From a virus: 59,242 nt of DNA. Position numbers and translations under genes: made by a program. The notes under the pieces are model-generated. The model searched no databases. It saw only the letters and a list, made by a program, of their open reading frames with translations, and had not been told where the DNA came from. Where the stretch lies: positions 1 to 59,242 of IMG/VR virus record IMGVR_UViG_3300046170_000277. The stretch is one strand, 5' to 3'. Within the stretch, counting starts at the first letter, position 1; each line of letters begins with the position of its first letter. Below, one piece after another: positions 1-59,242 of the stretch.

Positions 1-1
1 C

Positions 2-322
2 CCTTGGAGGTCTAAAACTGAGTTTTGTGATGCTGTAGGAATTACTCCACAGATTCTGTCAAATTTGTTCAATTCTGACATGAATCGAGAAATCCCTAAG
101 TCCATCGTTTATGGGCTGGCAAGGCTCAATTACAATATCACATGGTTTCTCTATGGCTATGGCCCTATGAGGAACCAAACTGTGGATACTGAAGTGCTGA
201 CCATGCGCCACAAGTTGGATACGTTACAGAAGATGAAATACCTCATTCAAGAAGAGGAACAAGCAATTGAAAAAAGATCAGTTCTCAGAGAAAGGGAGGC
301 AGGATCTGGAACAGTTGTGTGA
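2..322 (+). CDS. CI-like phage repressor HTH protein, 5'-truncated
   Basis: The frame is open from the first complete codon, so the N-terminus lies outside the window. The visible part reads KTEFCDAVGITPQILSNLF followed by REIPKSIVYGLARLNYNITWFLYGYG, the layout of the phage CI repressor HTH family (helix-turn-helix, then the xxWLLYGxG end of the domain). A C-terminal helix rich in Q, E and K follows and may be a dimerisation coiled coil. It is a clear paralogue of the protein at 57576..57947, which shares KTxxCxAxGIxPQ and IPKSxxxGLARLxYNxxWxLYG. There is no S24 autoprotease domain, so RecA-type self-cleavage is not expected. It probably binds operators of this phage; which ones cannot be told. 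About 25 residues are missing compared with the paralogue. Confidence 0.8.
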   Translation, partial: PWRSKTEFCDAVGITPQILSNLFNSDMNREIPKSIVYGLARLNYNITWFLYGYGPMRNQTVDTEVLTMRHKLDTLQKMKYLIQEEEQAIEKRSVLREREAGSGTVV

Positions 323-575
323 AGATATAGGAACTTCGTTTGACTGCATTGGAGCAGCACAAGTTTGTGATCAAAATGCCACAACCCTTAGAAAGCTGTG
401 GCAAGCTATGAGTAATTATTCTGATCTGAAAGAAGCAAATCAGAATCTATTTTACAGACAGGTCTATAATCTTATGACCGAATGGGCAGAGACAAAAAGT
501 GGTTTGGCATCGACACCAGACGTGGGTACTTTTATGGGCGTTTCTACGGGGACAAACGGAAAACCCTTAAAATAA
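267..575 (+). CDS. Hypothetical small protein between HTH gene and integrase
   Basis: A 102-residue frame starting at TTG 267 behind AGAGGA, overlapping the end of the HTH gene by 56 nt and the integrase start by 94 nt. The first 75 residues are charged and helical (EQLCEDIGTSFDCIG, KLWQAMSNYSDLKEANQN) and may be a small regulator. The tail after residue 75 overlaps the integrase N-terminus and looks less protein-like. No family recognised. The non-ATG start and double overlap make it uncertain, although it fills what would otherwise be a 160-nt gap in a tight rightward operon. Confidence 0.4.
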   Translation: MKKDQFSEKGRQDLEQLCEDIGTSFDCIGAAQVCDQNATTLRKLWQAMSNYSDLKEANQNLFYRQVYNLMTEWAETKSGLASTPDVGTFMGVSTGTNGKPLK

Positions 576-1669
576 AGCTGATTGATCAGCAAGCCCTGGA
601 GTTCAAAGAAACCAAACGTGGACTGGTCAGAAGATCAGATCGTGAACAGTTGGCCCTGCTGCAAGTTCTTCATGCTGAAAAGCAAAAGGAACTGGATAAC
701 AAAAAGCAGGCTGAACTGGATCAAGGTGATGTACTGGCCAATCTGTTTGAACAGTGGCTGCAATCTGTGGCAGATCTGCGTGAAGTCAAAACGCTGAACC
801 ACTACCAGGATGCAGTCAGGCATTTCTTCACAGTCAATCCACCCAAGCTGAGAACTTCCGAACTAGGATCTGAACACTTCTTGAAGTTGGCCAGATACCT
901 GGGGAAGAAGTTTTCTGAAACCACAGCCAATTCCTACCTTCGTGATCTGCGTGCAGGCATCACGTGGCTGCATGATCAGAAGTTCATCAGTGATCAGCCA
1001 AAAATAACATTCTTCAGAATCACAAAAAAGGATCCTGGCGTTTTCACTTCAGAAGAATTGGAAACCATGCACGATCATCTGAAAGTCAAACTGGAAGAAC
1101 CAGGAAGATTCAGAAGAAAGTGGATCCTCATGATGAGAACCTACATGGTACTCAGATGGACTGGTATGCGTGGTTCAGAATTGCTGTGGCTCCAGTGGAA
1201 GAATGTGGATCTGGAAGCCAGGAAAATCAGCTTGAAGGATCATGATGAAGATGGGTTCAGAATCAAGAACAGAAAAGAAGAATCCATTCCAATAGCAGAT
1301 CCATTGCACGTGTTTCTGTGGAATCAGCAGTTCAGTGGGGAAACCTGGGTGCTGGATGATGGCAAGGGCAACCGATACTGGAAGCACTTGAATGAACTGA
1401 CTTCTGCCATGCGAAAGTTTCAGCGTTCCCTGGGAATCAAGGATGTGAAACCACTGCATGGATTCAGAGCCACACTAGCCACCCAATTGACAGACATGGA
1501 CAACGCAAACATCTACCACGTGCAGCAGTTGTTGCGTCATGCTAGTATCACCACAACAATGGGATATGTAAACAAACAGCACCAGGAAATTTCAAATCTG
1601 GTGAACCAGTTAAATGAGCAGCCAACCAGGGCAACTTTGAAGCTGGTGAATGGTTCCAAAAATGACTGA
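482..1669 (+). CDS. int: Tyrosine-family phage integrase
   Basis: A 395-residue site-specific recombinase that would integrate and, with a directionality factor, excise the phage at a host tRNA-Arg gene. The N-terminal part (to about residue 65) is an arm-binding-like basic region, residues 80-165 look like the SAM-like core-binding domain (LANLFEQWLQSVADLREVKTL), and the catalytic domain follows. Catalytic residues are visible: Arg in WTGMRGSELLWLQW, a Lys candidate in RIKNRKEES, HGFR (His-x-x-Arg), the His in LLRHASITTTMGY, and the nucleophile Tyr in that last motif. Length is normal for the lambda/P4-type family. The gene is directly followed by the attP region. No excisionase is recognised in the window; it may be one of the small adjacent proteins. 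Confidence 0.95.
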   Translation: MGRDKKWFGIDTRRGYFYGRFYGDKRKTLKIKLIDQQALEFKETKRGLVRRSDREQLALLQVLHAEKQKELDNKKQAELDQGDVLANLFEQWLQSVADLREVKTLNHYQDAVRHFFTVNPPKLRTSELGSEHFLKLARYLGKKFSETTANSYLRDLRAGITWLHDQKFISDQPKITFFRITKKDPGVFTSEELETMHDHLKVKLEEPGRFRRKWILMMRTYMVLRWTGMRGSELLWLQWKNVDLEARKISLKDHDEDGFRIKNRKEESIPIADPLHVFLWNQQFSGETWVLDDGKGNRYWKHLNELTSAMRKFQRSLGIKDVKPLHGFRATLATQLTDMDNANIYHVQQLLRHASITTTMGYVNKQHQEISNLVNQLNEQPTRATLKLVNGSKND

Positions 1670-1683
1670 ACATCCTGCCCAAA

Positions 1684-1907
1684 TTGGCGCATTTTAGGCG
1701 CATCAATTTTCCATTTCCTACCTAGCCCACACCACCACTGGTGTGTGGCCCTTTGACCATACTGGCTTCTAATCAGTAGGTTCCAGGTTCAAGTCCTGGT
1801 GGGCGCACACCAAAACCACCTTTTTTAAATTGGCGCATATTGGCGCAACCACTTTAGTTGTAATTCTGATTTCATTCTCATGATGATTCTGGCGCAATAT
1901 TGGCGCA
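1684..1907. other. attP: attP: tRNA core flanked by integrase arm-type repeats
   Basis: Six copies of an octamer TTGGCGCA (or TAGGCGCA, CTGGCGCA) lie in direct orientation at 1684, 1695, 1830, 1840, 1889 and 1900, in three pairs spaced 10-11 bp, one helical turn. Two copies lie left and four right of a tRNA-Arg 3' fragment at 1761..1812. This is the layout expected of P and P' arm-binding sites around a tRNA-derived core, just after the integrase stop codon. The octamer was seen directly; its role as arm site is inferred from position and periodicity. Confidence 0.85.
1761..1812 (+). other. 3' part of tRNA-Arg(UCU), putative att core
   Basis: The stretch carries a 5-bp anticodon stem (ACTGG/TCAGT) around loop CTTCTAA (anticodon TCT), a short variable region, a T-arm CCAGG-TTCAAGT-CCTGG, and the 3' acceptor strand TGGGCGC. 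No D-arm or 5' acceptor strand GCGCCCA precedes it, so it is not a functional tRNA gene. It is what phages carry to rebuild a host tRNA-Arg after integration. An inverted repeat (CACACCA/TGGTGTG) lies just upstream near 1728..1747. Confidence 0.85.
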
Positions 1908-1926
1908 TCAGTTTAGTGGAACGTTT

Positions 1927-1984
1927 CGGAACGTTCCGGCACCTAAGTGAAGTAATTTATTCCAACCAGGAAGTAATTTACTCC
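1927..1984. repeat. Palindrome and 21-bp-spaced direct repeat beside attP
   Basis: CGGAACGTTCCG at 1927..1938 is a perfect 12-bp palindrome, with a second GGAACGTT half nine bases earlier. Immediately after it, GAAGTAATTTA(T/C)TCC occurs twice, at 1949..1963 and 1970..1984, exactly two helical turns apart. The spacing suggests protein binding, for instance an excisionase/accessory factor site or an operator. Confidence 0.5.
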
Positions 1985-1987
1985 CCC

Positions 1988-2128
1988 CTACATTGGCACT
2001 TCCACATGTAGGATTGTTTCCAGAAGAAACAGTGCACCCAGGATGGCAATCATGGCCAACAGCCAGAACCAAAGATTAGATGGATTGTCTCGCATGACTT
2101 TCAGATTGTCTATGGTTGGTCTTTCCAC
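1988..2128 (-). CDS. Small single-span membrane protein
   Basis: A 46-residue frame from GTG 2128, or 35 residues from the internal ATG at 2095; neither start has a strong Shine-Dalgarno. The core WFWLLAMIAILGALFLLETI is a convincing transmembrane helix with a short polar N-terminus. No family recognised. It is the last gene of the leftward left-arm cluster, ending next to the repeats by attP. Confidence 0.5.
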   Translation of the reverse strand: MERPTIDNLKVMRDNPSNLWFWLLAMIAILGALFLLETILHVEVPM

Positions 2129-2187
2129 TTGATGTGAATACTGGCACGCAACATATCAGAAAATGATTGTGGTGCCAGATTTAAGAA

Positions 2188-2322
2188 CTATTTGGTGGGC
2201 TTCTTCTTCGGTTTGGGAGGTGGCCAGCATTTGGCGCAGACGTTTTGATGGTTGAACTGGATTCCCATGTAGCAATTGGAACCAATCCATCCACACTTCA
2301 CGCATGTGATTAGAACTGTCAT
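2188..2322 (-). CDS. Tiny zinc-ribbon-like protein
   Basis: A 44-residue protein with two CxxC knuckles (CVKCGW near residue 7 and CAKCWP near residue 32) separated by about 20 residues, then a Pro/Lys-rich tail. This is the minimal pattern of a zinc ribbon. AGGAG lies upstream, with a competing short ATG five bases earlier. It follows the gene at 2338 by 15 nt. Function unknown; several other genes here carry similar CxxC pairs. Confidence 0.65.
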   Translation of the reverse strand: MTVLITCVKCGWIGSNCYMGIQFNHQNVCAKCWPPPKPKKKPTK

Positions 2323-2337
2323 GTCATGGCTGTGCTC

Positions 2338-2562
2338 CTATGAAATACAAATTTTCAGAACTTCCTGGGAACCATTAGGATCCTCAACATAAACCCCATA
2401 GCCAACATTTCCTGCCATTTCTTCCAGGCTCCATCCCAGAAATTGTTTAAATTGTTCTAGTGCTTCCACTTTCGTGATCTGAAAGTAGTAAATTTCACCA
2501 GAACAGGCTGGTGTACTCATCACCACTTTCCTGGTTTTTCTGATAGCAGTTTTCAGATTCAT
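2338..2562 (-). CDS. Hypothetical protein, paralogue of 22940..23194
   Basis: A 74-residue protein starting at ATG with AAGGAGCACAACC upstream and overlapping the previous gene by 4 nt (ATGA). It shares an N-terminal pattern with the protein at 22940..23194: M-x-LK-x-AI, then K-x-x-x-STP, then GEI, then F-x-x-TK-x-E. The two lie 20 kb apart in separate leftward clusters, so this is a duplicated small family. No known domain recognised; no membrane segment or signal peptide. Confidence 0.75.
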   Translation of the reverse strand: MNLKTAIRKTRKVVMSTPACSGEIYYFQITKVEALEQFKQFLGWSLEEMAGNVGYGVYVEDPNGSQEVLKICIS

Positions 2563-3050
2563 GGTTGTGCTCCTTCGGTTTGGGTGTCAACTGTGGCCAT
2601 TCGGCCAAGCCAGCCAAAAGGCATCACACAGCCTTCTGGCAAAACAAATACATGGTACTGGTCAGCCATGTCCACCAGCCTACTTTCACCAGGGTACAAC
2701 ATCACAGCTTCACGCTCTGGCCCACAGAAGTGATTCTTCATGGCCTGGAATGTGGCCCAATCAGAATGTGGTTTGTTTTCCTTGTGCTTGATGGACAACC
2801 AGGAGCACTGGCCCATCCAGTCAGGGTTCAGCACAATCTGGTCTGCCTTTTCACCATGTCTGACCTTCACCAGATAATCACCAAACACTTCATAGGGAAC
2901 GTCATCCCTCATTTGCTGCTTGGCAATCTTCCTGGCTTGGTTGTAGGTGACTGGTTTCCCATGCTGCTTCATCAGTCCCATGATCAACTTGGTTCTTCCT
3001 TGAAGATCATTGGATTTTCTATAGCTATTCATTAGCTGAACAATGCTCAT
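2559..3050 (-). CDS. Hypothetical phage protein, DUF7694-like C-terminus
   Basis: A 163-residue protein with a strong AAGGAGAACAGCC leader. The C-terminal half (HSDWATFQAMKNHFCGPEREAV ... HVFVLPEG ... PFGW) resembles short phage proteins grouped as DUF7694, whose hallmark is a W-x-x-x-Q-x-x-KN start and a HxWVLPxG-PFGW end. The N-terminal half (MNSYRKSNDLQGRTKLIMGLMKQHGKPVTYNQARKIAKQQ) is helical and unassigned. Function unknown. It overlaps neighbours on both sides by 4 nt, so translation is probably coupled. Confidence 0.75.
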   Translation of the reverse strand: MSIVQLMNSYRKSNDLQGRTKLIMGLMKQHGKPVTYNQARKIAKQQMRDDVPYEVFGDYLVKVRHGEKADQIVLNPDWMGQCSWLSIKHKENKPHSDWATFQAMKNHFCGPEREAVMLYPGESRLVDMADQYHVFVLPEGCVMPFGWLGRMATVDTQTEGAQP

Positions 3051-3322
3051 GGCTGTTCTCCTTCCTTCTCAACTCTGTTGTAGTATTCCCACTGAATCTT
3101 CAGAATTCGTGGCTTTACAGCAAACACATTTCCACAATCATCATTTGGGCAATACAGCTTTACAAAGTCATCTCTGCAAACCTTCACAGCTTCTTCTTGT
3201 GTGTATTTCCAATTGTCCAAATCCTTAAACCAATGATTGACTTTTGTTTGGCAGTTGGGACAGTGCGCTTCTATTTTGTGAAGTAGCGCACCAACTACCG
3301 AATTTTGATAGTTGGTGCTCAT
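3047..3322 (-). CDS. Zinc-finger-like hypothetical protein
   Basis: A 91-residue protein with CPNC near residue 21 and CPNDDC near residue 58, a spaced Cys pair typical of a zinc ribbon. AAGGAGAATAATC precedes the ATG. It resembles small phage transcription or late-control zinc-ribbon proteins of the Ogr/Delta or phage zinc-finger type in outline only; no specific match is claimed. It belongs to the 2.2-4.7 kb leftward unit with 4-nt overlaps. Confidence 0.7.
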   Translation of the reverse strand: MSTNYQNSVVGALLHKIEAHCPNCQTKVNHWFKDLDNWKYTQEEAVKVCRDDFVKLYCPNDDCGNVFAVKPRILKIQWEYYNRVEKEGEQP

Positions 3323-3324
3323 GA

Positions 3325-4692
3325 TTATTCTCCTTCGTTTCTGACGTTGGTGGTGTGTGATGCCATCAGTCTCCAGCCACTATCAAACTGATTGTTGGCA
3401 ATGGCTACTTCACTGAATTTGTAGACGTGATGGGTGACTTCAACAATTTCACCATAGATGTTTTCATCATCTTCTGAAACAGTGCCCAGGGCACACTCAA
3501 AACGTGTTTGGGTGCCATCATAGTGGTTGATGTGCAGTGGAAAGGCATCAGTGCCCACTTCCTTCAGAATCATGCAGAAGTTTGGAACCAGGGCCAGCAG
3601 ATCATTGGCACATGCAAAGCCTTCAAACTGATGAGTGTGAACAGTTTCATCTTCTGGATCCCTTGTGACGATTTCACGAATCTGCCACTCTTTGGGTTGC
3701 CAGGGCAGAGCGTGCTGGCTGCTGCCTTGATCCCCTACAACGTCCACTCTGATCTTCCTGCCATGCTGGTTGTAGACACGTCTGATGGTTCCATGAACGC
3801 CACGATCCAGATCTTCATGATGCAGAATCTGTTTGGTGAACTGTGTCAATGAACCATCTGCGTGGCAGAAGTTTTCTGGCATATTGAAACCTGTCAAAGT
3901 TGGTTCAAACCAGTCAGGCATGTCTTCCCAAGAACCCAGGTATTTCATGACGTGCCAGACATCTTCTGTGTCACCACGGTCTTCAAATTCTTCGTAAAGT
4001 TCATTGAAGTCCACTTCTGTGTGTCCTTTTCCATAGGTCACAGTCTGAGGTTGGCCAAATGCTTTGTTCCATCCAGATGGCTTGAAAAAGATGTCTGGAA
4101 ACTTCTGCAGATCCTTCTGTTCAATCCCCAGGAATTCAGCCAGCTTTTCCTTCTGTTCTTGAATGCCTGGGTTGTCAGACTTGGTCTTCAGATAGTCTTC
4201 AGCATAGTTGGGGAAGGTGCTGCAGATCGCATTGCGTATGCCCACCAGCCTGCTGATCTGCTTGGCCTGTTCATCATTGATAAGCTGATCTGTGTTGTTC
4301 AAAGCAGCAGTCTCCACTTCACCAATCATCTGCTGAATGTGGATGATGATGGGCCTGCCAAATTCATAGTCTAAGCAGCCAGTGTCAAACTGCTGAACCA
4401 GCTTCAGTGCATGGGCTTCCATTGCCTGCTTGATCACAGTGTGAACATCCATCTGTATCTGCATCTTCTGGCGCATTTCATCAGCCACCAGTTCCTTCAG
4501 TTCTGACTCAGTGCCACTGGATCCTTCCAGTTCCAGGCTGAATCCGTTGACTTCATCATTCTTGGCAAACACCACTTTCAAGTCAGTGTTGCAGCCTGGG
4601 CAGTTGAATGGCACCTTCATTGGCCCTTTCCCTTTCCCTCTGCGTCTCTTTTCAGCCAGTCTTGGATGAACGTAGTCTTTATTTAGTCCCAT
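3325..4692 (-). CDS. Large hypothetical protein with N-terminal CxxC
   Basis: A 455-residue protein with AAGGAACCAA before the ATG. It opens with a basic stretch (RLAEKRRRGKGKG) and one CPGC knuckle, followed by a long helical region (residues 55-190) and a mixed C-terminal part with acidic segments (EELYEEFEDRGDTEDVW). No known family recognised. Neighbours on both sides are small leftward genes and a DUF932 protein, so a role in DNA metabolism is conceivable but not shown. Confidence 0.75.
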   Translation of the reverse strand: MGLNKDYVHPRLAEKRRRGKGKGPMKVPFNCPGCNTDLKVVFAKNDEVNGFSLELEGSSGTESELKELVADEMRQKMQIQMDVHTVIKQAMEAHALKLVQQFDTGCLDYEFGRPIIIHIQQMIGEVETAALNNTDQLINDEQAKQISRLVGIRNAICSTFPNYAEDYLKTKSDNPGIQEQKEKLAEFLGIEQKDLQKFPDIFFKPSGWNKAFGQPQTVTYGKGHTEVDFNELYEEFEDRGDTEDVWHVMKYLGSWEDMPDWFEPTLTGFNMPENFCHADGSLTQFTKQILHHEDLDRGVHGTIRRVYNQHGRKIRVDVVGDQGSSQHALPWQPKEWQIREIVTRDPEDETVHTHQFEGFACANDLLALVPNFCMILKEVGTDAFPLHINHYDGTQTRFECALGTVSEDDENIYGEIVEVTHHVYKFSEVAIANNQFDSGWRLMASHTTNVRNEGE

Positions 4693-4798
4693 TTGGTTCC
4701 TTTGTGGTATGGGTTAGGTAGTGTTGTGAACAGCACCAGAATTGATGATGTTCATCACAGCACCTATGGGCCAGCCTTGCAGCCAGCCCTGGTGAATG
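4693..4798. other. Intergenic leader with inverted repeats
   Basis: On the minus strand this 106-bp gap carries GGGCTGG-N6-GGCTGGCCC, similar to the hairpin of the 54-bp repeats at 7.1 and 7.4 kb, and TGAACA/TGTTCA arms at 4727..4732 and 4749..4754. A similar but longer inverted repeat precedes the gene at 4799. It probably structures the mRNA between the two genes. Confidence 0.5.
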
Positions 4799-5869
4799 TT
4801 AAGCAGCCATTTCTTCAGCCAGCTTCATTGCTCTGGTGGCCAACTGAGCACCTGGGCCAAAGTAGTTGTTTTCAAACCGTGTGGTTGGATCCTTGGCCTT
4901 CTGCTTGTGGGTTGCAAACCGTGTCACTGAATTCAGTGCATGGTTGAAGGTGTCATGGGCTGAACTTGGAAGGGTGTGCCGTTCTTCTTCATGACAGTTG
5001 AACAGGTGGTTCAGATTGTAGCTGACCTTGTCCATCTGCTCTTCAAACTTCATGTTGTCCAAGATCAAGGCTTGTGGATCCCTCCAAGGAAGCTTCAGAC
5101 TTCTTCTGAAGTAGTTTTCCAGGCTTTTCTGATTCACTGGCACCTTGCCCAATCTCTGAAGGGTGGCTTCCATGTCTTTGAATCCAGCATAGGCTTGTTT
5201 GGTGATGTCCTGCACTTCCTTCATGGCTTCATCAATTCCTGGCCTGTGCTTCAACTTCACACCCATTTCATGGCCATGCTTGATCAATCCTGGTAACTGA
5301 TTGGCACAGGCTAGTCTGTAGGCAACTGGCTGAATGATCAGGGCTGTTCTTCCATCATGGCCCCAGGTCATCAGCAGGTATGGCAGGAATGGGTCATCTG
5401 GAAGGGCAAACAAAGGCTTTCCAGCCATGCGTGCCATCATCCAGCAACGCTTCCCATTCTTGAAAGTTCCAGCACTCTCAAACATGGCCAGCCCAGAATC
5501 AAAGAATGGCTTGAACCAGTCAATGGCCTGCTCGTTTTGAACAATCACAAACTTCTTTGTGGTGGTTCCGAATTGATCCATTGGGTTGTCCTTCCTGCGT
5601 AACCCAACAGAATTCATCCATCTTGTGGATCCATCACTTGGTGCTGTGTGCAGTGGCACTGCTTCCACTTCCCAATCAAAGCCTGGGTTGGTCTTCAGCC
5701 CATCAATGCTGGTTCCGATGTCCAGCCCATCAAAGCTCACTCCACCTCTCCAGCTTTTGTCAGGGTGCTTGGTGATTTCATCAAAGTAGTTCACAGCCAT
5801 GTCTGAAGCCTGCAGATCAAAGTCAGACTTGGCTACTACGTCCATTTTGGGTTGGGTCATGGTTGTCAT
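4799..5869 (-). CDS. DUF932 phage/plasmid-like protein
   Basis: A 356-residue protein recognised by its overall pattern (YFDEITKHPDKSW; TTKKFVIVQNEQAIDWFKPFFDSG; CWMMARM; YLLMTWGHDGRTALIIQPVAYRLACANQLPG), which matches the DUF932 family widespread on phages and plasmids. Biochemical function is not established; it is often found near recombination genes. The start at ATG 5869 is chosen because AAGGAACATC precedes it; the frame is open 54 nt further. A 9-bp inverted repeat lies just upstream. No membrane segments. Confidence 0.8.
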   Translation of the reverse strand: MTTMTQPKMDVVAKSDFDLQASDMAVNYFDEITKHPDKSWRGGVSFDGLDIGTSIDGLKTNPGFDWEVEAVPLHTAPSDGSTRWMNSVGLRRKDNPMDQFGTTTKKFVIVQNEQAIDWFKPFFDSGLAMFESAGTFKNGKRCWMMARMAGKPLFALPDDPFLPYLLMTWGHDGRTALIIQPVAYRLACANQLPGLIKHGHEMGVKLKHRPGIDEAMKEVQDITKQAYAGFKDMEATLQRLGKVPVNQKSLENYFRRSLKLPWRDPQALILDNMKFEEQMDKVSYNLNHLFNCHEEERHTLPSSAHDTFNHALNSVTRFATHKQKAKDPTTRFENNYFGPGAQLATRAMKLAEEMAA

Positions 5870-5898
5870 GATGTTCCTTGTGGTTTTGGGTGATTGTG

Positions 5899-5932
5899 TG
5901 AACAGCACTGACTGAATTGCCAATGCTGTTCA
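5899..5932. repeat. Inverted repeat upstream of DUF932 gene
   Basis: TGAACAGCA (5899..5907) and TGCTGTTCA (5924..5932) form a perfect 9-bp inverted repeat with a 16-nt loop, in the leader of the DUF932 gene. The GTGAAC half resembles the operator half-site found in the leftward promoters. Confidence 0.5.
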
Positions 5933-5960
5933 TCCAGCCACCCAGGTGACTGGTTTTGGG

Positions 5961-6335
5961 TTAAAATTTTGTTTGGGTGCCATCGCCACCAATGGCGTAT
6001 GTTCCAAGGCTTCCACTGTAGAGATGAAGCTGATGACCAATCAGCATTTTGATTTCATCATTGTTGAGTGTTGGCCCCAGGTTTGGAGAAATGACTCTGG
6101 GAATCACCCAGATCTGTGGGGTATCTCCAGGCTTGGCAATGTCACCGTTTCGTGTGGCTCCACCGTAGGTGCACACCTTTTTGATCATGGTGGCCTTGAA
6201 CTGGCCTTTGAACTTGCCAGCCTTCAGAACTGGCATCATGTCCAGAGCGTCACCGAATACCTGACGAACTGCATCAGCGTTGATTCGGGCATCAATGATT
6301 TGGTAGGTGAATTTTGCGTAGTGTCCTTTTGCCAT
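5961..6335 (-). CDS. Hypothetical protein, paralogue of 6701..7114
   Basis: A 124-residue protein, first gene after the operator-type promoter at 6389..6417. It shares a core with the protein at 6701..7114: a basic loop (KAGKFKGQFKATMIKKVCTYGGA versus RGKNKGKNKGTLVIKTCTYGGA), then GxIAxPGDxPxIxVV. The paired CTYGGA and PGD motifs suggest a compact beta fold. No known family recognised. The two paralogues are separated by one zinc-binding gene. Confidence 0.75.
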   Translation of the reverse strand: MAKGHYAKFTYQIIDARINADAVRQVFGDALDMMPVLKAGKFKGQFKATMIKKVCTYGGATRNGDIAKPGDTPQIWVIPRVISPNLGPTLNNDEIKMLIGHQLHLYSGSLGTYAIGGDGTQTKF

Positions 6336-6388
6336 GTTGTCTCTCTGTGGTAGTGGTTTGGGTTGCTGCTCAACCTGAGCATGTTTTT

Positions 6389-6417
6389 AATATACACAGC
6401 CTGTGAACAGATTGCAA
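6389..6417 (-). promoter_or_regulatory. Operator-type leftward promoter (for 5961)
   Basis: -35 TTGCAA (6412..6417), 17-bp spacer containing TGTTCACAGGCTGTG, -10 TATATT (6389..6394). The start codon lies 54 nt beyond the -10. Member of a ten-copy set with identical geometry. Confidence 0.8.
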
Positions 6418-6455
6418 GTATTTATTTCTGTCCACAGGTGTTTTTTTTTGGGCTG

Positions 6456-6704
6456 TTACTTAAACCACTTGGGATCTGCTCCAGCCTTGATCAGCCTGCG
6501 TTTGCAGCCTGGGCCTATATGGAAGCCACCTTGGGAATCTGGATTGTTTGGATCATAGTCTGGTGCTGTTGGATCAAGAATTTCTCCATCAGTGTCAACC
6601 TCCACCATTGAACAGGTCATGGTGGCTGTGATGGGTTTCTGGCATAGAATGCAAACGTTTTTGGCATGTTCTGGGTTGTCTCTCACGAAGTCAAAAATGT
6701 TCAT
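6456..6704 (-). CDS. Small Cys-rich putative zinc-binding protein
   Basis: An 82-residue protein with CILC near residue 18, a further Cys near 31, and GFHIGPGCKRRL near the C-terminus, a Cys pattern suggesting a zinc site. Between them is an acidic, proline-rich linker (ILDPTAPDYDPNNPDSQGG). The GPGCxRRL end is reminiscent of small phage zinc proteins that carry CxxC and GxxC. CTGGAGAATCACA precedes the ATG. It overlaps the gene upstream by 4 nt. Confidence 0.7.
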   Translation of the reverse strand: MNIFDFVRDNPEHAKNVCILCQKPITATMTCSMVEVDTDGEILDPTAPDYDPNNPDSQGGFHIGPGCKRRLIKAGADPKWFK

Positions 6705-7114
6705 TGTGATTCTCCAGCTTTTGGGTTTTCAAAAAGACGGATGGCTTCACCATCTTTGGGGTATCCAAAATTCCCCCACGTGTTTGAAACCAGCACAGAT
6801 TCAGTCATCATTTCCTCTTCACCCCACTGCTCTATTTCCCAGGCAGGCTTTGCAACCACCATGATCAGTGGTTCATCCCCTGGTCTGGCAATGCCACCAG
6901 TGAAGCCCATCTGACGTGATGATGTATATGCGCCACCATAGGTGCATGTCTTGATGACCAAGGTGCCTTTGTTCTTGCCCTTGTTCTTTCCTCGCACAAA
7001 CTTGGGAACAAACTGTTCCACAGAACCTGTGCCAAAAATCTGCTCAGTTTTGTCAATTCCAAGGTCAGATTTCAAATCGAATGTTTTAAATTGGAAATGT
7101 GCCCAATGTCCCAT
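6701..7114 (-). CDS. Hypothetical protein, paralogue of 5961..6335
   Basis: A 137-residue protein starting at ATG behind CCAGGAGATAGATC, inside the first copy of a 54-bp repeat. Shares KTCTYGGAY and GGIARPGDEPLIMVV with its neighbour paralogue, with an acidic insertion after it (EIEQWGEEEMMTESV). No known family recognised. The Gly/Lys loop RGKNKGKNKGT may contact nucleic acid. Confidence 0.75.
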   Translation of the reverse strand: MGHWAHFQFKTFDLKSDLGIDKTEQIFGTGSVEQFVPKFVRGKNKGKNKGTLVIKTCTYGGAYTSSRQMGFTGGIARPGDEPLIMVVAKPAWEIEQWGEEEMMTESVLVSNTWGNFGYPKDGEAIRLFENPKAGESQ

Positions 7115-7425
7115 GATCTATCTCCTGGTAGTGGGCCAGCTTTCGCCAGCCCTGGTTTGGGTTTCAACAGAATTCGTTTGTCCACTCTTCAAAGATGTCC
7201 ATAACTTCCAGCTTGGTGGATCTGGCCAGTGCTTGATATGGCAGCACTGATTCTGTTTCTGTGAATTCCACATACTCTGGCAAGTTGTCCATCAGATCTC
7301 TGTAGTAGACTTTGATGGCTATTCCGTTTGCTAGCTTTGCTGGAAAGGTTTTCAGTGGTGTTGTGATATTGCCCATGATCTATCTCCTGGTAGTGGGCCA
7401 GCTTTCGCCAGCCCTGGTTTGGGTT
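7110..7425. repeat. Two identical 54-bp repeats with GAAA-tetraloop hairpin
   Basis: The segments 7110..7163 and 7372..7425 are identical over 54 bp. Read on the minus strand each contains AACCCAAACC, a hairpin (GGGCTGGC-GAAA-GCTGGCCC), AGGAGATAG and the start ATG of the next gene. They are therefore duplicated 5' leaders rather than coding repeats. The GAAA loop is a GNRA tetraloop, so the RNA form is probably the functional one. Confidence 0.85.
7164..7376 (-). CDS. Small hypothetical protein
   Basis: A 70-residue acidic protein (KVYYRDLMDNLPEYVEFTETESVL ... LEVMDIFEEWTNEFC) starting inside the second 54-bp leader repeat. No signal peptide, membrane helix or known motif. It sits second in a four-gene leftward unit (7424, 7164, 6701, 6456) driven from the promoter at 7797..7825. 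Confidence 0.7.
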   Translation of the reverse strand: MGNITTPLKTFPAKLANGIAIKVYYRDLMDNLPEYVEFTETESVLPYQALARSTKLEVMDIFEEWTNEFC

Positions 7426-7738
7426 ATGCTGCAACTGCAGCTTCATTCATCCAGATTGAATCCATGATTTCATCAGTTGGGTGCTCACCTTCCAGGGTGA
7501 ACTTCCTGGTTCCTGGTAAGGTCAGCCACTTCTCTGCAGCTTTCTTGGTCTTGGCATGTGAGCACTTCACCCACTCACCATCTTGAATCATCCACAGAAG
7601 GAAGTTCTGCTCTGGCTTTGGGTTCTTGACCATCTTGAATCCCTTACCGTTGCAAGGGAAGCAGGTTCCAGCCATCACGTGATTGAAGTGCTTCAGTGTT
7701 CCTTTACCTGCACATTTGCCACATGTTACTTTTTTCAT
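7424..7738 (-). CDS. DnaJ-type zinc-knuckle protein
   Basis: A 104-residue protein starting at ATG 7738 behind AGGAGACAGGC. The N-terminus has two CxxCxGxG knuckles (CGKCAGKG near residue 5, CFPCNGKG near residue 25), the signature of the DnaJ cysteine-rich zinc domain but only one pair, without J-domain. The rest is unassigned (EWVKCSHAKTKKAAEKWLTLPG). It is probably a small zinc-binding protein of unknown role, first gene after an operator-type promoter. Confidence 0.8.
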   Translation of the reverse strand: MKKVTCGKCAGKGTLKHFNHVMAGTCFPCNGKGFKMVKNPKPEQNFLLWMIQDGEWVKCSHAKTKKAAEKWLTLPGTRKFTLEGEHPTDEIMDSIWMNEAAVAA

Positions 7739-7796
7739 TGCCTGTCTCCTGGTGGTGGTGGTTTGGGTGTTGAACTCATGTCCAACTGATAAGAAT

Positions 7797-7825
7797 ATTA
7801 TTTCACACCCTGTGAAAGAATGCAA
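7797..7825 (-). promoter_or_regulatory. Operator-type leftward promoter (for 7424)
   Basis: -35 TTGCAT (7820..7825), 17-bp spacer containing TTTCACAGGGTGTGA, -10 AATAAT (7797..7802). The start codon is 59 nt beyond the -10. A leader hairpin and AACCC-like motif follow. Confidence 0.8.
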
Positions 7826-7878
7826 GGATTATTTCCAACTGTTTTTTCAGAAGCCTTTTTTTGTGCGGAAAGAACTAC

Positions 7879-7906
7879 TTGCAGTTCACCAGAAGTGAAC
7901 TAAGGT
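7879..7906 (+). promoter_or_regulatory. Candidate rightward operator/promoter
   Basis: GTTCACCAGAAGTGAAC at 7884..7900 is a perfect 17-bp inverted repeat (GTTCAC/GTGAAC, five-base centre) with the geometry of the leftward operators but opposite flanks: TTGCAG at 7879..7884 and a poor -10 TAAGGT at 7901..7906. No rightward gene follows for 800 bp, so it may be an operator only or start a non-coding or antisense RNA. The rest of the gap 7826..8056 shows only the hairpin at 8019. Confidence 0.45.
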
Positions 7907-8018
7907 GGATCCATCAGAACCAGGAATCATCCTTTTTTGACTCTATGTTTTGCAGACAGAAGTTGCATGAAGGAAACGGTTCTCAGACATGAGATGAAAG
8001 TGGAACCAACAAATCAAA

Positions 8019-8036
8019 GGCTGCTAGTCTGCAGCC
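8019..8036 (-). terminator. Hairpin after 8057..8530, possible terminator
   Basis: GGCTGC-AGACTA-GCAGCC on the minus strand, 20 nt after the stop of the leftward gene at 8057, followed by TTTGATTTG. The U-tract is interrupted, so efficiency is uncertain. Confidence 0.5.
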
Positions 8037-8056
8037 CTGTTGGATTTGTCTATTGT

Positions 8057-8530
8057 CTATGAATTACTGCCCTGGTTCTGGTCTTTGTTCATTTCCAACT
8101 GCACCAGATGTTCGAGCACCAACTGCTTTGACATCTTCAATTCATCCGCAAGTGCAGCCCATTGGTTGTAAGTGGCTTGATCTGGTGAAAAGCTGGCATT
8201 CTTCAAACCCAATTCAGCCTTCTGTTCATTGCGCTGATAGTAGCCATGACCAGCATCCGTCTTTTCACGCATTTCACTTACATTTGCGTTCCAGATCATT
8301 TCATTCAATAACTGCCTGCGTTTCACACCAGCTTCTTCTGCTTTCTTATTCAGCCAGTCCCTCATTTCATCACTCAAAGCTACTGTGGTGTAGAGCAATT
8401 TTGGTTTTTTCCTTAGTGGCTCCAATAGCTTGGCAATCTGCATGGTTGCAATCTGCTGGCGAATCTGTGGGTCAGGGTACTGCTCCACAAAGCTTTCATG
8501 AACGCTTCCTTCAATTTCAATCACTGCCAT
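8057..8530 (-). CDS. Putative double ribbon-helix-helix-like protein
   Basis: A 157-residue protein with two similar segments, YTTVALSDEMRDWLNKKAEEAGVKRRQLLNEMI (residues 47-79) and ASFSPDQATYNQWAALADELKMSKQLVLEHLV (about 112-143). Each has a short strand, a helix, a turn and a helix, as in ribbon-helix-helix DNA-binding domains. The duplicated half may act as an internal dimer. It is transcribed divergently from the QueE-like/head operon, which fits a local regulator. This is inference from pattern; no exact family is claimed. Confidence 0.6.
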   Translation of the reverse strand: MAVIEIEGSVHESFVEQYPDPQIRQQIATMQIAKLLEPLRKKPKLLYTTVALSDEMRDWLNKKAEEAGVKRRQLLNEMIWNANVSEMREKTDAGHGYYQRNEQKAELGLKNASFSPDQATYNQWAALADELKMSKQLVLEHLVQLEMNKDQNQGSNS

Positions 8531-8565
8531 TTTTCCCCAGGTGGTTAAGGTTTCAAATGCCTTGC

Positions 8566-8667
8566 ATTATATACCAGGAAAACTGCCTTGTCTATGTGTA
8601 GTCTACGCCAGTGGCGCACCATCCCAAATCCCTAATATTCACAGATAGTGTATTGTTTGCATATATC
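8566..8667. promoter_or_regulatory. Divergent promoter region between 8530 and 8705
   Basis: Leftward: -35 TAGACA (8589..8594), 17-bp spacer, -10 TATAAT (8566..8571). Rightward: weaker TTCACA (8638..8643), 18-bp spacer, TATATC (8662..8667). A short GTGGCGCACCAT stretch lies between. None of the 17-bp operators seen at the other leftward promoters is present in the leftward spacer here, so this promoter belongs to a different control class. Confidence 0.55.
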
Positions 8668-8704
8668 TGGCTTGAAACTTTGAACATTTTGAACAAAGTC
8701 AGCA

Positions 8705-9277
8705 ATGATTAATTCAATCTCTGAAATTGTAAGACACACCATCCAGCCACATGGATTTCATGCTGGAACACCCTGCAGCATGATCAGACTTGCTGACTCT
8801 CCAGGCTTTGGTGTGGTGGCAGTGGAACTGCAGGAAGTGCTGCACAATGAATGGGTGGTTCTGAAAGGAAGGGACACTGAAGCACTCACCCATCCAGATA
8901 TAGATGCAGTCATTCATCTGCTCAGAGGATGGGGCAAGCGTGTCATTCTGGAAACCAATGGAACTGTGGACTATGATCTGCGAAAGGTCATGAACTGCTG
9001 GAAAGTGCTGACACCCAAGGAACACCTGGGAACTTCTGAAGTGAAGGAGAACTGGTGGGAACGTGCCAATGAAGTCATCATCACCATCAGAGATGAACAA
9101 GACTTCAAACACTATGAAGACAGACTCTGTGAAGCACCCAATGAACAGGAAATCTGGTTGCAGCCCTTTGGAATGAATCCAGTGGAAGAATCAAAGGAAA
9201 TCATGTTCATTCTGGAAAAGTATTCCTGGTTTAAGTATCAGCCAGAAACCAGGGAAAGACAGGTGTACCCAACATGA
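8705..9277 (+). CDS. QueE-like protein lacking radical-SAM cysteines
   Basis: A 190-residue homologue of 7-carboxy-7-deazaguanine synthase (QueE), the radical-SAM enzyme of the queuosine/archaeosine and phage 7-deazaguanine pathways. Preserved in order: ISEIVRHTIQPHGFHAGTPCSMIRLA (QueE: SEIFxSIQGEGxxxGxPxxFIRL), RVILETNGT, WKVLTPKEH (VSPK), WERANEVI, IWLQPF, and a C-terminal WFKYQPETR where QueE has WRLSxQTHK. Missing: the CxxxCxxC iron-sulfur motif, replaced by DSPGFGVVAVE, and GGEP, here GRDT. The region between IRLA and the GGEP position is also short. It should therefore not perform radical-SAM chemistry and may bind a deazaguanine ligand or a partner protein. It is the first gene of the head operon, overlapping the next gene by 4 nt. 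No folE, queD or queC homologue is visible in the window. Confidence 0.75.
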   Translation: MINSISEIVRHTIQPHGFHAGTPCSMIRLADSPGFGVVAVELQEVLHNEWVVLKGRDTEALTHPDIDAVIHLLRGWGKRVILETNGTVDYDLRKVMNCWKVLTPKEHLGTSEVKENWWERANEVIITIRDEQDFKHYEDRLCEAPNEQEIWLQPFGMNPVEESKEIMFILEKYSWFKYQPETRERQVYPT

Positions 9278-9861
9278 AAAATGATGTGACCTGGGTGGAC
9301 ATCCAACACGTTCAGCCCTGTGATTGGAACTATAAGCTGGAAGGCACACCAGAAGAACTGGAGAAGCTGAAGAATTCCATCAGCAAAGATGGCTCTGTGG
9401 GTGTGCTACCTGTCAGAACCATCAAAGGTAAAACCCTGGAAGTCATTGATGGAAACCACAGACTGCAAGCACTTCAAGAACTAGGCTGGACTCAGGTGCC
9501 TGTGGAAAACTTTGGATCCATTTCAAAAGCTGAAGCCATCACCATTGCCAGAAGAAGAAATGAAGAGTGGTTCCAAACCGATCCATTCAAATATGCAGAA
9601 CTACTGAAGAATGATGTGCTGACTGAATTCAGCCTGGAGGAACTGACCAACTTCATGCCAGAATCAGAAGCACAGATGAAAGCCCTGCTGGAATCACTAG
9701 ACTTCAACCTGGATGATGAAGAACCACCAGCCAGTGAAGGCAATCATCATGACACTGCCATGCGTTTCATCAGATTGGCTGTGCCAGAAAACAAGGCTGT
9801 GGAGTTTGAAGAGGATTTGAAAGACTTCCTTCAGCAACACCCTGACGTTCAAATGAAATGA
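9274..9861 (+). CDS. ParB/sulfiredoxin-fold protein 1
   Basis: A 195-residue protein with the ParB N-terminal (ParB/Srx) fold: VDIQHVQPCDWN, a P/LPVR strand, and the nucleotide-binding/nuclease signature VIDGNHRLQALQELGW around residues 50-65. Helices follow, then an acidic linker (LDDEEPPASEG). The C-terminal EFEEDLKDFLQQHPDV is shared with the next gene, so the two are tandem paralogues. ParB-like phage proteins of this size occur near terminases and DNA-modification genes and may bind CTP or cut DNA. ATGA overlap with both neighbours. Confidence 0.85.
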   Translation: MKNDVTWVDIQHVQPCDWNYKLEGTPEELEKLKNSISKDGSVGVLPVRTIKGKTLEVIDGNHRLQALQELGWTQVPVENFGSISKAEAITIARRRNEEWFQTDPFKYAELLKNDVLTEFSLEELTNFMPESEAQMKALLESLDFNLDDEEPPASEGNHHDTAMRFIRLAVPENKAVEFEEDLKDFLQQHPDVQMK

Positions 9862-10427
9862 AAAAAGAAACACTAGCTGAATTCCTTTTGACCACCAGGA
9901 TTTTTCCCAATCCCTGGAATCCAAACAAAACCAGCACACGTGTAGATGCTGCCATTCTGGAATCTATCAGAAAGTATGGCTTCATTGATCCAATCACAGT
10001 CAGACACCATCCCACTGAACCCTTCTGCTATGAAGTCATTGATGGTGAACATAGATTGGAAGCAGCACAAACCCTGGCACTGCACCAGATTCCTGCCATT
10101 GTGCTGAATCTGAATGATGCTGATGCCAAAAGCCTGACCATTATAGCCAATGAAACACGTGGAAGGGCTGATGATATTGCTCTGGGGTTACTACTTGAAG
10201 AACTGCAGGATGAAGCTGGTGATGGTGCACTGGTGGGCCTGCCCTATTATGACCAGGAAGTGGAAGAACTGATTCAGAAAGCCCATGCCCAAAACAGTGA
10301 ACCTCTGGAAGTGGAAGCACTGCCCAGACGTGTGACTATCAAACATCCAGCCCTGGGCTTCAATGAATTCATCACTGATCTGCAGGCATGTTTGCAGAAT
10401 CACCCTGGTGCTACTCTGACCATTTGA
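9858..10427 (+). CDS. ParB/sulfiredoxin-fold protein 2
   Basis: A 189-residue paralogue of the preceding protein. Visible motifs: FPNPWNPNKTS, ILESIRKYGFIDPITVR, the ParB signature VIDGEHRLEAAQTLALHQIP, and a C-terminal LQACLQNHPG similar to the neighbour's end. The signature has GEHR here and GNHR in the neighbour; the first is the more usual form. It may form a heterodimer with the neighbour. It lies 4 nt before TerS, so it is part of the packaging operon. Confidence 0.85.
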   Translation: MKKETLAEFLLTTRIFPNPWNPNKTSTRVDAAILESIRKYGFIDPITVRHHPTEPFCYEVIDGEHRLEAAQTLALHQIPAIVLNLNDADAKSLTIIANETRGRADDIALGLLLEELQDEAGDGALVGLPYYDQEVEELIQKAHAQNSEPLEVEALPRRVTIKHPALGFNEFITDLQACLQNHPGATLTI

Positions 10428-10431
10428 GCCT

Positions 10432-11142
10432 ATGGCAGAAACAAAAACACGTTCACGTTCAAATAGTTTGGATGATACTGCCAGGAAGAAACGCTTTGAG
10501 CAGTTGAAGAATAAGGGAAGGGTGACGCAATACGAATTTTGGGTGGAACCCTACCTGGAAGAAATCAGCACCCTGGCCAAGTTTGGATGGTCAGATAAAA
10601 GGATTGCAGAACACCTGACTGTTTCACCAAGTGCTTTCATCCAATACAAGAAAAAGCACCAAGAACTTTTTGAAGCGTTGACTGAGCACAGAACTAGGGG
10701 AATTTCTCAGATACTGAATTCTTTGGCACAACGTGCAGAAGGATACGATTACGAAGAAAAGCTGGTTCAAGCCACTAATGACCCAGGAACTCAACGGGTA
10801 ACAAGGCAGACAACCAGAATTACAAAAAAACACGTTGTTCCAGATACTGCTGCAGCTAAGATTCTGCTGGACGTTCACCCAGATGCTGACCACTTCAAAC
10901 GCTCTGATGGTTTCAGCATAAAAGAGATCAGCGAACACACCACCAGGATCTATGATTTGCGTGATGAACATGGCTGGAATGCTGCCAGAACTGCCAGGGA
11001 ATTTGAGAAGATTGGAATGAAGCTTCCAGAATCCTTGAAGATGGAAGTGAAGCATGAACTGGAAGTGCAGGGTGTTGATCAGTTACCCACTCCAGTGATC
11101 AAAATCATGATGAACGAAACTGAAGACAGGCTTGACGCTTAA
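10432..11142 (+). CDS. terS: Terminase small subunit
   Basis: A 236-residue DNA-recognition subunit of the packaging motor. Residues 40-75 hold the HTH typical of TerS (ISTLAKFGWSDKRIAEHLTVSPSAFIQYKKKHQELFEALTEHR), then an oligomerisation-type helix and a GYDYEEKLVQ ... RVTRQTTRITKKHVVPDTAAAKILLDVH strand and helix region. It directly precedes and overlaps the large subunit, as in most tailed phages. The pac/cos recognition site is not evident. Confidence 0.85.
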   Translation: MAETKTRSRSNSLDDTARKKRFEQLKNKGRVTQYEFWVEPYLEEISTLAKFGWSDKRIAEHLTVSPSAFIQYKKKHQELFEALTEHRTRGISQILNSLAQRAEGYDYEEKLVQATNDPGTQRVTRQTTRITKKHVVPDTAAAKILLDVHPDADHFKRSDGFSIKEISEHTTRIYDLRDEHGWNAARTAREFEKIGMKLPESLKMEVKHELEVQGVDQLPTPVIKIMMNETEDRLDA

Positions 11143-12410
11143 AAATTCACAAAACGTGGATGGAGCAAGGGCAGACCGTGACACGGTTATCAGACCACTG
11201 AGCCACCAGAAGAAGGCACTGCTATCGAAAAAACAGGAAATCTTCCTGGGTGGTGGTGTGGGTGCAGGCAAAACCCAAACAGGTGCCATCTGGGTGCTGC
11301 TGAAGTGCATGGAAACGCCACTGGATGTCTATGGGCTGATTGTTTCAAACACCTATTCCATGATCTATGACACCAGCCTGCGTGTGTTGTATGAGAAGCT
11401 TCAATCATCTGGGATGGTGGTCAGGCCAGCAGAAATGCCACGTGGACGTGGGCCAGCAGACATCCTGGTCTGGAATGGATCCCACTATGTGAGGAATCCT
11501 GGTCAGAAGCCTGGAACACTATGACCGATTGAGTGGGTTGGAAGTTGGGTGGATCTGGACTGATGAAGTGTGGCTGACCAAGCCAGAAGCAATTGATGTT
11601 CTGAATGCACGTTTGCGTGATACCAGGATGGAGAACAGGCAGATCCTTTTCACCACCACCTTGGATGCACCTGACACTTGGATGCACCAAAGGTTCGTGG
11701 AGAAGTTCAACCCAGAACTTCAAGATGTGATTTATGCCAGAACTGCTGACAATCCACATCTGCCAGAAAACTATGTGGAAACACTGAAAAGCACCTATTC
11801 AGAAGCCATGTTCAAAAGAATGGTGCTGAGTGAATGGGTAACGCTGGACACAGACCAAGTTTACTATGCGTTTGACAGGAAGAAGCACGTGGCACCTGTG
11901 GAGCCAGAAAACAATCTGCCACTGTTATGGGCGCATGACTTCAATCTAAGCCAGGGCAAGCCCATGAGCAGTGCAGTGATGCAGTACCACCACCAGTCTG
12001 AAACATTCACCATCATTGATGAAATCATAATTGATGGAGGAAACACCCATGATTCAGTGGATGAATTCCAGAGCAGATGGGCAGACTGGAAAGCTGGTGT
12101 GATCATCTATGGTGATGCCACTGGAAATTCCAGAGACACCAGGAGCAGAACCACTGACTTTGAAATCATGAGGCAGGCAGGATTCAGAAACCAGAAGGTG
12201 CCCAGAGCCAATCCACCTGTCAGGGAACGCCACAACTGTGTGAACGCTTTGCTGGAAGATGCCACTGGACGTGTGAGGATCCAGGTGCACCCAAGATGTA
12301 AGACCGTTATCAAAGGCTTTGAAACCACTGCACTGAAAAAAGGCTCCAGATATTTGGAAGATGACAGTAATCGCAACCAGCACGTTTTAACTGCAGTAGG
12401 TTATTGCTGA
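11132..12410 (+). CDS. terL: Terminase large subunit, one apparent frameshift
   Basis: ATPase-nuclease that drives DNA packaging. The first part (to about 11493) has the Walker A GGGVGAGKT; the second, in the +1 frame, continues VRSLEHYDRLSGLEVGWIWTDEVW with Walker B/Glu, a motif III-like ILFTTTLDAP, and the nuclease domain (LLWAHDFN, IIDEIIIDGG, VIIYGDATG, ending QHVLTAVGY). Neither half is complete alone. The frames join if one G of GTGAGGAATCC near 11490 is surplus, giving a 425-residue protein of normal length. Start TTG 11132 overlaps TerS by 11 nt. The C-terminus is short but includes the last conserved helix. Confidence 0.9.
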
Positions 12411-12541
12411 TGGTAGTGAGAATCCCAGAAGACCACCAAGTTTAGTGCAGACAGAATTCAGATATTGATGCCCTTATAAGTGGCTGATCTTTGTGCTAGA
12501 ATATTCACATAAGCTGAACATTTATAGCATGGAGTTGGAAG

Positions 12542-13202
12542 ATGGACAAAGTCAGAAGAAACATCTGGTGGAAGTGGTACAAGCCAGTGAAGCAGGACTG
12601 TGTGGAAGAATGGCAGACGTTTGAGAATTTCCACACGTGGTACACAGCACAGGGAACAGATGGGCGAGTGACCAAGCTGGATCCCAGGAAGCCACATGGC
12701 CCTGACAACACTGAACTGGTGAAGGGCAGGAATGGGGAACAGTGCAAACGCAGGCTGGCCATCCTGGGGAACTGGAGAGTGATGCACAGAAGGGTGGCCA
12801 CCTTATGCCAGCTATGTGAAAAAAGGAATCCAGGTTTGCGAAGAATGGCAGACGTTTGAACCCTTCTACATGTGGGCATTAGACCAGGGATGGAAGAAGG
12901 GACTGCAAGTGGACAGGATTGACAACAATGGGAACTATGAACCAGGGAACTGCAGACTGGTGGATGATGTGACCAACAAGATCAATCGTGTTTCATGTCA
13001 GCAATACGCAATCATGACTTCAGATGGTGTGGTTCATCCTTCACTGTCAGCCTGCATGGAATACTTCAAAAACCGCAGTGACAGGGACATCACAGAATCC
13101 ATGAAAACAGGAAAGCATTTCTGGGACAGAAGGAACTGTGAACCTGGAATGAAACGAGGACGTGTTAAGGTTTACGCATACAGACAGGATTATCTAATTT
13201 AA
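12542..13202 (+). CDS. HNH endonuclease, apparent frameshift
   Basis: Read through one shift near 12790 (one surplus G in AGAAGGGTGG), this is a 219-residue HNH-type endonuclease. The second half carries the motif GIQVCEEWQTFEPFYMW ... GLQVDRIDNNGNYEPGNCRLV, as in phage homing HNH enzymes. The first half repeats the pattern in degenerate form (DCVEEWQTFENFHTW ... KLDPRKPHGPDNTELV), so the gene holds an internal duplication with one active copy. A C-terminal basic region (RGRVKVYAYRQDYLI) may bind DNA. It lies between terL and the portal gene, a common place for HNH genes that aid packaging or act as mobile introns. The gap 12411..12541 shows nothing else. Confidence 0.8.
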
Positions 13203-13209
13203 GGCCAGC

Positions 13210-14586
13210 ATGAACCCAGACGCAAGACACCCAGAGCACCGCAACAAGCTAAATTTGTGGCTTAGATGTAGGCATATGTTCACTGGTGAAGATGCCATCA
13301 AAAAGAACGCTAGGCAGTACCAATACGTGTATAAGCCCACCAAGATGCCTGACACTGTTTTCTATGATTACGTGAGCAGAGCCAGCCTTCCTGGTGTGTT
13401 TGAATCAACTATTTATGGCAGGCTTGGGGATATATTCAGAAAGGCACCCATCATTCAAGGGCCAGATGAACTGGTGGACTGGTGTGAAGATGTGACCATC
13501 AATGGCCAGGACATGACCATGATGGCTTCCAAGGTTCTGCGTGAACTGATGATCACAGGCAGATGTGCAATGGTGCTGGATTTTGACAACCAGGAACAAC
13601 GGCACACCATCAGTTTCTATCAAGCTGAAGACATCCTGCACTGGTCTGATGTGCGTGGCCAGGAAATGGTCAGATTGAGAGAAGCGGAATACAGTGCTGA
13701 TGAGTTTTCAGAAGCTTCAGAAAGGCTGATTGACATCTACATGGAAGATGGAAGGTGTGTGGCTCAGAGACATCAGAAGATTGATGGGAAATGGCTGACA
13801 GAAGAAACTTCACCCACCAGGGCTGGTGGAAGCCTGGATTTCTTCCCTGTGGTGGTTGTGAATTCAGATGAAGTGGGGATGGCTGTGAATGAACCACCCA
13901 TGCTGAATCTGGCCAACTTACTCCTGGGATTCTTCAGAAATTCTGCAGACTATGAACAAGGGCTGCACGCCATTGGGGTGCCCACTCCAGTGGTTACTGG
14001 TTTACGTCCAGAAGAAGCACAGTTCAGCCTTGGCCCTTACACACCCATTTTAATCGAATCCCCAGACGCAAAAGCCTATTATCTGGAATTTGCTGGTGCA
14101 GGAATCACCCATCTGAAAGAGGCAATGGATGAAAAACTGCTCCAAGCCATGATGATGGGTGCAAGGCTTCTACAGCCCAGAAGACAAGTGGAATCAGCAG
14201 AAGCAGCAAAAACCAGGATGGGTGCAGAGACTTCACTGCTGAACAGCCTGACCAGGGTGGCTGAATTATCTGTGGAACTGATCTTTGAAATGTGGCTGAA
14301 ATGGAGCAACCGGAATGCTGCAGAAACAGACTACAGCTATGCTCTGAACCGTGACTTTGTGGAAGAATCCTTTGATCCAAATGTGGTCAGAGTGATCAAT
14401 GAATCAGAGATGTCTGGTGTCATTTCACCACTGACTGCTTTCAATCTGCGAAAGCGTTTTGAAATCTATGAGGATGGAACCACGTTTGAGGCTGAACAGG
14501 ATCTGATCGAAACATCATCACCCATCACTGAAAGGTTGGAACCTGCACCAACCAGGGTGGACAACCAGGAAGATGAAGCAGCCTAA
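13210..14586 (+). CDS. Portal protein (DUF4055-like)
   Basis: A 458-residue protein that would form the dodecameric portal through which DNA enters the capsid. The start NPDARHPEHRNKLNLWLRCRHMFTGEDAIKK, the segment SRASLPGVFESTIYGRLGDIFRKAP, and GFFRNSADYEQGLHAIGVPTPVVTG match the DUF4055 portal family. The GARLLQPRRQVESAEAAKTRMGAETSLL stretch is the usual long helix near the C-terminus. Position between terL and the minor head protein confirms the role. The last 30 residues are acidic and disordered. Confidence 0.85.
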   Translation: MNPDARHPEHRNKLNLWLRCRHMFTGEDAIKKNARQYQYVYKPTKMPDTVFYDYVSRASLPGVFESTIYGRLGDIFRKAPIIQGPDELVDWCEDVTINGQDMTMMASKVLRELMITGRCAMVLDFDNQEQRHTISFYQAEDILHWSDVRGQEMVRLREAEYSADEFSEASERLIDIYMEDGRCVAQRHQKIDGKWLTEETSPTRAGGSLDFFPVVVVNSDEVGMAVNEPPMLNLANLLLGFFRNSADYEQGLHAIGVPTPVVTGLRPEEAQFSLGPYTPILIESPDAKAYYLEFAGAGITHLKEAMDEKLLQAMMMGARLLQPRRQVESAEAAKTRMGAETSLLNSLTRVAELSVELIFEMWLKWSNRNAAETDYSYALNRDFVEESFDPNVVRVINESEMSGVISPLTAFNLRKRFEIYEDGTTFEAEQDLIETSSPITERLEPAPTRVDNQEDEAA

Positions 14587-14588
14587 TC

Positions 14589-15728
14589 ATGCCACAGTGG
14601 TCTGAAACACTGGAAGATCTGATCTTCACTGAAGCAGCATCCCTGGCAACCCTGGAAAGCAGCACGCTGAAATCTGTGCTCTATCCTGTTCTGAAGGAAG
14701 CACGCCAGGAACTGCAGAACATGATTCGTGAAAGGTGGGAAGATCTAAGCATGACTGACCAGTGGCGAACCAAGGCATTCAGTGACACGTTCACCAATAT
14801 GCTGGATCAAATAGCCCTGGCACCATTGGAAGCTTCCATGACACCCATGCTGACCAATCTGGCTCTGGGAACCTATGCCCAGGCTGGTGGTGAAATTAAC
14901 CAAGTGCTGAAGGTTCAGCTATTCAGCAGCACGGCACCACCAGCATTTTTCCAAAAGGTCATGGACAGGGCTTTGATTGAAGGCCAGCCACTGTTCACCA
15001 ATCCACTGAAAGACGGTTCCCAATCCTGGTGGATGAACCTGCGAAGCAGCACCAGGGACAGAATTTCCAGGGAAGTCAGGAAATCATTGGTGCTTGGTGA
15101 ATCTACACAACAGGCCACCAGAAGGCTGATTGGCACCCACAGAAACCAGCTTCCCACAGGTGGATCCTTGGGTGTGACCAGAAGACAGGCTGAAGCTGTA
15201 GTCAGAACCAGCATCCATGCAGTCACAAACGCCACCAGAAGCCAGTTCTATGAAGACAACACTGATGTAGTCCAGGCTGTGCAGTCCCTGGCCACATTGG
15301 ACAGCAGAACCACCATTTTGTGCAGATCTTATGATGGAATGAAGTGGAAGCTTCCTGACTACATCCCAATGGGTGCACATGGGAAAACCCACATTCCACC
15401 ACCACGTCATTTCAGATGCAGATCCACCATGATGCCTGTGTTGGCTGGCCTGGATGAAATAGACAGGAAGGTGAAGGAGAAAGGGCTGAAGCTGGAAGAA
15501 AACGTCAGGGCCAGTGCAGATGGCCCACAAACCAGAAGGCTTGGCACCATGCAAGGATGGATGGCCAACCAAAGTGTAGAAAAACAGGAAGCCATGCTTG
15601 GCAAGACCAGAGCAAGGCTGTGGCGTGAAGGCAAGGTGAGTTTGCGCCAGCTAGTAGACAACCAGGGCAGAGTGTTAAAACTTGATGAACTGGAAAAGCT
15701 GGCTGGATTGCGATCATTGCCCAATTAA
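14589..15728 (+). CDS. Minor head morphogenesis protein (Mu F/SPP1 gp7-like)
   Basis: A 379-residue protein. The hallmark lies in residues 195-285: GVTRRQAEAVVRTSIHAVTNATRSQFYEDNTDVVQAVQSLATLDSRTTILCRSYDGMKW, then PPRHFRCRSTMMPVL, matching the Phage Mu F-like/SPP1 gp7 domain with its paired Cys and the RHxNCRC-like end. Upstream is mostly helical. These proteins sit inside the procapsid at the portal vertex. Spacing to the portal gene is 2 nt. Confidence 0.88.
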   Translation: MPQWSETLEDLIFTEAASLATLESSTLKSVLYPVLKEARQELQNMIRERWEDLSMTDQWRTKAFSDTFTNMLDQIALAPLEASMTPMLTNLALGTYAQAGGEINQVLKVQLFSSTAPPAFFQKVMDRALIEGQPLFTNPLKDGSQSWWMNLRSSTRDRISREVRKSLVLGESTQQATRRLIGTHRNQLPTGGSLGVTRRQAEAVVRTSIHAVTNATRSQFYEDNTDVVQAVQSLATLDSRTTILCRSYDGMKWKLPDYIPMGAHGKTHIPPPRHFRCRSTMMPVLAGLDEIDRKVKEKGLKLEENVRASADGPQTRRLGTMQGWMANQSVEKQEAMLGKTRARLWREGKVSLRQLVDNQGRVLKLDELEKLAGLRSLPN

Positions 15729-15760
15729 GGGCTATTTTTAACCAGCAAATCTGGGGTGAT

Positions 15761-16519
15761 ATGCTGAAAGCGTTTGTTCAAGACATCGAAGAAGTGGATG
15801 AAAATCTGCGTGGATTCTATACCAAAGCAGATGATGATTCTGGCTATAACCTGGAAGTGGATTTGGATTCCCAGAAGGACATGAGAAAGAAGGTCAAGGA
15901 ATTCAGAGACACCAACATTCAGATGACCAAGCAACTGCAGGAACTGAAGGAAAAGATGGAGCCTTTTGCCAATCTGGATCCAGAAGAAGTGCAGGCTGCA
16001 TTGCAGGCACAGCAGAAGGTGCAGGAAGCGGAACTGCTGCCACGTCAGGATGTGGAAAAGCACATTGCAACCAGACTGGAATCTGAAAAAGCCAAATATG
16101 AACAAGCACTGGCTGAAGCCCAGGAAGTGGCCAGCAGCAGTCAGAACAGGCTGAACCAGCTTTTGATCGAAAGAGACATCACAGAAGCCATCAACAGGAT
16201 AGGACAGCTTCAGAAGGGTGCTCTGGGTGATGTGCTAAGACGTGCCAGGATAGACATCGAAGTGAAGGATGGGAAACTTCTGGAGAAAGACACAGGGCTG
16301 AATCTGGACACAAAGGAATGGGCCATGAAGCTGATGAAAGATTCGCCATTTTTCTTTGTGCCAAACTCAGGAATCAGCACCAAGGGTTCTGGATCTGTTG
16401 ATGTAGAAACCAACCCCTGGAAGTCAGAAACCAAGAACCTGACAGAACAGGGCAAGATCTACAAAGAGGATCCAGGCAAGGCCAAAAGGCTTGCAGCAGA
16501 AGCTGGTGTGTCAATCTAA
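15761..16519 (+). CDS. Putative capsid scaffold protein
   Basis: A 252-residue acidic, strongly helical protein. Residues 40-75 and 85-140 are heptad-like coiled coil (KKVKEFRDTNIQMTKQLQELKEKME; QAALQAQQKVQEAELL). The C-terminal part (NPWKSETKNLTEQGKIYKEDPGKAKRLAAEAG) is conserved-looking and matches the end of many phage scaffolds that contact the capsid protein. No protease domain. The position after the minor head protein fits, but the capsid gene lies 9.6 kb downstream, beyond an inserted leftward cassette. Confidence 0.75.
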   Translation: MLKAFVQDIEEVDENLRGFYTKADDDSGYNLEVDLDSQKDMRKKVKEFRDTNIQMTKQLQELKEKMEPFANLDPEEVQAALQAQQKVQEAELLPRQDVEKHIATRLESEKAKYEQALAEAQEVASSSQNRLNQLLIERDITEAINRIGQLQKGALGDVLRRARIDIEVKDGKLLEKDTGLNLDTKEWAMKLMKDSPFFFVPNSGISTKGSGSVDVETNPWKSETKNLTEQGKIYKEDPGKAKRLAAEAGVSI

Positions 16520-16579
16520 GCAGCAGCCTGTTTGAAATCATGGGGCATTTTGTTCATTTTGTTCACCTGGAGTGTATAG

Positions 16580-16996
16580 ATGGCTTTAGTTCATATTGAC
16601 GCAATCACCACAAGATGCCCTTTTTGTGGCCTAACGAACCGCACCAAGTTCTCCACAAACGAATGGGTTTCTGCTGGCTTTGCCTACGTGGTCAAGTGTG
16701 CGAACAACTACCCACCAGACCATTCAGATCAATCACTGGTAGGACAACCCTGTGAAAACCACTATGTGGCCAGTATTGAGAAATTTAGAACCATAGCGAA
16801 AGCCTGGAAGACTGGTGTTGATTTCGATCCTTTATTTGAAGAAGACAGCATTGTCTATTTGGATCCATACCCAAGTGAACCAGAAGTGGTGAATGGCACA
16901 CAGGAACCACCAGAGGAACCTGTTGTTTCAGAGCCAGAACCAGAAGTGGATCCAGAGCCAGAAGCACCCACACCCACTGGTGGAACTCTGGCATGA
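16580..16996 (+). CDS. Cys-rich N-terminal protein with acidic Pro tail
   Basis: A 138-residue protein. The first 55 residues have CPFCG near residue 13 and two further Cys (VKCANN, GQPCENH), probably a zinc site. The last 45 are an acidic proline-rich tail (EPPEEPVVSEPEPEVDPEPEAPTP), likely disordered. No family recognised. The gap before it carries CATGGGGCATTTT and CACCTGGAG, a motif that recurs before the gene at 51962. It ends with ATGA overlapping a tiny membrane peptide. Confidence 0.7.
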   Translation: MALVHIDAITTRCPFCGLTNRTKFSTNEWVSAGFAYVVKCANNYPPDHSDQSLVGQPCENHYVASIEKFRTIAKAWKTGVDFDPLFEEDSIVYLDPYPSEPEVVNGTQEPPEEPVVSEPEPEVDPEPEAPTPTGGTLA

Positions 16997-17055
16997 TTGC
17001 CTTCATCCAGACGTGGATGGTGGTTGTTTACTTTTCCCACTTCTTCTTCAACTAA
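16993..17055 (+). CDS. 20-residue membrane peptide
   Basis: ATG overlaps the upstream stop (ATGA). Translation gives MIAFIQTWMVVVYFSHFFFN, one hydrophobic span. It is one of several tiny hydrophobic frames in the 17.0-18.4 kb run, which supports it modestly; it could also be chance. Confidence 0.4.
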   Translation: MIAFIQTWMVVVYFSHFFFN

Positions 17056-17062
17056 GGATTTT

Positions 17063-17365
17063 ATGGCAGTTCCAGACCGTGTGAAAAGCACCATGAAAAG
17101 GCTTGGGCTGAAAGGTGTGAACAAGCCCAAAAGATCAACATCTGGGGGCAAGTCACATGTGGTGATGGCCAGCTTCAAGGAAGGTGGTTCCCAGAAGTAC
17201 AAGCTGATCAGATTTGGTCAAGCTGGTGTCAGTGGTTCCCCAAAGAAAAAGGGTGAATCCAAAGCCTATGCAGCCAGAAGAAATTCCTTCAAGAAAAGAC
17301 ATGCCAGCAACATTTCCAAGGGCCGCAAGTCAGCAGCATGGTGGGCTTCATCTGTGAAGTGGTGA
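17063..17365 (+). CDS. Small basic protein of marine-phage type
   Basis: A 100-residue very basic protein from ATG 17063, preceded by AAGGA. The C-terminal half, KLIRFGQAGVSGSPKKKGESKAYAARRNSFKKRHASNISKGRKSAAWWASSVKW, follows a pattern (IRFGQxGV ... RRxSFxxRHxxNIxKGxxSAAYWAxxVKW) seen in small proteins of many marine phages. Function is unknown; the charge suggests nucleic-acid binding or DNA condensation. The last base of its stop overlaps the next ATG. Confidence 0.8.
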   Translation: MAVPDRVKSTMKRLGLKGVNKPKRSTSGGKSHVVMASFKEGGSQKYKLIRFGQAGVSGSPKKKGESKAYAARRNSFKKRHASNISKGRKSAAWWASSVKW

Positions 17366-17541
17366 TGGAAGCTGAACCCCTGGAAGAACAGGATGATCCA
17401 CTAGACCAAAACATCAGATCCACCCAGATGCTGATGTTGCGTGATTGCGTGGCTGATCTGGTTGCTATTCTCAAAGAGCAGAATCAGAGAATCAGCACAC
17501 TTGAAAACAAACTAAGAACACTTGAAAGGGTGAAGCCATGA
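17365..17541 (+). CDS. Short acidic coiled-coil protein
   Basis: A 58-residue protein from ATG 17365, the TGATG overlap. Acidic N-terminus (EAEPLEEQDDPLD), then a helix with heptad spacing (LVAILKEQNQRISTLENKLRTLERV). No family recognised; likely a soluble partner of the membrane proteins that follow. Confidence 0.65.
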   Translation: MEAEPLEEQDDPLDQNIRSTQMLMLRDCVADLVAILKEQNQRISTLENKLRTLERVKP

Positions 17542-17708
17542 AATGGATTTGGTGGTTGATTATTATCGTTTTTCTACTATCTGGCTGCAACAGTCAGCCC
17601 TTCTGCCATTTGAATGCTACCAACCTCTACATTAAGCGTGACCCATGCAGTGATGCACCACCCACACGTGAAGAATCACGCAGAAGAAGATCCGCTCACA
17701 GGCTCTGA
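17538..17708 (+). CDS. Small lipoprotein
   Basis: A 56-residue protein with a lipobox: hydrophobic MKWIWWLIIIVFLLSGCNS gives a predicted cleavage before Cys17. The mature part is short, Cys-containing and ends with an Arg-rich tail. ATGA overlap with the upstream gene. Size and lipobox fit a Rz1-like outer-membrane spanin, but the proline-rich signature of Rz1 is weak, so this is only one option. Confidence 0.6.
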   Translation: MKWIWWLIIIVFLLSGCNSQPFCHLNATNLYIKRDPCSDAPPTREESRRRRSAHRL

Positions 17709-17710
17709 AC

Positions 17711-17800
17711 ATGAACAAAAAAAGGCTTATGTCTATCGTCACCATCGTTGTGTTGGCTGGAATTTTCACCACTCTTTTCCTGGGGTATAGTGGCTACTGA
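17711..17800 (+). CDS. 29-residue single-span membrane peptide
   Basis: Begins 2 nt after the previous stop. MNKKRLMSIVTIVVLAGIFTTLFLGYSGY has a basic N-terminus and one transmembrane helix. Its end overlaps the next GTG start. No family recognised. Confidence 0.5.
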   Translation: MNKKRLMSIVTIVVLAGIFTTLFLGYSGY

Positions 17801-18032
17801 AAACGTGTTTGACCTGGATAATAAACCCCTAGTTTGGGGGCAACAAATCAAGATCCTTTCAGATATTTGGATGGATGCAAGGGCCAAGGGTATTCTGTGC
17901 CAGGAATGGCAGAACAACCATCAGAAGTTTCGTGGTGTGGTAGGTGTTCCCAACCACCCAGATGACAAGCTAGTCAGAGAAGATAGCAGCAAGCTGATGA
18001 GTCCTTGGAATTTCAAGTGGATCCACAAGTGA
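17790..18032 (+). CDS. Hypothetical soluble protein
   Basis: An 80-residue protein, start taken at GTG 17790 behind GGGG and overlapping the preceding membrane peptide by 11 nt; the frame is open further upstream. Sequence features: TENVFDLDNKPLVWGQQIKILSDIWMDARAKGIL, then VGVPNHPDDKLVRED. No known domain. Its stop overlaps the next GTG by one base pair (GTGA), so it is part of the coupled run. Confidence 0.6.
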   Translation: MATENVFDLDNKPLVWGQQIKILSDIWMDARAKGILCQEWQNNHQKFRGVVGVPNHPDDKLVREDSSKLMSPWNFKWIHK

Positions 18033-18151
18033 AGGCTCCAAAGAATTCCAGACGTGATCAGTTTGATGATTTTTTTGGAAAGTTCATGCTGATCACATCC
18101 CTGGCTGCAGTCTTCCTGGGAATGCTGTTGTTGCTGATGGGTGAAGTATGA
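18029..18151 (+). CDS. 40-residue single-span membrane protein
   Basis: GTG start inside GTGA. A polar basic N-terminus (KAPKNSRRDQFDDFFGK) precedes one membrane helix (MLITSLAAVFLGMLLLLMG). The N-in orientation is likely. Stop overlaps the next ATG. Confidence 0.55.
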   Translation: MKAPKNSRRDQFDDFFGKFMLITSLAAVFLGMLLLLMGEV

Positions 18152-18324
18152 AGGCAATGGCTCTGTGGATCCTTCTGGCTTTCCTGGTGGGCTGTTCTTC
18201 CTGGGCTTCCTGTGGCACCACCAGAAACACCTTCCTGGGCTTCACGTGGCATTCTAAGAACTCAGTTATGTGCAAGGAAAGACCAAACAGATCAACACCA
18301 GCAGTGGGCTGGAATCATGAATGA
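18148..18324 (+). CDS. Small lipoprotein
   Basis: A 58-residue protein with lipobox MKAMALWILLAFLVGCSS, cleavage before Cys16, and a mature part with two more Cys. With the one at 17538 this gives two lipoproteins in the run, framed by single-span membrane peptides. No family recognised; spanin or exclusion function possible. Confidence 0.6.
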   Translation: MKAMALWILLAFLVGCSSWASCGTTRNTFLGFTWHSKNSVMCKERPNRSTPAVGWNHE

Positions 18325-18397
18325 TCATAAATTCATGTTCTGGTTTGTACTGGTCTGGATGTTTGGGGTGTGCTTCCTGGTGTGGTTGTTCAACTAA
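18317..18397 (+). CDS. 26-residue membrane peptide
   Basis: MNDHKFMFWFVLVWMFGVCFLVWLFN, one hydrophobic helix rich in Phe and Trp. It overlaps the previous gene by 8 nt. Its stop overlaps the end of the convergent gene at 18394, so rightward and leftward blocks meet here with no room for a terminator. Confidence 0.5.
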   Translation: MNDHKFMFWFVLVWMFGVCFLVWLFN

Positions 18398-18654
18398 TTG
18401 CGTTTAATGGCACGATTGAAGTCTGTGCTTTTCAGCCTGCCTGCTTCTGTGGAATCTGACAGGTAAACAGCCTGTTCCAGCTTGGTGATGATCTTGGTCA
18501 GCTTGCTGACACTTTCAGCATCATCTTTTTCCAGTTCCAGCTTCATCATTCTAAGCTTCAAAATCTGTGATCTGATGGTCTGATTTGCTTTCAGAATATC
18601 TGAACGCTCTGGTGGGTTCTTCAGCATAGCAAATTCAGTTGGCTTTGGATTCAT
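18394..18654 (-). CDS. Coiled-coil hypothetical protein
   Basis: An 86-residue protein, mostly one long helix (ILKANQTIRSQILKLRMMKLELEKDDAESVSKLTKIITKLEQAVYL). No family recognised. Last gene of the 18.4-25.8 kb leftward cassette, overlapping its upstream neighbour by 4 nt. Confidence 0.7.
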   Translation of the reverse strand: MNPKPTEFAMLKNPPERSDILKANQTIRSQILKLRMMKLELEKDDAESVSKLTKIITKLEQAVYLSDSTEAGRLKSTDFNRAIKRN

Positions 18655-18839
18655 GGTCTTCCTGGTGTGGGTGAAGCTGGATCCACTGCACGATCCAGCA
18701 AGGTCTTCATGATCTGCTTCCGTTGAACTTCAGAGAAGTCACGCCAGCCCTTGATTTCCTCCAGGGAACGTTTGCAGATTCTGCAGTGGGTTTTGGATTC
18801 ATTCAGTTGGCAGTGTGCTGTACATGGGGAAGACTTCAT
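18651..18839 (-). CDS. DUF1289-family small Cys protein
   Basis: A 62-residue protein with the DUF1289 pattern: SPCTAHCQLNESKTHCRICKRSLEEIKGWRDFSEVQRKQIMKTLLDR, that is PCxxxCxxD/N-x-x-x-x-CxxCxRxxxEIxxWxxxS. Four cysteines probably bind a metal or Fe-S cluster. DUF1289 proteins are common in proteobacterial chromosomes and less so in phages, which hints at the host group. Function unknown. Confidence 0.8.
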   Translation of the reverse strand: MKSSPCTAHCQLNESKTHCRICKRSLEEIKGWRDFSEVQRKQIMKTLLDRAVDPASPTPGRP

Positions 18840-18842
18840 GAC

Positions 18843-19397
18843 TTACATGTGCTCCAGCATCAGATGATCTGTGGAGTGTGTGACCTGTGTGTAGTTGAAA
18901 GCCTTTCCAATGATCACTTCATCCTTCACTGTTGAAGCCTGGGCATGGCGGAAACACTTATTGATTTCATGCAGCCAGAATTCAATCTGATTGGCCCAGG
19001 CTGCTGGCTTGTAGTGGCCACACCTTTGGGCATATAGGAAATAACCATCTGCTGGCATTCCTGTTTTTTTCAGCACCACCAGGGAACTGAACAAAAGCGT
19101 TTCCTCTGGCTTTTTTGCCATTTCCTGTGCCTGTAGCCTTCCAAGCACTCCACTGACTGTGTGCCGTGTGAATTTGTTGGTGAACAGCACCCTGTTCAGT
19201 TCCTGGGCAAATTCCAGATAAGTCAGAGCGTTTCCACGTTCTGCAATCCGCAAAAGAATCATCCTTGCAGCCATGTCTTCCACCATTGCACGTGTGTTGA
19301 TGGGCAAGCGTTCATGGGGTTCAAACTTTGGGCTGATTGCATGGTTCTGAACCAGTCCAGTTCTTGGGCTGATCCTGGTTTTCTGTTTCACTCTCAT
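18843..19397 (-). CDS. Hypothetical protein with winged-helix-like segment
   Basis: A 184-residue protein. Residues 45-110 (MILLRIAERGNALTYLEFAQELNRVL ... VSGVLGRLQAQEMAKKPEETLLFSSLVVLKKTGMPADGYF) look like a winged-helix followed by the LLxSLVVxKxTGxPxxGYF motif found in several phage and bacterial DNA-associated proteins. The C-terminal half is unassigned. Starts in an ATGA overlap with the gene at 19394. Confidence 0.6.
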   Translation of the reverse strand: MRVKQKTRISPRTGLVQNHAISPKFEPHERLPINTRAMVEDMAARMILLRIAERGNALTYLEFAQELNRVLFTNKFTRHTVSGVLGRLQAQEMAKKPEETLLFSSLVVLKKTGMPADGYFLYAQRCGHYKPAAWANQIEFWLHEINKCFRHAQASTVKDEVIIGKAFNYTQVTHSTDHLMLEHM

Positions 19398-19576
19398 GAT
19401 GTGGCTCCAGGGTTGGGTTCTGGCAGGAAGCTTTCCAGGGCTTTTCTTACTTGTTCCAAGCTGTGCACTGAAAGAATCAGCCTGGGGTTCTGGTCAATCA
19501 TGGAATCCAGTTCATACTTGATCACGTCAAGATCTCCCAAGGCTTCTTTGACAGTCTTGTATTGTTTTAGTGGCAT
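19394..19576 (-). CDS. Small hypothetical protein
   Basis: A 60-residue helical protein. The start at ATG 19576 is preferred because GGAG lies 8 nt before it; an ATG 6 nt upstream is only 2 nt from the Shine-Dalgarno. Segment KTVKEALGDLDVIKYELDSMIDQNPRLIL. No family recognised. Confidence 0.65.
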   Translation of the reverse strand: MPLKQYKTVKEALGDLDVIKYELDSMIDQNPRLILSVHSLEQVRKALESFLPEPNPGATS

Positions 19577-19606
19577 GGGCATGGCTCCAGTTTGGGTTTG
19601 GGTTAC

Positions 19607-19646
19607 GCTCAAAAGTGAGCATCGAACCATCCAAGCTGGATGGCTC
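19607..19646 (-). repeat. Tandem intercistronic hairpin element
   Basis: Small hairpin GCTC-N6-GAGC and larger hairpin GAACCATCC-N5-GGATGGCTC, followed on the minus strand by AACCCAAACCC and the next Shine-Dalgarno. One of eleven such elements between genes of the leftward units. Confidence 0.75.
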
Positions 19647-19658
19647 TGTGCTGACTTC

Positions 19659-20114
19659 TCAGGCTGTTTCTGTTTCCTTGGTCTGCTGGTTTTCCAGGTG
19701 CTGCTTTGCTGCTTTGTACATGGCCAGCTTTGCGTCTTTGGGTAGGTTCAGAAAGTTCTTGGCCACTTCTTCACCAAAAGCTTTCTTGACATCACCAGCT
19801 TCAAATTCCAGCACCTGGGATTCAGCCTTTTCACGTATTTCTCTGGCCCTTTTCATTTCACAGGATTCAAAGCAGGCTCTGCCAGTTTCTGGATCTGTCC
19901 AGAACACCATCGTGGCTGTTTTGCGTTTTTCCAGAACCTTTCCAGTGCTCTGGCTGATTTCCTGGCCTGCTACAGTTACCAGGAAGCTCATGGGTGACAG
20001 TGTGGAATCATCTGGATCCATCAGATTTGTTGCGATGCTTTCGCCACTGGTGATCAAATCAGTCAGACAATTACCTGTGATTGATATATGTTCCAAGGAA
20101 GCTGATCTGATCAA
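19659..20114 (-). CDS. Hypothetical protein
   Basis: A 151-residue protein; the start at TTG 20114 overlaps the upstream gene by 44 nt and has no good Shine-Dalgarno, so the true start may be TTG 20099. The N-terminal half is strand-rich (SFLVTVAGQEISQSTGKVLEKRKTATMVFWTDPETGRACF) and the C-terminal half helical and charged. No family recognised. Confidence 0.65.
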   Translation of the reverse strand: MIRSASLEHISITGNCLTDLITSGESIATNLMDPDDSTLSPMSFLVTVAGQEISQSTGKVLEKRKTATMVFWTDPETGRACFESCEMKRAREIREKAESQVLEFEAGDVKKAFGEEVAKNFLNLPKDAKLAMYKAAKQHLENQQTKETETA

Positions 20115-20442
20115 CTACCATGTGATCTTCTGGAAGCCATGCCACTGGAATCAGTCCATTGGGGTTTTTCTTCTTTGCTTCAATCCAGAATGAAGCCCAC
20201 TTGCTTGGTGCAATCTGCTTGGAAAGCTTGTCATGATGGTCATTAGCCCAGGCTAGGAATTCATTCTTCAGTACGAATTCAGCGTGCTGGAACACACCTT
20301 CCAGCATGGTCTGCCAGTCTTCCAGCGTCATGGCTGTGCCACCTATTGATGTGACTTCCTTGAAGGTACTGATGCGGCTTCCATCTGTGTCATTTTTTGT
20401 GTTGATGTAGAAAGTGGCCTTGGTTTCTTTGTTCGTGCTCAT
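20071..20442 (-). CDS. Hypothetical protein
   Basis: A 123-residue protein from ATG 20442 behind GGAGCAATACC. Segments FYINTKNDTDGSRISTFKEVTSIGGTAMTLEDWQTMLEGVF and FWIEAKKKNPNGLIPVAWLPEDHMVVDQI. No known motif. Second gene of the unit starting at 20525, behind a tandem hairpin. Confidence 0.65.
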   Translation of the reverse strand: MSTNKETKATFYINTKNDTDGSRISTFKEVTSIGGTAMTLEDWQTMLEGVFQHAEFVLKNEFLAWANDHHDKLSKQIAPSKWASFWIEAKKKNPNGLIPVAWLPEDHMVVDQISFLGTYINHR

Positions 20443-20473
20443 GGTATTGCTCCAGTATTGGTTTGGGTTGTTT

Positions 20474-20514
20474 GCTTCAAGTGAAGCATCGAAGGCACCC
20501 AGGAAGATGCCTTC
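20474..20514 (-). repeat. Tandem intercistronic hairpin element
   Basis: GCTTC-AAGT-GAAGC (20474..20487) and GAAGGCA-N10-TGCCTTC (20491..20514), followed on the minus strand by AACCCAAACC and the start of the gene at 20071..20442. Confidence 0.8.
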
Positions 20515-20524
20515 TGTGCTTGAC

Positions 20525-20854
20525 TCAGTAGCAGTAGTCTGCAGATGACCAGTTGGCCCTGGTAGCTGTGAACACGTTTCCACGTGCACAGTTCTTGGTT
20601 GGGCTTTTCCAATCTCTGGGCTTCAGAATATCCCCAGATTTGAACTTGCCATCATCCTTGATGCAGATGAATGAATGAACGCTAGTGCCAGCAAAAACCT
20701 TGATGTATTTCTTGCCAGTTTCAGCACTCAGTGACTTCTGGAAGCGTTCCTGCTGTGTGGCTTTCCACTCAGCATCTGCGATGTCACTGCTGAACGTGTT
20801 GTAGTCTGCGCTGATCAGATTCAGATAATTTTGAATTGCTGTTTGAAGTTCCAT
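20525..20854 (-). CDS. Conserved phage hypothetical protein
   Basis: A 109-residue protein from ATG 20854 (CGGAGCAGACAA upstream). The pattern GKKYIKVFAGTSVHSFICIKDDGKFKSGDILKPRDWKSPTKNCARGNVF recurs in short proteins of many phages that end with A/T-K-NxARGNxF; their function is unknown. First gene behind an operator-type promoter. Confidence 0.7.
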   Translation of the reverse strand: MELQTAIQNYLNLISADYNTFSSDIADAEWKATQQERFQKSLSAETGKKYIKVFAGTSVHSFICIKDDGKFKSGDILKPRDWKSPTKNCARGNVFTATRANWSSADYCY

Positions 20855-20912
20855 TTGTCTGCTCCGAAAGTGGTTTGGGTTTGTGTTGGCTGTGTTGCCA
20901 ACCTCTGAATCT

Positions 20913-20941
20913 AATTCTATACACACCACGTGAACATTGCA
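20913..20941 (-). promoter_or_regulatory. Operator-type leftward promoter (for 20525)
   Basis: -35 TTGCAA (20936..20941), 17-bp spacer TGTTCACGTGGTGTGTA, -10 TAGAAT (20913..20918); start codon 59 nt beyond. A GTTGGC/GCCAAC hairpin and AACCCAAACC follow in the leader. Confidence 0.85.
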
Positions 20942-20950
20942 AGGAAAAAA

Positions 20951-21256
20951 TCACATTGCGGCTATTTTTGTTTTCAGATGCTCTGGAACCTGCTTTTCAT
21001 TCCAGTTTCGTGTCAGTGTCACGATATGGGTCAAAGCCTGTTCCACTCCACAGCCCAGAAAGAAAGATCTGAACCCTTCATCATCCACCTGTGATCTTCC
21101 TGGCCCATCAAATCCATATTTAGTCAGGTCAGTTTTGGTGTTTAGATAGTAGCACTTGGCACCATAACGTGTACCACTAACCACCACCTTTGGCAGTGTC
21201 AGGTCAGTCTTCAGACCAAGAACAATCAGTTTGATGAATAGCTGGTTGAATTGCAT
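20951..21256 (-). CDS. Hypothetical protein
   Basis: A 101-residue protein from ATG 21256 with GGAGCCAAC upstream. Strand-rich: KLIVLGLKTDLTLPKVVVSGTRYGAKCYYLNTKTDL; then GFRSFFLGCGVEQALTHIVTLTRNW. No known motif. The 3' end reaches the promoter of the next unit. Confidence 0.65.
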   Translation of the reverse strand: MQFNQLFIKLIVLGLKTDLTLPKVVVSGTRYGAKCYYLNTKTDLTKYGFDGPGRSQVDDEGFRSFFLGCGVEQALTHIVTLTRNWNEKQVPEHLKTKIAAM

Positions 21257-21288
21257 GTTGGCTCCAATGGTTTGGGTTTGGGTTGTTT

Positions 21289-21330
21289 GCTTCAAATCGA
21301 AGCATCAAAGCCACCCTGGTGGATGGCTTT
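21289..21330 (-). repeat. Tandem intercistronic hairpin element
   Basis: GCTTC-AAATC-GAAGC and AAAGCCACC-CTG-GTGGATGGCTTT (one mismatch), then AACCCAAACCCAAACC and GGAG on the minus strand. Confidence 0.8.
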
Positions 21331-21345
21331 TGTGCTTTGGTCTGA

Positions 21346-21573
21346 TTATCCCCAAGTGATCAAGATGGTGTGCTTGTGTTCCTCTGTGGCAATGGCCCAT
21401 GCCTTTGCTGTGTAGCCCTTGTATTCCATCCTGTTGCTGAAAGGGTTGAAAGTCTTGGCAACCTTCAAGCCTGCTTCCTCGCAAGCCTTGGCAACCTTCT
21501 TGTCTGCACCAATGTAGGCATAGCCATTGTTTGCATTCTTGATTTTGTTAATTGCTGATTTTGCTCGTTCCAT
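21346..21573 (-). CDS. Small basic hypothetical protein
   Basis: A 75-residue protein from ATG 21573. ERAKSAINKIKNANNGYAYIGADKKVAKACEEAGLKVAKTFNPFSNRMEYKGYTAK looks like an alpha/beta small domain. No known family. First gene behind an operator-type promoter. Confidence 0.65.
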   Translation of the reverse strand: MERAKSAINKIKNANNGYAYIGADKKVAKACEEAGLKVAKTFNPFSNRMEYKGYTAKAWAIATEEHKHTILITWG

Positions 21574-21630
21574 TTTTGAATCCTGGTTTGTGGTTTGGGT
21601 TTGTTGCCCTGTGTCGCAACGTCTGAGTAT

Positions 21631-21659
21631 ATATTTACACACTACGTGAAAGACTGCAA
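21631..21659 (-). promoter_or_regulatory. Operator-type leftward promoter (for 21346)
   Basis: -35 TTGCAG (21654..21659), 17-bp spacer TCTTTCACGTAGTGTGT, -10 AAATAT (21631..21636); start codon 58 nt beyond. Leader hairpin GTTGC/GCAAC. Confidence 0.85.
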
Positions 21660-21675
21660 GGAAAAAATGAAATAT

Positions 21676-21984
21676 TTATTCATCTTTAAACCATTCAACA
21701 ATTCGTGTGATCAGTATTCCTTGAACAGCATAGAAAAAAACAATGATGATACCAGCAGCCACAGTTTCCAAAAAAGTGGTGTACCAGGGAACCAGAAAGC
21801 CGGATTCAATTGGGATCATTTCCAGATGCAAAAGCAGAAGAAATGGTGGCATTACAAACAGTGTGAAGCCAATGCCAAACAAGCTGGCCATGATAGTGCC
21901 ACCAATCACCATGAATGCTAATTTCAGCAGGATGAAGGGCACAGCAAAGATGGCACCCAGGATGAAAAGAAAAAAATTTATCAT
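21676..21984 (-). CDS. Multi-span membrane protein
   Basis: A 102-residue hydrophobic protein with three or four predicted spans: INFFLFILGAIFAVPFILLKLAFMVIGGTIMASLFGIGFTLFVMPPFLLLLHL, then ETVAAGIIIVFFYAVQGILI. Start ATG 21984 chosen for Shine-Dalgarno spacing; ATG 21987 is possible. No family recognised; could be a superinfection-exclusion or holin-like protein, but its place in the early-type cassette argues against lysis. Confidence 0.7.
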   Translation of the reverse strand: MINFFLFILGAIFAVPFILLKLAFMVIGGTIMASLFGIGFTLFVMPPFLLLLHLEMIPIESGFLVPWYTTFLETVAAGIIIVFFYAVQGILITRIVEWFKDE

Positions 21985-22015
21985 CATTGTCTCCAGTGGT
22001 TTGCGGTTTGGGTTT

Positions 22016-22051
22016 GCTTCAAATCGAAGCATCAGCACCACCATTGCTGAT
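22016..22051 (-). repeat. Tandem intercistronic hairpin element
   Basis: GCTTC-AAATC-GAAGC (22016..22030) and ATCAGC-N9-GCTGAT (22031..22051), followed on the minus strand by AAACCCAAACC. Confidence 0.75.
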
Positions 22052-22068
22052 GATGCTTGTGCTTAGAT

Positions 22069-22389
22069 CTAGAATCCAAATTTGTGCCGCATGGCGTTGT
22101 CAAACCACTTGGCTTCCACTGGCCCATGCTCAATCACTTCACCATAGACTTTGGAACTGATCACAGCATTCTTATAGATCACATAGGCTGTGACATAGCC
22201 ACCAAGTCTGGCCTGTGGGTCTGTCATGTACCTTTCTTTGAACATCTTGTTTGCGTAGCGTTTGGCACCCAGAAGATTTCCTTCATAGCTGAATTCTTCT
22301 CTGGTTTGATAATCCCCTGGCACTGGCCCACGTGCCTTCAAAATGATTTTAAAAAACCATTTAAAGCCCTTCAGATCTTCATGGTTCAT
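22069..22389 (-). CDS. Hypothetical protein with YEGxxLGAK motif
   Basis: A 106-residue protein. Residues 30-55 (EFSYEGNLLGAKRYANKMFKERY) resemble YEGTFLGAKKAAFKLLAE in the protein at 23701..24042, so the two share a small module. The rest, GGYVTAYVIYKNAVISSKVYGEV, is strand-rich. Function unknown. Confidence 0.65.
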   Translation of the reverse strand: MNHEDLKGFKWFFKIILKARGPVPGDYQTREEFSYEGNLLGAKRYANKMFKERYMTDPQARLGGYVTAYVIYKNAVISSKVYGEVIEHGPVEAKWFDNAMRHKFGF

Positions 22390-22418
22390 GTTCTGTCTCT
22401 GTTGATGGTTTGGGTTTG

Positions 22419-22455
22419 GCTTCAAGTGAAGCATCGAAGGCACCACTTGGGTGCC
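22419..22455 (-). repeat. Tandem intercistronic hairpin element
   Basis: GCTTC-AAGT-GAAGC (22419..22432) and GGCACC-N5-GGTGCC (22439..22455), then AAACCCAAACC on the minus strand. Confidence 0.8.
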
Positions 22456-22468
22456 CTCTGTGCTTGAC

Positions 22469-22825
22469 TCAGTAACCCCAGAAGCCTTCAGTCAGGGTGA
22501 AGGGCTTGTTCCAGTTGCCCACGCTCCAGTGCTCGTAATAACCAACATCAAAGTAGTCAGTCATGTGGTCACTGTTGTCATGGTTGGCCACTGTCTCATG
22601 AACCAGCTTTCGCATTTTCACCAGGATGTTGCCATCAGCGTATTTTTCCAGGTTGAAGTAGTTCAGTTGCGTGTATTCTTCACACCCAAAGTTAGTGGGG
22701 CCAGCCAGGATGGTGATGTTCACACCACTGCAGTGGTGCTTGGTCACTGAAAGTTTGAACTTTGGGAAAGCTTTTTTCAGTGCTGTTCTGATCTTCTTAA
22801 CTTGGTCTGAGTTGATGTAAGCCAT
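22469..22825 (-). CDS. LPD29-like domain protein
   Basis: A 118-residue protein whose start, INSDQVKKIRTALKKAFPKFKLSVTKHHCSGVNITILAGP, follows the pattern of the large-polyvalent-protein-associated domain LPD29 (xxIRxxLKxxFPxxKFSVxxxxxxGGxSIxVxWxDGP). Such domains occur in phages and conjugative elements and act on host or mobile DNA processes that are not yet defined. First gene of a three-gene unit. Confidence 0.7.
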   Translation of the reverse strand: MAYINSDQVKKIRTALKKAFPKFKLSVTKHHCSGVNITILAGPTNFGCEEYTQLNYFNLEKYADGNILVKMRKLVHETVANHDNSDHMTDYFDVGYYEHWSVGNWNKPFTLTEGFWGY

Positions 22826-22888
22826 TGATTGTCTCTGTGGTTGGTTTGGGTTTGTGCTGCAGCCTCATTGCCGCAACCTCTGATTATA

Positions 22889-22917
22889 ATATTACACACC
22901 ACGTGAAAGAAGTGCAA
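22889..22917 (-). promoter_or_regulatory. Operator-type leftward promoter (for 22469)
   Basis: -35 TTGCAC (22912..22917), 17-bp spacer TTCTTTCACGTGGTGTG, -10 TAATAT (22889..22894) with a second TATAAT just after it; start codon 64 nt beyond. Confidence 0.85.
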
Positions 22918-22939
22918 GGGTTTTTTCACTTTTTTTTAA

Positions 22940-23194
22940 TCAGCCAAAAGTTATTCGGAGATTGTCTGGCTGATTCATGTTGTCTGATCCACTCCAGAGC
23001 CAGTTTACCTGGACACCTTCAGCATCTTCCATTTCAGCCATGTCATCATCCATCCACTCTTCAAGTTCTTCCCTGACTTCTTTCTTGGTCACAGCAAAAA
23101 GGAATTCATCACAGATCTCTCCATTCTTTGTGAAAGGTCTGGGCGTGGAAATGAAGATTTTGTTGGCCTGCTTGATTGCATCTTTTAAGGTCAT
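22940..23194 (-). CDS. Hypothetical protein, paralogue of 2338..2562
   Basis: An 84-residue acidic protein (EELEEWMDDDMAEMEDAEG) from ATG 23194. The N-terminus TLKDAIKQANKIFISTPRPFTKNGEI and FAVTKKE align with the 2338 protein. Function unknown. Confidence 0.7.
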   Translation of the reverse strand: MTLKDAIKQANKIFISTPRPFTKNGEICDEFLFAVTKKEVREELEEWMDDDMAEMEDAEGVQVNWLWSGSDNMNQPDNLRITFG

Positions 23195-23231
23195 GATTCT
23201 GCTCCTGTGCTGGTTTTGGTTTGGGTTCAAG

Positions 23232-23260
23232 GATCCACTAAGTGAATCATCAGAGCCACC
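23232..23260 (-). repeat. Tandem intercistronic hairpin element
   Basis: A weak first arm pair around GGATCCACTAAGTGAATC, and GAGCCACC-AG-GGTGGCCC at 23243..23260. Followed on the minus strand by AACCCAAACC. Confidence 0.65.
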
Positions 23261-23281
23261 AGGGTGGCCCTTGTGATTGAC

Positions 23282-23593
23282 TCAGGCTGGAGTGGTGCCA
23301 CCCTTGCCATCATACTTGTGATGGGCTTTGATGGCCCACTTGTCAAAGATGGGCTGGCCATCTGGTGTTTCATCTGTGGCAATGTAGGCCACAGTTTTCA
23401 GCACCTTGCCATATCTGAAACCATCCAGTGTCCAGATCAGATGTGGAAGCTGGTCTTTGTGATCAGCACCCCATCCAGCTTCCTCCAGGTTGGTGCTGTA
23501 TTCAAACAGCACTGACGTTTCCTTGTTGTCGAAACGTCCCAGGATGGAACCGTTGCCAACGTTGAAGTAGGTGGTGCTTGATGCGTGTGCCAT
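23282..23593 (-). CDS. Hypothetical protein
   Basis: A 103-residue protein with CGGAGTTTCCAA upstream. Strand-rich N-terminus (TTYFNVGNGSILGRFDNKETSVLFEYSTN), then LPHLIWTLDGFRYGKVLKTVAYIATDETPDG. No family recognised. First gene behind the most symmetrical operator. Confidence 0.65.
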   Translation of the reverse strand: MAHASSTTYFNVGNGSILGRFDNKETSVLFEYSTNLEEAGWGADHKDQLPHLIWTLDGFRYGKVLKTVAYIATDETPDGQPIFDKWAIKAHHKYDGKGGTTPA

Positions 23594-23654
23594 TTGGAAA
23601 CTCCGAAGGTGGTTTGGGTTTTGGGTGCCGCTCTGTGCTGCACCCTATGAATAT

Positions 23655-23683
23655 AATATATTTCACGTGGTGTGAAAAAGCAA
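23655..23683 (-). promoter_or_regulatory. Operator-type leftward promoter (for 23282)
   Basis: -35 TTGCTT (23678..23683), spacer exactly TTTCACACCACGTGAAA (23661..23677), -10 TATATT (23655..23660). The perfect inverted repeat TTTCAC/GTGAAA fills the whole spacer. Leader hairpin GGGTGC/GCACCC. Confidence 0.9.
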
Positions 23684-23700
23684 GGAAAAAAAATAGTTTT

Positions 23701-24042
23701 TTATCTGCAGTGCCACTTGGTGGCCATTTCATAGTCATCAGTCTTGTTTTTTTCCATCCACATGACTTTGGATCCTTCCACAGTGTTGTACCATCTGGAG
23801 CCATTATCATACTTGTTCACCTTGCCATGCCTTTTGCCAGATGTGGCCAGCCATTTGGTATCCAGAAAAATTTCAATGGCTGTGAATGGATGGGTGTGGT
23901 TGCATTCAGCCAGTAACTTGAAGGCTGCTTTTTTTGCACCCAGGAAAGTTCCTTCATAGATCTTGATGGATAGTTCTGTGTCAGCTTTGAATTTTGCAGA
24001 AATAACTTTGTTTGAAACTATTTTGATGGTGAACTTTTTCAT
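23701..24042 (-). CDS. Hypothetical protein with YEGxxLGAK motif
   Basis: A 113-residue basic protein. FTIKIVSNKVISAKFKADTELSIKIYEGTFLGAKKAAFKLLAECNHTHPFTAIEIF; the YEG-x-x-LGAKK module is shared with the 22069 protein. C-terminus KVMWMEKNKTDDYEMATKWHC. Function unknown. Confidence 0.65.
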   Translation of the reverse strand: MKKFTIKIVSNKVISAKFKADTELSIKIYEGTFLGAKKAAFKLLAECNHTHPFTAIEIFLDTKWLATSGKRHGKVNKYDNGSRWYNTVEGSKVMWMEKNKTDDYEMATKWHCR

Positions 24043-24073
24043 GGTGCTGTTCCTGGTTTGGGTTTGGGTTGTT

Positions 24074-24115
24074 TGATTCTGAATGAATCATCAGCACCAC
24101 CCTGGTGGATGGTGC
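24074..24115 (-). repeat. Tandem intercistronic hairpin element
   Basis: TGATTC-N5-GAATCA (24074..24090) and GCACCACC-N6-GGATGGTGC (24094..24115, one mismatch), then AACCCAAACCCAAACC on the minus strand. Confidence 0.8.
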
Positions 24116-24126
24116 TTGTGATTTAC

Positions 24127-24330
24127 TCAGAGAGTGATGACGTGAACAAATTCACCATTCTTGGCTGATCTGTAGAACATGGCATGCTTGGTTCCTTTGG
24201 CGTTTACTCCATTGTAAACATCACCATCAAACCCTTGGCTGATCAGATGTGCTTTCAAGTTGGGTCTGTCACCAGATTGCTTTGTCAGAGTGAAAACTGT
24301 TTTGTTCTTGGTTGCTGTTAAGTTTGTCAT
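24127..24330 (-). CDS. Small basic hypothetical protein
   Basis: A 67-residue protein: KNKTVFTLTKQSGDRPNLKAHLISQGFDGDVYNGVNAKGTKHAMFYRSAKNGEFVHVITL. Pattern of a small alpha/beta fold. No family recognised. First gene behind an operator-type promoter. Confidence 0.65.
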   Translation of the reverse strand: MTNLTATKNKTVFTLTKQSGDRPNLKAHLISQGFDGDVYNGVNAKGTKHAMFYRSAKNGEFVHVITL

Positions 24331-24386
24331 TTTGTTTCTCCTGGTTGGTTTGGGTTTGTGCTGCTCTGTGCTGCACTGTTGAAATA

Positions 24387-24415
24387 ATTATTTCACACCA
24401 CGTGAAATAGTGCAA
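24387..24415 (-). promoter_or_regulatory. Operator-type leftward promoter (for 24127)
   Basis: -35 TTGCAC (24410..24415), 17-bp spacer TATTTCACGTGGTGTGA, -10 AATAAT (24387..24392). The operator inverted repeat spans 24391..24407. The promoter lies inside the last codons of the upstream gene. Confidence 0.85.
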
Positions 24416-24903
24416 GAACTTTTTTCAACTTTTTTCTGGATTCCACCATTGTGTTTGTCCTGACTGGCTTTCTCCAGGTTGCGTTTCAAGCTGTAGTCAA
24501 CTGGCTGATAAAATGGGCCACGTGAAAAAGCCTTCACTGCCCTTGCTGCTGCCATCAATGGGTTTTCATCCAGTGGTTGGAACTTGTGGCTGCACTGGCG
24601 CATCATGAATGCCCTGGTGTCCCTTTTGGAGATCACCAGAATGGTTTCTTCCTTTGGCTTTCCATTCGTGAAAGATGGGTGCTGAAAAAGCCTGCTGACT
24701 TTCCAGATGTTTTTCACCCTTTGCCAGCTTGTACGTGTTTCCAGAAGCTTGGCCTGCATCATTTCCTGGCCATCTGGATCATACAAAAACATTCTGTTGA
24801 AGATAGATGATGGTGGTGAATAGCTGTGGATGGTGCAGGCATTGGGCAGCACACAGATGGTTCTGTGCAGTCTGGAATTCTTGACCATCGTGTAGAATTG
24901 CAT
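24388..24903 (-). CDS. Hypothetical protein
   Basis: A 171-residue basic protein from ATG 24903 behind TGGAGACATC. Segments NSRLHRTICVLPNACTIHSYSPPSSIFNRMFLYDPDGQEMMQAKLLETRTSWQRVKNIWKVSRLF and TILVISKRDTRAFMMRQCSHKF. No known motif. The last ten codons contain the -35 and operator of the next unit's promoter, so coding and control sequence overlap. Confidence 0.65.
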   Translation of the reverse strand: MQFYTMVKNSRLHRTICVLPNACTIHSYSPPSSIFNRMFLYDPDGQEMMQAKLLETRTSWQRVKNIWKVSRLFQHPSFTNGKPKEETILVISKRDTRAFMMRQCSHKFQPLDENPLMAAARAVKAFSRGPFYQPVDYSLKRNLEKASQDKHNGGIQKKVEKSSCTISRGVK

Positions 24904-24929
24904 GATGTCTCCATGTTTGGGTTGGGTTT

Positions 24930-24969
24930 GCTCTAAGCAGAGCATCAGCACCACCCTGGTGGATGGTGC
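24930..24969 (-). repeat. Tandem intercistronic hairpin element
   Basis: GCTCT-AAGC-AGAGC (24930..24943) and GCACCACC-N6-GGATGGTGC (24948..24969, one mismatch), then AACCCAACCC and GGAG on the minus strand. Confidence 0.8.
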
Positions 24970-24980
24970 TTGTGCTTGGC

Positions 24981-25217
24981 TCAGATGTCTGCTGCTTTCG
25001 CTAGGTTGCTGCAGACTGTTTTGAAGTAGTCCTTCAGTTCCTGGTTGGTCTGAAGCTTCCACTGGAGTTCAGAATTTGAAAGCCTTGCTGACTTAGCAAA
25101 AGCATCAAAAACTGTTGGCCCACATGTGCATTCTTTGGCAGTCATTCCCAATTCCAGAGAAAGTGCACCAAGGAATCTGCAGATTGCTTCACGTTCTGGG
25201 CTGAGTTGAATTTCCAT
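24981..25217 (-). CDS. Small hypothetical protein
   Basis: A 78-residue protein from ATG 25217 (TGGAGACAAG). Helical: LSPEREAICRFLGALSLELGMTAKECTCGPTVFDAFAKSARLSNSELQWKLQTNQELKDYFKTV. CTC knuckle only; no family recognised. Confidence 0.65.
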   Translation of the reverse strand: MEIQLSPEREAICRFLGALSLELGMTAKECTCGPTVFDAFAKSARLSNSELQWKLQTNQELKDYFKTVCSNLAKAADI

Positions 25218-25276
25218 CTTGTCTCCATTGGTTTGTGGTTTGGGTTGGGTTGGCTTTGCTGCCAACCACTGTGTAT

Positions 25277-25305
25277 ATCATTACACACTGTGTGAAACAG
25301 TGCAA
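25277..25305 (-). promoter_or_regulatory. Operator-type leftward promoter (for 24981)
   Basis: -35 TTGCAC (25300..25305), 17-bp spacer TGTTTCACACAGTGTGT, -10 AATGAT (25277..25282). Leader hairpin GTTGGC/GCCAAC; start codon 60 nt beyond the -10. Confidence 0.85.
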
Positions 25306-25312
25306 GGGTTTT

Positions 25313-25492
25313 TTATCTTTTTTTTGCCAGCCTGGGCACTGCTGAAGTTCTTTTCCTTCCCAGGTATCTGCATTTCATTTCCAGACTTCCAGAAGGGCAG
25401 GAAATCCTTCTTTTGAATCTTCTGTCCAGTTCCACAATTCTTTCGTAGTCCATTCGGTAGTAGTTTGGATCAATCATCAATGCTTCATTCAT
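25313..25492 (-). CDS. Small basic hypothetical protein
   Basis: A 59-residue protein from ATG 25492, behind GAGACAGACC and the usual leader. NEALMIDPNYYRMDYERIVELDRRFKRRISCPSG, then a Lys/Arg-rich tail ending in an A-tract. Another frame is open across the second half, so a shift in AGAAGGATT is possible and the C-terminus is uncertain. No family recognised. Confidence 0.5.
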   Translation of the reverse strand: MNEALMIDPNYYRMDYERIVELDRRFKRRISCPSGSLEMKCRYLGRKRTSAVPRLAKKR

Positions 25493-25520
25493 GGTCTGTC
25501 TCTTTGGTGGTTTGGGTTTG

Positions 25521-25562
25521 GCTCTGAAAGTAGAGCATCAGCACCACCCTGGTAGATGGTGC
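25521..25562 (-). repeat. Tandem intercistronic hairpin element
   Basis: GCTCT-N6-AGAGC (25521..25536) and GCACCACC-N6-GATGGTGC (25541..25562), then AAACCCAAACC on the minus strand. Confidence 0.8.
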
Positions 25563-25575
25563 TTGTGCTTTACTC

Positions 25576-25827
25576 TTAGATGTTTGGATCCTTGACTGCA
25601 TCGCATATCCAAGCACATCCTGTCCATGCTGGCCACTCTTCACCATCATCATCAGTGAAGGTTCCATCTACTGTGGCTTCTGCATATACTTCATCAGCAG
25701 TGAAGTAAACCATGAAGGCTTCCACACCATCTGCTGCTTCATTCCAGATGAACTTCTTTGCTTCAAAAGCTGTGTTGAAGGTGGCTTTTGAAAACATGGT
25801 TTGAACTTCGATTGCTTGATTCATCAT
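25576..25827 (-). CDS. Small acidic hypothetical protein
   Basis: An 83-residue acidic protein: FNTAFEAKKFIWNEAADGVEAFMVYFTADEVYAEATVDGTFTDDDGEEWPAWTGCAWICDAV. Start ATG 25827 or the adjacent ATG 25824. First (most upstream) gene of the leftward cassette. No family recognised. Confidence 0.65.
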   Translation of the reverse strand: MMNQAIEVQTMFSKATFNTAFEAKKFIWNEAADGVEAFMVYFTADEVYAEATVDGTFTDDDGEEWPAWTGCAWICDAVKDPNI

Positions 25828-25884
25828 GGTCTGTCTCGTTTGGTGGTTTGGGTTTGTTCTGCGTTGTGCCGAACTGTTGAAATA

Positions 25885-25913
25885 ATTATTACACACCATG
25901 TGAAAGAATACAA
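25885..25913 (-). promoter_or_regulatory. Operator-type leftward promoter (for 25576)
   Basis: -35 TTGTAT (25908..25913), 17-bp spacer TCTTTCACATGGTGTGT, -10 AATAAT (25885..25890); start codon 58 nt beyond. Confidence 0.8.
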
Positions 25914-25953
25914 GGGGAAATATTCACTTTTTGAAAAAAACTTTGTTTTCACT

Positions 25954-26014
25954 GTCCACACTGTGTGAACAGATAGGCTTGACAACTGCATTCAGACTGC
26001 TAATAGCTATTAGC
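25954..26014 (+). promoter_or_regulatory. Rightward capsid promoter with operator and palindrome
   Basis: Operator-like GTCCACACTGTGTGAAC (25954..25970), -35 TTGACA (25979..25984), 16-bp spacer, -10 TAATAG (26001..26006). The -10 lies within a perfect 16-bp palindrome GCTAATAGCTATTAGC (25999..26014). It is back to back with the leftward promoter at 25885 and would drive the capsid-tail operon. Confidence 0.65.
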
Positions 26015-26075
26015 TAAAATTCTTCATTGCTGCTGGTGCTCTGGTCTACGGTGTAGCCCAAGAACGTCAAGCACA

Positions 26076-26092
26076 CTCAGACGGGGTCTGAG
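26076..26092 (+). other. Leader hairpin upstream of capsid gene
   Basis: CTCAGAC-GGG-GTCTGAG, a perfect 7-bp stem 38 nt before the capsid ATG. No U-tract follows, so it is an mRNA leader structure rather than a terminator. Confidence 0.6.
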
Positions 26093-26129
26093 GTTCCTAC
26101 GAATCAACCCTGTTTTTGAGAGTGCTAAA

Positions 26130-27089
26130 ATGGCTGCAACACGTCTTTCTGATGTAATAGTTCCAGAAGTATTTGCCCCATATACAGTCCAGCGTTCTGC
26201 TGAACTTTCAATTCTTGCCCAAAGCGGACTACTCACCACAAATTCAACCCTGCAGGGGATGATCAATGGTGGTGGATCTACGTTCAATCTACCGTTTTTC
26301 AATGATCTATCTGGTTCAGATGAACTGATTGAAGATGGCACAGCCATCACAGTCAACAACATCACCACAGACCAGCAAATTGGGGTATCCCTGGCACGTG
26401 CAAAAGCCTGGGGTTCTAGCTTCCTGGCTCAGTATGTTTCTGGGGAAGATCCAATGGCAGTCATTGGTGATCTGGTGGCCCAGTATTGGGTACGCAGAGA
26501 GCAGGACACAGTCCTGGCCATCCTTGGTGGTTTGTTTGGTGCTGGTGGCCCACTTACCCAGGCCAGTCACAGCCATGTGAACACACAGGGCACCACAGCC
26601 ATTGACAATGACATGATGATTGACACGGTCAAATTGCTTGGTGATGCGTATGGCCAAGTTTCCACCATTGTGTGCCACAGCCACATCTATCACGCATTGA
26701 GAAAGCTGGATCTGGTGCAGTATGTTTCAGAGCCATCTGGCTTGAATCTGAACCAACCAACTTACATGGGCATGAGGATCCTGGTGGATGATGGAGTGCC
26801 AGAAAGTGGTGGATCCTATACCAGCTATGTTTTTGCACCTGGGGCCATCATGTATGCCAACGCCAACCTGGATGCACAGGATTCTGTTGAAGTGGATCGT
26901 GATTCACTCAGGTCAGAAGATGTGTTGATCAACAGAAAAAGATGTATCTATCACCCAGTTGGCTTCAAGTGGTCAGGAACTGCTGTTGGAGCCACACCAA
27001 CCAATGCTGAACTAGGTGCTGCAGGATCGTTCACTGCTGTTTATGAAAGCAAGAACATTCCGATGGTGGCACTGACCAGTGGGGTCTGA
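26130..27089 (+). CDS. Major capsid protein
   Basis: A 319-residue protein of the HK97-fold capsid group. Its layout fits major capsid proteins of siphoviruses: N-terminal LSDVIVPEVFAPYTVQRSAELSILAQSGLLTTNSTL, VNNITTDQQIGVSLARAKAWGSSFLAQYVSGEDPMAVIGDLVAQYWVRREQDTVLAILGGLFG, and the C-terminal FAPGAIMYANANLDAQDSVEVDRD ... INRKRCIYHPVGFKW. No N-terminal prohead-protease delta domain, consistent with a separate scaffold. The start ATG follows a 120-nt leader; Shine-Dalgarno is weak. Confidence 0.88.
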   Translation: MAATRLSDVIVPEVFAPYTVQRSAELSILAQSGLLTTNSTLQGMINGGGSTFNLPFFNDLSGSDELIEDGTAITVNNITTDQQIGVSLARAKAWGSSFLAQYVSGEDPMAVIGDLVAQYWVRREQDTVLAILGGLFGAGGPLTQASHSHVNTQGTTAIDNDMMIDTVKLLGDAYGQVSTIVCHSHIYHALRKLDLVQYVSEPSGLNLNQPTYMGMRILVDDGVPESGGSYTSYVFAPGAIMYANANLDAQDSVEVDRDSLRSEDVLINRKRCIYHPVGFKWSGTAVGATPTNAELGAAGSFTAVYESKNIPMVALTSGV

Positions 27090-27091
27090 CA

Positions 27092-27304
27092 ATGGGCATG
27101 ATTAGCTTTCGGGATGTTGACACGAAAAAGCCCATTCGGCCCCAGAGTGAGCCTATTCAAAAACAGACCACTGCTGCTGTGTCCAGTCAGACTCCTGCAG
27201 TAGAAGCAAAGCCTATTGAAGACAAAGCTGAAGAGAAGCCAGCACCACGTCAACGTGGGGGTAAAACTTCATTTGCAGCACCAGAAAAGGATAGCAGCAA
27301 GTGA
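27092..27304 (+). CDS. Small disordered head-region protein
   Basis: A 70-residue charged, Pro/Lys/Glu-rich protein (KKPIRPQSEPIQKQTT ... EDKAEEKPAPRQRGGKTSF). Likely disordered; similar short proteins lie after capsid genes in many phages. No family recognised. Confidence 0.65.
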   Translation: MGMISFRDVDTKKPIRPQSEPIQKQTTAAVSSQTPAVEAKPIEDKAEEKPAPRQRGGKTSFAAPEKDSSK

Positions 27305-27564
27305 AAAGGGTGAGCAGTGCAGATTGGTTGGTCTATCTCACCTCAGAGCCAGTGAATGGATTCACACCAAGAGCACCCAAGGCACTGCCCACTTCAATGT
27401 TGATTCTGGAAAGCATCCTTTGCATTCCCGTTCTGGTTTCTTTGATCATCTTGATTCCACCATGCTTTCTGGCAGCAATGCTGATGCGTGGTGGCATCAG
27501 TTTTCTGAAACGTGTTGCCACAGATTTACGTGCATCAGATCAGAACCCTAGTTGGTGGCATTGA
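27301..27564 (+). CDS. Putative small membrane protein
   Basis: An 87-residue frame from GTG 27301 (GTGA overlap with the previous stop). A hydrophobic stretch, SMLILESILCIPVLVSLIILIPPCFLAAMLM, could span the membrane. Codon choice (CTG, GCA, CCA, CGT) matches the phage. It overlaps the next gene by 53 nt, and other frames are also open here, so the call is tentative. Confidence 0.45.
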   Translation: MKRVSSADWLVYLTSEPVNGFTPRAPKALPTSMLILESILCIPVLVSLIILIPPCFLAAMLMRGGISFLKRVATDLRASDQNPSWWH

Positions 27565-28021
27565 TTCCAATAGCTACCTGGATTTTATAGAAGCAGAAGA
27601 CTACTTCAGTGCTGATGTCTATTTCCTGCCAGTGTGGAAGGGAATGGATGAAGAAGCACAGATTAGTTGGTTGCGTTTATCTGCACGAATGCTGGACAGG
27701 TTTGGAACCTACCTGGGTAATCGTCAGTACCAGGGACAAGCCCTGGAATTCCCAAGGTATCCAGTTCTTGATGAGATTCCACAAGCGATCAAACACGCAC
27801 AAGCTGAACTGCTGATTTTCCTGGTCAATAACAAGACCAGTGCTTCAGCCCTGGACACCAGGGAAGTTTCAGAAATGAGTGTGTTGAATGGCTTGTTGAA
27901 GCTTGAATACAGTGGAGCCAAAGACCATGAAGCTGAACGTGTGGGTGGTGGATCCATCAACACAGTCAGGCTGATCCTAAAAGATTGGCTTTCACCAACA
28001 GTCAGGTGGGCACGTGGCTGA
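27512..28021 (+). CDS. Head-tail connector/adaptor protein
   Basis: A 169-residue protein. The start LVGGIDSNSYLDFIEAEDYF and SWLRLSARMLDRFGTYLGNRQYQGQALEFPR fit head-tail adaptor proteins of the gp6/gp15-like or DnaT-like putative adaptor type (SYxSxxEAxxYF ... LxxAxxxLDxxxWxGxxxxxxQxLxFPR). GTG 27512 is the longest start; GTG 27530 is also possible. Position after capsid agrees. Confidence 0.8.
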   Translation: MLPQIYVHQIRTLVGGIDSNSYLDFIEAEDYFSADVYFLPVWKGMDEEAQISWLRLSARMLDRFGTYLGNRQYQGQALEFPRYPVLDEIPQAIKHAQAELLIFLVNNKTSASALDTREVSEMSVLNGLLKLEYSGAKDHEAERVGGGSINTVRLILKDWLSPTVRWARG

Positions 28022-28430
28022 TGTTGCAGGACTGCTGCAGAAACAGATTGGCCAGCTATTCAGTGCACAGGGTGTGGGTGGTGTTTCCCTGCAAACCACA
28101 GCCATGATTGAAATCTGTGAAGCTGGTGGATTTGATCCAGGCACAGCCAAGCCAACCACAGGCAAGTTTTTGAATTGGTCATCTGGAGAATACACAGATG
28201 ATCAGCCACCCAAGATCAGTGTGATTCCCAGGACACGCAGGAACCAGCAAGTTCCAGAAGTGACTGTGCAGGATTCCCTGGTGCTGCTGACTGAACCGAA
28301 TGACAAGATCAGCCCACAGCTTTTGATTGGAAAGAAGCTTCACTGCATGGGCAGGCAGTACAACGTCAGTGAATGTTCACCCACCTACTTTGGCGGAATG
28401 GAAGTCATCTGGGAGATTGTGTGTCAATAG
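28014..28430 (+). CDS. Head completion protein (minor)
   Basis: A 138-residue protein from GTG 28014. Compact alpha/beta pattern: AGLLQKQIGQLFSAQGVGGVSLQTTAMIEICEAGGFDPGTAKPTTGKF, then KISVIPRTRRNQQVPEVTVQDSLVLL and KLHCMGRQYNVSECSPTYFGGMEVIWEIVC. The order (adaptor, this gene, tail-completion gene) suggests a stopper-like head-closure role. Confidence 0.65.
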   Translation: MADVAGLLQKQIGQLFSAQGVGGVSLQTTAMIEICEAGGFDPGTAKPTTGKFLNWSSGEYTDDQPPKISVIPRTRRNQQVPEVTVQDSLVLLTEPNDKISPQLLIGKKLHCMGRQYNVSECSPTYFGGMEVIWEIVCQ

Positions 28431-28873
28431 AGAATGAAAAAGCCTGGATGGAAGCACTTCAGAAAAACGTGGAAGCCATGTTCCAAAGGAAGCTGAACAT
28501 GATCAGAACTGCAGCCTTTGCAGCCTATAGGGACATCTTGGTGGAAAGCCCTGTGGACACAGGCAGATTCAGAAGCAATTGGATGATCAGTGTAGGCCAG
28601 CCAAATCTGTCCACAGTGGAAGGATCCAGCAGGCAGAAGGGCCAGTCTCTGGATGGTTCAGAGACAACCAAAGCCAATGCAGCCCTGGCAGAGTGGGGCA
28701 GTGATCTGACAAAAGGCACCATTTACATCAGCAATTCCTTGCCCTATGCAGACAAGCTGGAAAACCAGAACCACAGCAAACAGAATTCTGGGTTTGTAGC
28801 AAGGGCCAAACGGAATCTGGCCACACGTCTGAAGGCCATTGATCAAATCACCCTGGATGAAGTAGCCAGATGA
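28421..28873 (+). CDS. Tail-component/HK97 gp10-like protein
   Basis: A 150-residue protein from GTG 28421 with GGGAG 5 nt upstream. VESPVDTGRFRSNWMISVG and the NSLPYADKLENQNHSKQNSGFVARA segment match the HK97 gp10/minor tail family (ESPVDTGxxRxSW ... YAxxLExGxSxQxPxGxV). It connects head and tail assembly. Confidence 0.82.
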   Translation: MSIENEKAWMEALQKNVEAMFQRKLNMIRTAAFAAYRDILVESPVDTGRFRSNWMISVGQPNLSTVEGSSRQKGQSLDGSETTKANAALAEWGSDLTKGTIYISNSLPYADKLENQNHSKQNSGFVARAKRNLATRLKAIDQITLDEVAR

Positions 28874-29373
28874 GTTGGTGGGATGAAGCAGAAGCAGAAG
28901 CAGCAGAGCAAGTTCCAAATGGTCTGCAGAAGCTTGACACCAGAAGCAGTGTGGAAAATCAAGTGATGGCCAAGATAAATGATGAGTGGAGCAATCGGAC
29001 TGCCATAAACTGGTCAAGCATGAACGTGCCCTTTGATCCATCAGACAAGCGGACACAGTACCAGGACAACGAAACCATCTTGTTTCCACAGTTGAACCAT
29101 ATCAGTTCCAGGTCAGTGGAATATCCAATCACAGAATCAGCCATTGTGTCTGATTATCAGCTACGGCTGAACCTTCTCACGGTTCCCAACTCAGGCATGG
29201 GACATGTCCAAGAGCATGTGGAGCATTTGAGGAATTTGTTTGAATTGAAATCCTTCAGTTTCGGTGAAGCTGATCTGGATTTTGAAATTTTAGAAGCAAG
29301 AACGGGTTTTCTAAGTTCCACAGGTGATCATTGGGAAACACCAGTTTCAGTCTTGTTCACAGCTATCCAGTAA
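28870..29373 (+). CDS. Tail terminator-like protein
   Basis: A 167-residue protein, ATGA overlap. Middle: NDEWSNRTAINWSSMNVPFDPSDKRTQYQDNETILFPQLNHISSRSVEYP; end: FELKSFSFGEADLDFEILEARTGFLSSTGDHWETPVSVLFTAI. Size and the ending (VSVxFTAxQ) fit the phage tail-terminator (DUF4128/gpU-like) group. Confidence 0.7.
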   Translation: MSWWDEAEAEAAEQVPNGLQKLDTRSSVENQVMAKINDEWSNRTAINWSSMNVPFDPSDKRTQYQDNETILFPQLNHISSRSVEYPITESAIVSDYQLRLNLLTVPNSGMGHVQEHVEHLRNLFELKSFSFGEADLDFEILEARTGFLSSTGDHWETPVSVLFTAIQ

Positions 29374-29382
29374 AGGGTTCCC

Positions 29383-30603
29383 ATGCCAATGAATAATAAA
29401 ACGGTTAGATCTCGCAATCGAAAACTGTTCATCACGAATGAAACTACAGCAGGTTCACCAGTGTTTCCTGGTACTCTTGATGCGTTTCTGGCTTCAGAAA
29501 TTGCTAGCTTCAGCCAGGAAACAGAAACAGCCACAGTGAATGAATACACAGACCAGCTTTTGGCCAAAACAGAAGTGGTGACTGGCTTTGGGTACGCCAA
29601 CCCAACCATGACCATCCACCCAAGATTTGGAACCAATGTGGGTGATCTTCCTGCAGAAGCCATCCTGCTGAAAAACTTTTTTGGAAAAGAAGATCAGACT
29701 GTAGGCACAAGCGTCAAATATACCTGGGAAGACCATGATGACACCCTTTGTGCGTGGCATCAGATCACAGATGTGATTCAGCAAGTAGCTTGCGGAATGG
29801 TGGTCAGTGAACTGAATTTCAGCATTGGGAAAAAAGACCTGCTGGCTTATGAATTCACGCTGATGTCCAACCAGATCCAGAACAATTCACAATGTGAAAT
29901 TCCTGCAGGTACTGCTTCCATTCCTGCTGGTGCCAATGTAATGGTGGATGTGGACACACAAGCCAGCTATGTGGCCAACCCTGGAACCAAGTTTGATGTG
30001 TATGACCTGACAGACACCAAGGTGGATTCAGATGTGGAAGTGGTCAGTGTCAGTGGAACGCAGATCGAATTCCTGTCCACTGGTACTCAGTATGATGCTG
30101 GCTTTGTATTGAAGCCAACCCTTCCTGCTGGAACCTATAGCACACAACAGCCTTTTGCACCTACCAAGGCCAGTGTCTATCTAGGGCCAGCCAATGAAAC
30201 CCTGATAAATCTGAAGGTTCCTGCCAACGCATTCCTGACCAGGGAAATCAGTGTCAGCATGAACAAGAATCTGCAGACACCCACAGAAGATGAATTGAAT
30301 GGTTCACTCTATGGTGGCGCAAGCTACGAAATAGATGAACCCAACATAGAAATCAGCAGCACGCTGAACATGAAGCCAGGAACAGGCAGACTGCAGGAGC
30401 AAGCAAAGGTGGACATGCTGAGAAGCATAGCCATTGAAATCCCATACTTAACCAGAAGCATGGTGATGTATCTGCCAGAAGTGTTCATGACAGTTTCTGA
30501 TGGTGGTGACAATGCTGGCGCAATGCAGCAATCTGTCAGTTTTCGGAATCACAGATCAAATGCTGCTAATGATGCAGGCAGATTTGAGCTTTGGTTCTAT
30601 TGA
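29383..30603 (+). CDS. Major tail tube protein
   Basis: A 406-residue strand-rich protein: RKLFITNETTAGSPVFPGTLDAFLASEIASFSQETETATVNEYTDQLLAKTEVVTGFGYANPTMTIHPRF, a Pro/Asp-rich insertion around residues 180-255, and a C-terminal TREISVSMNKNLQTPTEDELNGSLYGGASYEIDEPNIEISSTLNMKPGTGRLQ. The layout is that of tail tube proteins that have an extra Ig-like or loop domain in the middle. AAAGGG precedes ATG. Confidence 0.8.
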   Translation: MPMNNKTVRSRNRKLFITNETTAGSPVFPGTLDAFLASEIASFSQETETATVNEYTDQLLAKTEVVTGFGYANPTMTIHPRFGTNVGDLPAEAILLKNFFGKEDQTVGTSVKYTWEDHDDTLCAWHQITDVIQQVACGMVVSELNFSIGKKDLLAYEFTLMSNQIQNNSQCEIPAGTASIPAGANVMVDVDTQASYVANPGTKFDVYDLTDTKVDSDVEVVSVSGTQIEFLSTGTQYDAGFVLKPTLPAGTYSTQQPFAPTKASVYLGPANETLINLKVPANAFLTREISVSMNKNLQTPTEDELNGSLYGGASYEIDEPNIEISSTLNMKPGTGRLQEQAKVDMLRSIAIEIPYLTRSMVMYLPEVFMTVSDGGDNAGAMQQSVSFRNHRSNAANDAGRFELWFY

Positions 30604-30629
30604 GCAAACGCAAGCGTAAAAGAGGACAA

Positions 30630-31052
30630 ATGGGGCAAGCAAATGACTTTTCATTCATGTCAGTCAGCACTGGTTCTTTCAGTGCTGAATTTCGTGGAAT
30701 TGAGTTCACCTATCGGGTGCCAACTGCTGAAGAAGAAGATGAATTCACCAGCATCCAGTTCAGACAGGTCACAGAAGGCAGATCACTGGCAGACACCCTG
30801 GCAGGCAGCAAAGCAAAATCAGCAGAGAAGAAGCAGGAAAAGGTGATTCCATTTTCCAAGCTTCCACTGAAACGATTCCAGGCACTGTGCACAGGCTGGA
30901 CACCCAACTTCCAGGTGAATGGAACAGATCTGCCTTTTTCACCTGAGAATGTGCAGACGATCATTGAAGATTTGCCAAAGCTTGCACAGCAAGTGGATTC
31001 CGTTGTCTGGGCAAAGTACACAGAAGCCCTTGAAGAAGAAGAGGGAAATTAA
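30630..31052 (+). CDS. Tail assembly chaperone G-like (upstream frame)
   Basis: A 140-residue protein from ATG 30630, chosen for AGAGGA upstream over the open TTG starts at 30591 and 30600. Residues: FSAEFRGIEFTYRVPTAEEEDEFTSIQFRQVTEG, KLPLKRFQALCTGW, ending EALEEEEGN. It precedes the tape measure as lambda gpG does. The stop at 31050..31052 follows directly after the slippery GGGAAAT. Confidence 0.8.
   Translation: MGQANDFSFMSVSTGSFSAEFRGIEFTYRVPTAEEEDEFTSIQFRQVTEGRSLADTLAGSKAKSAEKKQEKVIPFSKLPLKRFQALCTGWTPNFQVNGTDLPFSPENVQTIIEDLPKLAQQVDSVVWAKYTEALEEEEGN
31043..31049 (+). promoter_or_regulatory. Programmed -1 frameshift site GGGAAAT
   Basis: Zero-frame codons are GAG GGA AAT TAA; the heptamer G GGA AAT is an X XXY YYZ slippery site, the same class as lambda GGGAAAG. 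Slippage lets ribosomes skip the stop and read the downstream frame. Downstream structure was not assessed in detail. Confidence 0.85.
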
Positions 31053-31462
31053 CGAAATGGCTTCAATCTGAAACTGGAAAGCTTCAATTCCTGGGGGAAT
31101 CTGAAGCGCATGGAATCACGATTGAGCCAGCCACACCCTGTTTGAAGGGTTGGTGTTGCCTGGATGAAGACAACCTGTGGGAATTGCAGGAGCAAGAACC
31201 ACCATGTCATGTCTGCCCACGCAAAGATTTTCAGCTAACACGTGCCAATGAAAGGCTGGTCAGAGTTTGGCGAATGCTTGACCTGACTGGCAGAGACAGG
31301 ATGTGGGAAGCTGGTTTCTTGCGTGAAGAAGCCATTGACAGGGCTTTGACCAGATACCGCATCAACTCACCACAGATGTATGAACGTCTGCTTTACATGG
31401 ATGTTTTCTTTGTAGAGTTTAGGCAGGAAAACAAGCCAAAGGAGGCAAAGAAGAACCAATGA
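31049..31462 (+). CDS. T-like extension, read by -1 frameshift from 30630
   Basis: After slippage the frame continues without stops: LTKWLQSETGKLQFLGESEAHGITIEPATPCLKGWCCLDEDNLWELQEQ ... VFFVEFRQENKPKEAKKNQ. The GT-like fusion (30630..31462) would have 277 residues. The C-terminal domain carries four cysteines (PCLKGWCCLDE, CHVCP), as in lambda-type GT extensions that recruit tail tube protein to the tape measure. Independent start TTG 31142 is possible but unlikely. Confidence 0.78.
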   Translation, partial: LTKWLQSETGKLQFLGESEAHGITIEPATPCLKGWCCLDEDNLWELQEQEPPCHVCPRKDFQLTRANERLVRVWRMLDLTGRDRMWEAGFLREEAIDRALTRYRINSPQMYERLLYMDVFFVEFRQENKPKEAKKNQ

Positions 31463-31611
31463 TTATTTGCTTCCACCTTCCACAAGCTGAAGCCACTCAG
31501 AATCCACGTCAGTGGGTTTCCATCCAGGGTGGCTCCACTTCATCATTTCCAAACAAAAACGGCACTGGCAACGCTCTGAAGCGTTCAGTGGATTGGTGTG
31601 CTCATGGCTGA
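31459..31611 (+). CDS. 50-residue hypothetical protein
   Basis: ATGA overlap with the T stop and 8-nt overlap with the tape-measure start. MIICFHLPQAEATQNPRQWVSIQGGSTSSFPNKNGTGNALKRS. No family recognised; tightness of the overlaps on both sides is the main support. Confidence 0.5.
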   Translation: MIICFHLPQAEATQNPRQWVSIQGGSTSSFPNKNGTGNALKRSVDWCAHG

Positions 31612-34600
31612 AGAAGTCTTACAGTTAGGTATTGACCTAGAAAAGATCATTCGAGAAATGAAGCAGTTGGAGGATCGTTTTGCCAAGCAGTTCCCCAAAG
31701 CTATAGATGAAGCTGAAAAAAGCCTGGATGACTTTGAAAAGGAAATGAAGAAGTCCACCAGGGATGGCCAGAAGCAATTCGACAAACTAGGCAGAGCAGC
31801 CAAGAAATTTGGTGATGATTCAGAAGATGCTTTTGAAGATGCCAGCACAGGTGCCAGGAAGTTTGGGAAGCAGTTGGACAGGCTTTCTAAGGATGTAAAG
31901 AGGATCACAAGTGGGATCCAGACAATGGCCCAGAAGACTGCCATGCTAGGCAAAGGGCTGACCAGCTTGAAAGCAATTGCTGGAGGTGTGGCTGCAGCCT
32001 GGGGGATCAAAGAATTTGTGATGTTTGGGGCCACGTATGAAAGAAGCATTGGAAAACTGAGAGCAGTTTCTGGAGCACTTCCAGATGAAATGCTGATCCT
32101 GAGAAAAGCAGTCAGGGAAACTGGAGCCACCACAGAATTCACAGCCAGCCAAGCAGCAGAAGCAGCAGCAAACTTGGCCGCAATGGGAATGCCTGCCAAG
32201 GAAGTAGCCGGAAACTTGAAGCTGATGGTGGCTGCATCCCAGGCACTGCAAGCACCCATTGAAGACGTTTCCAGAATCATCAAGCAGCAGCAAAACGTTT
32301 TTGGTCTTTCCACAGCAAAAATAGCCAACACCCTGACTGGAGCCTACACAACCAGTGCTGCCAGTGTTGAGAAGTTGGACGTAGCTTTGCGTCTAGGCTG
32401 GTAGTGCTGCCAAGAATGCTGGACTCACCTTTGATGAAACTATCGGAACCCTTTCATATTTCATAGATCGTGGACTGACTGCAGAGCGTGCTGGTACTGC
32501 TTTGCGTGGTGTCATGGCCAGACTGATCAAGCCCACCAAGATGGCCCAGGAACAGATGGAAGCCCTGGGGTTCAGCTTTGATGACATCAAGGACAAGAAA
32601 TTCAACGATCAGATGAAGAAGATTGCTCAAGGGCTGCAGCAAGTTGGCTCTGAGACAGAACGCAATCGAATTCTGATGAATCTGTTTGATGTGGAAACTG
32701 CTGGTGCTGCTGGAACGCTGATCAGAGGGTTCTTGGAAGGCAAGGAAGTGGTCAGTGAAATGGCTGAACAGGTAGGGCAATGCCACCACAGCAATGAAGA
32801 CTGCAGATGAAATTGCCAATGATCTTCTGGGCAAAATCAGAGGATTGGGCAGTGCACTGCAGGACAGGGTTTTGGAAGCTTTCCAGATGTTGGAGCCACT
32901 GCTGAACAGGGTAGTCAGCAAGGTGACTGAAATGGTCAGAAGTCTGACTGATGAAGACATGGCCAACATGATGGAAACGGTGGTGGGTGGTCTGCTGGTG
33001 GGTGCAGAAACCTTCTACAATCTGATAGTGGGTGCCATCAACAGCATTAGTGCCTTAATCAATTCTGATCAACTGAGAAAGCTTGGACAGCTAGGCGAAA
33101 CACTGATGAAGGCAGTGGTTGGGCCATCAGCACAAGACCAGAAAACAGAACTGCAAGGCAGAGCCAATCATCTTTATGGGGAAATCAAAAAGCTGGAAGA
33201 AGAACGTGCAGCAGCCAAGGCTGATGATTCCCTGACAGGTCAAGCATCTGAACTGCTGCTAGGTTCTGGTAAAGACAGCTACCTGGATAGTCTGAAGAAG
33301 GAACTGGCAGAGATCGAAAAGGTTCTGGACAACCTGGAGAAAAAGACAGGCAAGGCATTCAAAGCACCAAAGCTGGCTGAAGCCCTGGGTCTTTCCACCA
33401 ACTGGAAAGAAGATCTGATGGCAGACATCAGAACCCACATGGGCAAGCGTGCCAAGCAGAAGGGCATGAACGTAGAAGATGCCAGCAACAAGGCACCAGA
33501 CCAAGTCAATGTGGATTATGGTGATGAAAGTGGCCTGGAACTAGACAGATCCAAGACAGCAAAGCAGAGGGCAAAAGAGAAGCTTGGTGATCTAGGTGGT
33601 GAAGATGGAATCCAAGTTCCAAAGCACCTGGAAGCAATGATTCCAAACCTGGAGCACTTCCAAAGCCTTGCTGAAGATACGCAGAAGACCATTCTGGAAG
33701 CCATGCAGACCAGCCTGGAACTTACAGAAATGCAGAACTTTCAAGCTGGACAGGCTGCTGGTGCTGCTGCACTGATGGCTGAATCTGGAAGGATCCAGGC
33801 AGAGCAGTTGATCAAGCCTGCACTGATGCAGCAGGCACTGACTGAAAACTTGGAGCGCATTGGCGAAATTTACAAGGATTCAGAAGACAATGTGGAAACC
33901 CTGGTGGAACTGCAGAAGGTCAGGGTGGATCTGGAAAACCAATTCGGTGCAGCAGTCAAAGCTGGCCAGGGTGATCACGCCAGGAACTTAGACCAGCAAC
34001 TGAAGATGGTGGAAGGTGCATTGGCAGGCAGTCAGAAAATGGTTCTGTCTGAATCCCAAGCAGCCATCTTGACACAGAACAGGGTTAGCCAGATGGAAAC
34101 CCTAATGAATCTGATGGAAGACATCAATGCCATCAACGCAGATGATGGGAAAAATGCTGATCAGAACTATCTGAAAATAGCAGAAGCTTCAGCAGCCCTG
34201 GCAGATCTGGAATCCAAGGAACAAGGAACCATTACAGCAGAAAGAAGGGCACAGCTAGACGCAATCTGGAAAGCCCTTGGACACACTGAACAGATGGTGG
34301 TTGAAGCTGAAAAAGCTGCACAGATCAACATTGGTGAGCAGTGGGGCAAAGACATCAAAGCTTCCCTGGGGATTCTGGGTGACATGATGGACAACCCTGC
34401 AGGCTTCCAAGAACTTGGATCAGATCTGGCCCAGGGTGCCAAAGATGCCTACAAAGCGTTTAATGATGCGCCAGAAGGGGAAGGTGTGGGTGCTGCTGGT
34501 GCAGCAATTTCTGGAGCAATGGAAGCCAAGGCTGGTGGGCCAAAGGCAATGGCAGCAAATGCCATCATGAAGCTGATCCAGAGGCTAGAAGTATTTGGCG

Positions 34601-37600
34601 AAAGCCTTGAACTGACGTTAGGCAACAGCATCAAGATGTTGAATGCCATTTTCTCACCCATCACCAATGCACTGAAGGAAATCAACAAAGCCCTGGAACC
34701 AGTGTGGCAGGCACTTGGTGAGCTTTCCCAGGTCATCTTTGACGCATTCACACCCATCAAGCCACTGGTGGCAGTCATCAAAGGCTTTGCCAAAATCTTT
34801 ACCAGTGTGTTCAAAGGACTAGCCAGTGGATTGAAGCCACTTACACACGCAATGGATCAATTGACCAGAATCATTGAAAGCATTTTTGGTGGCTTTGGTG
34901 GTGGATCCTTTGGCCGGAATATCGAAGACCTGGAAAGTGCTTTGGAAACTGTTCGTGATGCTCTGGCAGACATGCGATTTGGAGACATGAACCCAGCAGA
35001 TGCTGTGACCAAACTGAATGATGCTACGAAAGAATATGAAGAACTAAGAAAGAAAGCGTTCAGTGATGGAGCATCAGAAGAAGACATCAGCAAGTTCACT
35101 GAATTTGCCAACACGTACCTGGGACTTTCTCAGGAAGTGAACAAGTCATCCAGCCAGTATGTGAAAGACTTTGAGAAAGTGAAGAAGGATCTGACAGGAC
35201 TGGAAGGCAAGCTGGTCAATGCCATTGATGGTGCTGATGAATTGGATGGAATTGGCAGTTTTATTGACCAACTTCTAAAAGGCTTGTTTGGTTTTGTTGA
35301 AAAGATAGCAGAAGCCATTGTGGCAGCAGTGGGCAAGCTACTAGAAGGCGCAATCAACCTGCTGGCCTATATTGCCAAAGCGATCATCGACAAGGTCAAA
35401 GAAGCACTGCAAGGTGCCTGGGATTTACTCACACAGATTGCCCAGGCCATCTGGGATGCAGTCGTAAAAGCATTGCAGGGTGTTTGGAATCTACTCACAC
35501 AGCTTGCCCAGGCTGTTTGGGATGTGATTGTTCAAGCCCTGCAAGGTGCCTGGAACCTGTTGACGAAATTGGCCCAACTGGTTTGGGATGTGATTGTTCA
35601 AGCATTTGAAGGAACCTACAACGCTCTGAAGCCACTATGGGACAAGATCTGGGGTGTGGTGGAAGCAGGATTCACTGGTGTCTATGATGCACTGAAAGCC
35701 TTGTGGGACATCATTTGGGGTGTTGTGGAGCGTACCCTGGGTGGTGCCTATGATGCCTTGAAAGCTTTATGGGACAAGATCTGGGGTGTTGTGGAAGATG
35801 GCTTTGGTGGTGCCTATGATGCGCTGAAAGCCCTGTGGGACAAGATCTGGGCTGTGGTAGAAGCAGGCTTGACTGGATACCACAACGCTTTGACAGAACT
35901 CTGGCGGATCATTTGGAATGTAATTCAAGAAGGACTCAAAGGTACTGTGAACCTGTTGCAGCCTTTGCTTGATGTGGTCAAGGATGTTTTTGAACGTGGA
36001 TTCAGTGGCACTGTGAACTTCCTGGGTGAGCTACTGAAACAAGTGGCTGGTGCACTTGAACGTGGCTTTGGTGGTGCTGTGGATTTCCTTGGTGAATTAT
36101 TTCAGCAGATAGTCAAAGCACTGCAGAATGGATTTGATCAAGCCTTCAACTTTGTAGATGCACTGACCAAAGAAGTGGTGAAAGCACTTCAGAAGGGTTT
36201 TGACCAAGCTTGGGACTTCACGGTTCAACTCATCACAGAAGTAGGCAAAGCACTAGCCAGTGGGTTCAATCAAGCCTGGAACTTTGTTGAATTACTGATG
36301 ACTGAACTTGGCAAAGCCCTGACTGCTGGCTTTGACCAAGTTTGGAACTTTACAAAAGAACTGTTGAAGGCAGTGGGCAAGGCATTGGCTGAAGGCTTTG
36401 ACCAAGCCTGGAACTTCCTGGTGGATTTAACAAAGGAAGTGGTGGCAGCACTTGCACGTGGTTTTGGTGGTGCTGTTGACTTCCTGAGTAATCTACTGAG
36501 TGAAGTGGTTGGAGCACTTCAACGTGGTTTCCAGGGCACCAAAAACTTCCTGACACAACTTTGGAATGAAGTGGTGGCAGCACTTCAGCGTGGTTTTCAA
36601 GGCACTGTTGACTTTTTGGGCAGACTGATCAGTGAAGGGCTGAATGCCATCACACGTGGCTTCCAAGGGCCAATTGACTTCATTGGAACTTTGTTCAGTC
36701 AGGGTGTGGCTGCTATTACCAGAGCACTGTCTGGCCCTGTCAGCTTCCTGCAAACCATGATCACAGGTGTGACAGACTTTATCCAAAAAGGGCTTTCTGG
36801 AGTGTTTGATTTCTCCCAGATGGTCATTGACAAGATTGGATCCATGCTGCAGGGAGGAAAGAACCTTTTGCAGTTGATTCTGGACAAGATCATGACTGCC
36901 CTTGGATTGAAGGGCAACAGTGGCAAATTCCCAATCCTTCCCAACCCACTGAAGTTCCTTGGTGGGCCAGATAACTTCCTTGAATTATCCTACAGCTTTG
37001 GAAAGGGTGGTTCTACTGGCATCATGGATGGTTCGTACACAGATGGTGGAATGGCAAAAGGGCCAAGCCACCAGGGTGGAATCATGGGTGTCACCAAGTC
37101 AGGTGCACCCTTCCTGTTTGAAGGTGGTGAATTCATTCTGAACAAGAAAGCTTCCCAGGCAATTGGGCCAGAACTTCTGGGCCAACTGAACAGGATTCAG
37201 AGCAGAAACGAAACAGATGTGTTTCTGAAGAACATGGGGATCATGGCAGATGGTGGGTTCCCAGATGCAAACAAGCCAATCAAGTCTGACAAATGGAAAC
37301 ACGATTTTGGAGGCCCACAAGATGGCCACTTCAGATTCCAAACTGGTGGAAATGCTGATGGCTATTTGGATCTGCTTCATCTGAACAATCCACTCAGTGA
37401 TTTCTCTGGCCCAGAATACTGGTACGCCAGAATGAAAGCTGATCTTGCACAAGGGGATCTGCGTTTTGAGCAAAATTTGATTCCCACAGACTTGTTCCAG
37501 TATGGTGCTGGTGGCTTGGTTGGTGGTGGTAGACTTCCAGAGTTTGGTTTTGGTGGAAGCCTTGGTGGGATCATTGATCGTGTCAAGGATGTTGTAGATA

Positions 37601-38616
37601 ACACAGTTGGCAGAGGTGGTGCTGGTGGTGTGGTTCACAAAGCCCTTGATCCAGTACAGAAACTTCTGCGCCAGTTGGCAGGCTTTGACAGACCAAAATC
37701 TGGAGGGTTTACAGAGCATGGCCCAGACACAAGAACACAGCAGGAAAAAGAAGGCTATGGTCATTGGGGTATTCCTTGGGAACCTGGGGTTCCAAAAGGT
37801 GGAACCTTAAACGATCCAGGGAAAACCAAATTTCCAGATTACACATCTGGCCACAGCTTTACCAAGGGAATGGAAATTGGCTTCAAAGGTGGTCTTGGTG
37901 ACCATGATTGGTTTTATGATCTGATCAAACTAGACAATCCTTTCTTTGAGTGGGTTGAAGGGATCACTGGCTATGTGGACAAGTCAGTGAAAACCATCAT
38001 TGGCTATTTGCCTTGGCCCTTGAATAGCGTTGCAGAATGGGGATACAAGACAATTTCTGATCCTGTCTATGGTCTGGTGAGGGACATGGTTGGGCCAGAA
38101 GATTTGAAGCTTGGCATCAAGGGCAAGATGCTGGACTTCTGGAATAGTAAGCTTTCAGCAAACTTTGGTGGTGACGTTTTGGATCAAGTTGGCTTGAACA
38201 GTTTGCCACTGCCAAAATCTATAGCTGGTGATTTCTCCAAGTATGGGATGGGTGGACTGGTCAATGGATTGCCACACAATGCTGGAGGAACCAAGGCTGA
38301 ACTGGAAGGTGGTGAATTTGTCATCAACAAGCAAGCCACCCAATCCTTGGGTGTCAACACCCTGGAATCCTTAAACGCACATGGTGGGGCCATCTTTGAC
38401 AGGCAAAGCGATCTATTGACCAGGATAGAAAAAGCCATTCTGAGTAGATCTGGAGGTTCTGGAGAGCAACCAGAAATTATTGTGAATGTTTACACAGACA
38501 TGAAAGGGGAAGCCCAGGCTGCTGTGAATAGCTTCAGAACAGAAATCAAGCAGAGAGCAGCCAGGATCCCAACTGGCAGCACGAAAGAAACCTACTTGCC
38601 AGTGAGTGTTCTATGA
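31604..38616 (+). CDS. Tape measure protein, two apparent frameshifts
   Basis: Determines tail length and takes part in DNA ejection. Three frames in order make one 2336-residue protein: 31604..about 32393, to about 32775, then to 38616. N-terminal coiled coil, then the PhageMin-tail domain (GATYERSIGKLRAVSGALPDEM ... GAYTTSAASVEKLDVALR / AGSAAKNAGLTFDETIGTLSYFIDRGLTAERAGTALRG). Each break is mended by removing one G: CTAGGCTGG near 32393 and GTAGGGCAATG near 32776. The centre has 22 tandem 22-residue repeats (35413..36864) and the end two EGGEFxxNKxA motifs. At about 1.5 angstrom per residue this would measure a tail of some 350 nm, unusually long. Start ATG 31604. Confidence 0.9.
35413..36864 (+). 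repeat. 22 tandem 66-bp repeats in tape measure gene
   Basis: Twenty-two consecutive units of exactly 66 bp encode a 22-residue helical motif, G(A/T)(W/V/Y)(N/D)xLxxLxxxVxxALxxGF. Early units are Trp-rich (ALKALWDKIWGVVE), late units GF-rich (ALQRGFQ). No insertion or deletion breaks the register over 1452 bp. Confidence 0.92.
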
Positions 38617-39647
38617 TTTTGGCAGAAATCAAAGTTGGTGATGATTGGTATTATTGTGCTGAAACTGATTTTGAGGGTGAGCACTTTTATTGGCCATTTT
38701 TGCTGGACATGAGCACCTTGGAACTTGGGCCAATGGGCAATGGTGGGCTGATTGGTGTCAGGCTCGGAAACCTGACTTTGACCAGGGATCCACACAATAA
38801 TAAGCACCCATTTGGTGGTGAACGCTATCAGCTTCTGATGAATAGCTACAACCAATATCTGTGCAAGCTGGTGTGGTCAAAAACCTGGGAGACTATCCAT
38901 GAAGGAGCAATGGCCCTGACCAGCACGAAAGACCAGGATCTGACTTTTGCTCTCACACCACCCACCTATCAGCAGACACTGAAGCACAGCAGCATCACAG
39001 AAAAATGGAACTATGTGGAAAAGGTGATTCCAGGCACACCAGTCAAAGTCAAAACATCACTTAATCATGAATATGTAGTTGGTATGCGTGTGGTTTTCGC
39101 AGAGATGACAGGCCCAGGCATTGAACTGAACTACACACCCAATGATGACAATTGGTATGTGGTTGGATCTGTTTCTGGTGATGAGATTGGAATCTATGAC
39201 CAGGATAATCAGCCATTGCCAAGCACTGACATCACTGATGGTGATTGTGTTTTTGACAATGGTGATGCTGATCATTCCAATGATGGGATACCCAAAAACA
39301 GGATGGGCATTCCAGCCCTGGTGCCCTTCACACATGGAACGGTCTTCCACAAAACGCCAGTGATCAGACGCAGCAATACAGAAGTGGCTAACCCCAACAT
39401 GCAAGTGACCAATCCTGCAGTTCCACTGGAAGTCTATGAAGATGGTGTTCTGATCCTGTCAACAGATTCCAGCAGCCCAGAATATCCAAACAGGTATCCA
39501 ACAAACGAAGTGATTTACTTGAACAGTGGCATGGGAAGTGGCCAACTCAGCATTTGTGGCAGAAGCCGAAATGGTGGAACCCTGACTGACTTGTTCACCT
39601 ATTTTGCCACAGAACTTGGTCTTGGTATCAACACAGACAAAATCTAA
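38613..39647 (+). CDS. Distal tail/baseplate protein (putative)
   Basis: A 344-residue strand-rich protein directly after the tape measure, ATGA overlap. N-terminus AEIKVGDDWYYCAETDFEGEHFYWPFLLDMSTLELGPMGNGGLIGVRLGNLTL resembles proteins in the distal-tail position. Insert with Asp-rich loops (DGDCVFDNGDADHSNDG) may bind calcium. No exact family match; place in the operon gives the assignment. Confidence 0.65.
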   Translation: MILAEIKVGDDWYYCAETDFEGEHFYWPFLLDMSTLELGPMGNGGLIGVRLGNLTLTRDPHNNKHPFGGERYQLLMNSYNQYLCKLVWSKTWETIHEGAMALTSTKDQDLTFALTPPTYQQTLKHSSITEKWNYVEKVIPGTPVKVKTSLNHEYVVGMRVVFAEMTGPGIELNYTPNDDNWYVVGSVSGDEIGIYDQDNQPLPSTDITDGDCVFDNGDADHSNDGIPKNRMGIPALVPFTHGTVFHKTPVIRRSNTEVANPNMQVTNPAVPLEVYEDGVLILSTDSSSPEYPNRYPTNEVIYLNSGMGSGQLSICGRSRNGGTLTDLFTYFATELGLGINTDKI

Positions 39648-39649
39648 TC

Positions 39650-39814
39650 ATGGCAGTAGAAGTCAGCAACAAAATCTTCAACTACAACGCAACAGAGCCA
39701 TCACCCTACGAAATTGCAGAAAATGTTGAAGTAGAAGTTGAAGAAAACTTTGAATTGGAAATCACCATCACTGCAGCATCCACCAGTGAAGATGAACTGA
39801 GGCTGATGCTGTGA
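39650..39814 (+). CDS. 54-residue acidic protein
   Basis: MAVEVSNKIFNYNATEPSPYEIAENVEVEVEENFELEI, a highly acidic two-strand-like peptide ending ..LRLML. Starts 2 nt after the previous stop and its stop overlaps the next GTG. No family recognised. Confidence 0.6.
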   Translation: MAVEVSNKIFNYNATEPSPYEIAENVEVEVEENFELEITITAASTSEDELRLML

Positions 39815-40365
39815 GTGAATCAAATTCCTTCATCATTGATGAAATTGGCAAGATAGCAGAATCAGCCAACCATCTGGTGGTCATCAAAAGCAATCAGCTT
39901 CATCTGGTAAACAGGAACCAGGATGCTTCAGCAGTGCTGGAAACTTTCAGAGCACCTGTTTTGCTGAAGATTGACATCAGCCAGGGAATGCCCATCAGAA
40001 GAATCAAATCTGAATATCAGCAGAACATTCCATATCCACACAGCAGAAGACTGGAAAGGCAGACGCAAACCGTCAATTTGCAGATTCAGCCCTATGGTCA
40101 GGATGTGGAAGTTGATTCACTCAGTCAGGTAGAAACAGAAGTGGGGAAGTTCCTTTCTGCGTATTATGAAATTGTGAAACGTCCACGTTGTTCAGCGACC
40201 TTGCAGGGTATCTTCAGTTTTGGAATTGGTGATGTTGTAGAGTGTTTTGATGAAATGCTGGAAACGCTTTCCAGAATCACCATTGATGTAGTTCAGTGGA
40301 ACTTCAAAGAAGAAACCACAAAGCTGGAAGGTTATTCCCAAATTACCCACATGAAGGAATACTGA
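39811..40365 (+). CDS. Tail/baseplate hypothetical protein
   Basis: A 184-residue protein from GTG 39811 (GTGA). SFIIDEIGKIAESANHLVVIKSNQLHLVNRN, PIRRIKSEYQQNIPYPHSRRLERQTQTVNLQIQPYGQDVEVDSLSQ. Mixed fold; no family recognised. Lies in the baseplate segment between tape measure and fibres. Confidence 0.65.
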   Translation: MSESNSFIIDEIGKIAESANHLVVIKSNQLHLVNRNQDASAVLETFRAPVLLKIDISQGMPIRRIKSEYQQNIPYPHSRRLERQTQTVNLQIQPYGQDVEVDSLSQVETEVGKFLSAYYEIVKRPRCSATLQGIFSFGIGDVVECFDEMLETLSRITIDVVQWNFKEETTKLEGYSQITHMKEY

Positions 40366-41318
40366 TGCGAGTGATCTACAAGGAAAGTGGAATCAGCATG
40401 TCTGCTGTGACTGGTTCCATTGATTCAGCATATGACTTGCCAAACATGTCTGACAGCTATCCAAGGCACGCTTTCATCAGCAGTGGCCCTGTGGAAACGC
40501 TTCAATTGACATGGCCAAACACACCCAATGCTATTTTCTTGGGGCATGTCATGGCTGAAGAAGTGACTTTCCACTTTGATGAAGGCACCACCATCACCAT
40601 CCCAAACAGGATCAACTGGCACAGAGTTTTTGCACGTGGCAGGAAGAAGCTGACAGATGACATCTTCCTTGAAATTCCAACTGGAGCCACAGGGGTGAAC
40701 ATTGATCTGAAGAACACCCTGGATGTTTCGGAAGGCATAGATTCCTTTCTCAGCAATGGAACCAATGGTTATTTGTCCAGCAGTGGAATGCCTGCACTTT
40801 ACCAGGAATTTCCACAGTTGCGTGTTGGATCCTTCCTGGTGAATGGAAGCACCACCTACCAGATTCGTGAATTGCGTGGAATTGGTTCTGGAAATGATGA
40901 CGTGAAGCTGGTGACAGGAGGAACTGCAGGGTTCACCATCAGCAAGGTGATGCTGCCAGTCAGTGTTGGAATTCTGCGTGTGGGCTACATGCGTGAATTC
41001 CCCAACCCAACAGTGGGGATGGTGATGACCACCAACGATTATGGTGCCAGAAATGAAGTGCATGGTGCCCAGACATATCTGCCCAGAACCACAGCCAAAT
41101 CTTACAGTGTGCCAATGACCTTGACCAATGAACACAAGGATTTGTTCATGGAAACCTGGGAAGGATTGCGAGGCACACCAGTGGCCACTGATCTGCTTCA
41201 TGGATTGGACAAAAGGCTGGTTGGCTGGATGACTTGCATGAACCTTCCAGAGTTGACTGCTGAAGCTAGAAGATATAACTATTTCCAAACAAGTTTTGAA
41301 ATCAGAGAAGTTGGCTAA
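40365..41318 (+). CDS. Tail/baseplate hypothetical protein
   Basis: A 317-residue strand-rich protein from ATG 40365 (TGATG overlap). MRVIYKESGISMSAVTGSIDSAYDLPNMSDSYPRHAFISSG; later segments FARGRKKLTDDIFLEIPTGATGVNIDL and YSVPMTLTNEHKDLFMETWEGLRGTPV. Likely a baseplate hub or tail-tip component by position. Confidence 0.65.
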   Translation: MRVIYKESGISMSAVTGSIDSAYDLPNMSDSYPRHAFISSGPVETLQLTWPNTPNAIFLGHVMAEEVTFHFDEGTTITIPNRINWHRVFARGRKKLTDDIFLEIPTGATGVNIDLKNTLDVSEGIDSFLSNGTNGYLSSSGMPALYQEFPQLRVGSFLVNGSTTYQIRELRGIGSGNDDVKLVTGGTAGFTISKVMLPVSVGILRVGYMREFPNPTVGMVMTTNDYGARNEVHGAQTYLPRTTAKSYSVPMTLTNEHKDLFMETWEGLRGTPVATDLLHGLDKRLVGWMTCMNLPELTAEARRYNYFQTSFEIREVG

Positions 41319-41352
41319 TTTACGCCAAAAAGTACACACGGAGTGAACAGAG

Positions 41353-42432
41353 ATGGCACTTTCCACACTGAAGGTGAACAGAATCACCAGCAGAGCGTTG
41401 ATCACAAAAATTCAGATTGATAATGACCTGGATCTGAATGGCAACAAAATTCTGAATGTTTCGGAACTAACTTCTGGGAAGGTAATTTCACCAGCAGCCA
41501 CCACCCTGGAAGCTGGTTTGATGGGCACAGCAGACAAAACCAAGCTGGATAACATTGAAGCGAATGCAGATGTGACCACTGCCACCAATGTGACTGCTGC
41601 TGGAGCCATCATGGATGATGATTTCACAGGTGATCCATCCATCACTACTGGCTATTTGAAGAAGACTGGAGTGAATGCCACCACTTCAGATCCAGAATAT
41701 GCACTGAATGACACAGTAGTGGATGATGATTTCATTGATGGGAAGATCGGGGTTTTGCGTTCAGATGGAACCCAGATCAGCTTTGATAATAACACATATC
41801 TGACCACCAATGAGCCAATAGCAGTGACAGGCCACGTGGAAGGAACTGGCAGCAGTTCACTGTCTTTGACCTTAACCACTAGCGCAATCACAGGGCAGAC
41901 ACCATACACCACAGTCAATGGATCAGATGACAGGCTTTTGGTGGCTGTTAGACGTGCAGATGGCACCTATGTTCTGGGACAGGTGGCACCCAGTGCTGTG
42001 GGTGGTGGAGGTGGTGGAGGTGGTGGATCTGTAGGAAGTTTCAATTCCGGTCAAGGAATCAACAGAATTGCTGGTGAAACTGGGACAGCAGTGACCTTGC
42101 AGCCCAATCAGTTTCTGATTCAGAACCAGCCACTGGTCAAGGGTGACGGAAGCAGCCCTGCAATAGATGGAAATGATGAAGTTCTTTTGAACAGGCCATC
42201 CATTGGAATGCTGGCAAAGACTACAATGAACCACCTGGGCACCTGGGTTGTGAACACATTTGGTGGAGGTGGTGGAGGTGGTGGAGGTGGTGGATCAGTC
42301 AACGTGACTGGATTGGCCATTGAATTTGATATTGATGGGGATGGAAATTTGACACTGACACACACTGGAGGACTGACCAACAATGAGATTTACATAAACA
42401 ATAATTCTGAACTTGTGGCTGTGGTGACTTGA
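41353..42432 (+). CDS. Tail fibre-like protein with poly-Gly linkers
   Basis: A 359-residue protein. N-terminal STLKVNRITSRALITKIQIDNDLDLNGNKILNVSE, then the fibre motif EAGLMGTADKTKLDNIEANADVT, and two Gly runs (nine near residue 219, eleven near residue 306) linking small strand-rich domains (SVNVTGLAIEFDIDGDGNLTLTHTGG). Typical of trimeric fibre or adhesin pieces. The last base of its stop overlaps the next ATG. Confidence 0.78.
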   Translation: MALSTLKVNRITSRALITKIQIDNDLDLNGNKILNVSELTSGKVISPAATTLEAGLMGTADKTKLDNIEANADVTTATNVTAAGAIMDDDFTGDPSITTGYLKKTGVNATTSDPEYALNDTVVDDDFIDGKIGVLRSDGTQISFDNNTYLTTNEPIAVTGHVEGTGSSSLSLTLTTSAITGQTPYTTVNGSDDRLLVAVRRADGTYVLGQVAPSAVGGGGGGGGGSVGSFNSGQGINRIAGETGTAVTLQPNQFLIQNQPLVKGDGSSPAIDGNDEVLLNRPSIGMLAKTTMNHLGTWVVNTFGGGGGGGGGGGSVNVTGLAIEFDIDGDGNLTLTHTGGLTNNEIYINNNSELVAVVT

Positions 42433-45372
42433 TGGGTGCCATCGTTATTGATCGCATCATCCCAATCTGGCGTGATGACTGGAACCCGATTGGTGCAGCC
42501 AGGGATAAGGTCAAAGGTTCATGATGTTGTGAGTTGGAAGGGTAGCACCTGGATCTGTGTTCAGGAGCACACAGCAGACAATGACCCAAACTATGGGACA
42601 GAGCCTGGGGGGATTTATACCAAATATTTGTGGCTGAAGCTGGCTGGTGGGTTGGACTGTGTGACAGGTGGCTGGAATAACTCCACGCTATTCTATGTTG
42701 GAAACTGTGTGATTCATGGTGCAGCCAGTTGGCTCTGTAGAATCAAGCATACCAATGAAGTTCCAAATGAATCCCCAGATTTCTGGTTCCCTGCAAGCAA
42801 GGCTGCAGTCTATTGGGGTGGTGTTTTTGATGCCACAAAGGACTACGTTGAAGGCAGTGTGGTGCTGTATCAGAATTCTTTATACTACACACTGAGCAAT
42901 ACTTCTGGCTTTCAGCCTACATTTGGGGATGGATTAACTGATTTTCAGATGCTGGTGCAAGGAATTATTGGCTCTGGCAATTATCAATATTTGAGCACCT
43001 ACACCACAGGGGAACTGGTGCGTGTTCGTGGTGAAACTTCTTCCCCAAAGTTTGGTGGTTCCCTGTGGGTTCAAAGAACCAGGGCTGGCGCAGGCAGTGC
43101 CCAAACACCACACAATGATCCAAGCTGGATCAATTTGGCTGCAGGGTTGGATTTTGCGGATGCACCAAGCAACACCACAAGATACTACAAAGGTGATGTT
43201 TTAAAATATGGGGATGATATTTGGGTGGCCAATCAAGACTGCATCCTGGGTGATACGCCAGCCATTGATCCAGCCAAGTTTGCCAGAATGGTTGACCAGA
43301 CCATGCTGGACAAGATTGTGGAATATGACACATCGAACCTTCCCAACAGATTGCGTGTTCGATTCAAGAGGGCAGACAGTTTCATGCCAGCAAATCAGCC
43401 AGATTGGTGGAATCTTTATGGCTATCCAAAACCAAGCACAACAACACCAGGAACAGGAAGCACACCCACAACAGGGACAGGGCTGGATCCAGGTGGAACT
43501 GACCCAGACCTTCCACCAAAGGATCCAAACGCCACAGGTTCAGTTTTATTCCCAGAAGGTGAAACCACAGTGGATATGCTGCTGATTGGAGGTGGTGGTG
43601 CTGGTGCAGATCCTGACTTGATTCATGTGGATGACAATGGAACACCAACCCACATCTGGAGAGGTTGTGGAGGTGGTGGTGCTGGTGGTGCTCTATCTGT
43701 TGAAAACTTTCCATTGAATGGGAAATACAAGGTTCAGATCGGCCAGGGTGCCACGCATTGGGACAGGCTTGGTGGAATTACCAAGCTGATAGATAAAGAC
43801 AATAATACGATTTACAAGGCCACAGGTGGGGGCAGTGGTGGCCACACAGGTTCCAGCAGTGGTGGTGAAAAAGCTTACCCATTCCCCAAGCCAGATGGTG
43901 AAGGTGAAATTGGCCAGTGGTGGGCACAATACACCTGTGAACCAATAGCACCAGAGGCTGGTTTTCGTGGTGGACGTGGTGACACCAGTGGCTTCACTGG
44001 TGGAGGTGGTGGAGGTGGTGGTGCTGGTAGTGTTGGAAGTGATGCAACCGTGGAAGCTGGAGGTGCTGCAGGTAAGCCAGTGAAGTGGTTGGATGACAAG
44101 GAATATGCTGCTGGTGGCCCAGGCTGCAGACAGATCAGATTTGAAGGTGTCCAGACCAGCACAAATCCCTGGTTCCGATATGGTCAAGCCTATGATGACG
44201 CACCAGGAAATGGTGGCAAGGGTGCCATGCTTGTAGAGGCTGACTGGTCTATGAAAAAGACAGTTGCAGCAGTCAAGGGTGACAAGCTGGATGATGATGC
44301 TGGCAGGCCATTCTGGGGAATGGCTGGTGTCTTTGTCATGCGTTTCAAAACAGGTGCATGTGACATCACTGATGGAGCACTGAAGGCAGTGAAGACCACA
44401 GATGACCAGGGGAATACCTACTATTATTTTGGAGAGGATGACGAATTTGAAATCAGAGCCAATGTTGATACAGATCCAAACGCCACAGAGAACACAGGAG
44501 TGGCCAACTTTGGTGCTGGTGACATAGATATTCTTTTGGTGGGTGCTGGTGGTTATGGTGGCAACAGATCACTGTTCTATTCACAGCCATTGCTGGACTA
44601 TCCACATGGTGGTGCTGGTGGTGGTGCTGGTGGTTATGTAAGCATTGAACAGGTGGCACTGTCAGATGGAACCTATCAAGTTTTTGTGGGTGGTTCTGCA
44701 GGATGGGATGGAACCAGGAACATGACCAATTCCACCAATCCACTACAAGGTGGTCACACGATCCTGAGAGATTCCACTGGAATCATTGGCATTGCCTATG
44801 GTGGTGGTTATCCAGCTTACGTGGGCCATCAAGGAAGTTCTGCTGGTGAAGTTGCCAGCTACCAAAACACAGTCAGGGCACAGCATCAGACAATTGAAGA
44901 ACCAACAGGCACAAGCACAGGCCCAATGTTTGGGCACAAGGGTGGACGGTCTGCAAATCCAGGTGGCTATACTGGATGGGGCGCTGATTCTGGTGGTGGT
45001 GGAGGTGGTGGTGCTGGTGGCCCAGGTGGTGATGCTATTGCTGGCACTCAAGGTGGTGATGCTGGAGCACCCAGGACATGGCTGGATTTAAAGGACTATG
45101 CTGCAGGGGGTGCTGGACAATCAGGAAATGGAACATATGGACAGCAATACCCAGACGCACCAGGAAATGGTGGACATGCTTCAACACCAAATAATTCAGC
45201 AAGTTCAGCACCAGCACCAGCACAGGATGGAATCTTCATCATACGCTATCAAACTGGAGCCTATTCAATGGCCACAGGGCAAGGACAGCAACCGGAAGAC
45301 AGGGCTGATGGATACAGTTATTTGGAAATGACTGAAGCTGACACTTTAATCATTTCAAGGCTAATACCGTAA
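42432..45372 (+). CDS. Large tail fibre/receptor-binding protein, one apparent frameshift
   Basis: ATG 42432 gives MGAIVIDRIIPIWRDDWNPIGAARDKVKGS and then a stop; the long frame (from 42436) continues VHDVVSWKGSTWICVQEH. Removing one G from AAAGGTTCATG near 42520 joins them into a 979-residue protein whose start matches the neighbour at 45386 (YDVVTHSGSAWFYI). It contains several carbohydrate-binding-like YxxGxVVxYxxxxY modules, a Thr/Pro linker around residue 340, and two glycine-rich domains with VDMLLIGGGGAG and YKVQIGQGA motifs. It probably binds cell-surface glycans. The DNA of the Gly stretches is repetitive (GGTGGT), as expected from the residues. Confidence 0.82.
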
Positions 45373-45385
45373 AGGAAGGAGCAGA

Positions 45386-46372
45386 ATGCCAGTTTTGAAT
45401 CTTGGCAGAGTGCGGCCCGTTTTTCGTGGCGCATTCTCAGAAATGCAAGGTGATCAAGTTTCCAAATATGATGTGGTGACACACTCAGGATCAGCATGGT
45501 TCTACATCAGTGACACACCTTCCACAGTTGACACAGATCCAGTCAATGGGAATCATCCTGGCACTGCGAATGATCTGGGATATTGGAAGCATCTGGCAAA
45601 AGGGATTGAAGTGGTGGGCAGTTGGTCAGATGGAACCACCTATTTTGAAGGCCAAGTGGTCAGTTTTGGTTCTTCCAGCTTTGTGGCACGTCAGAAGGCA
45701 CCAGCCAACAATAACCTGGATCCTGCAGCACATCCAAATTACTGGATGGAATTTGCTACTGGCTTTGGAAGATATGGTGGCCCATACGTGTCTACAACTG
45801 GATATGGAACTGGTGATATTGTAGTACATGATGGTTCTTGTTATATCGCATCAAAAGCAATTCCACCAGATGGTGGTGGCTCCAGTAGGCCAGATAGAAC
45901 ATTGGATTGGGACATGGTGGCCCAGGGTTTCCACTTTGTTGGTGATTGGGAAGATGCCATCACTACCGTCAATCATTTTGGAATTGGGAGTGTGGTCAAA
46001 CACAGGGCCAGTGCTTATGTGTGCTCAAACAGGCTTGGAGCATCTAAATCAGACAATCCTGCAACCAGTCCAGCAGTTTGGACACTGCTGACCAAGGGCT
46101 TGGCTTTGGGGAATCATACAGACACAGCCTTGCAAGGAATCTGGCAAGCCACGCAGAACTATTATGAAGGGGAACTGGTCAGCTACAAAAATGGAATCTA
46201 TATTGCCAACAGGGTTGTGACTGCTGGAGAAAGGCCAGGAGAAAATCCAGATCCAAATCTGGAAGGCTGGACTACAGTATTAGCAGTTGATGAACGCTAC
46301 ATCCAACAGAAATCTGTGACAGCAACACGCATACGCTACAGATTCATTGGCTACACTGGTGATGGTGTTTAA
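45386..46372 (+). CDS. Fibre protein with repeated carbohydrate-binding-like modules
   Basis: A 328-residue protein after AAGGAAGGAGCAG. RVRPVFRGAFSEMQGDQVSKYDVVTHSGSAWFYIS, then repeats of G-x-W-x(5)-TTYFEGQVVSFGSSSFVA, YGTGDIVVHDGSCYIA, FGIGSVVKHRASAYVC and NYYEGELVSYKNGIYIA, that is four modules of about 60 residues, each with a W and a YxxGxxVxxxxxxY core. These resemble chitin-type binding modules (CBM5/12-like). Likely binds host envelope sugars. Confidence 0.78.
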   Translation: MPVLNLGRVRPVFRGAFSEMQGDQVSKYDVVTHSGSAWFYISDTPSTVDTDPVNGNHPGTANDLGYWKHLAKGIEVVGSWSDGTTYFEGQVVSFGSSSFVARQKAPANNNLDPAAHPNYWMEFATGFGRYGGPYVSTTGYGTGDIVVHDGSCYIASKAIPPDGGGSSRPDRTLDWDMVAQGFHFVGDWEDAITTVNHFGIGSVVKHRASAYVCSNRLGASKSDNPATSPAVWTLLTKGLALGNHTDTALQGIWQATQNYYEGELVSYKNGIYIANRVVTAGERPGENPDPNLEGWTTVLAVDERYIQQKSVTATRIRYRFIGYTGDGV

Positions 46373-46374
46373 GA

Positions 46375-47280
46375 ATGGGAACAGTCCTACGTGATCGTGG
46401 GGAATGGCAAAAGGGTGTTACCTATTCAGAATTTGATCGTGTCAATTATCGGGGCACGCTCTATGTCTGCAAGTATCCAGAAGACCACAAGGCTGAACTG
46501 GCAAACTTGCCAGCTTCTTACGAAGGGCTTTCACAGTATTGGGTAACATTAACCGATGCACTTGATCAGCTTCCAGAAGTTCAAACGGTTCCAGCCTTCA
46601 AGGAAAGACGTGTTCTGAGAATCTGGTTTCCAGATGAAACCTATTTCAAGGGCCAGAACGTATTTTTCCAGTTTGAAATCTGGGAATGTTTGGAAAGGGC
46701 AGAGCCAGAAGAATCACCAGAAACACATCCTTGGAAGTGGAAGTCTATTCAAGGAAGTGGTGATGAAGATGCAGATGAAGGATCAAATTCAGAAGGAAAA
46801 ACCCCACCCTATCCACACTATGAATTTAGTTTTGATTCTGCTTTAGTTTGGGAAATTCAGCACAACTTCAGTTGTCGCAGGTTTTACATTGAAGTCTATG
46901 ATCAGACAGACAGACAACACTTTGGATGGATCAGAGAAATCAATGATGAAAACATGATCAGCTTGCATTTTAATGAAGAGGTTTCTGGCTATGTGAAGAT
47001 ATGGCCCTTGCAGCCAAAAAACAAAGCACTGAATGACCTGGGGAGCATCCCAACCTGTCAAACAATTCCCATTTATGAGCAGGATGTTGAGGTGGCCAGT
47101 GATGAATGGATCATCACCCACACTTTAAATCAAAGAACCATAAAATGTTTGGTGTTTGATGACCAGGACAGACCACACTTTGCATTTCAGAAGTATGTTG
47201 TGAACGCTCAAATGGTGAAGCTAAATTTCGTTTATGGCTTCACTGGCTTGGTGCGTTTGATTCCAATGACTTCTTCATAG
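46375..47280 (+). CDS. Fibre protein with two HN-type beta domains
   Basis: A 301-residue protein. The N-terminus has one module as in its neighbour (GEWQKGVTYSEFDRVNYRGTLYVCKY). Two copies of a roughly 60-residue domain follow: WEIQHNFSCRRFYIEVYDQTD ... NMISLHFNEEVSGYVKIWP and WIITHTLNQRTIKCLVFDDQD ... QMVKLNFVYGFTGLVRLIP. The same domain appears in the two next fibre genes. Acidic linker between residues 120 and 135. Confidence 0.75.
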   Translation: MGTVLRDRGEWQKGVTYSEFDRVNYRGTLYVCKYPEDHKAELANLPASYEGLSQYWVTLTDALDQLPEVQTVPAFKERRVLRIWFPDETYFKGQNVFFQFEIWECLERAEPEESPETHPWKWKSIQGSGDEDADEGSNSEGKTPPYPHYEFSFDSALVWEIQHNFSCRRFYIEVYDQTDRQHFGWIREINDENMISLHFNEEVSGYVKIWPLQPKNKALNDLGSIPTCQTIPIYEQDVEVASDEWIITHTLNQRTIKCLVFDDQDRPHFAFQKYVVNAQMVKLNFVYGFTGLVRLIPMTSS

Positions 47281-47313
47281 TTTGAAAAAGTCAAATTCTA
47301 GTAACAATCACGC

Positions 47314-47341
47314 TTGAAGTTTCACGCCAAGTGGATAGAAC
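47314..47341 (+). promoter_or_regulatory. Candidate rightward fibre promoter with operator
   Basis: -35 TTGAAG (47314..47319), then TTTCACGCCAAGTGGAT (47320..47336), 13 of 17 matches to the leftward operator consensus, and TAGAAC (47336..47341). The geometry equals that of the leftward set but on the plus strand, 70 nt before the fibre start. Confidence 0.5.
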
Positions 47342-47408
47342 TTCAATGGGGCACAATGGGGCAAAACTGTGATTTCACAAATAATCTTTCCTAGCTAGGA
47401 GAACGAGA

Positions 47409-48911
47409 ATGGCTTCCTATCCATTATATCATGGAATTGAACTGGCCCTTAATGCCCAGATTCACAATCTGGTTTTTGAAACACGTGCAGCAGATCCAGC
47501 CAGTGGTGAACTGACTGCTGGCCGCCAGTGGTACAACAGCACAGACAATGTCTTCAGAATGGTTGTCATTGACAGCAATGGAGCACTGGCTGTTCGCACA
47601 TACACCACAAAAGAAGCTTTAGATGTAGAACGTGCACGCATTGCTTCCCTGGAAAGTGAAACGTTCTACGCTGATGGTCGCAGAGCGATGTCAGGTGATA
47701 TTGATGCAGCAACCAACACCATCATTAATTTGGCTGCACCTGTCAATGACAGTGACGCAGCAACTAAGCTTTATATTGATGACAAGTTTGCCAGCCTGGG
47801 ACATGCGTTTGAATACTGTGGCAGCATCACTCCAGGTGCAGATGCCAGCACAGCTTTTGACGCAGATACACTGTCACAGAAGGCTGCTGGTGACTACTAC
47901 AAGATTGTTGGTGATGGTTATGTGAAGATTGGCTCTGCTGCAGCTTTTTATGTCAACACTGGTGATTCCTTGGTCTGGAACCCAAATGGTGGCCTTGACA
48001 AGTTTGACAACACGAATTCTGAAGTCTTTGGAACCACAAACTTCATTGAATTGAGTGGTAGCACAGACACAGGCTTCACAGTTGATGTGGCCCAGGGTTT
48101 CAAAGACCGAATGACCACAGTAGAGACACGTGCTGATGACATGGATTCTCTGGTTGCAGCAAGTCAATCATCCACTGGTATTGCTTCTGATGGTTCCTAT
48201 GTCCCATCTGCTGGATCAAATTACATTGCCACAGCAAACAGTGTTCATGATGCGACTGTCAAACTGGATGCAGCCTTAAAGACCACCAGTGATGCACTTT
48301 CTACAGAAACCACCAGAGCCACCAACGCTGAAACGGTTATTGATAACCGTTTAACCACTGTTGAAGATCAGGTTAATGGCAACATTGGTGACAAGAGCAG
48401 TTTAACCACTGATGACAAGACCAATCTGGTTGCTGCGATTAATGAGGTTGACGCAGAAAAAGACAGCAACAAGACAGCTTCTGAAGATCGTGACAGCACA
48501 ATCAGAACTGCCTTGGGTATTGATGCAGTAGGAGCATGGTCAAAAGGTGTGATCAACACCAGTCTGAATCCTGGTGATGTTTCTACAGCTTTGAGCAATG
48601 TGGAAACAGCAGTGACTGATGGCCAAGCAAGTCTGAACAATCGTGTGAATGATTTGCTGGCTTCCATTAATGGCAAGATCTACAAGTACACTTCTGCTTC
48701 AGCAGCCTTGGCCCATAACTTTGCCCACAACCTGGGAACCACAGATTTGAATGTTCAAGTTTGGGTGCAGGATCCAAGTGGAGCATGGCGTAATGATATT
48801 GTTCCAGTGACTGTTGTGGATAACAACAACATTGGATGTTTGTTGACCACAGCCATGAGTGTGAAAATTCTGGTAACAGCAGTAACAGCAGCCACAGCAA
48901 ATGCTGCTTAA
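47409..48911 (+). CDS. Tail fibre protein
   Basis: A 500-residue protein after AGGAGAACGAG. N-terminal fibre start ELALNAQIHNLVFETRAADPASGELTAGRQWYNSTDNVFRMVVIDSNGALAVRTY, then MSGDIDAATNTIINLAAPVNDSDAATKLYIDDKF (the DAATKxYVD motif common to phage fibres), helical coiled coils (RLTTVEDQVNGNIGDKSSLTTDDKTNLVAAINEVDAE), and a C-terminal beta domain (ALAHNFAHNLGTTDLNVQVWVQDPSGAW ... NNIGCLLTTAMSVKILVTAV) shared with adjacent genes. Confidence 0.82.
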   Translation: MASYPLYHGIELALNAQIHNLVFETRAADPASGELTAGRQWYNSTDNVFRMVVIDSNGALAVRTYTTKEALDVERARIASLESETFYADGRRAMSGDIDAATNTIINLAAPVNDSDAATKLYIDDKFASLGHAFEYCGSITPGADASTAFDADTLSQKAAGDYYKIVGDGYVKIGSAAAFYVNTGDSLVWNPNGGLDKFDNTNSEVFGTTNFIELSGSTDTGFTVDVAQGFKDRMTTVETRADDMDSLVAASQSSTGIASDGSYVPSAGSNYIATANSVHDATVKLDAALKTTSDALSTETTRATNAETVIDNRLTTVEDQVNGNIGDKSSLTTDDKTNLVAAINEVDAEKDSNKTASEDRDSTIRTALGIDAVGAWSKGVINTSLNPGDVSTALSNVETAVTDGQASLNNRVNDLLASINGKIYKYTSASAALAHNFAHNLGTTDLNVQVWVQDPSGAWRNDIVPVTVVDNNNIGCLLTTAMSVKILVTAVTAATANAA

Positions 48912-48925
48912 TTAACTGATTAACT

Positions 48926-48943
48926 GGCTCCAGCAATGGAGCC
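48926..48943 (+). other. Intercistronic hairpin with GCAA tetraloop
   Basis: GGCTCCA-GCAA-TGGAGCC, a perfect 7-bp stem between two fibre genes. No U-tract; a GNRA loop suggests an RNA stability or processing element rather than a terminator. Confidence 0.65.
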
Positions 48944-48968
48944 ATCACCAGAAAAAGGAGTTCTTAAA

Positions 48969-49577
48969 ATGGCAGAAGTTTACAAAAGTGTAGAGACAGG
49001 AGAAGTCACTACAGATCCACGCTTGTTTCCCACCTATCGGGCAGGAAATACAATTCAGTTTCATGGGCATGTAATTATTCCGAATGTTCCAGAAGGTGAA
49101 GACTTTCCAGAAAAGGCTTATGACGGTGAAGTTTTAATGAAGCAAGGGCAGATGTGGAACTATGGCACCATGTCTGGCGTGACTGCATGGCACCCAGTTA
49201 CACCACCCAAAAGTGTGTATGTGCACAATCAAGCAGTGCCTGCAGCCACATGGTATGTGATGCACGGGCTGGACACACAAAGCATCATTGTGACGGTCTA
49301 TAGTAATGACACAGCAGATGGAAGCTATCGGCTAGTAGCGAATCCACCAGTGGGCTTTACCGATGACAATAATGTTTTTGTTTCTTTCTCCACACCAGTT
49401 GGTGGAAGGGCAGTCATCATGTCCCAGGGTGGTGCTCCAAGTGCTTCCCAAACTTTGATTCCAAAGATGCAGGAAGTGTTGGGTGGTGGTGGCTTTGAAA
49501 GCTCAGTTGTAGAAGCAAATGATGATGGCACTCCAGCTAAAGTCCGCATGAAAATGACTTATTCACAAGACTACTAA
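48969..49577 (+). CDS. Fibre-associated protein
   Basis: A 202-residue protein from ATG 48969, behind AAGGAGTTCTTAAA. A tube-like N-terminus (FPTYRAGNTIQFHGHVIIPNVPEGEDFPEKAYDGEVLMKQGQMWNYG) and the shared beta domain (AATWYVMHGLDTQSIIVTVYSNDTADG ... NNVFVSFSTPVGGRAVIM). The end includes GGGG and a short C-terminal tail. Part of the fibre cluster. Confidence 0.7.
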   Translation: MAEVYKSVETGEVTTDPRLFPTYRAGNTIQFHGHVIIPNVPEGEDFPEKAYDGEVLMKQGQMWNYGTMSGVTAWHPVTPPKSVYVHNQAVPAATWYVMHGLDTQSIIVTVYSNDTADGSYRLVANPPVGFTDDNNVFVSFSTPVGGRAVIMSQGGAPSASQTLIPKMQEVLGGGGFESSVVEANDDGTPAKVRMKMTYSQDY

Positions 49578-49589
49578 CAAGGATCTGAA

Positions 49590-50381
49590 ATGGCTTCAGC
49601 ACCAGCTATTGAATTAGAAGTTGATTATTTAGTTTACAAAGACAGTTCTGGCGCAGAGGTTGTGCAGTCTGTCAGGGAAATGGCAGCACCAGTTGGTGGA
49701 ATTCAAGCGTTTGCCATGCCTACGGCACCAGATGGTTGGCTGATCTGTGATGGCTCCAACAATCTGCTTATCAGTGACTTTCCTGCACTTTATGACGCTT
49801 TAAGTGCAGACATTGACTGCACTGTAGGCAGTGGCAGCACAGTGGTCACTGTCAATGATGCAATTGGCACAACAAACATGTCAGTAGGTATGGGAGTGCG
49901 AGGTGTTGGGGTTCCAGTAGGAACAACGATTGTGCAGATTAATACTGGCAGTACCTTTACCATGAACAATTCAGCAAACGCTAACAACACGGCAGCACTA
50001 AGAATCATGTATTGGGGAACAGGCGCAAATCTAAGCACCTTCAAAATCCCAGACATGAGAGCAGAATTTTTACGTGGTTGGGATCAAAACAGAGGTCAAG
50101 ATACTGGAAGACGGTTTGCTGAATTCCAAGATCATGGTATTCCACGAATGCATGGTGGTTTCAGCAACGATCACGGTCATAATGGTATTGGTGAGCAAAG
50201 TCCGGTTACTAGTGGCGAAAGGGTTCTTTATGGTGCTGGCGGAACATCACCTTGGCGACAATCGATTGAACGAGTAAATAATTCCAACAGAATGATGGCT
50301 TTTGATTCTAATCGAGTTATTCCAGCCACAAATGACGTAAGACCAAAAAACACATCTGTTCAATACTGCGTGAAATACTGA
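49590..50381 (+). CDS. Tail fibre with collar domain
   Basis: A 263-residue protein. Collar-like motif PVGGIQAFAMPTAPDGWLICDGSNNLLISDFPALYDAL, with FKIPDMRAEFLRGWDQNRGQDTGRRFAEFQDHGIP, the hallmark of phage tail-collar fibres (PF07484 type), split by an inserted strand domain (residues 70-130). The C-terminus VRPKNTSVQYCVKY fits the usual RPxNxxxxYxIKY ending. Confidence 0.88.
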   Translation: MASAPAIELEVDYLVYKDSSGAEVVQSVREMAAPVGGIQAFAMPTAPDGWLICDGSNNLLISDFPALYDALSADIDCTVGSGSTVVTVNDAIGTTNMSVGMGVRGVGVPVGTTIVQINTGSTFTMNNSANANNTAALRIMYWGTGANLSTFKIPDMRAEFLRGWDQNRGQDTGRRFAEFQDHGIPRMHGGFSNDHGHNGIGEQSPVTSGERVLYGAGGTSPWRQSIERVNNSNRMMAFDSNRVIPATNDVRPKNTSVQYCVKY

Positions 50382-50390
50382 AAGGTCAAC

Positions 50391-50819
50391 ATGATTGGAT
50401 ATATTATTGGAAATGGGAATGCGGTGGTTTTACAAAAGAACCCTTGGCGTGACGAGTATTTGATTCCAGAAGATGTGACATTGGAAAAACCTCCTTCATT
50501 TGATGAGGCAAAAGAAACGGTTTCTTTTGCGGATGGGCAATGGAATGTTGCTGAAATCGTAGAGGAAGAAAATTGGCAACCTAACAACAACATCGACCCA
50601 ATGGAGAACTTCCGAATGGAAAGAGATGCCCTTTTGAAGCAATGTGATTTTAGAGTGCTGCCTGACTATGCAGGATCAGATCAGGAAGCATGGAAATCCT
50701 ATCGTCAAAAGTTGCGTGACATGCCAGCACAGATTGAATCTGGGACTTTGCCTAAACCTACTTTAGATGCAAATAATCTCCCAACAGAATATCCTAAGTG
50801 GCCCACACTTCCATCATGA
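50391..50819 (+). CDS. Tail fibre assembly chaperone-like protein
   Basis: A 142-residue protein. RDALLKQCDFRVLPDYAGSDQEAWKSYRQKLRDMPAQIESG and a final PKWPTLPS fit the tail-fibre assembly/DUF4376-type pattern (RDxLLxxCDWTxLPDxxxxxxxxWxxYRQxLRDIPxQ ... WPxxP). Follows the collar fibre as its chaperone would. Confidence 0.82.
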   Translation: MIGYIIGNGNAVVLQKNPWRDEYLIPEDVTLEKPPSFDEAKETVSFADGQWNVAEIVEEENWQPNNNIDPMENFRMERDALLKQCDFRVLPDYAGSDQEAWKSYRQKLRDMPAQIESGTLPKPTLDANNLPTEYPKWPTLPS

Positions 50820-51127
50820 CCAACACTTTTTTCTGGATTGTGTTGGCTTTGCAACCTGGCGAATTTCCAAGCATTCAGATCAATAATTTCATGTCAAGCT
50901 GTGGCATGAGTGTGCGAACAGAATTGATGAAAAGTGGCTGGCCACAGTATCCTGCAACACTGCAAGCAGTTCAGCAGTGTTCATGTGTACTGGACAAGAT
51001 CAGAACAGACCACAGTCATCATGAATATGTGTACTTGAAACCTGCTGAACAGAAAAAGCTTTCACTAAAATATGCTTATGAATGCGTAGGCTTAGAAAAA
51101 AAGCAGGAGAATACAGAACCAATCTGA
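50816..51127 (+). CDS. Hypothetical protein
   Basis: A 103-residue protein from ATG 50816 (ATGA overlap). N-terminal FFWIVLALQPGEFPSIQINNFMSSCGMSVRTELMKSGWPQYPATLQAVQQCSCVLDKIRTDHSH; a weak signal peptide is possible and three cysteines follow. No family recognised. Confidence 0.6.
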   Translation: MTNTFFWIVLALQPGEFPSIQINNFMSSCGMSVRTELMKSGWPQYPATLQAVQQCSCVLDKIRTDHSHHEYVYLKPAEQKKLSLKYAYECVGLEKKQENTEPI

Positions 51128-51172
51128 CTTTGTTACCTGGGGCACTTTATAAACTGGAATCTAAGAGGCTAA

Positions 51173-51703
51173 ATGGATCCAAATTCCATGATTCCACAAA
51201 CTGGAGAAGTTGCCATGCAAGGTACTGAAATCATTAGTGTTTTTGCAGATCTAGGGGGCACCTTGGGTGCCTTGGGGTTTGCCAGTTGGTTGTGTGTGTA
51301 TTTGCTGAAGATGCACGATTCAGAACGCCAGGAAATGAGGAAGGCATTCACGTCAGAGCGTGCCAGGGTGCAGGAAGAACGTGAAAAAGAACGTACTGAA
51401 TTTGCAGCAGAGCGTCAGCTACATTTGTCAAAAGATTCAGACAATGATGCAGCCATGCGTCAGAGCCTGGAGAAGTCACAAGAGCAGTTGCTTTCAGTAG
51501 TTGCAGCAAACCAGCAGCAGATGAAAGAACTTGGTGACATCATGAAGCAGCATTCAACAGATCTGAAGGCACTGATGCTGGAAATCAAGATGGCCATCCA
51601 CACAAGCTTTGAAAAGATTGAAGACAAGTGGGATGGGGCAGACAGACGGGGAAACGAGGAAAGGCGGACATCATCCACGTCACGTTCCAGAAAACAGGCA
51701 TAA
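51173..51703 (+). CDS. Membrane-anchored coiled-coil protein, lysis region
   Basis: A 176-residue protein with one membrane span (ISVFADLGGTLGALGFASWLCVYLL, about residues 20-45), then a long charged coiled coil (RKAFTSERARVQEEREKERTEFAAERQLH ... EQLLSVVAANQQQMKELGDIMKQHSTDLKALML), and an Arg-rich tail. The layout is that of an inner-membrane spanin-like (Rz-type) or phage holin-associated protein; the coiled coil would reach the periplasm. By position it is part of the lysis cassette. Confidence 0.6.
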   Translation: MDPNSMIPQTGEVAMQGTEIISVFADLGGTLGALGFASWLCVYLLKMHDSERQEMRKAFTSERARVQEEREKERTEFAAERQLHLSKDSDNDAAMRQSLEKSQEQLLSVVAANQQQMKELGDIMKQHSTDLKALMLEIKMAIHTSFEKIEDKWDGADRRGNEERRTSSTSRSRKQA

Positions 51704-51740
51704 TTCTTTGAACATTAAATATTTCACATCATGGGAATAG

Positions 51741-51911
51741 ATGGAAGACAGAAGGGGTAATCCTGGCAGAAGAAGAAGTGATCCAAGTGCTGAAAGGTTG
51801 GTGGATTTAGTCACCCAAGTTCTTGGATCCTTAGAGGGTATTGCTTTGGCTATTGGTGAAGTCAGAAAAGAAATAGCAGAGCAAAACAAGCGGACTGATG
51901 GGGGGCATTAG
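51741..51911 (+). CDS. Small hypothetical protein
   Basis: A 56-residue protein: MEDRRGNPGRRRSDPSAERLVDLVTQVLGSLEGIALAIGEVRKEIAEQNK. Basic start, then a helix. No family recognised. TTCACATCATGGGAATAG precedes it and recurs before the endolysin as TTCACATCATGGATATAG. Confidence 0.55.
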   Translation: MEDRRGNPGRRRSDPSAERLVDLVTQVLGSLEGIALAIGEVRKEIAEQNKRTDGGH

Positions 51912-51961
51912 TTCATGTTTTTTTCATGGGGCATTTTTCAAACTCCACCTGGAGCAATTAA

Positions 51962-52324
51962 ATGACAGTGAAATCTTTTGATTTTGAAATAGTGCAGCAG
52001 CAAACCCATGACCTGGAAGTTGAATTCTATGATGCAGACAATCTGCCCAGAGCACTAACAGGGTTTGACTTTAAGCTGGACGCAAAGATAAATCCCAACT
52101 CACCAGAAACTGTGTTCAGCCTGACCAGTTCATCTGGCCAGATTGCTATTGATGGAACGGACACACACAAGCTTCATCTGTTGATAGATCACAGCATGTC
52201 CAAGCAGTTAAGCTTCACCAAAGCCTACTATGATCTGATCCTGTTTGACTCAGGAAAAACCACAGTGGAAGTGATCATGAGTGGCACCGTGACGTTGTCC
52301 AAGACCATCACACGTCTTCCATAA
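51962..52324 (+). CDS. Phage structural-like protein, beta-rich
   Basis: A 120-residue beta-rich protein: KSFDFEIVQQQTHDLEVEFYDADNLPRALTGFDFKLDAKINPNSPETVFSLTSSSGQIAIDGTDTHKLHLLIDHSMSKQLSFTKAYYDLILFDSGKTTVEVIMSGTVTLSKTITRLP. Its form (YDLxLxxxxGxxxxLLxGxVxxxxxIT) is seen in small Ig-like phage proteins related to BppU N-domains or fibre accessory proteins. Odd place inside the lysis region. Confidence 0.65.
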   Translation: MTVKSFDFEIVQQQTHDLEVEFYDADNLPRALTGFDFKLDAKINPNSPETVFSLTSSSGQIAIDGTDTHKLHLLIDHSMSKQLSFTKAYYDLILFDSGKTTVEVIMSGTVTLSKTITRLP

Positions 52325-52335
52325 AAACCAAGGAT

Positions 52336-52356
52336 CCTGGGCTTTCTTGGCCCAGG
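52336..52356 (+). other. Hairpin between 51962 gene and endolysin
   Basis: CCTGGGC-N7-GCCCAGG, a perfect 7-bp stem 12 nt after the stop. No U-tract, so a processing or stability hairpin rather than a clear terminator. Confidence 0.6.
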
Positions 52357-52379
52357 TATTCACATCATGGATATAGATC

Positions 52380-52754
52380 ATGGCAATTGTGGAATCATCA
52401 GAACATTTTTCCAGGGATGAATTGGCCTGCAGACACACAGATATTTGCTTGATGGAAGAATCTTTCCTTCAGAAGCTTGAAGCTATTCGTGAAGAATATG
52501 GAAAGCCCATGCGAATCACCAGTGCGTTCAGAGATGAAACCCATCCAGCCCAGGCCAGAAAATCCAACCCCAAAATGGGCTACCATACAAAGGGAAGAGC
52601 AGTGGATGTGCTGATCAGAGGAACTGATGCAGTGATCCTGCTGGAGATTGCTTTGAAGCATGGAATGCGTGGCATTGGAATCAATCAAAAAGGTGGATCT
52701 GGGCGTTTTCTTCATTTCGATGACCGTGACGAATATATGATTTGGAGTTACTAA
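52380..52754 (+). CDS. Endolysin, peptidase M15 family
   Basis: A 124-residue D-Ala-D-Ala-type zinc peptidase that cuts peptidoglycan cross-bridges. Motifs: FSRDELACRHTDIC, IREEYGKPMRITSAFRDETHP, the metal/active-site HTKGRAVDV (His-x6-Asp), GMRGIGI, and FLHFDD for the third ligand His. Length is normal for the short M15-type endolysins. No signal peptide, so it depends on a holin. Confidence 0.88.
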   Translation: MAIVESSEHFSRDELACRHTDICLMEESFLQKLEAIREEYGKPMRITSAFRDETHPAQARKSNPKMGYHTKGRAVDVLIRGTDAVILLEIALKHGMRGIGINQKGGSGRFLHFDDRDEYMIWSY

Positions 52755-52825
52755 TGGTCACAATAGTCACAATCATTTATGTGGCTGCTGTTGCGTGGCC
52801 ATTCGTGTACTGGATGACCAACTGA
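52754..52825 (+). CDS. 23-residue single-span membrane peptide
   Basis: ATG overlaps the endolysin stop. MVTIVTIIYVAAVAWPFVYWMTN is one membrane helix. Its stop overlaps the next ATG, so three short frames run without gaps after the endolysin. Confidence 0.55.
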   Translation: MVTIVTIIYVAAVAWPFVYWMTN

Positions 52826-52926
52826 TGCTGGTGTTTTGGTATCTGTATTTTGCTCTCATAGTTTGGGCAGGAACTACAGACACAATCATTTCACAGCCAG
52901 TTCAGTGTGGTCTGTATAATTGCTGA
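52825..52926 (+). CDS. 33-residue membrane peptide
   Basis: TGATG overlap. A hydrophobic start (MLVFWYLYFALIVWAGTTD) followed by a polar tail with two Cys. Might be a tiny secreted or holin-type peptide. Tentative. Confidence 0.5.
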   Translation: MLVFWYLYFALIVWAGTTDTIISQPVQCGLYNC

Positions 52927-52951
52927 AACGAGGACAACCGAATGGGGCAGA

Positions 52952-53254
52952 ATGAAAACTTGGATTATACTTTTGGCAGGTTTGCTGGTTGGCTGTTCTG
53001 ATGGTGGAGGAACTAAAGACACAGAAAAGTCACCACCCATCAACATCAACATTTCCAACGTCAATGGGAATGAAATTGAAGTCAGGTTGAGTAGTAAGGA
53101 AGCAGGGGATAATGTGACAGTCACCACCACAGTCACACAGTCAGACAATGAAACAGAAGTCGAGTGCACTGTCTTGAGCAGTGACAATGGCTCTGACAAT
53201 GTGACCTGTCCAGACAATGTAACAGCAGGGCTGAAACTATGGTTGGACTACTAA
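52952..53254 (+). CDS. Lipoprotein of the lysis region
   Basis: A 100-residue protein from ATG 52952. Signal and lipobox MKTWIILLAGLLVGCSDGGG, cleavage before Cys15. The mature part is Asn/Thr/Asp-rich with DNxT repeats (GDNVTVTTTVTQSDNETEVECTVLSSDNGSDNVTC). It could be the outer-membrane spanin partner of the coiled-coil protein at 51173, or a superinfection-exclusion lipoprotein. Confidence 0.65.
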   Translation: MKTWIILLAGLLVGCSDGGGTKDTEKSPPININISNVNGNEIEVRLSSKEAGDNVTVTTTVTQSDNETEVECTVLSSDNGSDNVTCPDNVTAGLKLWLDY

Positions 53255-53616
53255 CACCACTGATCAGTTTGGCCACAACATGGTTTGATGGTCAGCAAAA
53301 AAAGAGTGAAGCCAAAGTCCAGGCTGAAGTAGCACTCAAACAGGCTGAAGCTGAAGTGTTCAAGCGGAAGGCAACATCAGAAGCTGATTGGGATCTGGAA
53401 GCCATGCGTGGTTCCCAGGGTAGTTGGAAAGACGAAGTGCTCCTGGTTGTTTTTCTGGTGCCATTTTTAGCCAGTTTCATTGGGCCACTTCAGCCTTATG
53501 TTGTGGCTGGTTTTGGAATCCTGGCAGACACACCAGAATGGTACAGATATTCTCTGGGAGTGATGGTTGCAGCCAGCTTTGGGGTCAGGAATTTCATGAA
53601 GGTGATGAAGAGGTAA
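53239..53616 (+). CDS. Holin, 3TM-holin-like
   Basis: A 125-residue membrane protein. A helical N-terminus (QQKKSEAKVQAEVALKQAEAEVFKRKATSEADWD) precedes WKDEVLLVVFLVPFLASFIGPLQPYVVAGFGILADTPEWYRYSLGVMVAASFGVRNFM, which fits the holin-of-3TMs family (WKDExLxLxxxxPxxxxFxP ... PxWYxxxLxxxxAxSFGxR). Such holins form pores that release the endolysin. Start ATG 53239 overlaps the lipoprotein by 16 nt. Confidence 0.8.
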   Translation: MVGLLTPLISLATTWFDGQQKKSEAKVQAEVALKQAEAEVFKRKATSEADWDLEAMRGSQGSWKDEVLLVVFLVPFLASFIGPLQPYVVAGFGILADTPEWYRYSLGVMVAASFGVRNFMKVMKR

Positions 53617-53617
53617 C

Positions 53618-54031
53618 ATGGCAACAGCAGCAGCAACCAAAAACAAGCCAGCCTTGTGGAAGCGGATTGTTGCACAGGTTAAGTCAGAGAATACTGCAGG
53701 CACTGGAAGTGGTCGCTGGAGTGCCAGGAAAGCACAGTTGGCAGTGGCCAGATACAAAAAAGCAGGCGGATCCTACAAGGGCCGCAAAAGTGGAAAAAAC
53801 TCTTTAAGTAGATGGTCAAAACAGAAATGGAGAACTTCAGACGGTTCACCATCCAGATCAAAGGGCAAAGCCACCAAACGCTACTTACCAGACAAAGCCT
53901 GGAAGTCGATGTCCGCTTCAGAGAAGCGTTCAGCTAACAGATCCAAGGCTGCTGGTGATCGCAAAGGCAAGGCTGTGGTCAGCCTACCAAAGAAGCTGAA
54001 GAAGAAGGTGGCAAGACATCGAAAAGGCTGA
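53618..54031 (+). CDS. DUF5872 basic protein
   Basis: A 137-residue, very basic protein: KPALWKRIVAQVKSENTAGTGSGRWSARKAQLAVARYKKAGGSYKGRKSGKNSLSRWSKQKWRTSDG, later RYLPDKAWKSMSASEKRSANRSKAAGDRKGK and VSLPKKLKKKVARHR. This is the DUF5872 pattern (KPxLWxRIVAxVKxGxxGGxxGxWSARKAQLAVxxYKxxGGxYxGxKSxxNSLxKWxxExWRTxDGKPS), seen in aquatic phages and large viruses. Function unknown; a DNA-binding or packaging role is plausible. Last rightward gene. Confidence 0.85.
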   Translation: MATAAATKNKPALWKRIVAQVKSENTAGTGSGRWSARKAQLAVARYKKAGGSYKGRKSGKNSLSRWSKQKWRTSDGSPSRSKGKATKRYLPDKAWKSMSASEKRSANRSKAAGDRKGKAVVSLPKKLKKKVARHRKG

Positions 54032-54085
54032 ATGGAAGTTAGTGGAAGGGCTGTGGTGTTCTGGGCTTGGGGCGTTAAATGCTCA

Positions 54086-54126
54086 GAAGGCACGTCAGCA
54101 GCCTTTTTCCACTGACAGGTGCCTTC
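54086..54126. terminator. Bidirectional-type hairpin between convergent blocks
   Basis: GAAGGCAC-GTCAG and its complement CTGAC-AGGTGCCTTC form a long stem (13-14 bp with one bulge) around CAGCCTTTTTCCA. It lies between the ends of the convergent genes at 53618 and 54157. U-tracts are weak, so termination may rely on the strength of the stem. Confidence 0.6.
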
Positions 54127-54156
54127 AATTGATCTTCAGAAGAAATCCTGCTGAAG

Positions 54157-54387
54157 CTAGTTCTGAATGATCAAATCCTCCCATTTGAATCTGGTGCTAC
54201 AGCCAGGAAGTTCATCATCCAAATTTTTTCTGATACTCATTGGCAACTGGCGCATGGCTTGATTTTGAACTGTCTTGATCAGCTTGCCCTTGCTTGAATT
54301 CTGCAGCAAATTTTCCTCCACTTCCACATCCACCAGCACACTGGTCTGTTTCACCATTTCCACTGGAACACGTACCTGGATTTTCAA
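54157..54387 (-). CDS. Small hypothetical protein
   Basis: A 76-residue protein from TTG 54387, behind a strong GGGAGG 4 nt upstream and overlapping the H-N-H stop (TTGA). KIQVRVPVEMVKQTSVLVDVEVEENLLQNSSKGKLIKTVQNQAMRQLPMSIRKNLDDELPG; a beta-hairpin and helix pattern. The frame is open further upstream (54438) but without an equal Shine-Dalgarno. No family recognised. Confidence 0.65.
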   Translation of the reverse strand: MKIQVRVPVEMVKQTSVLVDVEVEENLLQNSSKGKLIKTVQNQAMRQLPMSIRKNLDDELPGCSTRFKWEDLIIQN

Positions 54388-54905
54388 GCGGCCTCCCTGG
54401 TTCTGCGATTGTTGTTTTGCGTCTTTGCATCTGCCCACCTGAGATTTCCTGGTTCATAGTTTCCATCATTGTTGATGCGGTCTAATGAATGGCCATCTGG
54501 TCTTGGGCCAAGCTTGGTTTCTATCCATGTGACAAAGGCTTCTGCATCATTGAACCACGCAGGATCCATTTGAATGCCACGTCCACCATAGTCTTTGAAG
54601 CGTTTGTGATTTGGGTTGGTGGTTATTTGTTTGATCCGATTCCAGATTGAGTACAAACGGTGATATGCTAGGCCATGCTTTGTGGCATACTGCTGACCTT
54701 TATGCCTTTCAGAAGTGAGTTCACGTTGTAAGCAGCCACAGCTTTGAGTTTTGCCACTTCTAAGAAGCCTTCCATCTACAACTTTCATGGTTCCACAATC
54801 ACACTGGCAAAGCCATTTAGCCATACCACGTTTGCTGTTTTCGGCACGTTCCAGAACCACCAATCTGGTGAAGAGTTTTCCAGTTAAGTCTTTTAATGCG
54901 CTCAT
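54384..54905 (-). CDS. HNH/AP2-type homing endonuclease
   Basis: A 173-residue protein from ATG 54905. N-terminal CxC-x(n)-CGC zinc cluster (LCQCDCGTMKVVDGRLLRSGKTQSCGCLQRE), then HGLAYHRLYSIWNRIKQI, YGGRGIQMDPAWFNDAEAFVTWIETKLGPRPDGHSLDRINNDGNYEPGNLRWADAKTQNNNRR, the standard phage HNH homing enzyme. The frame runs open 228 nt upstream and encodes a Cys-rich stretch without a clear start; the gap 54906..55143 holds nothing else recognisable. Likely a selfish gene. Confidence 0.88.
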   Translation of the reverse strand: MSALKDLTGKLFTRLVVLERAENSKRGMAKWLCQCDCGTMKVVDGRLLRSGKTQSCGCLQRELTSERHKGQQYATKHGLAYHRLYSIWNRIKQITTNPNHKRFKDYGGRGIQMDPAWFNDAEAFVTWIETKLGPRPDGHSLDRINNDGNYEPGNLRWADAKTQNNNRRTREAA

Positions 54906-55143
54906 AATTTCAGAAGTAGTTTTGGGTGGGGTAGAAGCAGGACAGCTTGGAAGACGTAGGCAGAAGTGGATGTCACAACATAAACACCCACAAAATCTTC
55001 TGTATTGCTTTGGCACAACATGGGTTCCAGATGGCCGATAGCTTGACATCTGGCAGATAAAAAAGCCTTGGCCCTGCTTCCTATCAACCACACCAGGGAT
55101 TACTGTCAAAAAGAAATGCAGTGATGTGGTCAATTCCTGGTAT

Positions 55144-55596
55144 TCAGATGGTGACTGGTGTGGATCCTTCTGGCACTTCTGCCACTTCTGGGTCAGATGG
55201 TGCTTTCAGATCCAGGGTGGCTTGTGCTTCAGCTTCAGCCTGTTGTTTCTTGGCAATTTCAGTGGCTTCTTCCATAGCTTCTTCAATCACTTCTGGTGTG
55301 ACAGGTTCTGGCTCTGGTTTGGTTTCCACCACGTTCCATGATTGGATCAGTTGTCCAGCCAGTTCTGTGGTGCAGTCCAGAAGCACTTTGTTGTCATTGC
55401 CATTCTTGAAGCCAACCATGATTTGAAGCCTTTGAATGCCATTGCCCAGATCTTCAGAATCCACCACAGGATGGTTCTTTTCTGGGTTCACCAGCTTGGG
55501 TGCATGTTGAAGGGAAAGCCCTTTCTTCTCCAGTTGTGCTTCATGGGCTGCTTCCAGTGCCAGCAGCAGGTTTTCAGTGTTGATGGTTTTGGTCAT
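55144..55596 (-). CDS. Hypothetical protein with Glu/Ala-rich tail
   Basis: A 150-residue protein from ATG 55596 behind AAGGATCCAA. N-terminal ENLLLALEAAHEAQLEKKGLSLQHAPKLVNPEK, central strand-rich GIQRLQIMVGFKNGNDNKVLLDCTTELAGQLIQSW, and a low-complexity tail EPEPVTPEVIEEAMEEATEIAKKQQAEAEAQATLDL. No family recognised; could be an SSB-like or accessory replication protein but there is no motif to prove it. Confidence 0.65.
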   Translation of the reverse strand: MTKTINTENLLLALEAAHEAQLEKKGLSLQHAPKLVNPEKNHPVVDSEDLGNGIQRLQIMVGFKNGNDNKVLLDCTTELAGQLIQSWNVVETKPEPEPVTPEVIEEAMEEATEIAKKQQAEAEAQATLDLKAPSDPEVAEVPEGSTPVTI

Positions 55597-55606
55597 TTGG
55601 ATCCTT

Positions 55607-56074
55607 TCACCAAGTTTGTGGATCTGGCTGGTCAAAGTTGAACCACCAGCCAATCAGATTCTCATCCATGTCATGCCATCCAGCCCAATGTGGCTTCCCA
55701 AAACGGTAGCCATCTGGCTTGTTGGGACTGTTGTCAATCACATCCATCATTTCATCAAACAGAAAAAGGCATTCATCATTGTATTCTTCACCTTCCCTGG
55801 CCCAGAAAAGATGATCATGATTCTGGAAAGCTTCCACAGGCACAGGAAAATCATCAGCCTTGATCAACTGAGCCAGTGCCATTGGATGGCAGAACAGCAT
55901 TTCCTTCAGCAGTGCTGTGAAAACTGTGTAGGCTGAATCTGTTTGGAAGGTGCAGATGATTTTGTTTTCCAGCCCAGAATCCAGATCCAAGTGCTTCATG
56001 ATATTGCTCTGATGAGCCAGGAAGTCATCCCTGTGGTGCAAGTAAATCTGCAGACCTTTCGTGAATTCTAACAT
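55607..56074 (-). CDS. Hypothetical protein
   Basis: A 155-residue protein. YLHHRDDFLAHQSNIMKHLDLDSGLENKIICTFQTDSAYTVFTALLKEMLFCHPMALAQLI, later DECLFLFDEMMDVIDNSPNKPDGYRFGKPHWAGWHDMDENLIGWWFNF. The end is Trp-rich and acidic. No known motif. Overlaps the next upstream gene by 7 nt. Confidence 0.65.
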   Translation of the reverse strand: MLEFTKGLQIYLHHRDDFLAHQSNIMKHLDLDSGLENKIICTFQTDSAYTVFTALLKEMLFCHPMALAQLIKADDFPVPVEAFQNHDHLFWAREGEEYNDECLFLFDEMMDVIDNSPNKPDGYRFGKPHWAGWHDMDENLIGWWFNFDQPDPQTW

Positions 56075-56502
56075 GCTACTTCCAGGGCTAGTGATGGCTG
56101 AATTTCTTCCACCTGGAAGCAGTCTTTCAGCATTGCTTCAACAGTGGTGATGGGTCGAAGTCTGGAATCAAAACACAGCTTGTATCCACGCACCTGGAGC
56201 AGTCCACGCAATCCTTCCCAGGATGTTCTGCGTATTCTGCGTTTTACTTTCTTGAAGTTCTGGAAGACATCTTCAGCAGTGATTTGCCAAGCACCTTGAT
56301 GATAAATCAGCAGTGCGTTGTTTGATGGTGGCCAGGATGTTCTTCTGAGTTCCAGCCTGGGTTCTTTGCGTTGTCGATCACCCAAAGAAATCACCAACTT
56401 CTTTCCACCCTTCCGTAGAGTATGGCCAGCTTCACGCTCTATCTGCCACATCAATCTGGCCAACAGATCCACGTTCAGCCAGATCCTTTTGTTTGGTTCC
56501 AC
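56068..56502 (-). CDS. Basic hypothetical protein
   Basis: A 144-residue basic protein: NKRIWLNVDLLARLMWQIEREAGHTLRKGGKKLVISLGDRQRKEPRLELRRTSWPPSNNALLIYHQG, AEDVFQNFKKVKRRIRRTSWEGLRGLLQVRGYKL. It may bind nucleic acid. Leader AACCCAAACC with TTGGAG before the ATG. Confidence 0.65.
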   Translation of the reverse strand: MEPNKRIWLNVDLLARLMWQIEREAGHTLRKGGKKLVISLGDRQRKEPRLELRRTSWPPSNNALLIYHQGAWQITAEDVFQNFKKVKRRIRRTSWEGLRGLLQVRGYKLCFDSRLRPITTVEAMLKDCFQVEEIQPSLALEVAC

Positions 56503-56523
56503 ATGTTCTCCAATGGTTTGGGT

Positions 56524-56748
56524 TTAGTACACAAACCAGATGAAGCGTTCACCCACTTCAAAGGTTGTGCAGGCATCACATGGTTGACGTGATGCTTTCA
56601 ATGCCCTGGCACTGTCAGCAGATTCCAGGGCACCAAGTAAATTGATTCTCTTCAGTCCACTTTTAATGTTCCTGTCAGCCGATTGCCCACCAGATTGTGC
56701 GTGGTGGCAGGCTTTGCACAGCAACAGGTGCTGCTTGACTTTCAGCAT
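56524..56748 (-). CDS. Zinc-finger protein, start uncertain
   Basis: A 74-residue frame from ATG 56748 with LCKACHHAQSGG near the start and PCDACTTF near the end. The frame is open upstream of this ATG and encodes PCANCCNLF, which would give a third Cys pair. A better start, MKRSAA at ATG 56788..56790, lies in another frame and joins CANCC if one C is surplus (minus strand), so a shift like those in other genes is possible. Confidence 0.6.
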   Translation of the reverse strand: MLKVKQHLLLCKACHHAQSGGQSADRNIKSGLKRINLLGALESADSARALKASRQPCDACTTFEVGERFIWFVY

Positions 56749-56996
56749 AAATAGGTTGCAGCAATTGGCGCATGGCAGCAGAACGCTTCATGTTCCAGTT
56801 TTGTTTTGCTCTCCAATGGTTAGAAATCTTTCTTGGTATAATAGTCATCCAATGACTCCAGTGAAGGTTTGGGTTAGTTGTCTATCCACTTCATGTGAAT
56901 AAAGACCGTGAACGTGACAGTGGGGAGTTGAGAAAACCACTGCATTGTTTCGCCACCACCTGGATTGGGAGGGAGAAACCAAAGGGAGAAGTCATG
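56749..56996. other. Gap upstream of 56524 gene
   Basis: Contains a leftward leader with AACCCAAACC near 56866..56875 and two GGAG sites. A minimal frame TATAAT-like TTGGTATAATAG at 56833..56844 on the plus strand could be a rightward -10, but no rightward gene follows. The rest (56880..56996) shows no gene of note. Confidence 0.4.
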
Positions 56997-57197
56997 TCAG
57001 AAGGGCAACTTCTGATTCATGAATTGGGTGAAAGTCCAGGTGGTAGTTCTCACGGTCTTCAGTGCCTGCACTCTGAGGTTCTCTGACTTGCCCAGATGAA
57101 GAACTAGCAAGCCATCTTCCACCCAGACAACAGCCAGGGCTGGCTGCTCTATGGGTGACACAGTCTGAAGCAGACTATGCACTTCACGTGTATTCAT
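56997..57197 (-). CDS. Small hypothetical protein
   Basis: A 66-residue protein: NTREVHSLLQTVSPIEQPALAVVWVEDGLLVLHLGKSENLRVQALKTVRTTTWTFTQF. Starts one base after the previous stop. Compact alpha/beta pattern; no family recognised. Confidence 0.6.
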   Translation of the reverse strand: MNTREVHSLLQTVSPIEQPALAVVWVEDGLLVLHLGKSENLRVQALKTVRTTTWTFTQFMNQKLPF

Positions 57198-57198
57198 G

Positions 57199-57408
57199 TC
57201 AATCTGTTTCCACCAGATTCATCATCAGATTGTGCTGTTCACACATGTGATGAAGTTGATCCCAATCACCAATGACTCTGACTTTGGTGGTGTTGGTCTT
57301 TCTGTCCTGGGTGGCTTTGAGTGCTTGAAATCCATGAACACGTGATAGTGTCAGGATTGCCTGCCAATGCAGTTGGCCATGAATATGAAGCAGTTGCTGT
57401 GATTGCAT
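57199..57408 (-). CDS. Small hypothetical protein
   Basis: A 69-residue His/Gln-rich protein from ATG 57408 with AGGAAGATCACC upstream: QSQQLLHIHGQLHWQAILTLSRVHGFQALKATQDRK. The leader holds AACCCAAACC and a 9-bp stem GTGTGCTGG/CCAGCACAC (57437..57465). The usual 17-bp operator and -35 are not intact upstream of it. No family recognised. Confidence 0.6.
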   Translation of the reverse strand: MQSQQLLHIHGQLHWQAILTLSRVHGFQALKATQDRKTNTTKVRVIGDWDQLHHMCEQHNLMMNLVETD

Positions 57409-57436
57409 GGTGATCTTCCTGGTGGTGGTTTGGGTT

Positions 57437-57465
57437 GTGTGCTGGCCCTTAAAATCCCAGCACAC
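57437..57465 (-). other. Leader hairpin of 57199 gene
   Basis: GTGTGCTGG and CCAGCACAC form a perfect 9-bp stem with an 11-nt loop, at the same place as the mRNA-start hairpins behind operator-type promoters. A degenerate operator half (CACACTACTTGAAAG) adjoins it, but no matching -35 is seen. Confidence 0.6.
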
Positions 57466-57575
57466 TACTTGAAAGGTGGCGTTCCTCAACAACACCATTC
57501 AAGGTTCATCAAGAATAACAAATCAGTTCTGATCAATCAAGTCAAATTACTGATTTAATTATTCTTATCATGGTT

Positions 57576-57947
57576 TTAGGCTGGCACTGCTTCAGCAGTT
57601 GTCACACCAAGCTTTTCCAGCTTTTGGGTGTTAGCCAATAAGCTTTCCAGGTGCTTGATTCTGTCCAGCAGCAATTGCTTTTCCTCATTTTCCAGCTTCT
57701 TTGTTGAACGCATTCCGCCAATCCCATACAGCAGCCATTGTGTGTTGTAGCCCAGACGTGCAAGGCCAGCCAGCACACTTTTGGGAATATCACGTTCACA
57801 GTTAGGGTGAAGAATATTTCCCAGAACCTGTGGGCTGATGCCCAGGGCTTCACACCATGCTGTTTTGGTGTGGTATGGGCTGCTTTCGTAGATTTGCATC
57901 AGCCTTTCAATCACTGCTGATCTAAAAGAGATTTTTTGATGTTTCAT
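57576..57947 (-). CDS. CI-like phage repressor HTH protein
   Basis: A 123-residue protein from ATG 57947 behind TGGAGACACGTGCC. HTH of the CI repressor family: VIERLMQIYESSPYHTKTAWCEALGISPQVLGNILHPNCERDIPKSVLAGLARLGYNTQWLLYGIGG, then a coiled coil (EEKQLLLDRIKHLESLLANTQKLEKL). Paralogue of the truncated protein at 2..322, in the opposite orientation. No S24 peptidase domain, so SOS control would need an antirepressor. A candidate for the protein that binds the 17-bp operators. Confidence 0.82.
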   Translation of the reverse strand: MKHQKISFRSAVIERLMQIYESSPYHTKTAWCEALGISPQVLGNILHPNCERDIPKSVLAGLARLGYNTQWLLYGIGGMRSTKKLENEEKQLLLDRIKHLESLLANTQKLEKLGVTTAEAVPA

Positions 57948-57984
57948 GGCACGTGTCTCCAGGTTTAGAGTTTCTAGTTGATAA

Positions 57985-58025
57985 GCTTCCAATTGAAGCA
58001 TCAGAGCCACCCTGGTGGATGGCCC
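57985..58025 (-). repeat. Tandem intercistronic hairpin element
   Basis: GCTTC-CAATT-GAAGC (57985..57999) and AGCCACC-N6-TGGCCC region (58004..58025), close to the copy at 58646. AACCCAAACC is degenerate here. Confidence 0.75.
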
Positions 58026-58036
58026 TTGTGCTTAAA

Positions 58037-58615
58037 TCAGCACTTAACTGAATCATAGAGGTAAGTGGCTGCTTCCTGCAGTTCTTCAGCATACTTGCGT
58101 GGAAGATCAAACATCTTGGAATCATCACAGTAAGTGTGGCACAGATGCCCCCAATCTTTTCTGGCCCATCCAATGGTTTCCAGTGGGTAGCTATTCCCAT
58201 CAATCAGCTTGACCAGGGCAGTGAATCTGGTGCTGCCAGCTTTCTGAAGTTCCAGAATCTTGGCTTCCAGGGCTTCAGCACGTCTGTTTTGCATGAAGTC
58301 TTTGGAGTAGTCTGCCCACTCATGGGTTGGCTCCAGCCTTTTGAAGATTCTTGACCACTTCAGCAGATTGGTGACATGTGCGTGCTCACCAGATGCAGTC
58401 ATAGAACCGGATAGCATCAGATCCACACTGATGACTGTTTCACCTATGCTTTCCATGTAGGCTATTTCACCCACCACAGCTTCATTGATGCTGGTGTAGG
58501 TTGGTCTTTCCTCACCCATGCAGTTTTCATCTAGTTCACAGGTCAGTTCTGGTGTGTAGATGGTTGCGTTTTCGGTCTTGCTGGCTGACATGTAGAAAGT
58601 GATATATGCGCCCAT
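58037..58615 (-). CDS. Hypothetical protein
   Basis: A 192-residue acidic protein with CCAGGAGAAACACA upstream. MGAYITFYMSASKTENATIYTPELTCELDENC, SVDLMLSGSMTASGEHAHVTNLLKWSRIFKRLEPTHEWADYSKDFMQNRRAEALEAKILELQKAGSTRFTALVKLIDGNSYPL. No known motif. Second gene of the unit starting at 58699, before the repressor. Confidence 0.65.
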   Translation of the reverse strand: MGAYITFYMSASKTENATIYTPELTCELDENCMGEERPTYTSINEAVVGEIAYMESIGETVISVDLMLSGSMTASGEHAHVTNLLKWSRIFKRLEPTHEWADYSKDFMQNRRAEALEAKILELQKAGSTRFTALVKLIDGNSYPLETIGWARKDWGHLCHTYCDDSKMFDLPRKYAEELQEAATYLYDSVKC

Positions 58616-58645
58616 TGTGTTTCTCCTGGTGGTTGGTTTGGATTA

Positions 58646-58687
58646 GCTTCATGATTGAAGCATAAGAGCCACCCTGGTGGATGGCCC
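58646..58687 (-). repeat. Tandem intercistronic hairpin element
   Basis: GCTTC-ATGATT-GAAGC (58646..58661) and GAGCCACC-N6-GGATGGCCC (58666..58687), same type as in the 18-26 kb cassette. Confidence 0.8.
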
Positions 58688-58698
58688 TTGTGCTTAAA

Positions 58699-58902
58699 TC
58701 AAGCTGTGACCTGAGCAATCCACTTTTTTCCATCCTCTTCACCACCAAACCAAACTTGGCCTTTGGCGTTTTTAATATCAACAGTGGTCAGTTTGTAGTT
58801 GTTCAGTACCATCCATGCAGCCATTGCCATTCTGAAATCAGAATCCATGTGTGGGCAAAGTACATTCAGTCTTTCTACGAAGAAGTTGAATTTTTCTTTC
58901 AT
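58699..58902 (-). CDS. Small hypothetical protein
   Basis: A 67-residue protein from ATG 58902 with TGGAGACTGACA upstream: KEKFNFFVERLNVLCPHMDSDFRMAMAAWMVLNNYKLTTVDIKNAKGQVWFGGEEDGKKW. First gene behind an operator-type promoter, with the repressor-like gene two genes downstream. No family recognised. Confidence 0.65.
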   Translation of the reverse strand: MKEKFNFFVERLNVLCPHMDSDFRMAMAAWMVLNNYKLTTVDIKNAKGQVWFGGEEDGKKWIAQVTA

Positions 58903-58957
58903 TGTCAGTCTCCAGTGTTGGTTGGTTTGGGTCAGTTGCGTTGTGCAACTGAGAATA

Positions 58958-58986
58958 ATTCTATACACGTGGCGTTTAAATAGCAA
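58958..58986 (-). promoter_or_regulatory. Operator-type leftward promoter (for 58699 and repressor unit)
   Basis: -35 TTGCTA (58981..58986), 17-bp spacer TTTAAACGCCACGTGTA, -10 TAGAAT (58958..58963); leader stem CAGTTGC/GCAACTG; start codon 56 nt beyond. If the HTH protein at 57576 binds the operator set, this promoter would be autoregulated. Confidence 0.8.
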
Positions 58987-59012
58987 GAAAAAAAATGAAG
59001 TTTTGTGAAAAA

Positions 59013-59242
59013 TTATTCACTGGCTTCAAAAGTCTTCATGATTTCATGCACTTGTTCCACATTCCTGACGATATGATAAATACCACCACCACGTTCAAAC
59101 TCCTTCTGGAATTCCTTCTGCTTCTCTGTCTGCCTGCCCTTGTCAGTCTTGACTTCCAGAGCCACAGCAGTGCCCTTGAACATTGCCAGGATGTCCGCAA
59201 AGCCTGCCATTGAATTTGGTCTGAAGGTGCCATCTTGGAGAG
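59013..59242 (-). CDS. VRR-NUC nuclease, truncated by window end
   Basis: The C-terminal 76 residues of a VRR-NUC protein: DGTFRPNSMAGFADILAMFKGTAVALEVKTDKGRQTEKQKEFQKEFERGGGIYHIVRNVEQV. The nuclease core is visible: GFxDI, ALEVKT (catalytic E-x-K), Q. This standalone phage family may process branched DNA or act in replication/recombination. The 5' end lies beyond the window, so a DNA-metabolism module probably continues there. Confidence 0.82.
   Translation of the reverse strand, partial: LQDGTFRPNSMAGFADILAMFKGTAVALEVKTDKGRQTEKQKEFQKEFERGGGIYHIVRNVEQVHEIMKTFEASE

Follow-up and report, generated by a model that had tools for sequence, protein, structure and literature searches.

The window analysed here is a stretch of 59,242 nucleotides of viral DNA, positions 1 to 59,242 of IMG/VR record IMGVR_UViG_3300046170_000277. 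It contains a rightward run of genes headed by a QueE-like gene, which is followed by two ParB-like genes, the genes for the small and large terminase subunits (TerS and TerL), the portal gene and further structural genes. A preliminary description, made from the letters alone, had placed the QueE-like gene first in the head operon, in agreement with this order. The run begins as follows:

8705..9277, forward strand: QueE-like protein without iron-sulfur cysteines, 190 amino acids, ATG start (viral QueE HMM, hhalign, AlphaFold model, codon usage)
9274..9861, forward strand: ParB-like protein 1 (Pfam ParB_N, 1.2e-7; PHROG_723, 1.8e-18)
9858..10427, forward strand: ParB-like protein 2 (Pfam ParB_N, 6.8e-14; matched by the island ParB of locus L007, 1.4e-39, 42% identity)
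10432..11142, forward strand: TerS, next in the run (PHROG_309, 1.2e-23; related to the TerS of locus L006, 2.5e-22)

The stop codon of the QueE-like gene and the start codon of the first ParB-like gene share 4 nt (ATGA, 9274-9277), and an overlap of the same length joins the two ParB-like genes. The QueE-like frame has a codon-usage score of 0.262, similar to those of the neighbouring genes, whereas none of the other five frames exceeds –0.04. Scans for promoters and terminators gave matches at chance level only.

Several other features of the window were recorded. An integrase gene and, behind it, a tRNA-Arg (tct) gene at 1732-1806 lie within positions 482-1806; this arrangement suggests that the phage is temperate, with a tRNA as attachment site. 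The TerL gene (11132-12410) is interrupted near 11478-11500 and continues in another frame, in contrast to its uninterrupted relative in L006. The break may reflect a programmed frameshift, a mutation, or an error of sequencing or assembly. A group I intron in the terminase region was considered and rejected, as no Rfam match was obtained and TerL ends near the C-terminus of its relative. L002, picked up in the TerL scan, was discarded as a spurious match of 40 residues. Two HNH endonuclease genes are present, one at 54384-55133 on the reverse strand (PHROG_374, 2e-64) and one at 12816-13202 on the forward strand between TerL and portal, the latter recognised by eye only.

The landmarks that had led to the initial assignment as QueE (SEI, GFHAGTP, IRLA, ETNGT, TPK, ERANEV and LQP) were all found in the 190-residue protein. 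A Pfam search returned no match for it. Two general QueE profiles matched: PHROG_2076 (QueE-like radical SAM) at E = 3e-5, and TIGR04322 at E = 2.9e-7, the latter with 30 of 200 bits and thus far under the curated NCBIfam cut-off. A viral QueE HMM, built with the window protein left out, matched at E = 1.2e-20 in two pieces, residues 3-34 (profile positions 8-39) and residues 51-176 (profile positions 79-201). A comparison by hhalign with 19 viral QueEs gave a probability of 99.6% and E = 2.4e-24 over 174 columns. An AlphaFold model from the single sequence (pLDDT 40) was replaced by one based on a 38-sequence alignment, which reached a mean pLDDT of 87.9 and a pTM of 0.85. The only PDB matches of this model below E 1e-3 were four QueE chains (6NHL, two chains of 5TGS, and 5TH5), with TM-scores of 0.67-0.73 by query length. 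Because the input alignment consisted of QueEs, the model is consistent with a QueE fold rather than independent proof of it. Judged by sequence, the similarity to QueE is far above chance and the window protein is a QueE homologue by descent. The proposed kinship thus came through the profile and structure comparisons, where hhalign and the structure match led to QueE and neither to another family nor to a structure lacking the QueE core.

With QueE, the 7-carboxy-7-deazaguanine (CDG) synthase (TIGR04322/PHROG_2076; PDB 6NHL, 5TGS, 5TH5), the window protein shares common descent and, as modelled, the overall fold, as well as the stretches QxxG...G.P...IRL, ETNG, (S/T)PK and LQP. Unlike QueE, it has no cluster cysteines and no GGEP, its N-terminal half is shortened, and the C-terminal QTH is replaced. 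Three stretches of the gene are of particular relevance:

8744..8788, forward strand: residues 14-28, with Gln14 and Arg28 kept and His16 in place of Glu15 (mapping; roles from PMC11142719)
8798..8854, forward strand: residues 32-50, shortened stretch at the CxxxCxxC motif and next loop of QueE (profile gap; mapping to E. coli QueE)
8867..8884, forward strand: residues 55-60, GRDTEA at the position of the SAM-binding GGEP (alignment and mapping to E. coli QueE)

The cluster loop has been deleted, with 16 residues standing where the profile has 39 positions, and profile positions 40-78 have no counterpart. Neither CxxxCxxC nor a long-spaced variant occurs in the window protein. C31 of E. coli QueE aligns with Ser32; gaps stand opposite C35, C38 and T40, the last of which binds Mg. 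The loss of CxxxCxxC and GGEP described initially could be confirmed, with LADSPGFG standing at the first site and LKGRDTEA, a wider stretch around the GRDTEA given above, at the second. In addition, the glutamate of QGEG is gone (His16 is the equivalent of E. coli E15), and Arg183 takes the place of the QTH histidine. Among the 20 invariant columns of 19 related canonical QueEs, 10 are changed in the window protein, concentrated in QGEG, CxxxCxxC-D, GGEP and the late lysine. Gln14, Arg28, ETNG, (S/T)PK and LQP are conserved; Q13 and R27 of E. coli QueE bind substrate (PMC11142719). A frameshift artefact as the source of the missing motifs was rejected, since the other frames of the DNA show no hidden cysteine motif or GGEP. 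With the cluster loop missing and other residues in place of the catalytic motifs, no radical-SAM chemistry would be expected, and we infer that it is impossible by any known QueE mechanism. Synthesis of CDG by the window protein would likewise be excluded on these grounds.

QueE is an iron-sulfur enzyme with which other viruses contribute to the disguise of their DNA. Phage islands for 7-deazaguanine in DNA, of the type QueE-QueD-FolE-QueC-DpdA-ParB, have been described by Hutinet et al. (PMC6884629), and DpdB, a member of the ParB family, is reported to usually accompany DpdA (PMC6392294, PMC12839542). We gathered viral loci by a ParB-based scan followed by a DpdA-based scan, and the sample is thereby biased towards these genes. 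Among the ParB-scan loci, the operon QueE-QueD-FolE-QueC-DpdA-ParB recurs, and terminase genes adjoin it where the loci were read that far. All six island families are present in 47 loci, some of which are overlapping cuts of one contig, and DpdA-ParB stands last in the most frequent gene orders. In a phylogenetic tree, the window protein is nested in the island QueE clade with support values of 97/97 and 100/98. Its end branch measures 3.62 changes per site (median 0.58) and its best identity is 30%; because of this long branch, its exact sister is uncertain. The window gene proved to be a former CDG synthase (QueE) gene from a viral DNA 7-deazaguanine island.

The window resembles these DpdA islands (PMC6884629) in its QueE clade, in a ParB relative with 42% identity and in the position before the terminase genes, which is found in some of the loci. 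Judging from its sequence, ParB2 of the window is related to the ParB of DpdA islands and would resemble the DpdB type. The window differs from the islands in carrying two ParB-like genes instead of one and in having no QueD, FolE, QueC or DpdA: multi-sequence profiles of these four families match none of its ORFs, although the record may be a fragment. Since the QueE-like protein is nested in the island clade and none of the four is matched, the pathway seems to have been lost from the phage lineage, which retained an altered QueE together with ParB-like genes before the terminase. Within the collected loci, only the window and contig L059 combine QueE-like and ParB genes in the absence of DpdA, and both are cysteine-less. 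A search of the entire L059 record, which may also be a fragment, likewise gave no DpdA. Regarding the suggested co-occurrence of such proteins with ParB-like pairs, a single ParB-like neighbour is common in viral QueE islands, whereas pairs are restricted to few loci.

A search for further phage members without the cysteines, as recommended in the preliminary description, was successful. Within about 80 non-redundant QueE-like ORFs of the collected loci, only the window protein, QueE-A and QueE-B lack the cluster motif among full-length proteins; the latter two are encoded by adjacent ORFs in both L059 and L094. Several other QueE-like ORFs of these loci carry long-spaced cysteine variants. 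The QueEs of L032, L049, L052, L124, HCTV-5, Cellulophaga and VH7D, considered as motif-poor candidates, were rejected on account of GGNP or long-spaced cysteine variants. QueE-A and QueE-B are encoded in tandem and followed by a phosphoribosyltransferase gene (L094:5183-6917; L059:824-2555). In L094, the phosphoribosyltransferase gene (Pfam 4.7e-16) overlaps the pair and is followed by FolE, DpdA, ParB and QueD; this virus also encodes a canonical QueE with CNLNCNFC and GGEP. The L059 contig likewise carries ParB and QueD. Between L059 and L094, dN/dS is 0.109 for QueE-A and 0.091 for QueE-B; because these values are about 0.1, like those of QueD (0.097) and ParB (0.150), QueE-A and QueE-B are genuine virus genes under purifying selection.

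Both proteins resemble the window protein in the missing cluster cysteines and the nearby ParB. QueE-A differs from it in retaining GGEP and in falling into another QueE clade in the tree, and because of this separate position the cysteines were lost at least twice, independently in QueE-A. QueE-B has the shortened layout of the window protein and has also lost GGEP, but its similarity is marginal, with a weak link to QueE (66% probability) and to the window protein (60%). It is conceivable, though rather doubtful, that viruses with ParB/DpdA loci repeatedly made QueE iron-sulfur-free, as a partner of ParB-like (DpdB-type) proteins that contributes to 7-deazaguanine DNA handling as an accessory or successor component. 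Independent cases of one new pseudo-radical-SAM class would then be represented by the window protein and the L059/L094 pair.

Selection on the window gene itself is not measurable for want of a close relative: none emerged from a tblastn search of phage records, from pattern scans in which the window protein alone was run against viral and genome contigs, or from one in which the three-sequence cluster-less alignment was run against viral contigs. Such a lack of conserved relatives, the loss of every partner enzyme and the long end branch would fit a decaying relic without function, left behind by a modification island since lost, whose frame is still open by chance or because the loss was recent. 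Nevertheless, the 190-codon frame is intact with native codon usage, and its sequence, as modelled, still fits the QueE fold. Moreover, in neutral simulations with substitutions only, run to 30% identity, the reading frame was still open in 0 of 2000 cases, so that chance survival at such divergence is unlikely. We therefore regard a relic as an unlikely explanation.

We favour a different reading, because of the coupling of the genes and the history of the island. A QueE from a DpdA island has lost its cluster loop, its catalytic motifs have been replaced, and QueD, FolE, QueC and DpdA appear to have vanished from the lineage. The resulting pseudoenzyme would be co-produced with the two ParB-like proteins via the overlapping stop and start codons, and would most likely serve the ParB pair as a scaffold or non-catalytic subunit in a DNA transaction near packaging. 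Its old pterin/deazapurine pocket (Gln14, Arg28) may still hold a small ligand. In its entirety, from the former island QueE to an expressed pseudoenzyme partnering the ParB pair, we give this explanation a probability of roughly 0.4; its functional part is the tentative one. The QueE descent, the nesting in the island clade, the gene order and ParB relationship of the islands, the lack of matches to QueD, FolE, QueC and DpdA, the lost catalytic residues, the 4-base overlaps, the coding signal, the outcome of the neutral simulations, the cysteine-less QueE-like proteins beside ParB with their low dN/dS, and the reported company of DpdB and DpdA count in its favour. Against it count that the link to ParB is one of adjacency alone, that no close relative of the gene turned up in the collections searched, and that the nearest relatives of the packaging genes (L006, L015 and L016) carry ParB without QueE. 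In these relatives other cargo lies upstream of ParB, which in L006 (5464-5976) is a PDDEXK_14 nuclease (4.7e-15), so that this position may accept cargo in general.

Other functions can be envisaged for a protein of this kind. QueE enzymes are dimers, and the window protein might pair as a decoy or dominant-negative subunit with the active QueE of the host or of a co-infecting phage, thereby blocking or redirecting production of CDG and preQ0. L094, with cysteine-less QueE-like genes next to a canonical QueE, illustrates that both kinds can coexist in one virus. The divergence of the window protein (an end branch of 3.62 and a best identity of 30%) exceeds what would be expected for pairing with a foreign QueE, which makes such a decoy distinctly improbable. 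Equally improbable is a ligand sensor or carrier that binds the substrate or product of QueE, or else a purine or pterin related to these, and signals to the ParB-like proteins: Gln14, Arg28, ETNG, (S/T)PK and LQP are retained, but the pocket is altered at GGEP, at the QTH histidine and at the position equivalent to Glu15, and no other part of the pathway is present in the window. The preliminary description had also hinted at cell division. E. coli QueE blocks septation without a need for queuosine synthesis (PMC11142719). Inhibition by the E. coli protein requires C31, C35 and the region E45-W67 (PMC11142719). Because the equivalents of all of these are missing from the window protein, a role as cell-division modulator is disfavoured by homology, and we consider it very improbable indeed. 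The reading as a pseudoenzyme beside the ParB pair is the one we retain.

The iron-sulfur cluster is the defining feature of radical-SAM enzymes. In the open-access literature, we found neither a described QueE pseudoenzyme or catalytically inactive phage QueE nor a virus protein with the body of QueE minus the cluster, which is weak evidence of novelty. The earlier notion of a new kind of pseudo-enzyme stands as far as a cluster-less QueE-family protein is concerned; this protein is not the only one, as selected cysteine-less kin exist in phages. The window protein has probably been retained for a non-catalytic job. If such proteins are functional, they illustrate how a protein of nucleobase biosynthesis can come to act without catalysis close to DNA packaging, and they would offer a way into the so far unexplained association of ParB-like proteins with DpdA islands. 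With its conserved tandem pair next to an active-looking QueE, L094 makes this question directly testable.
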